A stretch of 64,000 bases of DNA from Xanthostigma xanthostigma. Its lineage: Eukaryota > Arthropoda > Insecta > Raphidioptera > Raphidiidae. A model generated the notes under the pieces. The model ran no database searches. It was not told where the DNA came from and saw only the letters and a list, made by a program, of their open reading frames with translations. Position 1 is the stretch's first letter, and the number at the start of each line of letters is the position of its first letter. The DNA is taken from assembly GCA_963575645.1 (NCBI GenBank), contig OY754464.1:60238948-60302947 (forward strand). The letters run 5' to 3'. Below are positions 1-64,000 of this stretch, one piece after another. The translations under genes were made by a program, and so were the position numbers.

Positions 1-1403
1 AAAAATTGTAAAAACAATACTGACGTTGTTCAAGATCGAATCAACAACCTTATGGTTTCAACGTAGACGCTCTTGTCCCCTCGGCCATCGAGCGGACTGG
101 GTCTAGGTCTGTTATTCTGGTATAGTTTTATACTCAATAATAATATGAGTTATAACACTATGACGACTAAACGTTTGTTGAATTTTTGCCTTCATAAATT
201 ACTTACGCCTTTTTTTCTACTTTATAATAAACTATTTTTAGTATTTTGTTGTTTTGATACATTGTAAAGCCGTTTTTATGATATGCCTGGTAACAAAATA
301 TGTCTAAAACCATGATTATGTTTGCCTCCTAAAGTGTTAACCTATGCAAAAGTTTTTCTTTTAAATATATTTGTGCTTTGCTTTCAAAGCTTTTTCCAAT
401 GACATCCCATAAACATAGATAGAATTTAAAATAATTCTCCGGCTTGTATGTGTGACACCCCTATTTTTATAACTTTAAATACGATATTCGTCTCTGGGTC
501 AAGAATTTACATATTTGTGTGAATTTCAAGTCGATATCTCATTTCGCTTAGAAGCTAGAAGTCTCTGACAGACGGATGGACAGCGTTGCCACAACAATAG
601 AGTTCCGTCAGATCCTACGGTACGGAGTCCTAAAAACGACATCGTCAGGAGCAGAGAGACGATCGGAATTGGCCTGCGGGTAGTACGTTGACAGGTAAAC
701 TCGACCGGCACGGCGACACTTCCTGTTCGCATAGTAGAAATAAAACACAGGGAGCAGGGCTGAATAGTGAAACGCCAAGAGTATAGTATAGCGATAGCCA
801 ACTGTGATAATTTTATGAAGCTAGTCATAAACATGATGTATGTAGTTAAGATCACAACCAAAATATATTAGTGTTTACGCTGTTTAAAGTTTTACTTCAA
901 ATCCTCCCAGTTTTTCCTCTGCTGCAACTTGATAAAGTTCTAGAACAAACTGATAACTGATAACAGTCACTTTACGCACATCGGTTCGCAATTTCGAATA
1001 ACACATGTAACACAGCCAAGGTTAGAATACTTACTTGCATACAGATTATAGAGCAATCTGTTATTACCTATCGTGTTATTTTATATAGAATCCGGAAATG
1101 CATAGCAAGGTTAAATGGAACATTAGCAAATACAAATAATATAACCGCGATTACAACCTCAAGTAGTTGTTTTATGTGTGCTGTCATTATGCGTTCATTT
1201 CATGTATTATATGCTAATCTTATACAATGTTGTATTGGACATGGACGACACTGTTGACTGGCAGATGTCAGTGGCGGACGTCACTGATATGTATACAGTG
1301 CGTAAGTTTAGTGTGGAACAATCTATGTTAAAAATAATAAGAGAAGTGAAAAAAAAAGATATGTCCGGATTTTAGGGCAAAATATTCTGTCTAATTCAGC
1401 ACC
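1..1403. other. No supported gene; AT-rich sequence
   Basis: I see no convincing coding exon, RNA gene or complete transposon here. The open frames are short and show no recognisable motif. A patch near 540-720 is less AT-rich than its surroundings and may be old transposon sequence, but I could not find ends for it. Confidence 0.4.
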
Positions 1404-1705
1404 GAGAAAAAAAACTTGATTTAGTCGACATTGAATTTTGCGTCACAGCTATTTTCAGTAAACAATTAAAGTTGTTAATTTTATTTCTGAAATGTAGTTA
1501 TTGAGTTTTCAGATAAATTTATTAGCAATCGAAAGTAAAATATGCATATAAAATGCCAATGTTTGGTCGAAATTTTGATTCCTGACATAAAACCAGGTAG
1601 ACAGGTATATAAACAGGTAATTTCGAATTTGTATTTTGTAGTTATAGAGTCTTATTAAAAATAGCTGTGACGCGAAATTGAATGTCGACTAAATCAAGTT
1701 TTCTC
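1404..1705. mobile_element. Short inverted-repeat element (MITE-like)
   Basis: Arms of about 50 bp face each other: 1404-1458 contains TTGATTTAGTCGACATTGAA, and the inverted copy at about 1656-1705 contains the complement with few changes. The roughly 200 bp between them has no ORF. This is the layout of a non-autonomous DNA transposon. No clear target duplication is visible, so the superfamily is not assigned. Confidence 0.6.
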
Positions 1706-1794
1706 TTTTAATACATGTATTATCAAAATTTAAATTTCATTACAAAACTCGATGGGTGAAGGTCAAGCCAAGTCGGGATCTTAGACTAATCCTA

Positions 1795-2320
1795 TATACG
1801 CTAAGAAAGTATCTTTTGACAAGCGACATTTGCGCCCTCTCGTGTTTTTTTTTTTTTTAATTATGGTTCAGCCAAAACCTTATAGTGTCATATGTTATAC
1901 GTGCATTTTAATAAGGGTTAATTGTTGAATAAAATGGGTAAAAAGCTATCAAATCGTAAGTGCTGTATTGTTGATTGTAAAGATACAACAACTAAACATC
2001 CAAAATTACAATTCCACCGTTTTCCTGGATTTTCTTATGAATTAGAGAGGGAAAAAAATGAACTGCCACAGTACGTCTGTAATCATTATTAAATACATGA
2101 AAAATATCATAATTGTTATTTTGTTATCAAAAAAATTTTGAAATAAAAAATTTATATAATTTATGTAGTTTTTTTACTGACATTGTGCGTAAATATTTTT
2201 TCATAATTAAGAATAACGCTGGTTTCCATGGATTTGTAAGTTTCGAGTGAACCATATTTTAAAAAATCAAACACGAGATGGCGCAAAGATCGCATGTCAA
2301 AGATACTTTCCTAGCGTATA
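1795..2320. mobile_element. TIR element carrying a THAP-domain exon
   Basis: About 50 bp of imperfect terminal inverted repeat bracket the segment. The left end reads TATACGCTAAGAAAGTATC and continues to a GCGCCCTCTCGTG motif near 1845. The right end at about 2265-2320 is its inverse, with CACGAGATGGCGC and GATACTTTCCTAGCGTATA. A THAP-type coding exon lies between them on the plus strand. P and Kolobok superfamily transposases are known to carry THAP zinc fingers, so this is probably an internally deleted relative of such an element. That assignment is inferred; no target duplication is clear. Confidence 0.6.
1934..2092 (+). CDS. THAP-type zinc finger fragment (first exon or remnant)
   Basis: An ATG in a good context (AAAATG) opens 52 codons. 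The peptide starts MGKKLSNRKCCIVDC and continues to FHRFPGF before a stop at 2090-2092. The closely spaced cysteines at residues 10-15 followed by FHRFP match the start of a C2CH THAP domain, a DNA-binding finger of transposases and transcription factors. The domain is incomplete: its later W, the C-x2-H pair and the AVP region are missing. A GTACGT at 2071 could be a splice donor ending the exon at about residue 46, so the rest may lie on a lost downstream exon. The exon sits inside inverted repeats, which favours a deleted transposase gene over a host gene. Confidence 0.5.
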   Translation: MGKKLSNRKCCIVDCKDTTTKHPKLQFHRFPGFSYELEREKNELPQYVCNHY

Positions 2321-2859
2321 CATAATTCCCAACAAAATGCTTTCGGGTAGATGTGAACCCTTAGTTTATAACAATTTTTACTTTTTGCTACGCACCTGAC
2401 ATTTTTAGATAAACGTGTACTTAATATATTTACATAATAAACAAATAATCCAACGTTCAAATGTCACACACTGACAATTTTTAATGTAATTGTCTATTCT
2501 GTGTATGTATTTCATAGAATAGAAATACGAGGTTAGATAAAAAATATCTCAATGATAAATCAGAAGTGAAAGGAACCGCGCAATAACTTAACAAGATACG
2601 TATCAAGTCAAGAGTAACGATACAGATTAAAAATAAGTCTTGTCTGTCCGCTTGTGTCATCCTTTCCTCCATTTTGTTTCACAATATTTTGTTAGACACT
2701 ATGGTGGCTTTATTTAAATTTATATTTTTAAATGATCGCATTTTTATGAGAACTTGTCAACCATACAAAAACATTTTTGCTCATCCCCTATATAAAACTT
2801 ACTTTTCATGCGTGTACGTGTATGTGAGAAACAACAGTTGGCGCGAATAGTAATTTTCA

Positions 2860-3110
2860 CAAACCTAAGAGAAGTGAAGTAGCTACGCAATAATTGAACA
2901 GCCTGAAATGTTCAAAATATACTGAAAATAAAGTGAAAACAAGCTATTTTTTTGCAAAAATATATTATATATCTCGGACGTAATGTAATTATGACCCGCG
3001 TAACTGTTGAAACTCGATGACGCTCTCGTTTTCAAAAATGTTGTCACACATCGTACATATTATATACGTCATTACATTCTAGATACATAAACCACTACTA
3101 GCTTTTATCA
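2860..3110. repeat. Dispersed repeat family B, copy 1
   Basis: This stretch resembles 63100-63300 in the same orientation. Shared landmarks in the same order are a 'gtgaaaa-agctat' stretch, 'tatctcgga', a 'GTGACTGTT/GTAACTGTTGAA' block, 'cga-gacgctcg' and 'tagatacataaac-acta'. No ORF is present. It looks like an old interspersed repeat of unknown class. Confidence 0.45.
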
Positions 3111-3451
3111 ATGTAATTTTTTAGCGGTATGAAAAAATTACGCAGCTTAATACAAAAATAATCGTGTGGGGAATATACGACAAATACTCAAATCTAAAAT
3201 CTATATATAAATACGGGAAGGAAAAAAGTTGTGATACCGATTTGAGTGTGTTAATTCGCACACATTGTGATGAAACATACATCGTTCTCTTCGTTTTAAT
3301 GAGGGTAAGTGCACAATATATGTTTCATCACGATGTATACGAATGTCTAAGCTATGGTGTGAGCATGGATATGTGCAGTGGGCCTTTATTTCGTGACGAT
3401 CTCACATGTCGCTCGCTCGTTTTATTTCCAGTTGATCCCCTGTCCCGAGGC

Positions 3452-3516
3452 CTGCTCCAAGCCCAGTTGTTTTTGAAGCTTTGCTATAGCTTCAAAAACA
3501 ACTGGGCTTAGAGCAG
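3452..3516. repeat. Near-perfect 29-bp stem hairpin
   Basis: The arms 3452-3480 and 3488-3516 are inverse complements with a single C/T difference, separated by a 7-base loop (TTGCTAT). The arm core is AAGCCCAGTTGTTTTTGAAG. It has the size and symmetry of a small foldback transposon or a miRNA-like precursor. Nothing in the sequence shows that it is transcribed. Confidence 0.8.
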
Positions 3517-3589
3517 CTTTTATTTTCAACTGAACAGCAAATCTGTTAAAAAAAATAATGAGCCGTCGTGTGACGCCTGACAGATGTGA

Positions 3590-3722
3590 AACATAAATTT
3601 AAACGAAATTCTAGTAAATAAATTTCGCCCTTTAACTGAAATTGCGCCCTGTAACTAAATTTCGCCCTGTAATGTAACTTACCCCTGTAACGAAATTTCA
3701 CCCTGCAATGTAACTTACCAAT
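3590..3722. repeat. Degenerate short tandem repeat
   Basis: Imperfect repeats of roughly 18-25 bp with the core 'aaatttcgccctgtaa' recur four to five times. No coding role is visible. Confidence 0.5.
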
Positions 3723-3863
3723 ATATAACAACGCACTCACACAGAGAAGCAATAGTATAAGCGAGCACACACACAAGGGAGTCGAGAGCGGTAGCATAGA
3801 AGGGGCACGACGACTTGAAGCGTCACGGCATACGAATCGCACTAACGCGCCAATAGATGCTTC

Positions 3864-4735
3864 TAATGTCCGACCGAAACTAGTTTTACGGCCGAAACCG
3901 AAACCGAATTTCGGCCTCAATCCCAGTTCATGTTTTCGTGGGAAAAATAAAGTAAACATTATATCATAATCAGCCTAAATTATTTTTTTTTTTATTTTTA
4001 ATTTAATCGCATATTAATCATTCAGCCTATGCTATTTTAACTAAACATTAACAACTTTTCATATCATATTATTACCCCCCTTATTTCAAAAACACAAATA
4101 AATATACTTTTTTTTAATATTATGAAATAAAATAAAAGCTACAAAACAAAATTACTTTTTAATAAATAAAATTAACGACCAATTTTTCAGACAATAGGTA
4201 TATTAACAAAAAAATATATAATTAATACATTAACGTTTCTAATTGAAGAGTTCTAATCAGACGTTAAGATTTGAAAATTGGTTTTTAGTAAAAAGTATTT
4301 ACCTAATAATATGTTTGGGTATAGGTACACACAATAAAAAAAGAAAACACTCTTTCATCTTAAGAACAAAATTATTTCTTCTAAACTTTGGTCATTTTGT
4401 ATGGTACTCTTGTTAACGAACTACAATAAAATTAAAATTAATAAGTACCTACCTACCAAATACAACAACTAAATAAATATTTTTAATGCAAATAATAGGT
4501 ACTTAAATCGAAAGTATCAATATAAAAAGAGTTTTCTCTCAAACTAAAAAAAAAAAAAAAAAAACACGGGCGCGGAGGCATAAAAGCATAAAAACACTTT
4601 ATCGCTCTCATCTGCACCGCATTTCAGCGCGAAACCTCCCGAATGTAGTTTCGGTTTCGGCCGGATGGGCAGCCGAAACCAGTTTTTTGGCCGAAACTAG
4701 GCCGAAGTCGAAACCGAAATTTCGGTCGGATACTA
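3864..4735. mobile_element. Non-autonomous hAT transposon, 872 bp
   Basis: A perfect 8-bp target duplication GATGCTTC flanks the element at 3856-3863 and 4736-4743. The termini are inverted: TAATGTCCGACCGAAA on the left, and TAGTATCCGACCGAAA as the complement of the right end. Internal GGCCGAAACCGAAACCGAA-type blocks repeat near both ends. An 8-bp duplication with TA-starting ends is the mark of hAT elements. The interior is AT-rich without a transposase ORF, so the element depended on a transposase supplied elsewhere. Confidence 0.88.
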
Positions 4736-4743
4736 GATGCTTC

Positions 4744-5400
4744 ACATCAAAAGTAAGAAAAAACTTATTACCCCGCTTAATATGTAATTATTTAAACATT
4801 CTAGTAAGCTCTAATCAAAATGTTAATTTTAGACCTTCAATTGTAATCTGAATAGTATATGTATACAAGGAGCGTTTTATACAATAAACAATGAATATGT
4901 ATAAGTATTACATATTGTATATACCAGAGATGAAAATGTGACAAGTTGTTTCGTCACGATCACTCGCAGTTATTCAATTTTTAAAATTTCATCAAATAAT
5001 TCTTTGATATGATTTTTAAAACAGCTCAACCATTTAAGATTAACATTCAAACATACCTAGGTTACTAGAGTGTCACAATACGACAGGAGCGTTTTATATA
5101 ACTTGGCAAGGGTAGAGATATAGGGGGGGGGGGGGTAAATGGGGTAATTACCCTCCCCAGGACCATAAAAATAAAAAATAAAACAGAAAATATAACGAAT
5201 ACCTAACTAAAAAATAAAATTCGGAAATACTTCTTGAAAAAAAATTAGGTTAGTAATTAATATTTTGCTTGACACCTTCCTTCGTGAGTATTCTTGTGTT
5301 AAAAAACTTATCTACACTCTTGTAACTAGGCACATGTTAGCGAAAAAGTTTTCATATCGTTTTCTCTAAATATCAGAAACCAAATATACAGGTCGGACAA
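4744..5400. other. No gene seen; AT-rich with a poly-G run
   Basis: No coding or RNA feature can be supported. A run of about 13 G lies at 5123-5135, next to a simple A-rich tract. Confidence 0.4.
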
Positions 5401-5421
5401 CTAGCGGCGTATGAATCCCAA

Positions 5422-5655
5422 GTGCTCGAAGCAGGGTCGGTCTGGGACCTAAAAAGTTGCCGGGGAAATTGTCAGCCGCCTCTATGTGACCGTGTAACTA
5501 AGAAGGAAAAGACCGGAACCGGACCGGCCCATGAAGGATGGGCGACCCCCATGGAAAAACTCCCGGTATTCCCTGAGTCCAAAGAAAGCAATTTAACATA
5601 CAATCGTGATTCATCTGACGACCCACTTGGCGAAGTCAAAAGCAAGCAGTATTAA
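5422..5655 (+). CDS. Unrecognised 77-codon ORF, GC-richer than surroundings
   Basis: An open frame from ATG to TAA encodes a polar peptide with many K, E, P and S residues. Base composition here is clearly less AT-rich than on either side, which is why the frame is listed. I recognise no domain. It may be a fragment of a retrotransposon protein or a chance ORF in an old insertion; there is no splice or promoter evidence. Confidence 0.2.
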   Translation: MLEAGSVWDLKSCRGNCQPPLCDRVTKKEKTGTGPAHEGWATPMEKLPVFPESKESNLTYNRDSSDDPLGEVKSKQY

Positions 5656-5814
5656 AAAAAACTACTGACCCGATTTGAGTAAAATTTTTATGGGATCATT
5701 TCGTCACCTTCCTGAACAAAATGACGTCGAAATTACTCAAACCGTTTAACTCCCTCGAAAATTGAAGGCTAAATAAATATATGTTAAAAATGAGCGTTCA
5801 AACAATTACAACTA

Positions 5815-6272
5815 CAGTGTAACCTCTTTATAACAAATCTCAAGGGACGAGCATTTTTTTTTCGTTATAAAGAGTTTTTTGTGATATGGAGGGAAGAAAG
5901 AAAAATGACCAATTTCACCTAATTAATTTATTCCAAACACATATAGTCTGGTTACTTGGTCTGACGTTTTTTGCTTTGCCAATATTTGTTTTGTATTTTA
6001 TTAAGTATCTTATGCATGACTTGGGATGTGGTGGAATCAAACAATAGGAATTTTTCGATAAGTTTGGCGCCATCAGTTGAATAGTTAGTAATGATTCAGA
6101 ATCGTGCTCTTTATGAACATATTCGAGAATGGCGATTGCGCTATAAAATTTTTACAATTTGGTTGGTTTACCCTAAAATCTATACATTAAGGTAAACCAA
6201 CCAAATTGTAAAAATTTCGACGTTATAGGGAGTTTTCGTTATAACGAAGGACGTTATAAAGAGGTTACACTG
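5815..6272. mobile_element. Pogo/Tigger-like MITE, 458 bp
   Basis: The ends CAGTGTAACCTCTTTATAAC and its complement GTTATAAAGAGGTTACACTG are flanked by TA on both sides (5813-5814, 6273-6274). CAG-starting ends with a TA duplication are typical of pogo/Tigger elements of the Tc1/mariner superfamily. Near the right end an internal hairpin (about 6155-6215) pairs TTTGGTTGGTTTACC with its inverse. There is no transposase ORF. Confidence 0.85.
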
Positions 6273-6296
6273 TATTTCTTTTAAAATACCCTCACT

Positions 6297-6970
6297 AGAG
6301 ATGCCGCCAATAGTTGTTATATCGAATAGTCGAATACCGATTAATCGCCATTCCCTAAGGCGAATAACTCGCGATTTTTATTCGACATAAAAAAACGAAG
6401 ATAAAAAATAGTTTATTTGTTATCAAATGATAATATCACGCTTGTAGTAGTCATGAACTTACCAATCATTTATTTGTTATTGTAATCTAAAATTTTTCGA
6501 AGGTCATGAGAAAAGAAAACAATGAAGTTAAAGAAATCAGTCTCATATTATACTGATTTTACATTTTATAAATGCTGGAAACCCTTTTCTTTCACCTATT
6601 TTACGGGGAATATACCTCGTTTTGTATAACCCAGCGTTTCATACTGGAGGGTTTTTACGAAGAAAAGCGCAACCGACTTGATCCCAGTCGTACAGAAAAA
6701 CTAGTTTTTTTGCACTACAATCTGCCCTTTTGGACTTTAAATATTAATTAAAAAGCCTAACTAATTAACTTCAACATGACATGACTGATTTTTGGATAGC
6801 TTTTTATATTGATGATTAATATTAATATTATTAATTTTGTTCATTAAAAGTTTATTTTAGACAAGTATTCGCGGAATGTCGAATAATCTAGCTATTATTC
6901 GGTATTCGACGAATAACAAAAAAATGTCGAGTAATGCCGAATACCGAATAATAGCGAGTTCCGAAAGGGT
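6297..6970. repeat. CGAATA-rich repeat region
   Basis: Both flanks of this stretch (6325-6385 and 6858-6955) are dense in variants of CGAATACCGAATA and TATTCGACGAATA. This is the pattern of hAT-type elements whose subterminal regions carry many transposase-binding-like motifs. I could place only a possible left end (TAGAGATGCCG) and found no duplication, so it is left as a repeat. Confidence 0.4.
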
Positions 6971-7564
6971 CTGTCAGCCGATTATGACCTCTGTTGTCGA
7001 GCGTCTATAATGTTCAATCAGACTGACCCGATAGGGTCAGTCTGATCGTAACTGTTACGCTTTCACCGTACAAAAACATCAATTTGTAAATACGGCGCAA
7101 TGCGTTTGAAGTGAGTGTCCTCCTCCCACTCATTACGTGAAGTGAAATTCATACCGTCTAGACGGGCTATGACTGCAATGTCATATACATATGGCATTTG
7201 TTGGAGGTAAAGCTTCAGAATTACGCTGAATTAAAAAAAAACAAAACAAACTGTTGTTTGTTTTATACTGTTTAAGTATATCACATACGTGTACAGGGTC
7301 AACCAGATGGCGTTCGACGTTGCGGTGACAATACATTGACCAATGGCCAGTGATGCCCAAAATCCGTAGAATTGAAAAAAAAAACTGTTTTTATATAAAT
7401 CCATGAAATTTTTAATGGAACGAAATACATTTAATATAGGTATTATAAAGTCTAAAATCATCAATAAAAAAAAATAAAATTGGAAATATGAATTGGTAGG
7501 TAACGCGCCTTTTTTCAAATGGAAATATATTTTTTTACATTTTCGAAATCTATATTTTTTTCTC

Positions 7565-7740
7565 TATAAAACTTCATGTCAAATTTTCATAAGGTGACAT
7601 AAGAAAATATTCGAGAAAAACGTTATCAATTTATTAATTAGATACACAAAAATAATTATTTTTTATAGCACTCCACACATGTGTAAATTAACAGTTTTCT
7701 CGAATATTTTCCTATGCAACTTTATGAAAATTTTACATGT
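7565..7740. repeat. Inverted repeat with TTTTCTCGAATATTTTC arms
   Basis: The left arm near 7575-7622 (CAAATTTTCATAAGG then AAAATATTCGAGAAAA) is inverted at 7690-7735 (TTTTCTCGAATATTTTCC then TTTATGAAAATTTT). It is probably a small MITE or foldback element without identifiable target duplication. Confidence 0.5.
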
Positions 7741-7893
7741 AAAAAAAATGTATTTTGCCCTTAAAAAAATGCATGTAGGTACACTGTATGCTTCCGGTTG
7801 AGTTTGAAGTACAAAAAAATACACCTCAGCATTTTCCGATAATAAATTTTGAGTTGAACAAAAATCTATTTAAACTTCTTTTTGTATCTAATA

Positions 7894-8088
7894 CAACAAT
7901 GTCAAACGCGCGGCCCGCTAAAACATAGATTACGGCCCGCCGAGACGATAAAAAACATTGAGATTAATAATGTAAGCGTTCTAACAATCGTATTTTAATA
8001 ATATTTTTAACATTAAAATCATGCGGCCCCCAACTTAGTACAGAATAGGTAATGTGGCTCGCAATGTCATATGAGTTTGACATGCCTG
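7894..8088. mobile_element. Small hAT MITE, 195 bp
   Basis: The ends CAACAATGTCAAAC and CAGGCATGTCAAAC (complement of the right end) are inverted copies. The flanks ATCTAATA (7886-7893) and ATCTAGTA (8089-8096) match at 7 of 8 bases, as expected for an aged hAT target duplication. The interior carries CGGCCCGC-type motifs and no ORF. Confidence 0.7.
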
Positions 8089-8374
8089 ATCTAGTAGAAT
8101 ACAAGAATTATTAACTGTTACCACTTTCGGTGAACACACTGTATACCCAGTTAATGTCGATTAATTATTATTTTATGACTTCTGTTACTCGTTTTAACGT
8201 AATGTTACACTGCATCATAAAATAATAATTCCCGTAGTAGGTACATAATCTACCAATATCTTCTAATAAAAATTGACTTTGTAGTTTTGTTCAAATTTTT
8301 AAAATATTTCATACAAAGTTCTTGATGTGTAAAATGGAAATGTCTAATGAAAATAATTCTGAAAATAGATACTT

Positions 8375-9985
8375 AATTCAGTCTAGGTGTCCCTAGGAAT
8401 TGATGACGTGCCTTCTAAGGTTATTAAATACTGCGCAGATGTCATAAGTGGTCCTCTAACATATATTTTCATTCTGTGCTTTGAAACAGGTATATTTCCC
8501 AACCAAATGAAAACAGCAATAGTGCAACCAATTTATAAGAAGGGAGACCCTCATGATTTAAATAACTATCGTCCTATCTCCTTACTGTGCAACTTCAGTA
8601 AGGTTTTTGAAAGATTAATATACCAGAGATTATTGCACTTTTTTCAACAAAATAAGCTGCTCACCAAAAGTCAATTTGGATTTATAAAAAATAGGTCTAT
8701 TGAAATGTCCCTTTTCAATGGTGTTAATACTATTTTAAATAATTGGAATAATAAATTAATATCTGTAGGTGTCTGTTTAGATCTCACGAAAGCATTTGAC
8801 TCTGTTGACAAAAATCTTTTATGTACAAAACTGGAAAAGTACGGTGTAAGAGGAAAACCACTAGACTTACTCTGTTCCTATCTCTCTAACAGAAAACAGT
8901 TAGTCAAAATCAACTCAAATAGGGGATTAGCAAAATCACAGATGAAAAACATACTTAGAGGGGTTCCCCAGGGCTCTGTCTTGGGACCGTTTCTTTTCTT
9001 GGTCTACATAAATGACATACCTCAAAGCTGCTGTGTTGGAGAAGATATATTTCTTTTTGCAGATGATACTGCTCTTATCTATAAAGCGGAATCTTTGTAT
9101 ATTCTAGAGCAAGATATCGCGACTTCGATTAATGCATTTCAGTGCTGGTTTGATAATAACGGACTTAAATTAAATATACCTAAAACCCAGGCTATCAAAT
9201 TTGGAAATTATGGTGAAAATCCTGACAAGTTGACAATTAATGATCAGAACCAAGTAGATTTTTGCAACTCAATAAAATTTTTAGGAATTACCATAGATAA
9301 AAATTTATCATGGAAGCAACATGTTGAAAATGTTATAAATAAAACTATCTCTTATGTATATTTACTCAGAAGATTAAACTCAAAAATATCCCAAAAGGAA
9401 TTAATAAATATTTATCATGGATTAGTAAATTCTAACCTACAGTATGGTATTATCATATGGGGAAACTCAAGTTACATTGAAGATTTGTTTTTAATACAAA
9501 AAAAATGTATCAGAGCAATAGCCAAAATTAGCAGTAGAACATCATGCAGAAATTTTTTCAAGAAATTAAAAATATTAACAGTCTATGACTGCTACATATT
9601 CAAATGTGCTATATTCTACTTGCAAAATCCAGACTTATTTCAATTACATGAGACAAGGCATGATCACAATACCCGACACAAATCGAAGGATCAATTAAAT
9701 CTATTAAAAACAAATCTTCACGTAGTTTATACTGGCGTGACAAACTCTGTTATAAGAATTTATAACAAAATACCAACCAAAATCAGAAACTTGCCACTGA
9801 ATCAGTTTAAAAAACAATTCAAAAAGATTCTAATAAATCAATGTAATTACAGCCTCAATGAGTATTTCGATATGAATTTTGATTGATATATGTTTTTATT
9901 ATATTTATATTTGTTGACGCTATTTATGCAGTGTATACCTGTCTAAATGAATAAAGAAGCTATGTATGTATGTATGTATAAACGA
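8375..9985 (+). mobile_element. 5'-truncated non-LTR retrotransposon (LINE)
   Basis: The element holds a reverse transcriptase ORF, a short AT-rich 3' region and a terminal (TATG)n-type repeat at about 9962-9980. A simple-repeat tail is how many Jockey- and CR1-related elements end. The 5' part, including the endonuclease and ORF1, is absent, which is usual for incomplete target-primed reverse transcription. I could not define a target-site duplication, so the left edge is approximate. Confidence 0.85.
8387..9886 (+). CDS. Non-LTR retrotransposon reverse transcriptase (partial ORF2)
   Basis: The 499-codon frame copies RNA into DNA during retrotransposition. Visible motifs in order are PIYKKGDP (48-55), NYRPISLL (60-67), LDLTKAFDSVD with catalytic D132, GVPQGSVLGP (192-201), and FADD (224-227) with the paired catalytic aspartates, followed by a long thumb and C-terminal region. 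The first ATG is not the natural start: the frame begins in the middle of the RT-proximal region (SLGIDDVPSKVIKYC), and the N-terminal endonuclease has been lost by 5' truncation. There is no internal stop or frameshift, so the insertion is fairly recent or the family is active elsewhere. The motif spacing suggests the Jockey/CR1 group; the clade is not certain. Confidence 0.93.
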   Translation: MSLGIDDVPSKVIKYCADVISGPLTYIFILCFETGIFPNQMKTAIVQPIYKKGDPHDLNNYRPISLLCNFSKVFERLIYQRLLHFFQQNKLLTKSQFGFIKNRSIEMSLFNGVNTILNNWNNKLISVGVCLDLTKAFDSVDKNLLCTKLEKYGVRGKPLDLLCSYLSNRKQLVKINSNRGLAKSQMKNILRGVPQGSVLGPFLFLVYINDIPQSCCVGEDIFLFADDTALIYKAESLYILEQDIATSINAFQCWFDNNGLKLNIPKTQAIKFGNYGENPDKLTINDQNQVDFCNSIKFLGITIDKNLSWKQHVENVINKTISYVYLLRRLNSKISQKELINIYHGLVNSNLQYGIIIWGNSSYIEDLFLIQKKCIRAIAKISSRTSCRNFFKKLKILTVYDCYIFKCAIFYLQNPDLFQLHETRHDHNTRHKSKDQLNLLKTNLHVVYTGVTNSVIRIYNKIPTKIRNLPLNQFKKQFKKILINQCNYSLNEYFDMNFD

Positions 9986-11941
9986 TAAAGTCGAAATTTC
10001 GCTGAAAACAATGACAAAGTTACGATTTTATTTATCTGTATTGGAAAGTATCTAAATATACTGTTTTTAAAATAAATAGACATTTCGATAAGACGACTGA
10101 AATGATATGATTGGTCGACTTAAGCCTTGACATATATAAAACAGATTTTCAAATAATTACTTTATTACTTGTATATTAGGGTGCATATTTAATAAGTTTA
10201 CTTATAAACCATCTTTGTAAATAAGAGAAGAATGCATTTAAATGTATATCTGCATAAAAATTAACTAATTTAAATATCTGATGATTAATAGCTGAATGAT
10301 ACACAGTGGTTTTTATTTATTGCGGTTCAACACGCAGAAATACAGGTAAGTAGGGACCCCTTATTGAGAGATTGGACAAAATGTGTACAGCGCGAAATGC
10401 AGATAAAAATTACAAAAGAGCGGAATATTATTATGGTAGAGTGTTGGCATTTAAAGGGAAGGAATTTCCTCTTTATGCCCTTGTGTTAACTACAGACTTG
10501 AGTCAGTATCATTAATTTGTAGCGACCGGCGCACCAAGCACCTATGTCCGTCATTTTTCTTCAAAATGGTAGAAAAACATTTATGATATATTTATTTCTC
10601 TCTGTGCTGCAGAGTGAATCAATCAAAAGTTGCTATTAGTTATAACTTGATCTCTCTTTATTTGATACTTAAAGCAGATCAAGTATAGGTTGTTGTCTCT
10701 GATTAATGGTAGATGATTGTTATCTTGTGTCCAGACTCTTAATAAAAGGGTCTCTACATGTAGATTTAATATACAGCCCATTTAAAAACATTTTATTTCA
10801 GTAATTGCTTCGCTTTTTCATTATATTATAACTATGTTATGGATATTATTTAATTATTATTATACTAATAAGTTAATTTACCATGCTTAGATGTCTCCTT
10901 TATGAATCTATTATATCAGTATACATCGTGTTTAAGAATATTCAATTTTATGGTATGGTAATTTCTTTGAAGTCTATGCGCTAGGTATTTTAGTTTACTA
11001 AAATTGGTTTTAATAATATACGCAAAAATAAACGGCATAATATTCTTATAATAATATATTATAAAAACAAAATATTATTACAAGTTTTTCTGCAATATCA
11101 ATTCACTTTCATTAGCGAATTACAGTTTCCAACCAGTTGCGTTATCATTTGCATTACAAAACTTTAATTTAAGGGAATATTTAAATGCAAATGTCGGAAT
11201 AGGTAGCCAAAACTTCTCGAATCAAAGTTTAGATGTGACGATAGGTAATTGATAAATAGACATTTAAATCATATTTGTACTTTTTTGGTACTCCGACCTG
11301 ATCCCTTAGGATTATTTTATTGTCCGTCTGTCTGTTTGTCAAAATCCCCTTTTTCGGGAACGGCTAGTGTCAAATTGAATTATTACAAAATACTAAGGTC
11401 TATAAAAATCAAGTTTCTAACTTAATGCAATACAAAAAAGCGACCTTTCAGAGAGAGAGATTGTGAATTATAGACGCTCAACAGCTGAGGTCATCAGCGT
11501 CTATTTGCGACCTTTCAAAGAACTCGCCATTTGATAGTGACTCACTTATCAAAACCTATAGTTTTGAAAGTAAGCGAAAGTGGCGCAGTTCTGCGTGATG
11601 ATAATGAACTATATCTGACAGTTCGTCCAACCTACAAATTCCATATGTGGTGCTTTTTAGGTGAGAATGAAAAACAACGAAAGATCTTATGACACAAGTT
11701 AAAGAAAATTCTAAAATCATTAATTTCTAATTCTATCTGGAATTTTTACGTGGAAAACTTAAGTTTTACTCACACTTGTCCGTCGTTTCTATATCATTAT
11801 TTTTGTTGTTCCAAATAAATCATAATTGATTAGTGACCTGTTTCAAAAGAACATAAATTTGTTTTAAAAATTTACGCGTCTCGCACAAAGAAGATAACAG
11901 ATAGTTTTTCTCTATAAAATATATAGGTAATATGCACCAAA
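9986..11941. other. No gene supported in this interval
   Basis: This is AT-rich intergenic sequence. A patch at 11430-11530 with CTTTCAGAGAGAGAG and a TAGACGCTC motif resembles short pieces near 7000 and 39040, suggesting an old repeat. No ORF with recognisable motifs and no RNA gene were found. Confidence 0.4.
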
Positions 11942-11943
11942 TA

Positions 11944-12821
11944 TACAGCGTGTCCACGGAAGTTCTTTACAAATGGAATTTTTTTTAATTAATTATTGGA
12001 GCAAAAATTTTTTTCTGTGGAAAAGTTCTGCTTCGTCCAAAACCTCTAAAACACCAAAGAATTTTTTTTTCGGCCTAAAGTTATACGAGGGAAATCAAAA
12101 AGTTTTATTTTACTAAAAACAAAAATTATCTGTGATATTCAAGATTTTCGCTCGTAGTAGGCCTGGAAAACAAAAGAATAGCACGTATTAAATGTCAAGT
12201 AATTGAAAATAAAATGCCTGTAAAATTAAGTTTACAAGAAAAAATAGATTTAGTGTTAATTGTACAGACAAGCTGCATTGGAAGAAATTCTGCAAACCCT
12301 TGCCCAGCCAGATCACCCGATTTGACACCCCTAGATTATTTCCTCTGGGGCTATCTAAAGAAAATGGTGTACCTACTCTAAAAGACCGTTTAAGATATTG
12401 ATCAATTGGAAAGGATTATCAATGAAAAAATCCATAAAATTCCTTCTACAATGATTCAAAATTCAGTGACGGATTTTGGAAGGAGAACCGTTCTTTGCAT
12501 GGAGAGAGATGGAGGATATGTTGAATTCTGATTTATAATTCTGAATAAATAATTACTTAGAAGTTATAGTTATGTTATTATTTTGAATTAAATTTGATTA
12601 TGTACCTAATTTTACGAAAATCTTGAATATCACAAATAATTTTTATTTTTAGTCAAATAAAACTTTTTGATTTCCATCGTATAACTTTAGGCCGAAAAAA
12701 ATTTTCTTTGGTGTTTTAGAGGTTTTGGACGAAGCAGAACTTTTCCACAGAAAAAAATTTTTACTTCAATAATTAACAAAAAAAAATTCCATTTGTAAAG
12801 AACTTCCGTGGACACGCTGTA
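11944..12821. mobile_element. Internally deleted Tc1/mariner-type transposon with 207-bp TIRs
   Basis: The element starts TACAGCGTGTCCACGGAAG and ends with its inverse complement, with a TA duplication on each side (11942-11943, 12822-12823). The inverted repeats are about 207 bp each (11944-12150 and 12615-12821) with a handful of differences. TA insertion and the transposase remnant inside place it in the IS630-Tc1-mariner group. The long arms and the short coding remnant mean it is not autonomous. Confidence 0.92.
12214..12531 (+). pseudogene. Deleted Tc1/mariner-type DDE transposase
   Basis: A start codon opens MPVKLSLQEKIDLVLI, which fits the N-terminal helix-turn-helix end of a transposase. 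After about 20 codons the sequence jumps to a C-terminal piece containing PARSPDLTPLDYFLWGYLK, where the SPDLTPLD block carries the third catalytic acidic residue. The tail then reads on to GGYVEF before TGA at 12529. Most of the catalytic core, including the first two acidic residues, is missing, and two in-frame stops follow the FLWGYLK block. The product cannot be a working transposase. The two flanking inverted repeats were presumably its substrate. Confidence 0.85.
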
Positions 12822-12823
12822 TA

Positions 12824-13960
12824 TTTTTCAAAATAAGTTGTGGATATTTAAAAAAAAAACTTGCAGTAGGTACTAATTAGTATAAAATGCGTAAATTTAG
12901 TGGTGAACATTTCTTATAAAAAAATCACAAATATGCCAAAGTTCAACTTTTTTTTTAACCCGTTTCTTTTTCGATAGCTGTCATTTTTTACACTCGCCTT
13001 TTAATGCAATGACGACATCGCCTTCTTTTTAATGGTACTCCCCAATTTATTACAAACATAAATAGATTGACAAATGTTGAATTCGACATTATTTAACACT
13101 CCATCCTGGGTTGTGCTGTTCTAGTGTGCGAAATCATGCAAGTTGCTGGTTCGTGCCGGTCCATGCCGAATAAATGTGCGCGGTATTTTAACCTCTTGAT
13201 CTTAGGCAAACAAGAATTACTTTTTTATATATCAGAAACGTGAATTTTTATTTAGCGGGACGGATTTATCAGCAAATTTTGGCACTGTAATCGGTGTTTT
13301 TTTCTGTTTAAGTTATAAAACTTTACGTCGAGAAAATGTCCGTAAATAGTTGCGATAGATTTATGTAAGTCATGCGGCGAGTTGAGACACTCAGATGTGC
13401 AGAAAGGTAGATGAACTGCATTTAAAGGCATGCATTCATGCACTATAATGTATTTTTAAACAGTTTTATTTGCTATCTTGATGTGTTGTTTAAACATATT
13501 TTTTAACAAACATATTTAGTTTGTGCCGGTATGCATTTGTGAATTTATTTATGCAGTTAAAACGCTGGCGTTGAATGCACTTTATTAAAGTATCCAACAG
13601 AAAAAAAAACAAAAGAAAAGCTATGACGCCATACAACGATGCAGTTGTTTCAAAGTTGGTTATTATTATACCGCTACCTTCATACTTTGCATTGTTTTCC
13701 GACAATTTTGAAAAATACAAAACAATATGATGAACTAACGTATTTAATTAAATTTATCGTGAGTTAAAAACTAACAAACAACTAAACAATAATTATAAAC
13801 TTAACTTAATTAAATTATTCATATTAAAGGATTCGTCTAAAGAGGTTCAAAATTCTTGTATATATAAATAGCTAATAATTCTTTTTTAACTTCAAGGTCA
13901 TTAATTTTCCAACTAATTAAAAAATTACTTTTATATATCAACCGAATGATTTTACCATAA
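12824..13960. other. No gene supported in this interval
   Basis: A short piece at 13230-13262 (ACGTGAATTTTTATTTAGCGGG) resembles the end of another repeat at about 50260-50285, next to a Helitron 3' end. Otherwise there are only short, motif-free ORFs. Confidence 0.35.
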
Positions 13961-13964
13961 CAAC

Positions 13965-14200
13965 CCACATGTTGGTACTAGTTTAGGCCAAAAATCACTT
14001 TTCATTTTACATTATCTTTTCGTTTTGAGGTTCCCGAATCCAGAAAACATATTTTTGGAAAAACTCAGTGCGTCTATGTTTGTCTGTGAGCACGATACAG
14101 GTCAAACGGATGAACGGATTCAAACCAAATTTTGGGAGGATGTTTGATATGCAAATATGAAGAGCCCTAGTGCTTTTGGGGAAAATCAGCGCATGCGTAA
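13965..14200 (+). repeat. Repeat family A, copy 1, left part
   Basis: Starting at ACCCACATGTTGGTACTAG, this matches 21058-21300 and 26080-26300, including CTTTTCGTTTTGAGG, GTCTGTGAGCACGATA and GGCGCATGCGCAG-like blocks. The match stops at 14200 exactly where the Helitron begins, and resumes at 17904. Confidence 0.8.
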
Positions 14201-14228
14201 TCTTAATATATAAAAAGTACGTGTCACA

Positions 14229-14637
14229 TATTTGTCCGCGATGGACTCCTAAACTACTGAACCGATTTTAAATTTGATTTGCACACTGTGTGCAATTCAA
14301 CCCAGCTTGAAAGATAGGATAGCTTACATTTCAATTTATAGTCGCAATATTATTTTATTGCAAATTATTATTTGTCTATTCCTTGACAGTCAGTAGGTGA
14401 ATAAGGGGGTTTCTGGGCCACTTGAAAAATAGTCTTTGTCCGCGATGGATTCCTAAACTACTGAACCGATTTTAAATTTGATTTGCACACCGTGTGCAAT
14501 TCGACCCAGCTTGAAAGATAGGATAGCTTACATTTCAATTTATAGTCGCAATATTATTTTATTGCAAATTATTATTTGTCTATTCCTTGACAGTCAGTAG
14601 GTGAATAAGGGGGTTTCTGGGCCACTTAAAAAATAGC
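14229..14637 (+). repeat. Two direct copies of a 205-bp repeat
   Basis: The segments beginning at about 14235 and 14439 (both GTCCGCGATGGA-TCCTAAACTACTG) are nearly identical through GGGGGTTTCTGGGCCACTT. They form a tandem duplication of the Helitron 5' subterminal region. Confidence 0.9.
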
Positions 14638-14952
14638 TTGAAAACAGCTCGGCACGACGGCGCAGCCGGAGTGTTCGGTACGATGGCGCAGCCGGAGTGC
14701 TCGAAATAGAGCAAGTGTTTTAAAGACCAGTTATCCACGAATACTTTACGCTATTTTTGACGTGATGAAACACCAATCTTATAAATTGATGAAACACCGG
14801 CTGCATGTACGAAAAAGTGTCACGTTCCGAAATCTGTCCCGTTCCAAAATCTGTCCCGTTCCGAAATGTGACACGTTCCGCCTGACTTAAATATGATATT
14901 CGAGCGGCAGATATCATCAACCGATTGAGATGAAAATTTGTATACACGTTTT

Positions 14953-16458
14953 AGTTTAAGCTCCCATGACACAAAAAGTTACCCCAAAGAACACCTCAAA
15001 ATTATAAAGTGAAAATGGCTGAAAAACATGTCAGAAACATGTTACGCCCGCCAGACAAGTAAAAATTTGTTAATTGTTATTTTTGATGAATTTTTGAAAT
15101 TTAAAAAAAAAACATGATTTTACTTTCCAAAACACCTGCTTGAAATTTATACAATTTGTAGTAAATAATGTACCATTTTTGAAAAAATTGGTCTGGCTGA
15201 CAATTTTTGTTAATAAGCTAGCCAGACTTCATTTGTTATAAACTATTTTTTTTATGAAAATACATTTCATAACACCTCCTTGAATTTTTTTTTTAAATAA
15301 AGTTTAAGATCTCTTCTATCTAATAAAACTGGTCTGGCTGACAATTTTTGTTAATAAATTGGTCAGACTTCATTTGTTATAAAATTTTTTGTTTATGAAG
15401 TCTGTCATAGTAAAAAACATTTTTTCGCTGACAAACCAATTTTTATGCATAAAATAGATGTCAAACCTTCGTTCAGAAAAAAATTAAGGTGGTGTTTTGA
15501 CACGGCCCTTGTAAAAGCTAATTTGTTTATAAAAAAAACGCTGTCACGGCGCTTAAAAATTGAATCTGACATGGTAAAAAACAATATTTTGATGAAAAAT
15601 GTATTGAAGTATATAAAAGGGATCTACCGTATTAATTTAGAATAAAAAAACAAATATTTTTTTTTAGTTAGCAACGATTATACCATATTTTTTCATTAAA
15701 AAATGTGGTCGCATTTAATGAAAAAATATGGTATAATCGTTGCTAACTAGAAAAAAAAATTTTTTTTTATTCTAAATTAATACGGTAGATTCCTTTTTTA
15801 TACTTTAATACATTTTTCATCAAAATATTGTTTTTTACCATGTCAGATTCAATTTTTAAGCGCCGTGACAGCGTTTTTTTTATAAACAATAAAGCTTTTA
15901 CAAGGGCCGTGTCAAAACACCACCTTAATTTTTTTTCTGAGAGAAGGTTTGACATCTATTTTATGCATAAAAATTGGTTTGTCAGCGAAAAAATGTTTTT
16001 TACTATGACAGACTTCATAAACAAAAAATTTTATAACAAATGAAGTCTGACCAATTTATTAACAAAAATTGTCAGCCAGACCAGTTGTATTAGATAGAAG
16101 AGATCTTAAACTTTATTTAAAAAAAAATTCAAGGAGGTGTTATGAAATGTATTTTCATAAAAAAAATAGTTTATAACAAATGAAGTCTGGCTAGCTTATT
16201 AACAAAAATTGTCAGCCAGACCAATTTTTTCAAAAATGGTACATTATTTACTACAAATTGTATAAATTTCAAGCAGGTGTTTTGGAAAGTAAAATCATGT
16301 TTTTTTTTAAATTTCAAAAATTCATAAAAAATAACAATTAACAAATTTTTACTTGTCTGGCGGGCGTAACATGTTTCTGACATGTTTTTCAGCCATTTTC
16401 ACTTTATAATTTTGAGGTGTTCTTTGGGGTAACTTTTTGTGTCATGGGAGCTTAAACT
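14953..16458. repeat. Giant near-perfect inverted repeat (745-bp arms, 13-base loop)
   Basis: The left arm 14953-15700 (AGTTTAAGCTCCCATGACAC ... ACCATATTTTTTCATTAAA) is repeated in inverse complement at 15714-16458, leaving the loop AAATGTGGTCGCA. Only scattered differences and small indels are seen. Each arm contains an internal direct duplication around GGTCTGGCTGACAATTTTTG. Mirror-image short ORFs in the arms (15445-15645 plus strand, 15767-15955 minus strand) are the same sequence read from each arm; they have no known motif. A transcript through the region would fold into a long duplex. It lies wholly within the Helitron. Confidence 0.93.
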
Positions 16459-16633
16459 ATTTAGTTTGAATGACAATGCATGGTTAGCTGTGTGACGTCA
16501 CTCTAAATCCAATATGGCAGACTTCTAAAGATGGCGGAAATGCCTTCGGTAATTTTGAAGCAGATATTATCAACCGATTGAGATGAAAATTTGTATACAG
16601 GTTTAGTTTGAATGACAATGCATGGTTAGCTGT

Positions 16634-17530
16634 GTGACGTCACTCTAAATCCAATATGGCGGACTTCTAAAAATGGCGAACTAATTTTATTATGCTTTCC
16701 TACAATATGGGTATCAAATGAAAGGGCTTGCTGAGAATAACTCGAAAAATAAAGTGACGTCACTCTAAATCCAATATGGCGGACTTCTAAAGATGGCGAA
16801 CTAATTTTATTATGCTTTCCTACAATATGGGTATCAAATGAAAGGGCTTGCTGAGAATAACTCGAAAAATAAAGTGACATCACTTTAAATCCAACATGGC
16901 GGACTTCTAAAGATGGCGGACTAATTTTATTATGCTTTCCTACAATATGGGTATCAAATGAAAGGGCTTGCTGAGAATAGCTCGAAAAATAAAGTGACGT
17001 CAATCTAAATTCAATATGGCGGACTTCTAAAGATGGCGGACTAATTTTATTATGCTTTCCTACAATATGGGTATCAAATGAAAGGGCTTGCTGAGAATAA
17101 CTCGAAAAATAAAGTGACGTCAGTCTAAAACCAATATGGCGGACTTCTAAAGATGGCGGACTAATTTTATTATGCTTTCCTACAATATGGGTCTCAAATG
17201 AAAGGGCTTGCTGAGAATAACTCGAAAAATAAAGTGACGTCACTCTAAATCCAATATGGCGGACTTCTAAAGATGGCGGACTAATTTTATTATGCTTTCC
17301 TACAATATGGGTATCAAATGAAAGGGCTTGCTGAGAATAACTCGAAAAATAAAGTGACGTCACTCTAAATCCAATATGGCGGACTTCTAAAGATGGCGGA
17401 CTAATTTATTATGCTTTCCTACAATATGGGTATCAAATGAAAGGGCTTGCTGAGAATAACTCGAAAAATAAAGTGACTTTTGTTTAAATCCAATATGGCG
17501 GACTTCTAAAGATGGCGGACTAAGTTTTTG
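16634..17530. repeat. 120-bp tandem array (seven units plus a partial)
   Basis: Units start at 16634, 16754, 16874, 16994, 17114, 17234 and 17354, with a diverged partial at 17473. Each begins GTGACGTCACTCTAAATCC and includes AATATGGCGGACTTC and GGGTATCAAATGAAAGG. Unit identity is very high. As 120 is a multiple of three and one frame lacks stops, the minus strand carries an artefactual 245-codon ORF with a 40-residue repeat. The array is part of the Helitron. Confidence 0.95.
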
Positions 17531-17815
17531 ACGTGATAACGTCTTATAAATTGATGAAACACCAGCTGCACGCACGAAAAAGTGTAACGTTCCGTAACGT
17601 TCCGCCTGACCCTGTGCGTGCAAGCGAGAGCGCAGTAATGTATTATTAAATATGATATACGAGCGGAATACGTTATCACGTAAACTATCGTCCGTAAACC
17701 GACTTTACAGACAACCAATTTTTTTTTTCGAACACGACGGCGCAGCCGGAGTGCTCGACATACACTCATATACGCCCATGTATATTTTAAAATAGCTAGC
17801 AGTTAATAAAATAGA

Positions 17816-17841
17816 TAGATAGATAGATAGATAGATAGATG
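17816..17841 (+). repeat. GATA microsatellite
   Basis: A run of about six TAGA units lies roughly 60 bp before the Helitron 3' end, a usual place for simple repeats in these elements. Confidence 0.95.
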
Positions 17842-17903
17842 TTCCAATTAAATTGTTTTATTATTTCACTTTATACGTAGCGAAGCACGTACAGGGCCGC
17901 TAG

Positions 17904-17980
17904 TAGAGATATAAAAAGGATATATGCTATAACGGTTATTATTCTATTTATTTTTTCAAAAGTTTTGTTTAAAAAAAAAA
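17904..17980 (+). repeat. Repeat family A, copy 1, right part
   Basis: The segment continues the family A sequence after the Helitron (AGAGATAT, GGATATATGCTAT, TTATTATTCTATTTATTTTTTCAA), matching 21300-21395 and 26300-26395, then stops near a poly-A tract. Confidence 0.75.
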
Positions 17981-17989
17981 TCGTCTTCT

Positions 17990-18585
17990 GTCATCTAAAG
18001 CCTCCTTGCCTTTGCCATCTACGCGTTTGTCTTCGTCACACAATTGGGAGGCTTATTCCTAGCCTACGGAGACACTTGTGGGTTGGAATGGTAAAATGTT
18101 GCTGTATATGCTGCCATCGGGACAGCCGGTTTTCTTTGACTTCTGTAATATTTGGCTCCAAAAGGGCGCTGGGTGAGTCGCCTATAAGGAAATGACCCGA
18201 AGTAAAGGCGTTCGAGTCAGAGGGTTTGTCGGATATTGGAGTTATGGGTCACGAATTCAAACAAGCTTCAATTTGATTTAGGAGTGTATACATTTCTTCA
18301 AACATAAACAATGCATTTTTTTTTTATTCGACAATGATACTTATACAACTCTTTATAGCCGCCTCCCACAAACCACCAAAGTGGGGTGCGCGAGGAGAAA
18401 TAAAACGCCAGGAAATTAAACTATCAGATATAAAGTTTGACATTTTTGAATTGTGACTTATTTGTTTGAAAAATTGTTTTTCTAATTTTGTAAGCTCACG
18501 ATTAGCGCCAATAAAATATCGCTCGCTTGCTAAATGCCAGTTCACACTTCTCTGTAATCCCGACAGTCCAGCGGAATCTCGCAAA
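17990..18585 (-). pseudogene. Decayed BEL/Pao integrase and C-terminal fragment
   Basis: Read on the minus strand from about 18585 downward, one frame shows FIGANRELTKLEK, then RFISPRAPHFGGLWEAAIKS (catalytic Glu region of the integrase), then QIEACLNS, GHFLIGDSPSALLEP and LSRWQHIQQ. This is the same order as in the intact BEL element at 32786-33350 but much diverged, so it comes from another family. In-frame stops follow the SIIVE and ACLNS blocks. Protease, RT and RNase H are absent. It is a dead fragment of a BEL/Pao polyprotein. Confidence 0.88.
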
Positions 18586-18697
18586 ATTTTCGACCGAAAT
18601 TATTCCTGCAAAATGTATGCAGGATCCCGATATTTCGGGATCCCGGTATTGCATTACCCCGGAGATTGATGGCACGGAACACTAATTGAGCAAGTAT

Positions 18698-19306
18698 TAG
18701 TAATGTGTCGCACCTGAGCGAGTCGTTCATAATGAACGACTCTTTTCACAGAGCGGAGCGGGTCGCTCTTTTTTTTGTGAATGACTCACTCCCAGCGCCA
18801 TTGCTCTGTGCTGAGCTATTCTGTACTGTTGCATTCGCACATTTACAGAGCGCACACAGCACAGGCCATAGAGGCACTAGTGAATTTTGCACGTACGGAG
18901 TTATCTTTTCTGACTCATTTAATGTTGAATGACACACAAGTGCAATAGTACTAAGCTTACAGTGACTTAAACCATTCACATTGATGTCGTTGACAAAGAT
19001 ATAATATTGTAACAATAAACATTATTATTGTTAAGCTTTTATTATACTTTATACTTTATCCGAAATGCCAATAATATAAGATCAGAATCATGATAAAATG
19101 AGCTCAGAGCTGAGTGTGTGTATTGTGCAATGCTACATGACTCCTGAGCATGTATGATGACTGTTCACACCTTTGCAGTCTGCACTCTTGTGTAGTGTGT
19201 ACTGTCTAGTGACGCTCCTTTGAACGACTCGCTCTGAGCGACTCTTTTTAGTGAGCGGAGCGTACGGAGCCAGCTCCCAATAAAGAGTCATGTGGACACA
19301 TCACTA
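18698..19306. mobile_element. Non-autonomous hAT transposon, 609 bp
   Basis: The left end TAGTAATGTGTC and the complement of the right end TAGTGATGTGTC are inverted repeats. Flanks GCAAGTAT (18690-18697) and GCAAGTAG (19307-19314) match at 7 of 8 bases. Subterminal GAGCGAGTCGTTCA and GAACGACTCGCTC motifs recur near both ends, as hAT transposase-binding arrays often do. There is no transposase ORF. Its ends resemble those of the hAT element at 31133-31629. Confidence 0.82.
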
Positions 19307-19319
19307 GCAAGTAGGTATA

Positions 19320-19870
19320 GTTTGCACTTGACCATGGTTTTAAAATTATGTTTTCGTATATACTCTATAGTTTGTTATAAAATTAATTATTGCACCAAAC
19401 CAAATTATATTCGGCATCTGTGAAGGTATAATGAGAATTACAAAACTAAAAACAATATTATGTAGGTAGGTACCTATGTAATATGATTTCTGACATTGCA
19501 TACAATTACGAAGATGCTACGAAATACGATATAAGATTAAAATAACAACTTCGCTATTTTGCATTAGCAGTCATCGCCTATGCAACACATAATAGAGAAG
19601 TTATAGTAACTCCTGGCATCGCGTTCGCATTGGTTTGGTTTGGTTCAGGCATTTCTCACGCCAAAATCAGTTTGTCTTCACAGTAGCTTTTGGCTCCCGA
19701 GTATATTTGGTAATGTTTGATTAGAAAAATTGTCAAAAAACTTATTTTTGAGAAATTCAAACACATTCCAACTACAACAGGAGTATTTATTTTTTTTACG
19801 TAATTTGAAAAAACTGAGGAATTAGTTTTTTTTTGTCTGTATGAATGTTCATTGGCTCAATATTTTTTGG
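19320..19870. other. No gene supported in this interval
   Basis: AT-rich sequence with no ORF bearing a motif and no element ends that I could pair. Confidence 0.35.
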
Positions 19871-19879
19871 GTAGTATTT

Positions 19880-20520
19880 AAACGAGTGACTGTAAATTAC
19901 AATTTTGGGTGACAAAAATAATCAATTTGGGTTACTGTATTATTAAGTGAGCGACTGACTGCGCGTGACGAGAAAATAATAGTTGGGTGACTAAATTACT
20001 AAGTGAGCGACTAAATAACTAAGTTGTTAATAGTTAATTGTTTGAATGGAACTGCGTTATTATATATTTAATTGACTGTCAATTAAATATACATTTTTTA
20101 GAAAACGCAGTTCTATTCAAACAATTAACTATTTAATTCGCATACCCCGTTATCGTTCACCGCGGAATTGTTTTTTTAAAAACTCCACATTTGCCCCTTC
20201 CCGTTTCACTGCGAGACAATTCGCATACCCCTTTATCGTTCACCCCGGAATTATTTTTTTTAAAACTCCACCTTTGCCCCATCGTGTTTCACTGCGAGAC
20301 AATTCGCATACCCCTTTATCAAAAAAAGCGGTGGTTTTCAATCTTCATGAAAATGTGAGTTTTAAGTTGTAGTCTCAAAGTGAAAAAAAAAATAAAAAGT
20401 AAAAACAAAAGTACATATCTGCTTCAAAATTACCGAAGGCATTCTAGTCGCTCACTTAGTAATTTAGTCGCTCACTTAGTAATTTCGTCGCTGACTTAGT
20501 AATTTAGTCACCTAACTATG
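19880..20520. repeat. Composite repeat with inverted 20-bp arrays and a central palindrome
   Basis: On the left, GGTGACTAAATTACTAAGTGAGCGAC repeats; on the right (20448-20517) the inverse GTCGCTCACTTAGTAATTTA occurs three times. Between them is an inverted repeat centred near 20080 (TAGTTAATTGTTTGAAT and its inverse, about 45-bp arms). After that come two tandem copies of about 84 bp starting TTCGCATACCCC (20137 and 20220) and the start of a third. The 29 bases at about 20412-20440 are the inverse of 16538-16566 in the Helitron. It is probably a mosaic of related non-autonomous elements. Confidence 0.7.
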
Positions 20521-21054
20521 ATTTAAAATCTCAAGTTATTAAAACAGTATCTCATCATCAGTTACCAAATTTTTTTTTTATTCAACCGTTTTATAATTCC
20601 CCATATTTTTTCAGGGTAAATTTAGTGTAATTTTATTTAATGAAATGAATTTGCTTTAATTTAGTCATGCGAAAATTTTGAAACATGCAAGCAAATTTCT
20701 TCCCGCTGCGTTAGTTTACTGTCTCGTACAAATTTTGAGTAATCAATTGCTGCTTCTCTACTTCCGACTACATCATGGAATTATGCATGCCTGTGCTCTC
20801 TATTAATATAATAACGAACTTTACTGAAATGATTTAAATGATGTCTGTTTACACATTCATACATTATAATAGGCGGAGAGCTGGCGTCGTATGGGCCTAC
20901 CTCATTTCATAAAGCTTACTTTCTCAGGTTAGAGAAGAGTCGAGCATGCAGCGATGTCGTTGTTTCGTTGTTAATATGCCGTGTTCATGGTTGATACCAA
21001 TAAACATAAACAAATTATTGTATCTCTTTTGGCAACTCGAACATTTTACTATTT
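20521..21054. other. No gene supported in this interval
   Basis: AT-rich sequence with no coding motifs or paired element ends seen. Confidence 0.35.
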
Positions 21055-21626
21055 CAACCCACAAGTGGAGAAAGGTACTATAGTTTAGGTCAAAAATCAC
21101 TTTTCAAAATTTTACATTACCTTTTCGTTTTGAGGTCCCCCGAATCCAAAAAATATATTTTTGGAAAAACTCTGTGCGTCTGTTAGTCTGTGAGCACGAT
21201 AAAAGTCAAACAGATTGAAGCCAAATTTTGGAAAGATGTTTGGTATGCAAATATGAAATGCCCTATTATTTTTGGGGAAAATTGGCGCATGCGCAGAAGA
21301 GATATATGCTATGACAGTGTTTTTTATATAATAATGGTATACTTTTCATAACGGCTTATTATTCTATTTATTTTTTCAAGAAAGTTTCGTTAAACATTTT
21401 TTTTTAAACTTTATAGTTTTGGAAATATTTTGAAAATAAAAAAAAATCAGCTGTTCTTTTGTTTTGTAGATCTCTCAGAAATAAACTAACTAGGCATGCT
21501 TTGATTAATTTTTACATGACGTGGAACATATTATAGGTAACCATGTCAACGAATATCATATTTAATACTAGCCCATCACCCGCGTCTTCTCACCGATATC
21601 AGAAATTTTATTTTCTTTATTATACT
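21055..21626 (+). repeat. Repeat family A, copy 2, left part
   Basis: From CAACCCACAAGTGGAG to TTATTTTCTTTATTATACTA, this matches 26076-26632 closely. Its continuation begins at 22307, so the copy was split by the Helitron insertion. Confidence 0.85.
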
Positions 21627-21627
21627 A

Positions 21628-22306
21628 CTAGCGGTCCCGCCCGGTTTCGCCCGGGTGCAAAAGAACGAATGAGGAAGGAAGGGACATGAGTACGCACATT
21701 CATATTAGTTTATCGAGATGAATGTTGTGTCCAAACGTCATAATTATCGGAGTTACCGTTTAAAAGTTTTTGTCGTTAAAACACTGTAGGAAAATTATTC
21801 TTATATATATATAGGTACCTATAGTTGTAACAGTTTTAAAATGAACTATTAATTAGATTTATTTAATTTTAATTAGTCGTAATAAAATTTTAAAAAATTG
21901 AAATTTAAGCCTTAGAAGAAAGCAATGTAGAAAAAAAAATATATAAATATATATTTGCCGACGTGCAGCTTGAACCCAAGACATTAAGAGTCTTACGTTC
22001 TACCGACTGAGCTATCCGGGCTTGGGAACGTCACGCGCTAATATTGCAATATTTAGTTATGGCATTTCACCTGGTAATATTTGTCGGACGGACTAATTTT
22101 AAGATACGAGTACATCTTGCAACATTTTTATTGATGTTTCGCTCCAATTGGTCGTAGCGTGATATTATATAGCCTATAGCCCTCCTCGATAAATGGGCTA
22201 TACAACAAAAATTTTTTTTTTTTCAATTCGAACCAGTAAGTTTCTGAGATTAGCGCGCTCAACCAAACAAACAAACAAACTCTTCAGCTTTATATATTAG
22301 TATAGA
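21628..22306 (-). mobile_element. Helitron, 679 bp, non-autonomous
   Basis: Read on the minus strand, the 5' end is TCTATACTAATATATAAAGC, preceded by A. The 3' end is a small hairpin (CCCGG-GCGAAA-CCGGG) followed by CGGGACCGCTAG and T. The flanks rejoin to give the sequence present as an unbroken copy at about 26620-26645, which acts as an empty site. There is no Rep/helicase coding. A tRNA-like segment lies inside. Cis-acting ends of this type are moved by a Helitron protein from another locus. Confidence 0.9.
21950..22024 (-). pseudogene. tRNA-Lys-like sequence inside a Helitron
   Basis: The minus strand reads GCCCGGATAGCTCAGTCGGT, a good tRNA-Lys 5' half with an A box. A CTCTTAA anticodon-loop-like stretch (CTT) and GGGTTCAAGC, a B-box-like T loop, follow. 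The variable loop is missing, and the acceptor, D and T stems have mismatches, so it is unlikely to be a working tRNA. A T-rich tract downstream on the minus strand could act as a Pol III stop. It may be a captured tRNA pseudogene or a SINE head. Confidence 0.7.
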
Positions 22307-22375
22307 TATCAAATGTCAATATTTTTTAAATTGAAATGGTCCCGTTGCCCAAATGGCTGGAATTTTTTTTTGCCA
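22307..22375 (+). repeat. Repeat family A, copy 2, right part
   Basis: TATCAAATGTCAATATTT and GGTCCCGTTGCCCAAATGG match the end of copy 3 (26630-26675). Confidence 0.75.
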
Positions 22376-23915
22376 ATTTTGGACAACCTCAAATGGATAC
22401 AACTTATAAAGCAGAAGAAATTGTTTGTGCTCATTGCCGTTTTCTACAAGTACTTATGCTAAGTTTGAAAAAGTACGGAAATTTCGAATTCTATTAAAAA
22501 TGGCATTTTTTTAATGCCTTAAAAATAGCAGACACCGGAATCCTTCATATATTGTTCAAATGAAGTACCTTCGTGAAAATGAGCACAAGCAAAATTCTGT
22601 ACATCTTTTGGTTTAGAAATTAAGTTTATTCGAAGATGTTTTTGTGAGTAAACTTGAAAATGTCTGAATACCTTCAGACATTTTCTTATGCTCACTGAAA
22701 TAAGCTCATTTTTTTGTTCAAGTATGGTAAGTTTGAAAAAGTTCGTCATGCATCATTTAATAATGATTGTCAACATAACTGAAATTGCAGAGTTTTTTTA
22801 CAAGGATATTAAAGAGTTTCTGAACTTCTGTGAAAATTGAAATTATGAACGGTTTCTATTTAGTTTGTAGCATCGTCACGTTTTGTATTTTATCTGTTTT
22901 CAATACCAGTAGAGAGCCACGACCATGGATTGTAAATTTTACGCCTGAAGAAAGATTAAATTGGAAGCTGAAATTGAATTTGATTCCTGTTCGTTTCGAG
23001 ATAATATTATGTTCGGAGTTTACGGTGGAAGTCGTCGTCCTCGTCATATAAATGCAGACAACAGTATAATGCATTTGTATGCAGTCAGATATCAGACGAA
23101 CATCCACAAAAGTCTCAGGGTTTTGTATCTTCACGGACAGTTCTATAGAATACGAGCTCTGAAACAACAGCATGTTTCATCAGCCAGTTCCTTTAAACAT
23201 TACTGAATAATATATACAGTTCGATATAGCTATAGTTTACTATTATTGTTCAGAAACACCAATCGCTACAATGCTACAGGTTTTCTCCATATTCACCATC
23301 GGGAGTCGAAACTCAGACCCAAATCTTCCACTTTCACGGCGACTGAGTTATCGTTTACGCTACAGAAACATAACCAAACAATCAACTTTTCTCATATTTA
23401 AAACTTATTTTTAACTTTTTAATCACAGCTAACCTTAAGTGTAAGTAAATCGAAAATTAAATTATGTACTGTTTTTTTTTTCTGTTATCAATTTACGCAA
23501 CATAAACTAGCACAATAAACATATTGACCTCGGGTAAATACTTGGTTTTGGTTTATAAAACACAGTATCCGGGCTACTTCTCATGCAAATAATAGCAGAC
23601 GAAATTACATAACACCTATACAATAAACTTTGATCTGGTGCTAATACTTTGCTTCGACCCGCACAGCACAATCTTGATTAATCCCGTGCAACACAAACAT
23701 AATACTTATAAATTTTAGGTTTCTTGAAAATGCAGCAATTTTGTTTCCGAAATGTAATTACGAAGTTATACTTTTGAAATTTTCGAATTTATTTTTACAA
23801 CATGGCAAATAGTTTGAGTTAAGACCGGTAGCTATGCCTGCTGATAACAAGGCGATCGTTTGCGCATAATATAAGCGTAAATCAGATTTTAGACTTCGAG
23901 TGACTCTGCTGATAA
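22376..23915. other. No confident gene; several short open frames
   Basis: Small ORFs of 60-105 codons occur on both strands (for example 22519-22749 minus and 22961-23206 plus). None carries a domain I recognise or flanking splice signals that would extend it. They overlap in conflicting frames, as expected for chance ORFs. Confidence 0.35.
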
Positions 23916-23918
23916 GGC

Positions 23919-24530
23919 CGCTGGATTTGCCGCTAGATTCCTTGCTAGATTTGACTACTAGTTTTCTAGCGTTGGTTTTCTTTTAATTGCTTTTATGTGC
24001 TCGCTTCACATGTGACCTTTTTTCAAGCTTGTTTTGTGCATAGATCTGGTGCACGCGCAGTGACAGTTCAAATATAAACACAGAGCAAAACGTGTCTGTT
24101 GTCTGCCTCTGAGCAGAATGACACCATGTTGGTTTGTGGGCGTTCGTTAATGTCGTCCACGTGAAAAAACTTGTTTCCTGATCGGTTCTTGCTCAGAACA
24201 AGAAGAGGACCTAGCAAAAAAAAAATAGTCCTGTTCTAACTTTTGGGTATGTTCTAAGGAGCCAGCAACGGTAACGAAACCGTCACCCGCATGCGCAGTA
24301 GCTAAAACGGAACTGTTTGTATCGGTTTTGAAACAAGTTTTAGGTGCCTGCGCATGACAGTGACGATTTCGTTACCGTTTGCTGGCTGCTTGGAACATAC
24401 CTTTTAAAATCTATCTTACGAGCTAGCAGGCGAGCCCGCAGTGACGTCATTTCCAGCTTCGTACTCAGCCTGCCGGCCAACAGAAGCCCAAGCAGTGTTT
24501 CCAGCCTCGTGTGCAGCGGCCTTTAGGTGC
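23919..24530. repeat. Repeat family D, copy 1
   Basis: GCTGGATTTGCCGCTAGATTCCTTGC through CCAGCCTCGTGTGCAGCG matches 59567-59985 in the same order and orientation, with an extra segment in the middle here (about 24240-24400). The right end CCAGCCTCGTGTGCAGCG is inverse to the left end of copy 2 (CTGCACACGAAGCTGG), so the family has terminal inverted repeats. The left terminus of this copy is degraded. There is no coding sequence. Confidence 0.65.
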
Positions 24531-25210
24531 GGCTACACTCTAAAAACTCGCTTTGTTGTGAGTATTTCATGGGTCCAGTTTAATGGTTGCTTCAAGACTG
24601 ACGGTATATTTTGAGTCAGAATTGGCACCCGTGCCTACTAAGAACATGGCAGTCACTTGCGCAGCATATGTGCGCGATCTAAGAGTTTACAATTCGAGTG
24701 ATGCAGTTCAAGTTGAGGCTGCACTTTGCAAACCCGGTTTGTTGTGACTGTTACACGAGCCCAGTTCATTGGCTGCTTGGCGTGTACACATGTGCATAAT
24801 ACACTCTATAATATAACATACATATACGTAGTGCATGGTGCATCAATTCATTTGCATTGGCGTGCGTGATTCTCTCCATCCACCATCGCTGCAGTAACGT
24901 CTCAAGGCCAAACATTGGCCGCTCTGGGACGTTCACACTGACTGACACACTGTAACGTTATTGTTTACATGCATCGTGCGTCTTTCTTCTGATTCACCCC
25001 ACATCCCACCAAACACCACCTAAGCTCACCGATCTCTAATAGACGGACTGTGAATGGCGACACAAATGACCACTGTGCAGCGCAATATTTGATAGGTGAC
25101 TTTTTTAGCGGTAATTAAAAAAAAAAATCGCTCAAGTATGGAATCCAAATAGAAATCCAGGAAAGGTTATGGGATCATTCCGTATAATTAATACAAACTG
25201 TCGTGCGATC
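24531..25210. other. No gene; imperfect internal duplication
   Basis: CTTTGTTGTGAGTATTTCATGGGTCCAGTT near 24550-24585 recurs in diverged form near 24735-24775. No ORF with a motif was seen. Confidence 0.35.
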
Positions 25211-25218
25211 ACGTAGAA

Positions 25219-25760
25219 CAGAGGTCCTCAAACTTTTTTGTCTCGTAGACCACTTGCCATGTTTTTCGGTTTTGGGTAGACCCCCTGCTTATCTGATATT
25301 GATTTTTTGCAAAATTAATAATTTCAAATGTATTTTTGGCAACCGGTATAGTGCTACTCACTTTGAACGATTTAAATTTCTAACGGTAGTGAAATGTAGT
25401 GTGAAATGTTTAGTTTTATACATTTATTAATTAGATTCAAATTAAACGAATCAAATTACATTTTTTTTCTGTTACATAAAATAAGTAATAACTAAGCAAA
25501 AAATAAATGCTTTTAGTGTGAGGGATGAACCTCAAGCTTTAATAATAAATTTTCAACATTTGACATCAATGTAGTTAGATTTAATCTTAATTCTATTCGG
25601 TTAACGATGTCCAGTTTGTTTCTTTTTTTGTTAGGTGATTCACTATCGTTGACCCCCATTTTCATTTCATGGACCCCCCATTTTTTTCCCGCTGACATGG
25701 ACCCCTTGCAAGTTGTCATCGACCCTTGGGGGTCGATATAGACCACTTTGGGAATCACTG
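25219..25760. mobile_element. Non-autonomous hAT transposon, 542 bp (family copy 1)
   Basis: A perfect 8-bp duplication ACGTAGAA flanks it at 25211-25218 and 25761-25768. The ends CAGAGGTCCTCAAAC and CAGTGATTCCCAAAG (complement of the right end) are hAT-type inverted termini. A second copy lies inverted at 61373-61872. No transposase is encoded. Confidence 0.92.
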
Positions 25761-26069
25761 ACGTAGAAGAACACTTCTATGTACATTTTGCATGTTATCA
25801 GCCTCTTTTCCTTAATATTTTATTACTAAGCTGCTAAACCGATTTAAATAAAATTTATGGGAGACTACCCTGAAAGTATGAAATGGAAAAAAATCAACAT
25901 AATGCTGGAGTCAGTTAAAAACAACGGAGCCGATTTTTTTAAAAAATATATGGTATGAATCCGTAAAAGTTTTGAACGAAATGGTTGAAATTTTTCAAAT
26001 CGGTTATCCCATCGAAAAGTTATGACTGAACAAACATAAGTCGGTTACACATTTTTGGATTTTTTACCA

Positions 26070-26690
26070 TTCTAACCCACAAGTGGGGAATGGTACTAGT
26101 TTAGGTCAAAAGTCACTTTTCAAAATTTTACTATATCTTTTCGTTTTAAGGTCCCCCAAATCTAAAAGTCTCTGTTTGTCTGCGAGCACGATACAGGTCA
26201 AACGGATGAACGGATAGAAACCAAATTTAGAAAGGATGTTTGGTATGCACATATGAATAGCTCAATTGTTTTTGGGGAAAATTGGCGCATGCGCAGAAGA
26301 GATATATGCTATGACAGTTTTTTTTATATAATAATAGTATACTTTTCATAACGGCTTATTATTCTATTTATTTTTTCAAAAAAGTTTCGTTAAACATTTT
26401 TTTTAATTTTTGTAGTTTTGAAAATATTTTGAAAATAAAAAAAATCAGCTGTTCGTTTGTTTTGTAGATCTGTTACAAATTAACTAGTTAAGCACGCTTT
26501 GATTAATTTTTACATGACGTGGAACATATTATGTAGTAACCATGGCAACGAATAGCAAATATCATATTGAATACTAGCTATTACCCGCGTCACCTCACGC
26601 GCTATCAGAAATTTTATTTTCTTTACTTATCAAATGTCAATATTTAGAAGTTGGTCCCGTCGCCCAATTGGAATTTTTTATTAAGTATAG
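26070..26690 (+). repeat. Repeat family A, copy 3 (uninterrupted)
   Basis: This is the longest unbroken copy, from TTCTAACCCACAAGTGGGG to CCCAATTGGAATTTTTTA. It supplies the empty-site sequence for the Helitron insertions at 14201 and 21628. It has no ORF. Its class is unknown; it may be an old non-autonomous DNA element. Confidence 0.85.
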
Positions 26691-27007
26691 ATAAAAAATT
26701 TCATTAATATCGTTTCGTTATCTATTTGTAATGTAGATTTCAGCAAAAAAAGAATGTGGGATAACCCCATTCCCCTCTAAAAATGTCACTCAATACTTTA
26801 TTTTTTTTAAATGATTTTATTTAGCTTGACGCCGTAGTCTGCATATTTCAAATCTTTGATTAACGTCTGAATAGAACTCCCAAATAAATAAAATTGTCGA
26901 CCAATTTTTTTCAGACTATATATTGACAAAAAATAATATAAAAATATAAATCAATATAACAAAAGATGACGTTTCGATTCGGATTTGGAAATATCTAAAA
27001 AATATAA

Positions 27008-27094
27008 AAATTAATTAGTATTAGCTACTTATTTTCTAATAGAATGCAAGATTGCATTCTATTAGAAAATAAGTAGTTAATACTAATTAATTTT
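27008..27094. repeat. Near-perfect 42-bp arm palindrome
   Basis: The arms 27008-27049 and 27052-27094 are inverse complements (core CTACTTATTTTCTAATAGAA) with one or two differences and almost no loop. It is a small foldback element or hairpin. Confidence 0.85.
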
Positions 27095-27099
27095 CATAT

Positions 27100-28430
27100 T
27101 TTTGTTTCAGATTGGAAATCATATTTAGCTTTCGACTGCGTTCTTCGACCATAATGTAGTAATAAATGCCCCCTACGATTTTATTTTAGTTTAATCAAAG
27201 CCCCCTATGGCGACTCATATTTGTTTTCTAGTTTTTAGTACAATATCGATTGTACAATAAAAGCGTCTAGCTTAAAAGTTTTTTTTTACCTCTTTTTATT
27301 TTATTTTAATTTAACACGCTCAGCAATGACCATTTGTGTGTCTGTTCATTTGCTGCCGCTTACGGAGGTTGAGCCGTTTTACGAAGATAATGAAAAAAAT
27401 CTGAAATAAAGTTTTTTTAATTTTTTATGACAAAATTTTCTGTAAAAAATCCAAAATCATTAGCGATTTATAAAGTTAAAAATTAAAAAAAAACTTTTAC
27501 ATGTAGTCTTATGGAAAATATGTCAACCTAGCATGCAAACGGTACATTTTAATTTTTTGCAAATAACCAAATAATGTCAGCAGTTCCAAAAACTAACTAT
27601 GTAAAGCATCGATGTCTTACGCATATTTTAATATTATTTCCAATTTAATTAGGAGACTTTTAATCAATAAAAAAAAATTATTAAACCTTAGCACTTTTCG
27701 ATTATGGACTTTTATTCTTGTCAATTAATTTTAACTGAATATTCAACTTTTTAATGATTTAGTTTTAATTTTTATTACTTCTAATTTCTTTTTTTAATTA
27801 TTTACTGCAAAAAATCGGTAAAATACAGATATTTACATACATTTATTATATCTAACCTAATTTTGTACAAAAAATTCAAAAGTTAGTCCATTAAGTAAAA
27901 TACTGAAATAATTAATTAATATCAAAAAAAAAAATGTTTATTTATGCTTTTATGACAATAATTTATTGGTATCATCGACTTATAACCTTTTGTAAAAATT
28001 TATTATGGAAAAGTTCCCATTTAGAATTCGACTTACTTTTGATTGGGACTGTAACGCATCAACCTCCTTAAGGAAAATCCACAATCCATGAATTACAGAT
28101 CAGTGACTGAAAACCCACAGCGCTCATAATATGGGAATCGTTGAATTAACATTTGCACAATACACTATAATAACGGTCATTTTCATCATCATATGCTAAT
28201 TTAAAAAAACATTTAAATTTTTTATTCAGCTGAATGCAAAGTTTGTTTTCCAAGGACTGTCAATTTACATATTATTATTTATTTATAATGCTCAACCACT
28301 TAATTGCGACGATAAGACAGGCTTGTGTCGCGGCACACACGATCGAAGGGAAACTCCTTATGCATAAATGTTGAATAATATATAATGTTACTTTTGCGTT
28401 TCATTTTACTCGTATTTTATTTTTTTATTT
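27100..28430. other. No gene supported; very AT-rich
   Basis: No ORF with motifs, no RNA gene and no paired transposon ends were found. Confidence 0.4.
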
Positions 28431-28439
28431 TCCATTGTA

Positions 28440-29105
28440 CATGTATTTATTATCTTCCCGCTTATTGTTTTCACCCCGATTTTCGAAAATCGAGTTTTCG
28501 TCAGATCTCGACGTTTTGAGGTTCTGGGAAGCTATTTTGACTATTTTGGCGATGATGTCCCTAGGGCTGTGTGTGTGTATGTATAATTGTAAACCTCTTA
28601 TTACTTTTGAACGGAGTGTCCGATTGAAACGCGGTTTGCGGCAACTTAGATTACCTGAAAATTTGGAATTATGCGGCCCAATAAATTTTAATAAATCTCA
28701 AAAATACAAGTTTTGAAACTTTTTAGAAATTTGTTTTCTTGCAATATTTTCTAAACTACTAAACCGATTAATTCCAAAATCTAATCAGCTCTTCTCCGTA
28801 AAAAACTACGTCGATTTCCGCAAACCACATCAAAATCAGTTGATTTGTTCACAAGATATCGTGAACGAAAAGTTCGTAAACATTTTTAAAATTACTCGTA
28901 AAATTCTTATCAGATCTCCTTGATAAATTACTTTCTTAGGTTAAAAAACTGCGTCGATCGCCGCAAACCGCATCAAAATCGGTTCATTTGTTCCCGAGAT
29001 ATCGTGAAGGAAATATTCGTGTTTTTTTTAGCGTTTTGAACTCGAAAATAGCGGGAAGTTTCAGGGATGACCTGCAGGGTCAAACTTCTTTTTAATTTTT
29101 GAAGT
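28440..29105. repeat. Probable old interspersed repeat
   Basis: Two related blocks, CTACGTCGATTTCCGCAAACC (28806) and CTGCGTCGATCGCCGCAAACC (28949), are each followed by CATCAAAATC-GTT-ATTTGTTC and an AGATATCGTGAA motif. They show an internal duplication typical of non-coding transposon sequence. Confidence 0.45.
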
Positions 29106-29480
29106 GAAAACTTCTTTAGCGGCGTTGTACACTTTTTTTGTAATGGGTAAAAAATGTTAAACTCGCGTCAGGAAAAGTAAGAACTGGGTGAGACTCTCTA
29201 AGTGATAGTAATTGCCAGATACTTTTTATACAACGTTAGACATCTAGCGTTGAAATATCGTACATAAAAATGCAATCTATGATACAAACCATTTTATTTT
29301 TTATGCAACGTTAGACATCTAGCGTTGAAATATCGTACATAAAAATGCAATCTATGATACAAACCATTTTATTTACAAGTGTTACCAATAAATAAACAAT
29401 GCTTCTAAATGCAAAAAATTAAGACGTTAATATTTAAGTTTTCACTTCTGCCGGCACTCCCGGAGTGCAACCCGTCTTTT
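29105..29480. repeat. Repeat with 77-bp tandem duplication; inverted relative at 43700-43940
   Basis: ACGTTAGACATCTAGCGTTG...GATACAAACCATTTTATTT occurs twice in tandem (about 29230-29310 and 29307-29376). The same sequence, together with GGCGTTGTACAC and TGCCGGCACTCCCGGAGTGC, appears in inverse orientation between 43697 and 43935. Confidence 0.7.
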
Positions 29481-30930
29481 TTTTCAGTTATTATCTAATA
29501 AAATATCGTTGTTTATGTGCTCGTATATTGCGTTTCTATGACTTTGTCGACACTAATTTGTGTCAATGTTTTTCGTTTTATTCATTTTATCCACCCACCC
29601 TTTCCAATCGGCGGGGTACCGCATAAGACGTTTCACTTCGTAATTATTCAGTAGTTTCTATAATGTCATTATTGGACAGACAGACATACGCCTTTACAGG
29701 GGTAGCCAACATGACCTTTGGGAGTCACACTAGTTGAGGTTAAATTATGAATAACAGTCGTGCCTGACTAGGGTTTCAATTCAAGTATCAATATTTTAGA
29801 CCTGATATTGTTTGAGACTAGCAAATATTTGCTTGTGCCTGTTGGATCGTGTAATCTATTTTGACCAACCACAATATTTGTTTGCCTCAAACACTGAAAC
29901 ATTTCATGTTACAATATTACAATAGTTACAATAGTTACAATAGATTATACAATCCAATTGGCACAAACAAATCTTCCCTCATCTCACGTAAAGACGTATC
30001 TGTCATTTATCAAGCAGTTACGCCACTCGTGAAAAGAAAGTTAGACTTAGAGACGCTGTTAAGTGGCGTACCTCACTTCTTCAATTTTTTTATCTATTAC
30101 GCCTTTACGTGAGATGAGGAACGAAATATTTAACTGTCAGTGAAATATTAACAAAATATTAGTAGGTATTCGAGAGCACAATAATCAATCAGATTTTATA
30201 ATATGTTCTTCTGATAATGCTAGCATGGTTACCGAAACATACGTCTAGAAGAAATATTGGTAAATTCGGTTTGGTGTTTGCGGAGACTTTTAATATTCGG
30301 TGTTTTCATAACAACGGTTCAAGAGATATATGGACAACAAAAGTTATTCTTTCAAAATAGGAATAAAATCGTGATGTGAAGTGTGAACATATATAATTTC
30401 ATTGATATACGACCTCCCAGTTTTAACTACATGTCCTTCTTCGTTATATTTAAAGATCTATTCGGGTACATATATTTCTTTTATTTTTGTAGATCGAGAG
30501 TCCAAAGATGTTTTCTCGAGTAATTTTTCTACTCGACTCCCCAGCTGTTGTGAGTATTGAAATTTTAATAATTAAACCTATTTTTCAGAACAATATTTTA
30601 TTGAAGCGAAAGAAACTAAAAAACACAAAAACCAATGAATTAAAATCATATTCATTCATTTTAACACGCTTTTTATTGACTATTCGAATCTTATATAGGT
30701 AATGAATTAAATTAATTGTTCCGCTCAAAGTTTCTGTAAAGAATGAACGTTAAAAATAAAAAAAAGTGGTTTTGAATTAATAGCAAATGAAAAGAGAAAG
30801 TAGAAAAGAAAGTAACAAATGCGATCAGTTTCACAGGCTATGTAGTTTTCCCGAACATTACCTATAATGTGAGGACATCAAAAGATTAACTATGTCTGTT
30901 TTTAGTGTCTATACATAGTCTATTAACAGT
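29481..30930. other. No gene supported; short inverted repeats only
   Basis: CTCATCTCACGTAAAGACG (29979-29997) is inverted at about 30100-30119. No domain-bearing ORF was seen. Confidence 0.35.
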
Positions 30931-32341
30931 TACACTATTGGCGTTGTTCGGATAATAGGGCCTATGGGTTACTAAATTTCGAACGTGAAAATAAACCAGG
31001 TTCAAAATTAAAATGAACCATGAAGAGAAACTTCATTAGGCGCGAAAGGTTGGAGTGATTCCATAAGATATGGTAAAAAAATGGTGAGGGTAAGGAGAAA
31101 TCAGAAGAAATTCATACAACTGCGGTACTATTTAGTGATGTGCCGGATCGTTAAAAATGTATATCCGCGGATACGGATCTGAATACGGATATTTGGTTTC
31201 AAGTTCCGCGGATACGGATACGGATCTTAACTTTCTTAGAGTACGCGGCGGTAAATATTGCACATCGACCTTTGGAAAGAGACTATATGTTATGGGAAAA
31301 AGTAAGAGTTAACTCCCATAACAGATTGTCTCTTTCCAAAGATCGATGTGCAATATTTCATTATAAAGATAGTTTTTTTAGTACCTTTGAGTTATGTACT
31401 CACTACGAAAAATGTTTGCAATATTAAGGTGCCAAATACGATTTTAAAAAAACAAAAAATAATCTGAATGGATTTTAACAGTTTTTCATTATTACCTAAT
31501 CACCTATATATATAAAATTTCATCTATGAATTGAAAATTAATAAGGTAAAAGATTCGCCAAAAACTAACGGATACGGATCTTTCTTCTCCCTCGGATATC
31601 CGCGGATACGGATATCCGGAACATCACTAGTACTATTATAAAAGAATATATTGATTTGGCAAGCGTTTCTCTGTTTTAATTAATTGTCCTAACCGGTGCG
31701 TATATTTAAAAGTTTACATTTTAGTGTAGGTGAACGAGAGAGGCTCGAACTAACTATACCGGTCAGTGTTCGGGCCCAAAAATAGTGATGTGGAGAATTC
31801 CTCTCATGTAAACAGCTTTAGATTATTGTTTTTTGTTAGAAGGGGAAAACTCAAAAAAGCATCACATCCAGAGCTGATCAAAATACTCGTTTTGTTTATT
31901 TGTAGCCTCTATAGTGAACGAGAATTTAATTTTACAATACCTTATTAATTTAGTGGCTTAGAAAATTTTCCGGAAAACCTACAACTCTACCCAAAAATAC
32001 CTAAAAAATTCTCGAAATCGTTTAAAATTTAAAATTTTACTCTTTAGAAAAAATAAAAATGTGTTGCTAAAATTTAACTGAAATCGGCTCGACAGGATCA
32101 GATTTACAAATTTTAAGAAAACACTAGTTGCGAATGTGGATTTACTTACTGAACCGTGTATTTAATTTGGTGTAGATGCTTGATTGATAATAATAATGAA
32201 ATTAAGAAAAAAAAGATTTTTGGGATTAAATTTTTTATTTTGTCCAAAAACAAACTTAACTTCACACAATAATGCCGCACTGCCTGTAGTAACGAATACA
32301 CTATATATTGTCGACAGAGCTTGGCAGTTTTTATTAAGTTA
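30931..32341. repeat. Repeat family C, copy 1, left part (contains a hAT element)
   Basis: It starts TTACACTATTGGCG. The part 31955-32340 (AAATACCTAAAAAATTCTCG ... CACTATATATTGTCGACAG) matches 48000-48345. A hAT element interrupts it at 31133-31629 and a Helitron ends it at 32342. A related tail (AAATACACTATTTGATCGACAGGG) follows the Helitron at 38701. Confidence 0.6.
31133..31629. mobile_element. Non-autonomous hAT transposon, 497 bp
   Basis: A perfect 8-bp duplication GTACTATT flanks it at 31125-31132 and 31630-31637. The ends TAGTGATGTGCCGGAT and TAGTGATGTTCCGGAT (complement of the right end) are inverted. CCGCGGATACGGAT motifs repeat near both ends. An internal hairpin pairs GCACATCGACCTTTGGAAAG with its inverse (about 31256-31360). 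There is no transposase ORF. Confidence 0.92.
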
Positions 32342-32447
32342 CTAGCGGTCCGTCCCGGTTTCACCCGGGTGCGATAGATACAATTCTGCAAAATGTATTT
32401 CGTTTGCGGCCCGGTGTCTGAACTAACAACTTTGAGCAAATTGTACC

Positions 32448-32680
32448 TGTACCAAATTGTTGTAGAATTTTGTTATATTGAACACAAAGAAAGGATAATA
32501 AATACGGAGTAGTTTTTAGTCGTGTTGTAGTTGAACATAAACTAATATTTTATTTAAAATTATCTTAAAAGAAATGTACAGTTACATAAAAAATAAAAAT
32601 AATTGCATAATTCAAAAAGTATAAAATAAAATAATTCACTTTATCAAAAAAGCAGGGCCGAACTAAACGAATACTGAACA
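32448..32680 (-). repeat. BEL/Pao 3' LTR
   Basis: This 233-bp copy is TG...CA bounded on the plus strand and identical to the other LTR except T at 32503 (G in the partner). It lies downstream of the polyprotein. In element orientation a purine-rich tract (about 32681-32695, GAGACGGGCGGAA) precedes it and may prime plus-strand synthesis. Confidence 0.97.
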
Positions 32681-32785
32681 TTCCGCCCGTCTCGTTTGTC
32701 TTCAAAACGAAAATATTTTATGCCAGGTAGTGATGCCGCCCGCCTTGAACAGATGCAGGAAAAATATATTCAAGTAGGGGGATCT

Positions 32786-35700
32786 TCAGTTATCCTCGGT
32801 ATGACGTGGTAGAAAACATAGTTTCGTTACCGATCGTGTTAGAGTAGCTCCTGCTGAACGAATTGTGACGACACGTATTTCATTGTCGGATCCAGGATGT
32901 AGAGCGGTTACTCTACAAAGTGCCCATTTTGAAGGTGGAAGGCGTTCGTCAATAAGAAGAGCCAAGTCGTCCAGTTTGATCTCTTTTTTGGTTACCCGCC
33001 ATTTGTGACGAGCTTGAAGGGTCGTTAGATATTCCGACGACCAGCGTACCCAAAAATGTTCGTACATTTGACGTAATAGTTGCCATCTATTGAGTCTACT
33101 GGTTTTGATGTCCAATAAACTAGGTTCAGGAATTGTGGTGAGAGCTGACCCGATGAGAAAGTGACCTGGAGTCAACACTGTCAAATCTGTAGGGTCATCT
33201 GAGAGAGCTTGTAACGGTCTGGAGTTCAAACACGCTTCCACTTCGGCCAGGAATGTAGCGAGTTCTTCGTAAGTTAGTGTATGTTCTCCAATGACACGTC
33301 GTAAATGATGTTTCGTGGAACGGACTCCGGCTTCCCACAATCCGCCAAAGTGTGGCGAGGCTGGAGGAATAAGCTTCCAATCTGTACCATCGTTGGACAG
33401 TAGCTCAGCAATTTCTCTTCGTTGAGGTGAAGAAATCTGAAACAGTCGCTTTAATTCATTATCAGCACCAACAAATGTGGTACCGTTATCACTCCAAAGT
33501 GTGGAACAGACACCACGTCGTGAGACGAAGCGTTTATAAGCAGCTATAAATGCTGATGTGGTATAGTCGCTGACGACTTCTAAGTGAATGGCACGTGTCG
33601 CCATGCAAACGAATACGGCAATATAACCTTTGTAGGCGCGGAAACCTCGACCTTTCGTTGTTCGTAGCCGAATTGGACCAGCATAGTCAACTCCAGAGTG
33701 CAGAAAAGGTCGTGATGGTTGAACTCTCTGTGCTGGCAAATTCGCCATTAGTGGAGCAGTAGATGTAGCCTGGTACGGAAGACAATTCCGACATTGTCTA
33801 ATAATACTTCTCACTCGCTGTCTTCCTCCAAGAATCCAATAAATTCTTCTAAGATAGCTAAGAGTAAGCTGCGTACCACCATGTAAAGTTTTTTGATGTG
33901 CTTGATGAATTACTAAAGTTGTGAATGGTGATTGTTTCGGTAAAATGATGGGATGCTTCTCATCGTAGTTCAGTAAAGAATGCTGAAGACGTCCGCCGAC
34001 TCGCAGTAATCCACTTTCATCAAGAAATGGTTTCAGCTTACTCAAGTGGCTTGTGTAAGTCAGCGATTCTTTTGATTGAAGAGCCTTGTAGTCTGCAGCG
34101 AATGATTCCTTTTGAACATACATAATCCAAAAATGTCGAGCTTCTCGTAGCTCTGTTGGTGTCAGGTGTCCTTTGCTTCGAAGTGCCACAGGATGTCTTA
34201 AATTAAAAATGAAACGTTTGCAATATCCTGTAACCCTGATGAGCTTGTTTAGCGAAGAATAACGCAGTAAAAGGTCCAAATTCTCTTTTGGAAACAATAG
34301 TGTAGCATGACTTTTGATCACTCGATCTTCCAAATCCACGTTAGATGGCAGGTTTGGTAGCGTAGTTGGCCAGCATGATGACGGTTTTGTAAGCCACTGT
34401 GGACCGTTCCACCACAGACTGTGATTTTCAAGCTCGACTGGATAAAGTCCACGAGACGCACAGTCAGCAGGATTTTCTGATGAAGATACGTGATGCCAAG
34501 TAGCCGTTGATTGTAGCGTTTGGATTTCACTCACTCTATTAGCGATGAAAGTCTTCCAGCGAGACGCGTGTCCTTTGATCCATGCAAGGACAACGGTAGA
34601 ATCTGTCCACAGGTAAGTTGATTGTACGGAGTTGTCTAGAGTTTGTTGAACAGATTGTGTCAAACGAGCGAGTAGTGTAGCAGCACACAGTTCCAGGCGT
34701 GGCAATGAAACTCTTTTGACAGGTGCCACTTTTGTCTTCGCAGAGAGTAAAGTAATTTTCACGTTATCATTGTCCGTTTGTACTCGAAGATAAACCACGG
34801 CAGCATAAGCTCGTTCAGATGCGTCAGCGAATCCGTGAAGTTCATATGTGGTTTGATTCGTTGCCTGAATTCCCGTCCATCGTCTGAGTGAAATTCGTTC
34901 AATTGCATGCAGTTGTGATCGATACAACTTCCACTGTTTCTCAACATCTGTAGGAAGATTCGTATCCCAGTCAACTCCAAGAAGCCACAATGATTGAAGT
35001 AAGATTTTTGCAGTGATTGTAACAGGACTTAGCCAGCCAAGTGGGTCGAATAATCTTGCGATATCCGAAAGAATCCCACGTTTCGTACTTTTAAATGATT
35101 CGTCGAAAAGTTGTACTCTGAATTTAAAAGTGTCTAGTTGTGGTTGCCAAAACAATCCTAACACAGGAACACCGCCAGCTTCAGGTTTCAATTCCATTTC
35201 AACAAGAGGTTCCTTTTCGTTATGCGGAATCTCTTCAAGCAGGGTTGAAGAATTGGAAACCCATTTACGTAAGTGAAATCCTCCAGCTTTCAGTATTCCA
35301 GTCAGCTGACGTTGATATTCCACAGCCTCCGGAATGGAATTAGCGCCTGTAAGCACATCATCAATGTACATATCACGTAAGATTATTTTTGCCCCGAGTG
35401 GATATTGATTTTGTTCATCATGTGCTAGCTGACGTAGAACTCTCAATGCAAGAAATGGAGCGCTTGCGGTCCCATATGTCACCGTGAGAAGACGATATTG
35501 TTGAACCGGTTGAGTAGAAGCGGCTCGCCATAAGATCCGTTGGTAGTCGCAATCTTCAGGATGTACCCATATCTGCCGGTACATTTTGGCTATGTCTGCT
35601 CCGAAAACAATTGGATGCATTCTCCATCTTAGAATGATAGCTGATAAGTCAGGTTGTAATTTTGGACCGATTAGCAGCGCATCATTTAGTGATAAACCAT

Positions 35701-37123
35701 TTAATGATGGTTGCGAAGCATTGAAAACGACGCGTAACTTCGTTGTAGAACTGGCTGTCTTTGTAACCGAATGGTGCGGTAAAATAAACCCAGATATATT
35801 TTCTGTAGTCGTGACCCTGGAAATAGGAGCCATATGACCTAGTGAGCTGTACTCAGTCATGAAATCAGTGTATGAGTTAGCTAGGTCAGGATTTTTCATG
35901 AAACGTCGTTCCATGTGTAGAAGTAGTTGTAGTGCTGACTGATATGAATCTTTTAGGACGAAGTGCGTTGGATCTGTCTTAAATGGTAATCGAACCACAT
36001 AACGACCTTGATCATCTCGTGTATGAGTAGTTGTAAAGTGAGTTTCACATTTAATTTCATCATCGGTCAGTTGAGCGGAAACCGTAGCTACATCTTCCAC
36101 TTGCCAGAAACGTTGTAGTTGAATGGATAACTCTGTATTAGTTACACAGTGCATACTACAGGTCGTTGACGATGATCTGTTTGTCGGAACTACTCCAGAG
36201 AGTATCCATCCTAAGGTTGTGCGTTGAGCAACAGGACTATTACGTAACCCTGTGCGTACACCATCGAGTAAAATCTGAGAGTAGATGTCAGCTCCCAGAA
36301 CTAGATCGATACGTGCGGGTTTATTGTAGTCTGGATCTGCCAATTGCAAGTTTTCTAGATGTGTCCAAGTCTTGTTCAAACATTGAATAGTTGGCAAATG
36401 CGTTGTTAGCTTCGGCATTACGAGAGCTCTGACCTCATACGACTTGTCTGGAGCTATTTGAGAGTGCATTTGTACGAAGGCAACTGTTCTAACAGTTCCA
36501 GTTGTGGCATTTCCAAGTCCATATACAGTGATGTTGGTAGGTTTTCTTTTTAAACGAAGTTGTTGTGCGACAGATTCCGTAATAAATGACGATTCCGACC
36601 CTTGATCCAAGAGAGCGCGTACTGTAAGAATTCGACCATCCGCAGAGCGAAGATTAACTTTAGCAGTAGCTAAAAGAACAGCTGTGTTTTGTGAATTAGA
36701 TTCTATTCTTGAGGTCATAGCCGACGTTGAGGCTTGCTCAGTTGAGCCTTCAGTCTTGCTTTGAGTGAACGTTGAAGCAATAGAGCTACCATGGAGCATT
36801 GAATGATGGTTAGCTCCACAATTCTGGCATCGTTTCACAGAGGCACAGTTTCTTCTTAAGTGCTTATTGCTAAGGCAATTATAGCAGAGCTGTTTTTGGA
36901 AGATCAACTCTCGTCGTTGGTCAGGAGTCTTCTTTCGGAAGTTTGAACAAAACATAATGAAATGCTTGCCAGAGCAGTCTTGGCATTTTTGTTCATCGGG
37001 TGTAGTGGTAGCAGCGTGCGTTCTGCAGCGTGATGATTGCGTTTCTTTAGGAATAGCTGTCTTCCCTCGAGTAGTAGTAGATGCGTCTAGTGCTTCGAGT
37101 TCTCGAATACGCCCTTCAATGAA
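32786..37123 (-). CDS. BEL/Pao Pol polyprotein (end of Gag, protease, RT, RNase H, integrase)
   Basis: From the stop at 37124 the same frame stays open for 56 codons to an ATG at 36955 and then for 1,389 residues. Zinc knuckles come first: a C-x2-C-x3-H-x4-C before and across that ATG, then CYNCLSNKHLRRNC and CQNC. Numbering from the ATG, the aspartic protease has DQGSESSF (D117). The RT has FGADIAKMYRQI (D454) and YIDDV (530-534). RNase H shows D711, E755, D785 and D831. The integrase has an HHCC finger (H1020, H1025, C1055, C1058) and D1090, D1156, E1208. A C-terminal BEL-specific domain ends FLPRHTEDN. All catalytic residues are present. The ATG at 36955 lies inside the first knuckle and is not the natural start. 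Confidence 0.96.
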   Translation of the reverse strand, partial: FIEGRIRELEALDASTTTRGKTAIPKETQSSRCRTHAATTTPDEQKCQDCSGKHFIMFCSNFRKKTPDQRRELIFQKQLCYNCLSNKHLRRNCASVKRCQNCGANHHSMLHGSSIASTFTQSKTEGSTEQASTSAMTSRIESNSQNTAVLLATAKVNLRSADGRILTVRALLDQGSESSFITESVAQQLRLKRKPTNITVYGLGNATTGTVRTVAFVQMHSQIAPDKSYEVRALVMPKLTTHLPTIQCLNKTWTHLENLQLADPDYNKPARIDLVLGADIYSQILLDGVRTGLRNSPVAQRTTLGWILSGVVPTNRSSSTTCSMHCVTNTELSIQLQRFWQVEDVATVSAQLTDDEIKCETHFTTTHTRDDQGRYVVRLPFKTDPTHFVLKDSYQSALQLLLHMERRFMKNPDLANSYTDFMTEYSSLGHMAPISRVTTTENISGFILPHHSVTKTASSTTKLRVVFNASQPSLNGLSLNDALLIGPKLQPDLSAIILRWRMHPIVFGADIAKMYRQIWVHPEDCDYQRILWRAASTQPVQQYRLLTVTYGTASAPFLALRVLRQLAHDEQNQYPLGAKIILRDMYIDDVLTGANSIPEAVEYQRQLTGILKAGGFHLRKWVSNSSTLLEEIPHNEKEPLVEMELKPEAGGVPVLGLFWQPQLDTFKFRVQLFDESFKSTKRGILSDIARLFDPLGWLSPVTITAKILLQSLWLLGVDWDTNLPTDVEKQWKLYRSQLHAIERISLRRWTGIQATNQTTYELHGFADASERAYAAVVYLRVQTDNDNVKITLLSAKTKVAPVKRVSLPRLELCAATLLARLTQSVQQTLDNSVQSTYLWTDSTVVLAWIKGHASRWKTFIANRVSEIQTLQSTATWHHVSSSENPADCASRGLYPVELENHSLWWNGPQWLTKPSSCWPTTLPNLPSNVDLEDRVIKSHATLLFPKENLDLLLRYSSLNKLIRVTGYCKRFIFNLRHPVALRSKGHLTPTELREARHFWIMYVQKESFAADYKALQSKESLTYTSHLSKLKPFLDESGLLRVGGRLQHSLLNYDEKHPIILPKQSPFTTLVIHQAHQKTLHGGTQLTLSYLRRIYWILGGRQRVRSIIRQCRNCLPYQATSTAPLMANLPAQRVQPSRPFLHSGVDYAGPIRLRTTKGRGFRAYKGYIAVFVCMATRAIHLEVVSDYTTSAFIAAYKRFVSRRGVCSTLWSDNGTTFVGADNELKRLFQISSPQRREIAELLSNDGTDWKLIPPASPHFGGLWEAGVRSTKHHLRRVIGEHTLTYEELATFLAEVEACLNSRPLQALSDDPTDLTVLTPGHFLIGSALTTIPEPSLLDIKTSRLNRWQLLRQMYEHFWVRWSSEYLTTLQARHKWRVTKKEIKLDDLALLIDERLPPSKWALCRVTALHPGSDNEIRVVTIRSAGATLTRSVTKLCFLPRHTEDN

Positions 37124-37984
37124 TTATTTGAGCTGTGTGTACTTGACTGGATCTGCCGTTGAGCTGATTGACTTTTCCCAATCACGACGAGAAGCAATGT
37201 CAAGTCGATCCACTGTTATATGCACAAGCCAGTCATCCCAGTAGTCAACCGGCCTTTTGAGATTCTCTAAGGCTCGAATCACTTCAGTTGTTCCGTCATA
37301 TAATCGCTTCAGTTCAGATGCTGATTCACTTTGTACAGCAGGAAGCTTTGTTAAGTTTTGTAGATGAGTATGAATAATTAAACGCTTGTTTTCATACCGG
37401 GCTACCAATTGATCCCAGGCAATTTTGTAGTTGGCGCTAGTTACTTCAAGATTTTTCAGTAATTGTTCGGCTTCACCAGTGAGACTTAACTTGAGGTAAT
37501 GAAGTCGTTGTACATCTGATAATGACGTATTATTATGTACGAGAGAAGTAAAAAGATCGTTGAAGCTTGCCCAGTCAGTATAATTGCCCGAAAACCGAGG
37601 CACATTAATGCGAGGTAACATGTTATGATGACCCCCAGTAGCAGCAATCGATCCGTCTTCTGTGTTTGTTGAATTTGCATTTGGCGTTGTATTTTCAAAT
37701 TCATATAGCATGTCGAGTAATTCTCCCTTGACTGTAGCGTAATCATCAGCAGCCTTATCAAAATGGTTTTCTTTGTAATATGAAGTGTCTTGAAATGTAG
37801 GATTGTTAAGACCGATTAAAGAGTAGTGATTCTCTTGTAATTTATTCCAGTAAGTTTCAAGTTGCTCAAGACGAGCGCGTATAGCACCACGCGTGATATT
37901 GTCTCGACCAAGTTTCTTCAGGTTAATTATAGTGCGTGAAATTAACCCAGATGTACACTCTTGTTTGTTTAAAAGATCTTGCAT
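37124..37984 (-). CDS. BEL/Pao Gag, N-terminal part ending at an in-frame TAA
   Basis: The 286-codon frame begins about 157 bp downstream of the 5' LTR and is in frame with Pol. An alpha-helical N-terminus is followed by PRFSGNYTDW (129-138), the usual start of the BEL/Pao gag (DUF1759-type) domain that builds the capsid-like particle. The frame ends at TAA (37124-37126). Sequence after the stop continues the typical gag C-terminus and zinc knuckles, so the stop looks like a single nonsense change. Programmed readthrough is less likely, because the stop lies before the nucleocapsid region and not at a gag/pro boundary. Confidence 0.92.
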   Translation of the reverse strand: MQDLLNKQECTSGLISRTIINLKKLGRDNITRGAIRARLEQLETYWNKLQENHYSLIGLNNPTFQDTSYYKENHFDKAADDYATVKGELLDMLYEFENTTPNANSTNTEDGSIAATGGHHNMLPRINVPRFSGNYTDWASFNDLFTSLVHNNTSLSDVQRLHYLKLSLTGEAEQLLKNLEVTSANYKIAWDQLVARYENKRLIIHTHLQNLTKLPAVQSESASELKRLYDGTTEVIRALENLKRPVDYWDDWLVHITVDRLDIASRRDWEKSISSTADPVKYTQLK

Positions 37985-38120
37985 GACGATCAGTAGTAAT
38001 AAACTTGCGAAAAATAGTAATTTTATACTTGTAAAGTATGTAGAAAAGCTTGATTATTTGCAATCGTTGTATTAGAAAGCGTAGTTATTATTCTTATTTT
38101 TGCGTTGATTTTTTAAATAA

Positions 38121-38137
38121 TCTGACTCGAAGGACCA
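38121..38137 (-). promoter_or_regulatory. Primer binding site of the BEL/Pao element
   Basis: On the minus strand, four bases after the 5' LTR, TGGTCCTTCGAGTCAGA begins with TGG, complementary to the CCA end of a tRNA. The tRNA species is not assigned. Confidence 0.8.
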
Positions 38138-38141
38138 AAAA

Positions 38142-38374
38142 TGTACCAAATTGTTGTAGAATTTTGTTATATTGAACACAAAGAAAGGATAATAAAGACG
38201 GAGTAGTTTTTAGTCGTGTTGTAGTTGAACATAAACTAATATTTTATTTAAAATTATCTTAAAAGAAATGTACAGTTACATAAAAAATAAAAATAATTGC
38301 ATAATTCAAAAAGTATAAAATAAAATAATTCACTTTATCAAAAAAGCAGGGCCGAACTAAACGAATACTGAACA
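38142..38374 (-). repeat. BEL/Pao 5' LTR
   Basis: This LTR carries the transcription signals. In element orientation it starts TGTTCAGTATTCG, which includes a TCAGT initiator-like motif, and has an AATAAA polyadenylation signal (complement of 38243-38248). It is 99.6% identical to the other LTR. Confidence 0.95.
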
Positions 38375-38700
38375 GTACCAGATTTGCTTCTGAACTAATA
38401 GCTTTAAGCGAATTCTTACAGATATCGCTACTTGGTACTGAAACAGTTTTTTTTGTTTGCTTCTGAACTAATAGCTTTGAGTAAACGCTATCAGATGTCG
38501 TAACACGTTACTAAAACAGGTTTTTTGAGAAAATAGCGTAATTTTGAAAACAATATTTAATAAAAACTATCCTATAGCGTAACTTGCACCAAGCAAGACG
38601 CATTTGCGAAATTTCATTAAAATCTCTTCAGTGGTTTCGGAGATTAGCGCGGCCAAAATTTTGACGCGGTAATTTTATATATATTATATAGATTATTAGT

Positions 38701-39500
38701 AAATACACTATTTGATCGACAGGGTTTTGCACAACGACCAGTATTTTTTATACATACAGAGTTTTGTATAAAAGGCAGAACTTTAATTTTCCAACATTGA
38801 GAGTATCTAAAGTTGATAAATTAGTATCATCAATTAATCGCGCCCTCCTCTTTGGCATTCCCGGACCGTTTTCTCCGCGAAAGGCGTGTCTGCTTTAGGG
38901 GAAGAAGCACGCAGAACTAGGTGGAACTCTTGGCACACATCCGACGAAATCAACGCTCGATTTCTCATCGAGTCAGGGACGGTCGCTTGTTATCTCATTT
39001 ATCGAAAACAGATGCAAAAATAAAATACCTGGTTATCGAGCGTCTATAATCTACAATCTCTCTCTCTCTCTCTCTCTCAAGCGACATGTAAAACTCGTAC
39101 CACTATTTTAATATTATTCCATAAACCGATATGTTACTAAAACTACATGATAAGCATCTTATTGGTTACTTGAAACTCAACACCTAGCAGATGAACCAAT
39201 CAGATCCTAGCCAGATAGTAACACGTGATAACTATTTCTGTTCGTGGAAAAGGGTTAAAAAAATGCTAAGACGTATTCGTATGTGAAATTTTCAACAGAA
39301 TCCGAATATGAAATAAAAAAGTATGGTTTCCATTTAAAATTTCTAAGTTGAACCTTACGGGACCCTTTTGGGGTTCTCGGGCCCAAAATCTAATTTTGCA
39401 ATTCAATAGACAGGAAAAAGTTACTAAAAAACAATGTTGACATTTTTAGTCCGGCTTACCCATTAAGAAATATTAAGCCGTTTCGGGACACGCTGTATAA
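38701..39500. other. Repeat-derived, no gene; one transposon end at 39497
   Basis: The first 70 bases match the tail of family C. The stretch 38840-39010 is GC-richer but has no recognised ORF. A CT microsatellite lies at 39055-39080. GGGACACGCTGTA at 39485-39497, followed by TA, matches the end of the Tc1/mariner-type element at 12821, so a partial relative lies to its left. Confidence 0.5.
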
Positions 39501-41677
39501 TAGCTGTACCTATTGTTTTGAATAATTGTCAGTTTTTGTAAAATGCTAACGAAAGAAATCATTCATTTACTACTATGATAATAAAGATAATATGTAAAAA
39601 TGATTACAGTAACATCATCTCTCGATGTAAAAATAAAAAGTTAAAATTCATTTGTATTCCTGCAAAATAAGGCTTTTTAGTAGATAGTCTATCTCGCGAG
39701 CTCGGCGATCTACCGATCGCCTTAAAAATCATATTTGGGAAACAGTTTTGCTAGGTCGATGGGGAGAGATCAAAACTTTTTTTCAGGGTCACCGTGCCGT
39801 GTTAATTAACGGGATGTATAATAGGTACTGTGTTAGTTATTTCGGAAAATATCATTCAATACACTCCTGCAAAGAAGAAAGAAAAACGCCGAATAGTATC
39901 ATGAAAAACAATTTGTGGACTATAAAACTGCATTCAAAGAACTGACTGCTATATATGCTCATTTATCCTTGCGTATAACAAAATAAATGATCACTGACGA
40001 CTTCGATCTGCTGCCTTGTAGTTTAATCATTTGAACAGTGTATGATTTATTACGGACACGCGAACGCTGCCAATAAACGCGCAATAATCAATACTAATTT
40101 TATAAAGAGGAAAAGTTTGTACGTTTGTTTCTTTGTCGCGATTAAGGAAACTAGTGAATTGATTTGAAAAATCATTTCAGTGTTTAAAAGCTTACTCCTT
40201 CCCGAGTAACGTAGGCTATATATTATTACACTAATGTCCATATTCCCCGAGCACTATTAAAGATAGAAGTAAGTTACTAATTTTGGAACAAAATTAGAAT
40301 AAAATTTACTTTCAATTCACCAAGCAAAATAACAGGTAGAAAAGTTAGTTAAAGAACACATATACACTGCACTATACCCCTTGTTATTTTTGTTGAATAT
40401 TTTGACGTTTACTAAAAAATCCGACCGATAGCGTTAGTGTAAACGTCAAAAAAAAGTTTCACAAAATAATAATGTTTTATCCTAACCCAATTCTACACAA
40501 AACTTCCACTAACTTTAATGTTTTACTACTATACACCTCACAAAAAGTTAATAAACAACATATAAATGAATTCACAAGAGCAACTGTGGATATAATACTC
40601 TACATTTATAGGTTAGAAATTGCAGATTTTAGACGCTCGGCAGCTAAAGTGGCTAGTGTCTTGACACTTCAATGGAGCAGAAGATGATTGCAAGTGAGCT
40701 GATTCTGGTTTCATCTATTAGTTAATTAGAGATTTGTAGGGATGAATCCTGATAAGAATCGATTATTTATCAAAATGTAAACAAGAAAAGTATTTTTGAA
40801 ATTAAACTCTTTTAGGCGCGCTGCGAGGATAAATTGGTTTGGATCAGATGAAAAGTGAAACGCTTCCCGTATTCCAACTTCAACCGGCAGTTGAGAGGAA
40901 TGAGTGAGAGAATCGTTCCTACTCTCTCTCTCTCTCTCTCTCTGCCAATGTGTTATACGCACTCTATACGCATGCGCAATGCGTACCGTGTGTGTATACG
41001 TAGTATTTTCTCTGGTCACGGCAACAAATGCAACATAACCATTTTCTAATCCAGAAATAATAAAATCGTCAATTAATGCGTGAATCTATAAGTTTCACTT
41101 CTAACGCGCGAAAGTCTGACACAGATTTTTTTGTTTTTTTTAAGTGTAAAGGAAAAATAGGAATATTTAGGAAATATTTCCGGACGTTTCTTACTAATTT
41201 ATTTTACGCAACAATTTTAATACATTTTTATGTTTTAACAATATTCTTGACCTAAAACATTTCCATGTCATCGAAATATTTTATAAACACCATGTTTTGA
41301 TTGTACTAATTAATTTTTATGACGATAGATTCATAAATTTAATAAATGTTAATTAATTTAGTTGTCATAAAATTAATGGCATGCGTAATTAATTATCCAA
41401 AATGTCTAATAAATAAAATATAAACAATGGCGGCCGATTTTGCATATTATTGTGTTTTTACAATGATTAACGATCGCAGATGTTTTGTATTTAATTAGAT
41501 TAGACAAAAAAAAATAGAAGAAACATAAATTATTTCCGATTATATATAAGTAACATTGTTTTTCAGATTGTTACACACTCACAAATATAGGTGCGGCAGA
41601 TTTTCAAATAAAATTTAAATATTTGATTTTTAACCAACTTTAAAAAAAGAGGTTATCAATTAGACATGTATATTGTA
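39500..41677. other. No gene supported in this interval
   Basis: AT-rich sequence. A CT microsatellite sits at 40921-40942. A short inverted repeat pairs TTTTGACGTTTAC near 40400 with GTAAACGTCAAAA near 40440. ORFs are short and motif-free. Confidence 0.4.
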
Positions 41678-42131
41678 TACGGGGTGTCCCATTTATATCT
41701 CCGTTATTTTTGAAGATAGAAAAAAAACAATGTTAGATAACCCCAAGTGTCAATTTTCATTGCTTTATGAAACACACACACACTTTGAGACATGAATCAG
41801 ACCGTGCAACCTCCCCCTGGTATGGCTTGGGTAATGCTATGCCATCGGTAAAAAAACGATTACCACAATAAAAACGGCGCAAATCGAAAAATGGTGTAGA
41901 CATTTTTTATAGCATTTTTTCCTTTCTATCGTATGGGCTAAAAAAAATATAGGTTTCCACTTTAAAAAAATTTGATATGCGTATCTCCGAAGTGGCGCCA
42001 TCTATCGGTATGTTCATGTGTGCATATTGTTTCCCCCTCCAAACTGAGCAACTTTTATTTGAAGAATTTTTTTCTATATTCTAAAATAACGGAAATATAA
42101 GGGTGGCTACTTTAAAATGGGACACCGTGTA
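41678..42131. mobile_element. Tc1/mariner-type MITE, 454 bp
   Basis: The ends TACGGGGTGTCCCATTT and TACACGGTGTCCCATTT (complement of the right end) are inverted, with TA on each side (41676-41677, 42132-42133). The inverted similarity extends inward past CTCCGTTATTTT. There is no transposase ORF. The GTGTCC start resembles that of the element at 11944. Confidence 0.85.
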
Positions 42132-42229
42132 TATATATTTCTTTTTTTAATGTTTGTTCAATTACTCTAGCTTTTCGAGGAATTGACTGATTAAAAATGT
42201 TGATAGAATTTAGTTCAAAAAAGGAAATT

Positions 42230-42900
42230 TTTTATATATATAATATATGCTATGTCATATCAGCACTATTTAACTTACTTCAAAAAATGAAGGAGGTTAT
42301 ATTATATTCGACTGTAATATTTTTTTTTTTTGTTATTGCGTCCGTCAGGCGTCAATATCTTCGCCAGCTGTAAACCGATTTCAATGTTTCTTTTTTTATT
42401 CGATAGAGTATGTCTTCAAGTCACCCAAAATCAAAAATAAATATAAAAGTTGTAGTTAGTCGGCATGAACGTTGCTCTTCAGTTTCATTAGACATACTAA
42501 AAAAATTGTCAAAGTTGGTCCCATATAAATTTTAGCAAAATCAGATCAGCAACTTGTTAGAAATAAAATTCTGTTTAAAAAAAAACAAAAATCAGCTTCA
42601 ATACTTTGTTAAAGTAAAAAGTTAAAAATAAAAAACTTTTTATAAAAAATTGAACCTCCTTCAAAAAAGGGTCACTAAAAAGCGTAAAATAACAAATATT
42701 TGGGGTTGGCACCAATTTAATTACTATCACGTTTTATATACCTACTTAGGTATATTAAATTGGTACCGACCTCAAAACTTTGTTATTTTACGCTTTTTAA
42801 AGTCACCTACTAAACATTTCTAACAAATAGCACACTTTTTTGTCGAAGGTGGTTTTACGGTTCAAAAAGTAATTTCCATAAAGAAAAAAATATCTTTGTT
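42230..42900. repeat. Old repeat with a large hairpin
   Basis: 42671-42720 (CACTAAAAAGCGTAAAATAAC ... GGCACCAATTTAA) is inverted at 42755-42807. The flanking text (CGTCAGGCGTCAATATCTTCG) is non-coding. A CAGTTTGGGAAACTCTGTGAT piece at about 42940-42960 resembles one hAT terminus, but its partner was not found. Confidence 0.55.
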
Positions 42901-43559
42901 TTTATTTTATTGTCGCGGCCCCCCAAAAATCGACATCAACAGTTTGGGAAACTCTGTGATAATTGGTATAAATTATGTATCTATACATACCTATACATTA
43001 CCAATCATCAGAATCAATATTAGTGAAGCTGTTTAGTGTTTATTTGGTGTTTACAAGTAATCAATAGCCAACCGTTTTGCCCATTAAGAGCCAATAATGT
43101 TCGTTTCTCATTAAAGCCAATTTTCTGACATGCGATACGATGTCACGGTCTGGAACAATAGTATAATAAAAACACCTTACAAAAGCTGATAGCCTTGCCT
43201 CCACTTTTATTGTATTACCAAAAAATCTTAGTTGTAAACCTTGAAATACGCTTTTTCCATCTTCACAAGACTGCAGATTGTAAAACATCCACGATTAGTA
43301 ATTGGCTGGTTTATTACTAAACTGCAAATTAAAAAGAACAACTTGGTGCAACCAAATATTAACAACTGTGATGGGTCAACAGAAAGGAAAATCATTCAAT
43401 TTTAATCAAAGCTGCATACTATACAGACTAAACATAATCCGCGGCTTCAGTCGCGTTAAAATTGGATTCATTTCTAATCTGCAGAACTGGTAAATTATTT
43501 TATTATTTAGTTATTATTAGAAAAAAATAATAAATAAAAAAAATGTTACTAGGCCAAAA

Positions 43560-44290
43560 TAACTCTGCTGTTTCCTGTCATGTAGAAATTAATCAAAGCA
43601 TGCTTAATTAATTTCTTTCTAACAGGTCTACAGAACAAAATAACAGCTGATTTTTTTATTTTCAAAATATTTTCAAACTATGAAGTTAAGAAAAAAAAAC
43701 CCTTTGCACTCCGGGAGTGCCGGCAGAAGTGAAAACTTGAATATTGACGTCTTACGAATTTTCGATCAAAATGGTTTGTATCATAGATTGCATTTTTATG
43801 TACGATATTTCAACGCTAGATGTCTAACGTTGTATAAATAAAAGTTTTCGTCTTACGCATTTTCGATCAGGACACGTGACCCTGACGCGAGTTTATCATT
43901 TTTTTACTCATTACAAAAAAAGTGTACAACGCCGCTAAAGAAGTTATCACTTCAAAAATTTGCAAACATTTGTTGTAAAAATAAATAGAATAATAAACCG
44001 TTGTGAAAAGTGTATCATCATTATATAAAAAAACAACGTTATAGCATATATCTGTTTTGCGCATGCGCCGATTTTCCCCAAAAACAATTGGGCTCTTCAG
44101 ATTGGCATATCAAACATCCTCTCATTTAGTTTCAAGCCGCCAATCCGTTTGACCTGTATTATGTATACAAACAAACAGACGCACAGATTTTTTCCAAAAT
44201 TGTGTGTTTTTTATTCAAAGGACCTCAAAACGAAAAGATATTGTAAAATTTGGAAAAGTGAATTTTTACCTAAATTAGTACCTACCATTG
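43560..44290 (-). repeat. Repeat family A related copy, inverted, with the 29.2-kb repeat inside
   Basis: Read on the minus strand, 44290-44055 matches family A (CTTTTCGTTTTGAGG, GCGCATGCGC). 43690-43570 matches its later part (AAAATCAGCTG, AATTAATCAAGC-like). Between them, 43940-43697 is the inverse of 29105-29480. So this is either a longer family member or a nested insertion. Confidence 0.6.
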
Positions 44291-45430
44291 CAGATTTATA
44301 ATGGAATGGTAAAAGACCATCTAAGAAAATTTCGCAATAGTAACATAGTACTTAAATTATGTCAAAATTCACTTTTTACAATTTCACAATATTTCTCCTT
44401 CTTCAGGGTCTGAGTTAAAAAAACATGTTTTATGCAAAAATCTATAGAAACTTTATTAATTAATTTATTATATTAGTTAAAGGTCGTTAATTTTGTAGAT
44501 GAAATGGTCTCGTCGTTTTGGTGGCTCCAATTTTTTTTCTCAATTTGATTTTCTGATCGAATAGTTAACTTTCTGCTAAACCTGGTGTATATTGCGTAGC
44601 AAAGTCAGACAAAATCGATCGGTTTAACTGCCCATAAAAACCGTATGCATATACCTACTACTGGCGTTGGTCGTAATATTCTAAAATAGACTTTTTATTT
44701 TCTTTATTTTTAAATAATGCATCATAAGCAATAAAAGATTTCAACTGCTGGCCATTAATAACCGGTGATTACGCCCATTCTTCAAAAAAAATGGATGACA
44801 TCTGAGAGAAAAAATGAAGCAATTATACACACACAAGTCAAGTGCGTAAGGAAACCATATCGAAACAAATTAAAAGTCATCCTACATTGTCACTTCAAAG
44901 CAGTCTGTCACACGGATTCACCGTTTCACTGGAAGCACTAAATCAGAGTTATATTTCAGACGAATATGTTCCACTTAAATTTACCATCGATTTAATTAGA
45001 GAAAAGCCTCGATCTCTACGATGCTGTAGTTAGATACGTATGGCCTTCGTTGTCGAGTGCTATGATTTACTATATCTACACGCCTTTTTAATCGTAACAG
45101 CTGAGGTGAGATTGGGTTAAGATAAAATTCGAAACCGACAATAACGTGAACCGCGGGTAACGGTTAGTATTTTGCTCTGTCATAGATAAAAGGCATTTAC
45201 CTGTATATATTACGTGTAAATTATTTCGAAAAAAAGAAGTCAATAACAGCTATTTATGCTACAAGTCGCGAAGTGACGAATTATGACATGAGGTAGTTAC
45301 TGAACGAGCCGACAGTTAGCGCTGTATCACAGGAGAACGAGTGTGATACAGCGTAATCAGAGACGAGTTCTGTAAATAACCAAGCCAAATTCGTAAATTT
45401 CCCGACTTGAGCATACAATATTTTATACAA
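44291..45430. other. No gene supported; one short hairpin
   Basis: GCTGTATCACAGGAG-AACGAGTGTGATACAGC at 45324-45355 can form a stem. No domain-bearing ORF was seen. Confidence 0.4.
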
Positions 45431-45431
45431 A

Positions 45432-45726
45432 CCCTGCTTTGAAAGTTTACTTTTGGCCACTTACTACAGCAAAAAAATCCAGAATATAATCAGTACAATT
45501 TTTATTAGTTTTATTAAATATGTAATCGTTTTTTTTTGTTGAACAATATTTCACTATTACAGCCTGTGCGACAATATAAAGTATTATAGCACAGTGAAAT
45601 GAAAGTATAAGTCGTTGAATAATATTTCATTACTACACCCTGTGCGATAATATAAAGTTTATAATTTACTGCTCAGCTATTGGTGTACGCTACGCATCAA
45701 CGTAAAAGTGAACTTTCAAAGCAGGG
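45432..45726. mobile_element. MITE-like inverted-repeat element
   Basis: The ends CCTGCTTTGAAAGTTTACTTTT and the inverse AAAAGTGAACTTTCAAAGCAGG bracket about 295 bp. An internal imperfect duplication (GCCTGTGCGACAATATAAAG / CCCTGTGCGATAATATAAAG) is seen. No clear target duplication is visible. Confidence 0.6.
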
Positions 45727-46351
45727 ATAGCATAAAAATTATTATTCATGTATAGCATTTCACTAATTAAAGAATGTATAATTCAACTAAGGGTAATATA
45801 CATTTTCTAAACATTTTGCTTAGATAGTTTTCTTGAAATAAATTAGATATAGTAGTCTCTATTTCATAAAATTTACAGAACTGTTTTAAATATACTTCAT
45901 GAAAATGATTAACAGTTTTTAAATGTTTCTGGATCTATATTTTACACAAAATGTAATATTAGTTAGAAATAAGTGACTTCAATGAAAGACATAATACGCT
46001 CGAGTAGAAATATATTTTACATTTATATGCATATCTGCTATAAATAATGAATAATATTACGTAAATAATATGATTTTCAATTTATGGATCAACACCCAGA
46101 ACTAAATAAGAGCAATTATTGCATACATACTCATACTGGCGTCTGGCTTGAACTTAAACGTTCCATTTTATGGTCTTGGGTTTTACAAATAGGTACGATT
46201 TTTCAAGTTATGCGCGATCATAGAACATTTTTTGTTCTCTATAAAATTAGAAGGAAATTAAAAAAAATTAAATTTGTAATTCTGCTGAATTGAAGTACCT
46301 ATGACCTAAAATGATTGAAACTCACATATTTTTTTAACAACCCATAGAACT

Positions 46352-46746
46352 AAAAGAAATTCCCCTCGCCGCGACTGTCTGTTTGAACGCGATAAACTCA
46401 AAAACTACCGAACGGATTTTTATACGGTTTTCACCAATGGACGAAGTGATTTAAGAGAAAGGTTTATATGATTGTTGAAGATGTCGGAAAAATTAAACCG
46501 AGAGCTTTCATCGAAATCCTTTTGAGCTATAACAAAACAATGTATATAATATATATGGTGGAATTGTTCCTCTTTTATAGGTCTACAGGAAAGTCCACGA
46601 TGGCATATGTCTATCTCTTAAGGATAGCTTACTATACCTACCCATTTTAATGTTTAGCGCTTTTCGTTGATATCAATTTTGCAACGTAAGTCGACGAAAA
46701 AACAACGCAATCTACAAATTCGAGCGAAGCCGGAGCGGGCCGCTAG
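46352..46746 (+). mobile_element. Helitron 3' part
   Basis: The segment ends CGAAGCCGGAGCGGGCCGCTAG followed by T, a Helitron-type 3' end. Upstream, GCGATAAACTCAAAAACTACCGAACGG resembles GCGATAAACTACAGAACGG in the Helitron at 56820-57154. The 5' TC end was not found, so the left edge is approximate. Confidence 0.55.
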
Positions 46747-47136
46747 TAGTATATAATAAAATATACTTAATGAGCAAATGACCTTATAGTTCACTCAAAG
46801 AAGCAAAAATAGGGGAAATAATTCGTGTAAAAGCGATTTTTGGCATAGTTGTAGGGGATGGTGTCTGAAGCAACATACTCAAAGTACTGATGGATGGGGG
46901 TGGAGCTAAGGGGTGGGGGGTGGCGTTAAGGTCCCCTTTTAAAGTTTTTCTTACATATCTCGTAAACGGTGGCTCATAACAAAAAAATTTTTTTACTCAA
47001 GCAATCTACATAAAATTCTCTACAAAAAAGGTCCTGTACACTTTTTCGCTGGGATCAATATTTAATGAGACGTGAAGGAAAGAAGATGGTCAATAATAAA
47101 ATAAAGATACAGTTTTTTGAGTAGGTATGGCATGTA

Positions 47137-47448
47137 TTAAAAAAAATTCCTATTATCTTCTAAATCTAACATAATATCATCATCAACATCATCGTCGACG
47201 GTGTTTTTGATTGGGGCTCCGTTAGTGCATGAGCCGGAGCATACCCCGCCAACACTGGAGCGGGCATTTCCTGCTTTCCGGCAGCCGCATCGCACCCCAC
47301 ACCCAGTCCTACATCGGCAAAATATGCTGATGAGTATGGAGTCAGGTGCCACAGGATCGTTTGTTGTCACCGACTTTAGGATGCCATCGTCTCCTCTGGC
47401 CCAGCCCCATTGAGTAGGTGGTAGGGGCTTGCTGAGCCATTGTTGTAT
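47137..47448 (-). pseudogene. Nuclease gene, last exon: cysteine-rich (CXC-like) tail
   Basis: This exon follows a clean acceptor (TTTTACAG before ATACAACAATGG) and is phase 0 with the exon at 47536. It encodes WLSKPLPPTQWGW, then CRCRTGCGVRCGCRKAG and a further Cys cluster (CSGSC), then an acidic end with a VDDDVDDD stretch before the stop at 47137. The cysteine spacing resembles CXC-type zinc-binding motifs and is what I recall at the C-terminus of related repeat-encoded arthropod and fish proteins. The tail may bind DNA or zinc. It belongs to the same gene as the nuclease region, whose reading frame is now interrupted. Confidence 0.75.
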
Positions 47449-47535
47449 CTGTAAAAGATGTAATACGATCAACGAAAGTATTTAGCTCAAATATATATTT
47501 AATATATATTTGACAACTTCTGTGGTTAATGATAC
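47449..47535 (-). other. 87-bp intron with GT-AG ends
   Basis: On the minus strand the donor is CTACAG|GTATCA and the acceptor is CTTTTACAG|ATACAA. Splicing joins HSLRVYLQ to IQQWLSKP in frame at a codon boundary. Confidence 0.8.
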
Positions 47536-47676
47536 CTGTAGGTACACTCTCAACGAGTGCTGCTTCGAAGCTTCTCTGGTAGGAGGAAGAGTGGCCTGAT
47601 CTGATTTCGGATTCATTGATGCTCTCAAAAAAGCTGAGTATCGTAATTTATTAGTGTATTTGCCATAAGGCACTTA
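47536..47676 (-). pseudogene. Nuclease gene, penultimate coding segment
   Basis: The frame reads PYGKYTNKLRYSAFLRAS, then LPPTREASKQHSLRVYLQ, and ends at the splice donor. LPPT...A..HSLRVY is a conserved block of this protein family between nuclease and cysteine-rich tail. Its upstream edge at about 47677 is the boundary of the family C insertion, so it is cut off from the nuclease region. Confidence 0.75.
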
Positions 47677-47783
47677 CACTATTGGCGTCGGTCGGATGGC
47701 GGGACCTAGGGGTCGGACCAAAATTTCTCGACGTTTCATAACTTTCTAAGAAGTTTGGCACCATTTTTGGAAATGTTTATATA

Positions 47784-47827
<44 letters not shown>

Positions 47828-48365
47828 TTATATATTTATATATATATGTGTGACCACGATAACTCTCGACAGACTTAATCGATTTAAATAAAATTTGGTC
47901 CACATGTTGGAATCCATCATCGCAAGAAGCCTATTTAAAATGGGCCCGATCGGGCCATTTTAAGGGGGGTATTTAGGGGTTCAAAAATGTTTTTGGGCCG
48001 AAAAATACCAAAAAAATTTTCAGAATCGTTTCAAATTTGAAATTTAACCCTTTAGTAATTATTGAAACGTGCTGCTAAAATTTTAATAAAATCGGTCCAA
48101 CAGAACCGGACTTACAAATTTTATGAAAACGCAAGTTTATTGATATGGATTTACATACTGAAGGGTGCATATAATTTGGTACAGATGTTAAATTGGTATA
48201 TAGTATTGAAATTAAGTAAAAAAATGTTGTTTTAAGAGGTGTATTAAGGGGTAATTTTTTTTATTTTGTCCAAAAACAAAGTTAAGTTCATACAATAGAG
48301 CCACACTGCTTATAAAAGCAAATACACTATATTGTCGACAGGGTTTCGCACTGCGACCCGAGTTT
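47677..48365 (-). repeat. Repeat family C, copy 2, inserted in the nuclease gene
   Basis: It begins TTACACTATTGGCGTCGGTCGG like the copy at 30931, and its 48000-48345 part matches 31955-32340. It holds a (TA)n microsatellite at 47777-47848. It separates the nuclease region from the downstream coding segment and supplies about 50 unrelated residues to the end of the longer open frame. Confidence 0.75.
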
Positions 48366-49108
48366 TTTAGATTTTGTTCCTGGTTAGACGCTTTGTAAAT
48401 TGCCAGAAACAGTTTCTCGCCGGCCTGTTCAATACTCTCAGGTGATGTTGAAGGCTCATTAAAAATGTCTGAGATTTTTTGGGTCAGGTCTGGTTTATCC
48501 GTGAACAGCTTAGCAATTCCCACTTTGCTCTTTCCATGGATTGCAGTGGTGGTGTCGCATCCGGAGAAGCTGTGGAGAAGGAGAATTGTCTTGGCAAGTG
48601 GAAACTGTTGAAGTTGTCGCACTGGAAACAATTTGGTTTCCACCTTTCCACGCCCTGGTTTCATAAAGAACACGTTAATATTTGGTGGAGCCAATCCCAT
48701 GAGGAGGACTATCAAGTCGACATTTTCCCCAACTATTACAACAGTTGGATGAATGGCAGCCTTATCCAACCCGCATCTGACAATAGTACCATCAGCATCT
48801 CCTGTTGCAACAGTTGTTTCAATCCCTGCTGCTGTCATTTTCTCGGTGAGGAACTGAATCAGCCTCGTTTTATTTTTTTCGTTGGCGAGGAAATGCTCCT
48901 GTTTAACAGTGATGATCGTATTTTCGTTACAGTTAATATCAACCGACGTTTTAGTCAGACCTCGTCGCTTCTGCTCTGCTCGTTTAGTGCTGTTGACATC
49001 ACTGTAACCATCAAAAACCACCATACAGTTTGGACCGTAATGTTTCTGGACGTAGGTAATGTATTGATGGCAAATCGTAGAAACGTTGGAGGACGGGTTC
49101 CATTTCAT
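48212..49108 (-). pseudogene. FEN/XPG-like nuclease region of a transposon-encoded protein
   Basis: The open frame has 298 residues; about 1-246 (to 48370) are authentic and the rest is read-through into the family C repeat. Acidic motifs occur in the order of FEN1/XPG (PIN-like) nucleases: VFDGY (D33), a basic TKRAEQKRR segment, TGDADG (D104, D106), VGENVDLIVLL (E128, D131), and FSGCDTT followed by GKSKVG (D185), which resembles the H3TH region of FEN1. Such enzymes cut branched DNA using metal ions. The ATG at 49108 may not be the true start, since related proteins extend further upstream and a hAT element sits at 49156. With both ends broken, function is unlikely. Confidence 0.72.
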
Positions 49109-49155
49109 ACTCCACGTGTGCGTCGTGATTGGTTGGCGGTGACCTTGCCGCCAGT

Positions 49156-49807
49156 GAGAGATGATACAAAATACTAGGAACAGTTATTTTGGGACGGGAA
49201 CAGATTGGAACAGTTGTCAGTATAATAAAATACCTGTTCCGGGCTGTTCCAATGCTTCGACTGTTCTTCTGCATAAAATAAACATTCTCCGTTCCCGTTG
49301 TAAATTATTATTGTACCTACTTTGCAAACTGCAACAGTTATGCTCTTCACCTACGCCTAGCGTACATTGCACGTAAAGTCGATTTTAGTATCACACCATC
49401 ACATTAACATGCGTCGCAAAGTTTCAGACAAAACTGGACGGCTTATTCATTTTATATTACATACGCGAATAATATTGAACTGTGGTGAAATAATATTATT
49501 TGATTTTGTCATAGTATATGCATTCTGCAGAACAACTGTTACTTACATTCTGTAAAAGTATATTTGTAATAATTAGGTACCTTAAATTATTAAACTTGAA
49601 TAATAGAATTAATTCACGAAAAAATACAAATCATACACATTTCATAATTTGAAATTTTTATAAGTTGCATGTTACAAGCTATTCCGAGAATGTCAAGGTT
49701 CCAACGTTGGAACTGTTAAAAAGTAACAGGTTTTTGGAACTGTTCCGTAAGCGGAACAGGAACGGAACGGAACTGTTATTAAAAAATAACAGTTTGTACC
49801 ACCTCTA
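49156..49807. mobile_element. Non-autonomous hAT transposon, 652 bp
   Basis: A perfect 8-bp duplication CCGCCAGT flanks it at 49148-49155 and 49808-49815. The ends GAGAGATGATACAAA and TAGAGGTGGTACAAA (complement of the right end) are inverted. GGAACAGTTATT-type motifs repeat near both ends. It inserted just upstream of the nuclease frame. Confidence 0.88.
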
Positions 49808-50186
49808 CCGCCAGTCCCTTGCGCCCGACGACGCTACAGAAACGTGCCGTGTGCGCCAGCAGTTTGAACCAATACGTAAAAATGCGAGAATTGAGCATAT
49901 AATTAACTTTTCTTCTTTGATATCTCGTTAAATATTGATCCCAGCGAAAAAGTGTACAGGACCTTTTTTGTAGAGAATTTTATGTAGATTGCTTGAGTAA
50001 AAAAATTTTTTTGTTATGAGCCACCGTTTACGAGATATGTAAGAAAAACTTTAAAAGGGGACCTTAACGCCACCCCCCACCCCTTAGCTCCACCCCCATC
50101 CATCAGTACTTTGAGTATGTTGCTTCAGACACCATCCCCTACAACTATGCCAAAAATCGCTTTTACACGAATTATTTCCCCTATTT

Positions 50187-51244
50187 GGCAGTATTTGGTC
50201 TTCGTTGATTGAACTATTAAATTGAACATTATCGATTAGATTATGTTTTGTCGATCAAAAACGTGAATTTTAATTTAGCGGGGCAGCCCTGCTAGTAAAT
50301 AAACCTTTAGATACCCGCTGTTCCGATTTAAAATTTCAAACACATGATTGTCGGTCAGGAATTGAGAAATAGTGTTACACGATTCTCGTTGCGACGACAA
50401 AGGATTTCTTTAGACAACAATCGGCTCGTCATTAACAATGACACACAGATTGTTGTGGAACAACAATCGGCTTGTTGTTCTAACACTGATACATAGATTG
50501 TTGCCAAATTCCAGTCAACATGGAATGCAAGAAAAGAAAGAACGATCCAGCGCATATATAAACCACGGCGATAGGTTAGGAATTGAAAAATAGTTTATCT
50601 GCAGTATTACTCTGCTAATGCATATACAATTCTGTGCTACAAAACCAATAAGCTTCTAGTAAAGGGCGATAAAATATGGATGCCCGTTCGTTCACACTGT
50701 GACTCATTTATTGCCATTTTTATAGTTTTTTGTCTCATTTTTTACCAAAATTGCATAATAATTCAATATATGAACGTACGTTTAAAAAAAAGCTAAATCT
50801 AAGATATTTTTGATTTTTAACCAGTCGCGTTTTTTGTCGTACACATAAGATGCAATTTTAATAAAATATCTGCAAGTATTAAATTTTAAATCTCGAACAA
50901 AAATTAAGTTTAATTACGACTACGAAAACAATCAACAGTAATAAATTTATGTTTGGTCAAAGTTAAGCCTAAAATATTCCAGATACAGTTTCACTGAATC
51001 GACCCGAGTGAATATTTACCTCTACGCTTTGAGTGTGGGAACACCCTAATTCGTGCACCTAATTTTATTGAAAATCTATTCAGTTGAGATTTTCGTACGA
51101 AAAATGTTTTTATTTATATGAGAGCTCTACTTTAAATCGAGCGAAACCGAATATAAAGTAGCACATCTTTGAATAGAAAAATCCTGTACATGTGTACCAA
51201 GTTTTATTGAAATCGGATAAGAGGTGTAAGACTCACAGCAAAAG
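50187..51244. other. No gene; Helitron 3' end at 50295
   Basis: TTTAGCGGGGCAGCCCTGCTAG followed by T at 50296 has a GGGC/GCCC hairpin before CTAG, a Helitron-like 3' end on the plus strand; its 5' end was not found. The rest is AT-rich without supported genes. Confidence 0.45.
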
Positions 51245-51569
51245 ACCGTATTTTTCAGACCATAAGACTCACCGGACGATAAGACGCACCTCAAATTTAT
51301 AAGATTTTTAGAAAAATATATTTTAGTGTTACGTGCGGATCATAATTTTTATTTATTGTTAACATAACTTCAGTTCATCTTCACTCTCGGTACTATCACT
51401 CGTCTAGTTAATGTCAGTGGCGTGCTATATTTTTCGTCTATAAGACGTACCTCAAATTTAGAAACGAAAAAAACTATTTTAATGTTACCTTCGGACCATA
51501 CGACGCACCCAACATTTGAGTCCATTTTTCTATGTAAAAAGGTGCGTCTTATAGTCCGAAAAATACGGT
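51245..51569. mobile_element. MITE with ACCGTATTTTTC termini
   Basis: ACCGTATTTTTCAGACCATAAGAC on the left and its near-complement GTC.TATAGTCCGAAAAATACGGT on the right form inverted ends. GACGCACC motifs recur inside (51284, 51502, 51541). This type of end occurs in non-autonomous DNA transposons of many animals. The superfamily is not assigned. Confidence 0.75.
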
Positions 51570-51598
51570 AAAAACTGACAGTTTTCCTGTAGTATTGA

Positions 51599-51700
51599 CT
51601 AGCAGTCCGGTCTGGCTTCGCTCGGATTTGTAGATTGCCTATTAAAGACAGACATATATTAGTCTGTCGCGGATTTTTTTAACACAATATTTCCGTATTT
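51599..51700 (-). mobile_element. Helitron 3' end fragment
   Basis: On the minus strand the sequence ends CCGAGCGAAGCCAGACCGGACTGCTAG followed by T, matching the style of the Helitron end at 46746. A related piece lies near 56735-56800. The 5' limit is unknown. Confidence 0.45.
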
Positions 51701-52179
51701 ACCCGGCGTTTCCCGGGAATAACAGCCCTTTGTCATGAGAGTATAATGAGATATAGTCTAAAGCCATCCTTCATATTAATTGATGTCGGTATTCGTGGAA
51801 GTCCAAAAAAGTCTCTGGTTGCACGTCGTGTGAAATCAGAAGTCGAATAACTTATTGCACCGGTAACTATAACATAGGTGCGAGAGAAGATGGAATACCG
51901 GTCTGCATTGATAACACATTACGATTATATATAAATATTTGTATAGTATATGCCAAAAATTAATTAAATTAAATTTATTAACATTGCAATAATATACTGA
52001 AATAAAACATAGCCTATAGGTATAGTCTAAGATCAGCTATTAGAAATATACACCCTCGCCTGTTATTTGATGATGACAAATATTATATATATTAGATAAT
52101 ATATTTATTGATATATTGCAAATGGGTTGCCTAGCCAAATCGCGTACCGAAGCTGTTAAATAAAATAAATTCTAATTAA

Positions 52180-52378
52180 CTTTTGACGTGATAACGTCTT
52201 ATAAATTGATGAAACACCAGCTGCACGCACGAAAAAGTGTAACGTTCCGCCGTAACGTTCCGCCTGACCCTGTGCGTGCAAGCGAGAGCGCAGTAATGTA
52301 TTATTAAATATGATATTCGAGCGGAATACGTTATCACGTAAAACTATCGTCCGACTTTACAGACAACCAATTTTTTTG
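52180..52378. mobile_element. GACGTGATAACG-module repeat, copy in isolation
   Basis: It begins TTTTGACGTGATAACGTC and shortly before its end has ACGTTATCACGTAAAACTATCG, so short inverted ends frame it. Nearly the same sequence occurs inside the large Helitron (17523-17730) and, with a longer middle, at 54846-55442. It contains AACGTTCCGCCTGACCCTG and no ORF. It may be a MITE or part of related Helitrons. Confidence 0.65.
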
Positions 52379-52623
52379 GATCAAACTTTACCGATTTGTT
52401 AATCATACAAATCGAGCATTAACAGAAAGAATATGACACAACAAATCGGAAAAATAGAGGTTGCCTACTTTCCCTGCAGCACAACTGTGAAGTAGCCAAG
52501 TATAAACAGGTAATTAAGAGTTATTACTATCCTTATCAAATATTTAATCAATTTTTTTATGAAAGGAAATCTTATTTCATTCCCTACCCAACAGTATTAA
52601 GTTGCCTCAGTAAAACTTTATGA

Positions 52624-52775
52624 CATCGATGATTGCCTAGATTTTAGAGTTCTTCTGAAAGAAAATTTTGTAAGCGCACTCCATTGATCAAATACTAGAG
52701 TTAAGTTAGATTAAATATTAACAAACGGAAATATCTTCTTTCAGAAGAACTCTAAAATCTAGGCAACCATCGATG
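52624..52775. repeat. Inverted repeat, 40-bp arms
   Basis: CATCGATGATTGCCTAGATTTTAGAGTTC... at 52624-52663 is inverted at 52735-52775 with few changes, around a 70-bp spacer. It is probably a small MITE. Confidence 0.75.
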
Positions 52776-53600
52776 TGACAAACTTTTGTTGAAGTGAGAG
52801 TATCTTATGGTCGATGAATGAGACGCAGTATGCACACGGCGCAACACATGTTGGGAATATGTTATCTGTTTGCATGCTCTGGATGTTAAACATGCAAATT
52901 AATGTTGTGTTCGAATGGTAGTTAAAGCTACGACTAGAAGACGTCTAATTAATTACGCTCTCTGTGTAAGCTGCACTGGGGGACTACACCAGATACACTG
53001 CACTATTGCACTATGCACTGAATTGCTACGCGCATGCGTAGTGCAACAGCTAGTGCACAGAGATTACACAATCAGTTCAATGACTTGCCGAAAATTAGCG
53101 TTGCAATCGAGAAATATGTTTTTATATTAAAAACACTGTGTAGAGCAAGAACATTAGAACGTCCGACATCTTTTAAGGACCTTTTTCGAGGTGCCTATAC
53201 GAATAATTTACACAAATAAAAAAAAACTTTATTAGAGTGAGATTAACGTATTTTTTTAATGACTGACCAGCCTAGGAGGAGACACTTTGCGTGAGAATGG
53301 AAGTAAAAACTTGAAGAAACGTGAGTAAAATCAATTGAAAATAGATGGTGTTGAAAATACATATCCGACTGTAATTTCTGTATAATTGGCATGTTTTTAA
53401 GTTCTCCGCGACGCGAGCACATCTACGACGCATGCTCGGAAAATGATTCCAACAACATGTCAGACTACGCAGTAGTGGGAGCTGCAGCGACAACTGTTCA
53501 TATACGTACAAATTGTCCGAAATAAAATTTAAACAACAGATTAGTAAGTGCTACAAGGAAGACAACAAAATGTGTAGTATCACAAAGGTAGAATGCAACT
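52776..53600. other. No gene supported in this interval
   Basis: Only short motif-free ORFs and AT-rich sequence. Confidence 0.35.
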
Positions 53601-53601
53601 A

Positions 53602-53873
53602 CAGTTGATTCGCGGTAATCCGGCTCCTGTCTAATCCGGCATGCCTATAACAGTACATACAAAGCACATTTATTGCGGCAAATCTTCTTCAATGCATGCT
53701 TAAACATTATGTGACTTTTATAGTGTATGTAATTTGTCGGATTACAAGGTACTCCTTTTCAAAAAATTTCCGGGCTACAAGGGGTCGGTGACAGTAGGTA
53801 CTCTATAGTTCGACAAATTCGATCATCCGACATCGCCTTGCAAAACGTTTGTCGGGTTACCGCAGATCAACTG
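53602..53873. mobile_element. Pogo/Tigger-like MITE, 272 bp
   Basis: The ends CAGTTGATTCGCGGTAATCCGGC and CAGTTGATCTGCGGTAACCCGAC (complement of the right end) are inverted and flanked by TA (53600-53601, 53874-53875). No transposase remains. Confidence 0.9.
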
Positions 53874-53875
53874 TA

Positions 53876-54845
53876 TAGTTAGACACGATTATATCAAATT
53901 AAGTGTAAGTAGGCATCCAAAGTATCCATGGAAATAACTGAACTAGTTTTTTATGGCACATATTAATTTTCTACACCTTGTTGTGGTGCTCATTAACTAA
54001 TTTAATTTATCTATGTTCAGATTTAGCTTTCGAACAATCTGTATAAAACATTTGAGAACTAAGTAACTATCTATATGGCTATCGTCTGTCTGTCGTCGCA
54101 ACTAGAGCTCAAATCACTGGATTGATTTTGCTCAAATTTTACATACGTGTTTAGAACAGTCACACCCGAAATAAAATCGATCCGAATTGTATTTTGTTTT
54201 ACTTTTAATTTCAGAAGGTGTTTCAAATCTTATTTTTCGAATTTTAAATATATTTCTCATAATTACTTTGGTTACAAACAAAACAACTATCTTTGAAACA
54301 CACACAGCATTAGAAGTTCAATCCTGTGTGATATTTGGCGATCACTCCAAAGCGCAATTCCCACTCCAATTGTCAGATGGCGATGCGGCGCACTCAAGCT
54401 TCGGAACCGCAACGCCAGGTGGCGATAATTAATAATTTCAGCTTCACACCTTAATCATTGAATTTTTCATATTCTTTTTATTAATTTAAAAAAAATTCGA
54501 CAGATATTGATGAATTTCTTATATTTATTTTTTACGGTGTTTAGATAAACGCTCAAATTTACTTCTGAAGATGAGAGATGGAAATATATGTCCCCCACTT
54601 CTGTACACCGACACTAAACCTCGATTGTTCTGTCATCTAACAGAAACAAGACAAACTAAAATTTCCGGCCACACTGATCCATTAGATATAAACTTCTATA
54701 CAGTATCTCTTCTCTGGTAGCGTAGTGGTTGCGTCGTTCCATCTGACCAATCGGACGTAAGCGCGGGAATGACGTCAGCTAGCGGATCGTTCAAATGAAT
54801 TACAAAGAGAGATAGAAAAATAGACGTTAAGAAATAGGAGTTTAT
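53876..54845. other. No gene supported; possible tRNA-like trace
   Basis: TGGTAGCGTAGTGGTTGCGTCG at about 54715-54738 resembles a tRNA A box, but no B box follows, so no RNA gene is called. The ORF at 54187-54432 has no known domain. Confidence 0.35.
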
Positions 54846-55442
54846 TTTTGACGTGATAACGTCTTAAAAATTGATGAATCACCAATCTTATAAATTGATA
54901 AAACACCGGCTGCATGCACGAAAAAGTGTAACGTTCCTAACGCTCCTAACGTTCCTAACGTTCCGCCTGACCCTGTGCGTGCTTTTCTCGAAAACGGCTC
55001 TAACGATTTGGATGAAATTTACTGAAAAGGGATTTTGGGGGGCAAAAAATCGTTTTAGCTAGGTCTCATCTCTCGAAAAAATCGTTTTCATACAAATTTT
55101 ATCATTATAAAAATCAATTTTTTGATGTATGAAAATACTTAAATATTGTAAGTAGGTTTTGGAATTTTATATAAACAGTGAAACAATTGTTTTCAAAATA
55201 TTATGACAGCTAATCTTTGAGACTTAAAATAAATACAAAAGAAAGAAAGTTAAAAAAACAATTATATTATAGGTGGTGAGTAATTTTAATAAATAAAATT
55301 ATCCTAAATTTGAAGCGAAAGATGCAATATCATAGATTCGAATTATTATAATTATTATATAAATTTAGGTTATGTATTACGGAATACGTTATCACGTAAA
55401 ACTATCGTCAGTAAACCGACTTTACAGACAACCAATTTTTTT
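54846..55442. mobile_element. GACGTGATAACG-module repeat, long copy
   Basis: The left part (TTTTTGACGTGATAACGTCTT ... CTGACCCTGTGCGTGC) and right part (GGAATACGTTATCACGTAAAACTATCG ... ACAGACAACCAATTTTTT) match 52180-52378. A roughly 400-bp AT-rich middle replaces the short centre. AACGTTCC is locally reiterated at 54930-54965. Confidence 0.6.
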
Positions 55443-55474
55443 TTAGCAACGACAGCAACATGGAGAGTTATAAG

Positions 55475-55613
55475 CAGTGCCATAACTAACCTTTTATGCA
55501 CCTGGTGCGAGCTTCTATAACTGTGCCACTGAAAAATGTTCTAATCTTAAAACTTGGTCCTGGTATGGTCATTCCTGCTTCCCTCCAGGGTCTGAGCGCT
55601 AGTTACGGCACTG
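55475..55613. mobile_element. Small hAT MITE, 139 bp
   Basis: A perfect 8-bp duplication GTTATAAG flanks it (55467-55474, 55614-55621). The ends CAGTGCCATAACTA and CAGTGCCGTAACTA (complement of the right end) are inverted. Confidence 0.88.
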
Positions 55614-56155
55614 GTTATAAGGTAAGTATAGTTAAAATTCAGGTTTTAATAATATCTATACTAGCAAACAAAAACAAAATATTGTTTAAGCAACGGTAGA
55701 CATTGCGTTCCGTTTCAGATGTGTTACTTTTTTTCTTGTTCTTCTTTCCTTTCTTCTATTTTATGTTGGAGATATTTAATACCGTACAGATGAATATCCT
55801 TTGTCGGCAAAATGATTTAATAATTCTCGCAATTTATTGCAAATAATATCAGCATTCCGTCGTTTGTAATCTTTTTAGATTTGTTGAAAACTGCCATTAA
55901 AGTGTGTAAACGACAGCTGTGGCCACGTAATCATTTGACAGGTCCGCCGATTGACTACTATCCAACGAAACGAGGCAACATCAATTGTACGAACCTTGTA
56001 GAACACATTAACTTTATACTTTACTTATTTATATGAATATTATGAATGTTTACTTACAATTATTTTTATAATTTACCGAGCCATGAATATGATAGCATTC
56101 TATTTATGTCATTCTACTAATTTTGTTTATGCCTTTCTTGCTAAGCTCATTTATT

Positions 56156-56401
56156 TTTATTTTTTTTTAAAAAAGGTATATCCAATTGTATATATCCACA
56201 TATATAGAGCATATGCACATATACAAGCTAGAATATCACTTGGGGGGGTGGCACTACCTCTTAGTATCTGGCCAGTATAATTAAATTTCAAAGCTGGGTC
56301 TAAACGACAAACACAAAATATCCATGAGCAGAGGTGGGATTCGAACCCACGACAGTGCGATCCAAAGGCCAGCACGCTGACCATTACACCACGCTGTCCT
56401 C
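56156..56401 (-). mobile_element. tRNA-derived SINE, full length, 13-bp target duplication
   Basis: Identical 13-bp flanks AAGCTCATTTATT lie at 56143-56155 and 56402-56414. On the minus strand the element starts GAGGACAGCGTGGTGTAATGG (A box) and has GGGTTCGAATCCC (B box), giving an internal Pol III promoter. A TTG anticodon-like loop and weak acceptor pairing show a tRNA-Gln-like head that is no longer a tRNA. An unrelated body of about 150 bp (TACTGGCCAGATACTAAGAGG ...) and an A-rich tail follow. SINEs are copied by a LINE reverse transcriptase supplied elsewhere. Confidence 0.92.
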
Positions 56402-56819
56402 AAGCTCATTTATTCTGTGATAAAAATTGACTTTAAATGAATCCAGACAGGTCAGTAAACGCACTATGCGCACAAAACTCAGCCTAGACCTAGACTGAAT
56501 GCTTCGTTACCACATAATGTACACACGTAATATATGGCTATGCCTGTGTGCATGTGTTACGTAATGCAGTTAACAAATTACCCATATATTATGTAATAGT
56601 TCATTTCTCACTATTTACAGAATATCATAAACAGCTGTACACTTTTAACACTACTTACCTACTACGTATAGCATTAGTTTAAAAAAAAAAAAAAAAACAG
56701 CAAAAGTCACTTCTTGCTACACCAATTTTATTAATGACCCGATCGGGCTTCACTTAAATTTGAAGATTACCTATTAAAGACAGACACATAATGCTCAGCG
56801 AACTTTTTTTTATATAATA

Positions 56820-57154
56820 CTAGCGGCCCGTCCTGGTTTCACCCGAGTGCAACACTGTTCTGTATATTACATTGACGTTTCCATCTACACAGCAGAACTA
56901 TCAAAGTATATTGTTTTGATGTAGGTATCTCTAAAGATTTAAAAATGTAAGCGTACTAAAACATTTTTTTTTTGGACAAAACACCGTCATAGTTCAGTCA
57001 TTTTGTACAAATTATTTTACAAATTATATACCTACAGAAACCTTCCTCGTTGATCGCTCTTTCTATTAGCGAAAACCGTATGAAAATCCGTTCTGTAGTT
57101 TATCGCGGTCAGACACACAAACTGACACGGCAGAGGGACTTTGTTTTATATAGA
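56820..57154 (-). mobile_element. Small Helitron, 335 bp
   Basis: On the minus strand the 5' end is TCTATATAAAACAAAGTCCC after an A. The 3' end is GGGTGAAACCAGGACGGGCCGCTAG before T. It is non-coding. Its inner sequence GCGATAAACTACAGAACGG relates it to the Helitron fragment at 46352-46746. Confidence 0.8.
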
Positions 57155-57570
57155 TAACCGTGTATTTACCTGGACATAACAAAAAGTTAACCAGTAATAA
57201 AAATATAAACATACTTGTCCTGTTAATCTGTTAACTTTGAAAAATTACGCCAATTAACAAAAATTAAGAAAAATCAAAATGTCATACTTTCCTCTTTCAT
57301 TAAAGACATGTAAATCAATATCGGTTAAGTAACATGTGTTGCCAGTTGTAAAATGCTAGGTTGTTTAGAATAATGTATGCTCACACCCTTTAGAGGCTTG
57401 GTTCACCATGAAAATATTTCTTATTAACAAATCTAATTATACGGTCAATTCATGTTTTTTTTTTTTTAAATTAATAACACGTTATTATTTACTTGCAGTT
57501 ATGTAATTTTTACAAAGTCTTAGAAATAGGTTTTAACAAAATAAAATAAGACACCTTGATATTATGGTAT
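57155..57570. other. No gene supported in this interval
   Basis: AT-rich sequence; nothing recognised. Confidence 0.35.
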
Positions 57571-57781
57571 GATAAAATTATTCGGGATACACGGCTAAAT
57601 ATAAAAACAATTTTTATTCACTAGAACATCATTTAATCGTCAACGTTTCGGCAGAAATTCAGGACCTTAAAAATATCTAAGGTCCTGAAGAAATCATGAA
57701 TTTCTGCCGAAACGATTAAATTATGTTCTAGTGAATAAAAATTGTTTTTATATTTAGCCTTGTATCCCGAATAATTGTATC
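57571..57781. repeat. Foldback element, arms about 95 bp
   Basis: TTATTCGGGATACACGGC ... AACGTTTCGGCAGAAATTC ... AGGACCTT runs from 57571 to about 57670 and returns inverted to 57781 with small differences. The loop is short. It is a hairpin-type MITE. Confidence 0.88.
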
Positions 57782-57957
57782 AGAAATAGGTTTCATATTT
57801 TATTTAAATCATGTACCTACTGGTAAATGTCCAGATGGACCGAAGGGGAAAGGGAGGGTGGAGTAGGTAGAGGAGGTCGGATGACTCCATTCTGACGGGT
57901 AAGAAGTGGAAGTGGGGTGGTGGAGGCGCAGGAGGTGAACATTAAAAATCGAATATA

Positions 57958-58776
57958 CAGTGTACAACTCTATATAGCGACACTCAAGGGACTGTGTACT
58001 TTGTGGCGTTATTGAGTGTTGTCGTTAAATGGAGAAAAGAAATAAACCATTATTATTTTTTTCTTGTTTGCAGGTTTGTGGACAACTAAGAATATGATAA
58101 CTTATCGATAAGCAGCTGAGCTAAACATATTTAAGATAATCCTAACAAACAAAAGAACGAATTTCTTAGAATCTTCGGTACGCATGATGCCGAAAACAAA
58201 GCAACAAAATAACAAACAAGTACCGTTTATTGCTTAACGATGACGTATTGTTGTCGAGTAGGTGTGATGTTATTTAGAGTGTATCATTGTATGAGGGGCC
58301 ATTCAAGTATTACGTAAGCACCAAAGGGTGAGGGGGGTCTTTGCTTAGCTTATTTTTGATGACATGGGGTACCGGGGGGAGGGGGAGTTGTAGATGTTGA
58401 TTACGTCAGCAATATTTATTTACTTTTTCTGATTTTTCTGCAAAATTTAATGGATTATGATATCCTACCTATCTATGCTCGAAAGCGAAACGCATGTTCA
58501 GGGATTCCCTAAAATAATCTTTAAAAAATATGTAACCTCCTTCAAAAATGGTCACTAAACAGGGACCAATGTTTACGTAAGAAGAGGGCTAAGAGCTTTG
58601 CTTACTTTTGATGACAAGGGCGAGAGGGGGGGGGGGGGGTAAAAACTACTAAAATTCTGCTTATACGTAATACTTGAATGGCCCCTGAGCAACAAGGTAA
58701 ACCAACTAGAGTTAGGTAATTTTGACTTTTTAAGGAGTTGGTCGTTATATCGAGTGACATTAAATGGAGTTCATTG
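57958..58776. mobile_element. Degenerate pogo-like element with a nested MITE
   Basis: The left end CAGTGTACAACTCTATATAGCGACACTC and the complement of the right end CAATGAACTCCATTTAATGTCACTC are related, with TA outside each. A GGGGCC MITE (58295-58685) is nested within it; without it the element is about 428 bp. No transposase ORF is seen. Confidence 0.5.
58295..58685. mobile_element. MITE with GGGGCCATTCAAGTATTACGTA ends
   Basis: The left end GGGGCCATTCAAGTATTACG is inverted at the right end (CGTAATACTTGAATGGCCCC). TGA repeats on both sides (58292-58294, 58686-58688), a likely 3-bp target duplication. The interior has G-runs and no ORF. The superfamily is uncertain. Confidence 0.82.
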
Positions 58777-59024
58777 TATACTGTATTGTATTGTATACTG
58801 TATATCAATTTTTAGTGCTGTGTTAGGTCATCCCCATCTCCTCCGTCCCCCTCAACAGTCCTTCGCCCGAGAATTCAGCCATCTAGACTTTTTACCAAAA
58901 TCCGGCCCCCACTCTGAACGCCCGACATCCTCCATCCCATGTATAATGTTTACCGTTAGCGCGACATTCCGGATAGAAAGTAAACGTCGGATAAGCTTCC
59001 TGTTTGTTTTCACCTCCATTACTA

Positions 59025-59262
59025 TACTGCCGTAAAAAGGCAAAAGGTAGTAAGTGACCAATTTATGAATTTGAGTAAATCAAGATTTACTAAAAATGTA
59101 TTGACCGTCCAGAATTTTAGATTATGGAAACCAAAACATGGGGGAAACATTTTTTAAAGACAATAAAATTATTGCTGCAGCACTTACTGCTGTCGTTGGT
59201 TTCAGTATGAACTCATTTTTCAACAAATGTCACTTACTGCCCTTTGCCTTTTTAGGGCAGTA
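59025..59262. mobile_element. Tc1/mariner-type MITE, 238 bp
   Basis: The ends TACTGCCGTAAAAAGGCAAA and TACTGCCCTAAAAAGGCAAA (complement of the right end) are inverted, with TA flanks (59023-59024, 59263-59264). There is no coding sequence. Confidence 0.88.
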
Positions 59263-59550
59263 TACTAATGACGCAACAACGAACATTTAACTTTATTGTG
59301 AACGCACCCACGAGATGCGGACGTGCGACATTTAATGGTGGACCCGTGTGTGTTTTTTTCCGGACATCGGCAGTCAGTTTATTGTGGCTACCAGTGCAGC
59401 ACAACACGTGTTCAAGGAGATAGGTACTACACTGTCACAGAAAAGGATTACAGAAGCGAAACCATGTGAAAGTACCTTCTATCCGCCTAAGCACTGTATA
59501 AAAATGAATTCTTTCCCGGTTAACTTTGAATCCCTACTGTGAAATTAAGT

Positions 59551-59995
59551 CCTCTGCACACGAAGCTGGATTTGCCGCTTGATTCCTTGCTAGATTTCAC
59601 TACTAATTTTCTAGCGCTGATTTTCATTGCTATTACGTGCACGCTTCACACGAGACGTCTTTACATGCTTGCTCTGCAGGTAGATTCGGTGCGGGCGCAG
59701 TGGTAGTTAGTACGGTAACAAAAGTGCATGTTTATTGTCTCTGAACAGAACACACACTATGGCATAGTGTTTGTTTGTGGGCATTTGTTCAAGTCGCCCA
59801 CGTGACAAGAAACTGCTTCCTGATTTGTTCTTGCTCATACCAAGCAAGAAAAATAGTCCCTGTCCTAATTTTAAAACCTATCTTGTGAGCTAGCAGGCGA
59901 ACCCGCAGTGACGTCATTTCCAGCTTCGTAGCTTCCAGCAGAAGTCCAACCAGTGTTTCCAGCCTCGTGTGCAGCGACCTTTAGGCAGAGTATTA
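59551..59995. repeat. Repeat family D, copy 2
   Basis: TCTGCACACGAAGCTGGATTTGCCGC at the left is inverse to the right-end CCAGCCTCGTGTGCAGCG, giving terminal inverted repeats of about 18 bp. The interior matches 23919-24530. It is non-coding. Confidence 0.65.
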
Positions 59996-61372
59996 AGATA
60001 CGATAGTGCGTTGCAAGCAGTTCGTTTGAATAATTTGAAACTTACACATGTATTAAAACTCATAACAATATACATTATTGCAATGTCTGTGTTGGTTTTG
60101 AGCAACAAAAATGTTTAAAATAAAATTCTTTCAATGACACACAGTTTTATTTTGACTATTATATTTGTATACTCCAATACCTCACGTGTTCACCACTCAC
60201 ACTCTTATTACGTATTGCTCCCTCTAACTCTAGGGTAGGCATTCAACGTGAACGGAGAAAAGAGTAAATTTATGGTTGGTCCACAACTTAAACTATAATC
60301 AACAAAGTGGGCATGATCATGCGCATAAAAATATGGTTAGGGCACTAATGCTTCTGTAAGCTTGTTCTGTGATACCGTGTGTGTGTTCATAACTTCATAG
60401 TCATACCTACATGTGTACAGGCCAAACAAACATGTCGACCGAAAAAAAAAAATATACAATATGGTCGCAGGAGGAACGTTTCATAACTGTCGTTAATCGG
60501 AACAGAACGTACGTCCGATGACGATTTTGAATTTTAAAATATTGCTAGACTGACCCTGTCGAAATTCACTCTCCTTGAAGCTTCTGAACTAAAAGTGGCA
60601 TAGATGTTTGACTGGACAAAAATATGTATGAAAGAATTCGATTGGTGTAATTTTTTTAAGGCGCGCACCTTAAACGAATACATATTCTTGACGAAAATCG
60701 AAGTCTTTCAGAACATTTTCATACTTACCATGCTCATGACACGTTAAATTCATCGCTTACAAACAAACGTAATCCTTTCTGGTTAAAAATAAAAAGAAAT
60801 ATATATTGGAATTTGACATAAAACAAGATGACATCTGCTGACTGAAATTTAAACTATAAACACATTACATTTTACATGCTTTTACTATATATGTAAAAAA
60901 TGGCGGATTCAACATATCATGTGGCTTAAACTTTGCCGATCAAGTCCCAATATTGTCCATAATTTTAAATATATTTATGAAATACAATTTTACCGATAAT
61001 TTTTTCTCTGAAGCCAATACCTATACCTAGCGATTTATCCTATTTCTAATGGAGTTGTTGTCATAAAAAATTAACTAAAGTGAATAATATATAGTATGCA
61101 CTCGATTCGTTCCTTCGCTCGAATTTACATAAATGTTACTCACACCTTTCGCTAATTCTCTCTAATTTATAATTAAATATTACGTTAGCCAGTTCATGTT
61201 TCAATAGGGTATTTTAGACCATGTAAGAAAAAATCTAGTAATGCATATTCTTGGTAGATTTTGTAAAAAGCAAACGAGATATTATGCTGATTTCTATTCA
61301 TAATAATACACTTTAAATTTTATAATTCAATTTTAAGAATAGTACTTTTAATCTGTTCTTAAAAGTCTAAAA
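59996..61372. other. No gene supported in this interval
   Basis: AT-rich; only short ORFs without motifs. Confidence 0.4.
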
Positions 61373-61872
61373 CAGTGATTCCCAAAGTGGTCTATATTGA
61401 CCCCCAGGGGTCGACGACAACTTGTAAGGAGTTCATTTTAGCGGGGAAAAAAATTGGAGGTCCATGAAATGAAAATGGGGGTCAACGATAGTGAATCTCC
61501 TAACAAAAAAAGAAACAAACTGAACATCGTTAACCGAAGAGATTTAAGATTAAATCTATAACTAAATTGATGCCAAATGTTGAAAGTTTATTATTAAAGT
61601 ATCAGGTTCATCCCTCACACTAAAAGCATTTATTTTTTGCTTAGTTATTTTATGTAACAGAAAGTAAATTTTAATTTGATTCGGTTAATTTGAATCTAAT
61701 TAATAAATGTATAAAACTAAACATTTCACTACGGTTATAAATTTAAATCGTTCAAAAATACATTTGAAATTAATGAATTTGCAAAACATCAATATCAGAT
61801 AAGCAGGGGGTCTACCCAAAACCGAAAAACATGGCAAGTGGTCTACGAGATAAAAAATTTTGCGGACCTCTG
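61373..61872. mobile_element. Non-autonomous hAT transposon, 500 bp (family copy 2)
   Basis: A perfect 8-bp duplication GTCTAAAA flanks it (61365-61372, 61873-61880). The left end CAGTGATTCCCAAAGTGG and the right end GGACCTCTG mirror the copy at 25219-25760, which lies in the opposite orientation. Confidence 0.93.
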
Positions 61873-61880
61873 GTCTAAAA

Positions 61881-63050
61881 CACTGTTCGCCATGTTGGAT
61901 TCCAGCGTGACGTCACTTCGGTAGTAAACTAGCTATATTTTTGTTGTGCTATGTGTTATTTTGAGGCTCTCTCTTTTACGTTTTTTATGGCACTATTCGG
62001 TTATAAAATATTATTATAAAAATTGTAGTGCTTCATTATCACTTTAGGATTCATTTAAAACATTTTTCAAAAAACGATGTAATAGCCTATTTAAATAAAT
62101 TTTTAAGATCGACGAATCATTTACTAAATGTTTACGGAGAATTGTAAATGCAGCTTTAGCTAAACGTAAGAAGTACTATACTCGGTGAAATAACACAAAA
62201 AGGTATTTTTTTTCTTTTTAAACGTTATACCCCTGGCCCTAATACAGTGGCGTGCCAGCTATAAGGTAAAAGCAATACCCCAGATGCGACATATTGGTCG
62301 TAAAAATTCCCTCGTCTCTTGTATTTACATGTTTCTGTTAAAAACGAATATCGCTTACAGACGTTAGATATGTGTTTAATAAAACTTTTAGAAATAAATA
62401 AGCAACATAAAAGTTTAATGGCTTTGGGTAAGTTGAACTGGAAAAGGTTCAAATCCCAGTGCACATATGGTTGAAGGATATGTGTGAGGTCAGAGCCGAC
62501 TCCAATATTTTCCGAACTGTGCCAGCGACGGATTGAGCAAATTCGGAAGCACATCAGCATGAAATTCTGAAGCCGTATAAACTTCAATTTTTCTACTCCA
62601 AATTTTAACAGTAGTTTATGCGTTGAGATTGTAATGCAACATTTTAGGTGCGAGTTGTGACACAATAGAAAAACGAGCGTTAGCGAGTTTCAACAGTCAG
62701 ACGAGTCATAAAAGCATTACATTTGTGCGCGTGCTTCCTATAAAATAGTTGATTTTTACTTTACAGTAAAATATCTGACAGCTGTCATTTTATGTGTGTG
62801 CGGCCATATTGGATTTCATTTAGGTCGTTTACGAAAACAATCTTGTTTTGTGAGAGTTTACTATATCTCTGCTCATCTTTTAGAATTAAATCGTAACTGT
62901 TGAATTGCATTTGTAAAATTACTGTTGGTTTGGTAAGATCGCATTTTACTTTACGCACTAGTGCGTAAAGTAAAACAAAACTAATCGCGCTAATCAATCC
63001 GACAGTAATTTTTATAAACTATACCTTTACTTAGTAATAGAAGTGTATGA
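61881..63050. other. No confident gene; one perfect palindrome
   Basis: The 146-codon minus-strand frame at 62225-62665 has no domain I know. A perfect 32-bp palindrome is at 62944-62975. Confidence 0.35.
62944..62975. repeat. Perfect 32-bp palindrome
   Basis: TTTTACTTTACGCAC, then TA, then its exact inverse complement. Confidence 0.97.
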
Positions 63051-63310
63051 GAAACAAAATTAGCCGCAAAAAAGACATTTAAACTTATCTACTATTTGGA
63101 GGTCAAAAATGTTGAAAATATAGTAAAAATGGAGTGAAAAGCAGCTATGTTATACGGGAGTACGTGCAAGAAACGTAATTTATCTCGGAGGCAATTTTAT
63201 TATAACTCGTGTGACTGTTAAATTTCGTCGACGCTCGTTATGACATAATATAACTTTTTCGACTTCATTATATCGTAGATACATAAACAACTATTTGGAG
63301 TTTAGCATCG
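63050..63310. repeat. Dispersed repeat family B, copy 2
   Basis: Matches 2860-3110 in the same orientation (TATCTCGGAGGCAATTTTATTATAACTCGTGTGACTGTT, then CGACGCTCG, then TAGATACATAAACAACTA). Confidence 0.45.
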
Positions 63311-64000
63311 TTTTTTTACAAGTTTTGGTAGTTTTAAAAAGTAAGCAAACATATTTTAAAAAATCCCGGACAATTTCTGTGACGAGGATTCCTCATCATC
63401 AACCATACATTCTATTTAATTTACTTGTGAATTTCAAAAAAAAAAAAAAAACTGTTGGAAATAACATAATTATTTCTCTGTAAAATATCTATACTTCTCT
63501 AATATGTACCACTGATTTTTTCGAAATTTTAGTGTTCGAAAACAGCGGCGAGAACCAGTTATTGAAATGCGTTTTCAGTAAAAATATCGAAAAAATATGT
63601 TACGCAAAAATTTGAAAAAAATAGCAGTCAGATCTTTATAAACATTTTTTCAAATGCCGCCCCGAATGAACGATTAAATAGTATATTACATCACAAGGGC
63701 CGAGATTGCAACTTTTAAGGCCTGTGTGGTGTATACGATTTTTCTTCATATCCGCTCGAAAATACGTACTTTCGTCAGCAGGGACGAAAGATTGACATTT
63801 ACTCCCAGTGAGAACAGAGGGAGGAAAAAACTCATGCGTATTTATACTCGTAACTAGGGTTACCGCTGTCATTTGATATAATAAATAACAGGGAGTAAAT
63901 GTCAAACTTTAGATCGAAGTATGAAGAAAAGATTTTTTGGTGTGTCAATTTGTCAAATTTTGCCCCCCCCATATTTACGGGGAAATTGTTTTAGGTACTG
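63311..64000. other. No gene supported to the window end
   Basis: AT-rich sequence with a poly-A run at 63437-63450. GGGAGTAAATGTCAA at about 63890-63904 is inverted at 63794-63808 (TTGACATTTACTCCC), possibly the ends of a short element. Confidence 0.4.

Follow-up and report, generated by a model that had tools for sequence, protein, structure and literature searches.

The 64,000-nt window analysed here (Xanthostigma xanthostigma, OY754464.1, 60,238,948-60,302,947; positions are window coordinates unless another locus is named) holds a transposable element that, by the history proposed below, is very probably non-autonomous and derived by internal deletion from an Academ-type (AcademX-like) cut-and-paste transposon. 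It adds another case to a type of element already known and does not define a new type. A preliminary description of this DNA had proposed that its nuclease-like protein either takes part in transposition or is cargo on a non-autonomous derivative. The non-autonomous part of that proposal holds, except that the nuclease does not travel as cargo. What the element retains is the C-terminal domain of a large transposon protein of 1449 aa, which answers the question of cargo or transposase. The window copy contains the following features:

46787..50216, gene on minus strand: whole element, 3430 bp, termini TAG...CTA
46784..46786: left target-site duplication (TSD) TTA, from extraction of copies on shared ends
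50217..50219: right TSD TTA, from the same extraction
46807..47080, plus strand: left arm of the inner long terminal inverted repeat (TIR), 274 nt, 264 nt identical
49913..50186, minus strand: right arm of the inner long TIR, 274 nt
49829..50216, minus strand: 5' end common to positions 1-387 of the full-length element L061, 94.6% identity
49156..49807: nested hAT-like non-autonomous insert, with 8-bp TSD ACTGGCGG at 49148-49155 and 49808-49815
47536..49111, minus strand: exon 1 remnant of a FEN/EXO1-like nuclease, beginning ATG AAA TGG at the deletion joint
47653..48368 (ends within about 5 nt either way): later dispersed-repeat insertion breaking the gene
47449..47535, minus strand: GT-AG intron of 87 bp, donor and acceptor found across family copies
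47137..47448, minus strand: exon 2, cysteine-rich tail, from frame reading

The element was previously outlined as a 3.4-kb TIR transposon at 46807-50186, enclosed by equal 264-bp repeats. Both the transposon and the repeats are real. The two arms are 98% identical over 274 nt, and their outer 264 nt are 100% identical (genome row C1:60288870-60289133). As boundaries they required correction, with the true ends lying 20-30 bp outward, at 46787 and 50216, next to the TTA duplications. In the copies compared, conservation extends outward from the inner repeats as far as TAG(T/C)(T/C)CACTC at one end and GATTGAACTA at the opposite end, small variants aside, and the flanking sequence, read by eye, differs from copy to copy. 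Extraction on these shared ends yielded 29 rows. Since the window element and L001 are the same copy, these represent 28 distinct copies, comprising 27 short copies and L061. Three of the 30 protein-anchored loci (L003, L021, and L027) were without both ends and were left out of the TSD count. A 3-bp TSD flanked 25 of the 27 distinct short copies, supplying the duplications that the preliminary description had wanted read from several copies; L030 had 4 bp (TATA) and L015 none.

Two minus-strand frames account for the gene. The first (48212-49183) encodes VFDGY, GDAD, VGENVDL, and SGCDTT, and the second (47137-47481) is cysteine-rich, as originally reported. The gene had also been called spliced, which is correct for the intron at 47449-47535, with a donor GT in 43 of 44 copies and an acceptor AG in all 44. 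The gap that had been bridged is mostly not intron but a dispersed repeat some 715 bp long. This repeat lies in the gene of the window copy only (1 of 44) and occurs at no fewer than 39 other places in the genome with 90-99% identity. The exon 1 remnant thus interrupted lacks motif I and reads GENVD in place of GEDVD. The hAT-like insert is present in the 5' part of all five short copies compared (L002, L011, L014, L024, and the window) and at a minimum of 40 genome places. The 87-bp intron is missing, with a read-through frame, in L061, L062, L063, L065, L067, L071, and L072. A similar intron donor occurs at the same place in L066 (about position 2373). The absence from L061 is precise: either the full-length copy lost the intron, or the intron was gained before the window family and L066 split.

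The nuclease is a remote relative of EXO1 and FEN1. Its profile aligned to human EXO1 and FEN1 (hhalign) with a probability of 91.8% and an E-value of 7.3e-7, and the alignment lined up the VFDG, acidic pair, EDxDLL, and SGCD motifs. As a control, the full-length protein's middle part scored 0.1% against the same EXO1 and FEN1 profile. The transposon nuclease shares with EXO1 and FEN1 the order and spacing of seven catalytic acids (40-71-2-23-2-54 in L061; 48-72-2-19-2-52 in EXO1) as well as the VFDG, EDxDLL, and SGCD motifs. The profile comparison and the spacing together bear out the earlier label of a FEN/XPG-like nuclease. Unlike EXO1 and FEN1, it is fused to a transposon protein, and the relation is distant, at 22% identity in the profile alignment.

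An alignment of nine nuclease regions (A2) located the conserved acids at D30 (VxDG/S), D70 (VFDGY), D141 and D143 (DAD), D166 and D168 (EDVD), and D222 (GCDTT). D30 was conserved in the seven rows that reach the motif. The window has none, and the L062 stretch starts past it, its full frame holding motif I. All seven acids occurred in order in L061, L063, L064, and L065, while D166 was Asn in the window and L075. No significant family emerged when the window frames, full-length proteins, and A2 members were scanned against Pfam; single members gave weak matches to NYN_YacP (0.017) and PIN_4 (0.27). Sequence and profile searches of the PDB gave no convincing match. Across the species' own genome, the Pfam XPG_I model matched five places, none of them among the window-nuclease matches listed, and judged by these scans the nuclease family is too remote for that model. 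No relatives of the nuclease were found in the viral contigs scanned. A single-sequence AlphaFold model of the window nuclease (pLDDT 39.6) was too poor for use.

The origin of the short element emerged when its own genome (623 Mb) was searched with the nuclease frame of the window copy. This search returned at least 126 matches; 124 of 5053 candidates were scored. One locus, L061 (C5:19374707), is a 5634-bp element with family-type ends and a single 1449-aa open frame (L061:1513-5862). Here, the same ends enclose a much longer frame. At its N terminus the encoded protein is, by eye, rich in Cys and His; a long conserved middle part follows, and the C-terminal portion consists of a FEN/XPG-family nuclease and then a Cys-rich tail. 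BLAST comparison of L061 with five short copies revealed shared blocks at L061 positions 1-387, 4119-4981, and 4972-5630 (about 94, 97, and 93%; 93-98% identity overall). The shared ends and blocks identify the short form as derived by deletion. It corresponds to an L061-type element minus about 3.7 kb, plus the hAT-like insert, which makes up most of the roughly 0.7 kb that short copies hold between the first two blocks. The stretch of L061 from the 5' end to the nuclease is deleted and the short element is without a DDE region, in agreement with the earlier statement that no DDE transposase is recognisable.

L061 is the only full-length copy found in this family (family A), and the middle 2.4 kb of L061 was found once in the genome. 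One terminus of L061 lacks the TAG that is otherwise usual, and a 67-bp direct repeat, in place of a 3-bp TSD, borders the element. These features and the lack of the intron show that the short family did not arise directly from L061. Mean exon-1 divergence between L061 and the short family was 2.9%. Within the short family, the mean pairwise value was 1.2% among 43 copies, indicating that the burst is young. TIRs enclosing unrelated content had been named as evidence that would count against the original reading. In family A, all 30 TIR-anchored loci (the best 30 of 40 scored, among 134 candidates) hold the nuclease.

Three further full-length relatives were found. Their frames span 1450 aa with one stop (L063), 1463 aa (L062), and 1521 aa (L065) at 39-42% identity, and are surrounded by long TIRs of 817 bp, 449 bp, and at least 1060 bp, respectively. 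Open full-length frames thus exist in one genome for L061, L062, and L065. In three full-length proteins, the acids of DNAD (428-431), FDQ (602), and IEQ (836; L061 numbering) are invariant. We infer that the middle part is a candidate DDD/E transposase, with D428 or D431, D602, and E836 of L061 as candidate catalytic acids. The middle part had no match in Pfam or the PDB, and no relatives in the viral contigs or prokaryote genomes scanned.

These properties are consistent with an AcademX-like Academ family, assigned by its nuclease, 3-bp TSD, TIRs, and length, a likeness drawn from published descriptions. The AcademX lineage has been associated with a nuclease and a 3-4 bp TSD (PMC10045372). 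Mean Academ length in bivalves is given as 5565 bp (PMC10294476), and Academ is counted among the DDD/E superfamilies (PMC9587614). The family has a nuclease domain within the element protein, 3- or 4-bp TSDs, and TIRs, and L061 at 5634 bp is near the 5.6 kb that is typical of Academ without strictly defining it. L061 by itself shows neither a 3- nor a 4-bp TSD. The AcademX resemblance therefore covers a nuclease in the protein, a 3-4 bp TSD, TIRs, and a full length of about 5.6 kb, as compared by description (PMC10045372). The window copy differs in having been cut down by deletion to 3.4 kb, with a nuclease remnant that looks dead. Alternatively, the full-length elements could represent a non-Academ superfamily that independently carries an XPG/FEN nuclease. 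The middle part without a Pfam family match and an Academ likeness by description would suit such an origin. We consider it improbable, as the features printed for nuclease-bearing Academ in the papers above are matched in every respect compared: nuclease, 3-bp TSD, TIRs, and length.

Our data suggest the following history for the Academ-type derivative. A deletion joined the 5' 388 bp, via a short filler, to codon 1067, just beyond the first catalytic Asp of the nuclease. The hAT-like insert entered the deleted element, and the 2.7-kb product then spread to at least 44 places, among which 27 copies were checked for TSDs. Mobilisation is likely to have occurred in trans, with the protein of a full-length relative binding the shared ends, and the short copies probably borrow this long transposon protein. 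In full-length elements, the nuclease may process transposition intermediates. Since the nuclease adjoins the 3' TIR, deletions that spare the ends can keep it by position, and the short copy would not need it.

To assess the state of the short-family nuclease, 60 loci were reduced to 44 distinct places and aligned for frame and substitution counts. Only 6 of the 44 were intact, possessing an ATG and the two splice sites and being free of stops, frameshifts, and large inserts, with L003 scored as broken because its fetched stretch ends early. The GEDVD position equivalent to D166, an Asp in L061, was Asn in 44 of 44 short copies. The deletion joint falls downstream of motif I, which bears the first catalytic Asp and is missing from the copies read at that point, such that the window family lacks the seven-acid set of an active nuclease. 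A 2-nt deletion in the tail shifts the frame in 20 of the 44 copies and is absent from L061, indicating that copying continued after loss of that frame.

Substitution patterns were also examined in exon 1. The 84 private substitutions comprised 57 missense, 20 silent, and 7 stop changes (56.8, 21.7, and 5.5 expected), while the 33 shared substitutions comprised 20, 11, and 2 (21.7, 9.9, and 1.4 expected). With stops included, dN/dS-like ratios were 1.11 for private and 0.86 for shared substitutions, and the two patterns did not differ (p 0.35). Substitutions found in four or more copies were too few to be informative (17; 10 missense and 7 silent; ratio 0.64-0.68). L061 differed from the family majority by 12 missense and 8 silent changes (ratio 0.67, p 0.47). 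Selection on the short-family frame was therefore not supported by these tests and the pattern looks neutral, although weak selection may be compatible with only 33 shared substitutions. Altogether, the short-family nuclease looks dead from its sequence, with two catalytic acids gone, few intact frames, and neutral-looking substitutions. The window copy is additionally broken by the later 715-bp repeat.

These results bear on two further explanations. The FEN-like protein, as the sole recognisable gene of the short element, could itself be the transposase, making the compact element autonomous and a new class. This is extremely improbable, given that family A is without two catalytic positions, 38 of 44 frames are broken, and the same ends also occur with a long multidomain protein. 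The second explanation is that the nuclease-only protein was retained for a function, as a trans helper or as a dominant-negative repressor of the full-length protein. KP is such a dominant-negative repressor for P elements. The ATG situated directly at the deletion joint and the six intact family-A frames are in keeping with retention. The neutral pattern, the 38 broken frames, and the frameshift common to 20 of 44 copies point the other way, and position beside the 3' TIR can account for the nuclease having been kept. We rate retained function as quite unlikely. Participation in transposition, as first suggested for the nuclease-like protein, thus fails for the short family, where two catalytic acids are gone and drift proceeds without detectable constraint; the nuclease of the full-length protein may still participate.

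Retention for function gains some ground from other loci, as nuclease-only derivatives occur in at least three families: A, B (L067-L069, L073, and L074, with the degenerate L070), and C (L071 and L072). All seven catalytic acids are kept in L067, L069, L071, and L072. Family B has ends TAGCCTGGG / TAGTCTAAG and, by eye, 3-bp duplications AAA, CTT, ATT, and ACA in L067-L070. Its inner TIRs measure 655-671 bp, with L070 at about 745 bp. Among the members read, the whole gene is open only in L067 (434 aa). L068 and L069 contain stops, and pairwise dN/dS-like ratios of 1.7-2.0 were not significant. The two family-C members are 99.3% identical and encode nuclease-only frames of 470-472 aa; all six of their differences are non-synonymous. 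Purifying selection left no sign in B or C among the few copies compared, and these observations weigh against retention in both families.

Family-C TIRs also bracket nuclease-free content. Their arms occur at 40 or more genome places, among 1501 candidates. At L076, the one locus examined, arms about 99% identical to those of L072 surround content that does not match the L061 protein and matches the family-C nuclease over no more than 23 residues. Here, the finding that would count against the original reading was obtained, and it likewise speaks against retained function. Close family-C TIR pairs without a listed nuclease match, by coordinates alone, lie at C2:50551775-50554559, C2:50973365-50976151, and C8:19170346-19172803. 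It is doubtful, at similarly low probability, that nuclease-only Academ derivatives recur in A, B, and C because a free nuclease helps or regulates transposition in trans. If this were true, the B and C members with all acids would represent functional cases, and the window family one that has decayed. Clustering of deletion joints at the nuclease border was considered and dropped, as family-C TIRs adjoin copies retaining part of the middle region (C10:8881319-8883542 and C3:9511812-9514771, search coordinates only). L075 (C2:28870400-28873700) is a possible fourth nuclease-only case. Its nuclease frame of 437 aa adjoins a 1.15-kb palindrome and contains VIDGG, yet shares GENVD with the window family.

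The P-element KP and Ac/Ds systems include non-autonomous internal-deletion derivatives that keep their ends, have mostly lost the transposase, and are present in more copies than the full-length form. The window family likewise keeps its ends and a mostly deleted gene, and outnumbers its full-length form. Unlike KP and Ac/Ds, its remnant is the C-terminal nuclease, with a second transposon nested inside. KolobokP, as described in PMC9587614, is also a eukaryotic DNA transposon pairing a DDD/E transposase with a nuclease, differing in its His-Me finger nuclease and separate superfamily. No description of nuclease-only Academ derivatives was found in the literature searched. The three open full-length proteins and the naturally split families provide material on the role of the XPG-like nuclease in Academ transposition.

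Inverted pairs of family-A nuclease fragments, overlapping or less than 200 bp apart, were observed at C10:10726020-10728212, C3:11439049-11442446, and C2:64862030-64862662. The C10 and C3 pairs also carry both hAT-like arms and are palindromic derivatives. We would guess that palindrome-forming events explain the range of TIR lengths between families, from 264 to more than 1000 bp. Elsewhere in the window, frames of 1445 and 309 aa (32786-38053, minus) resemble by eye a BEL/Pao-type LTR retroelement polyprotein, and a 499-aa frame (8387-9886, plus) resembles by eye a non-LTR retrotransposon reverse transcriptase. A 259-aa frame (16626-17405, minus) consists of tandem repeats of about 40 residues.
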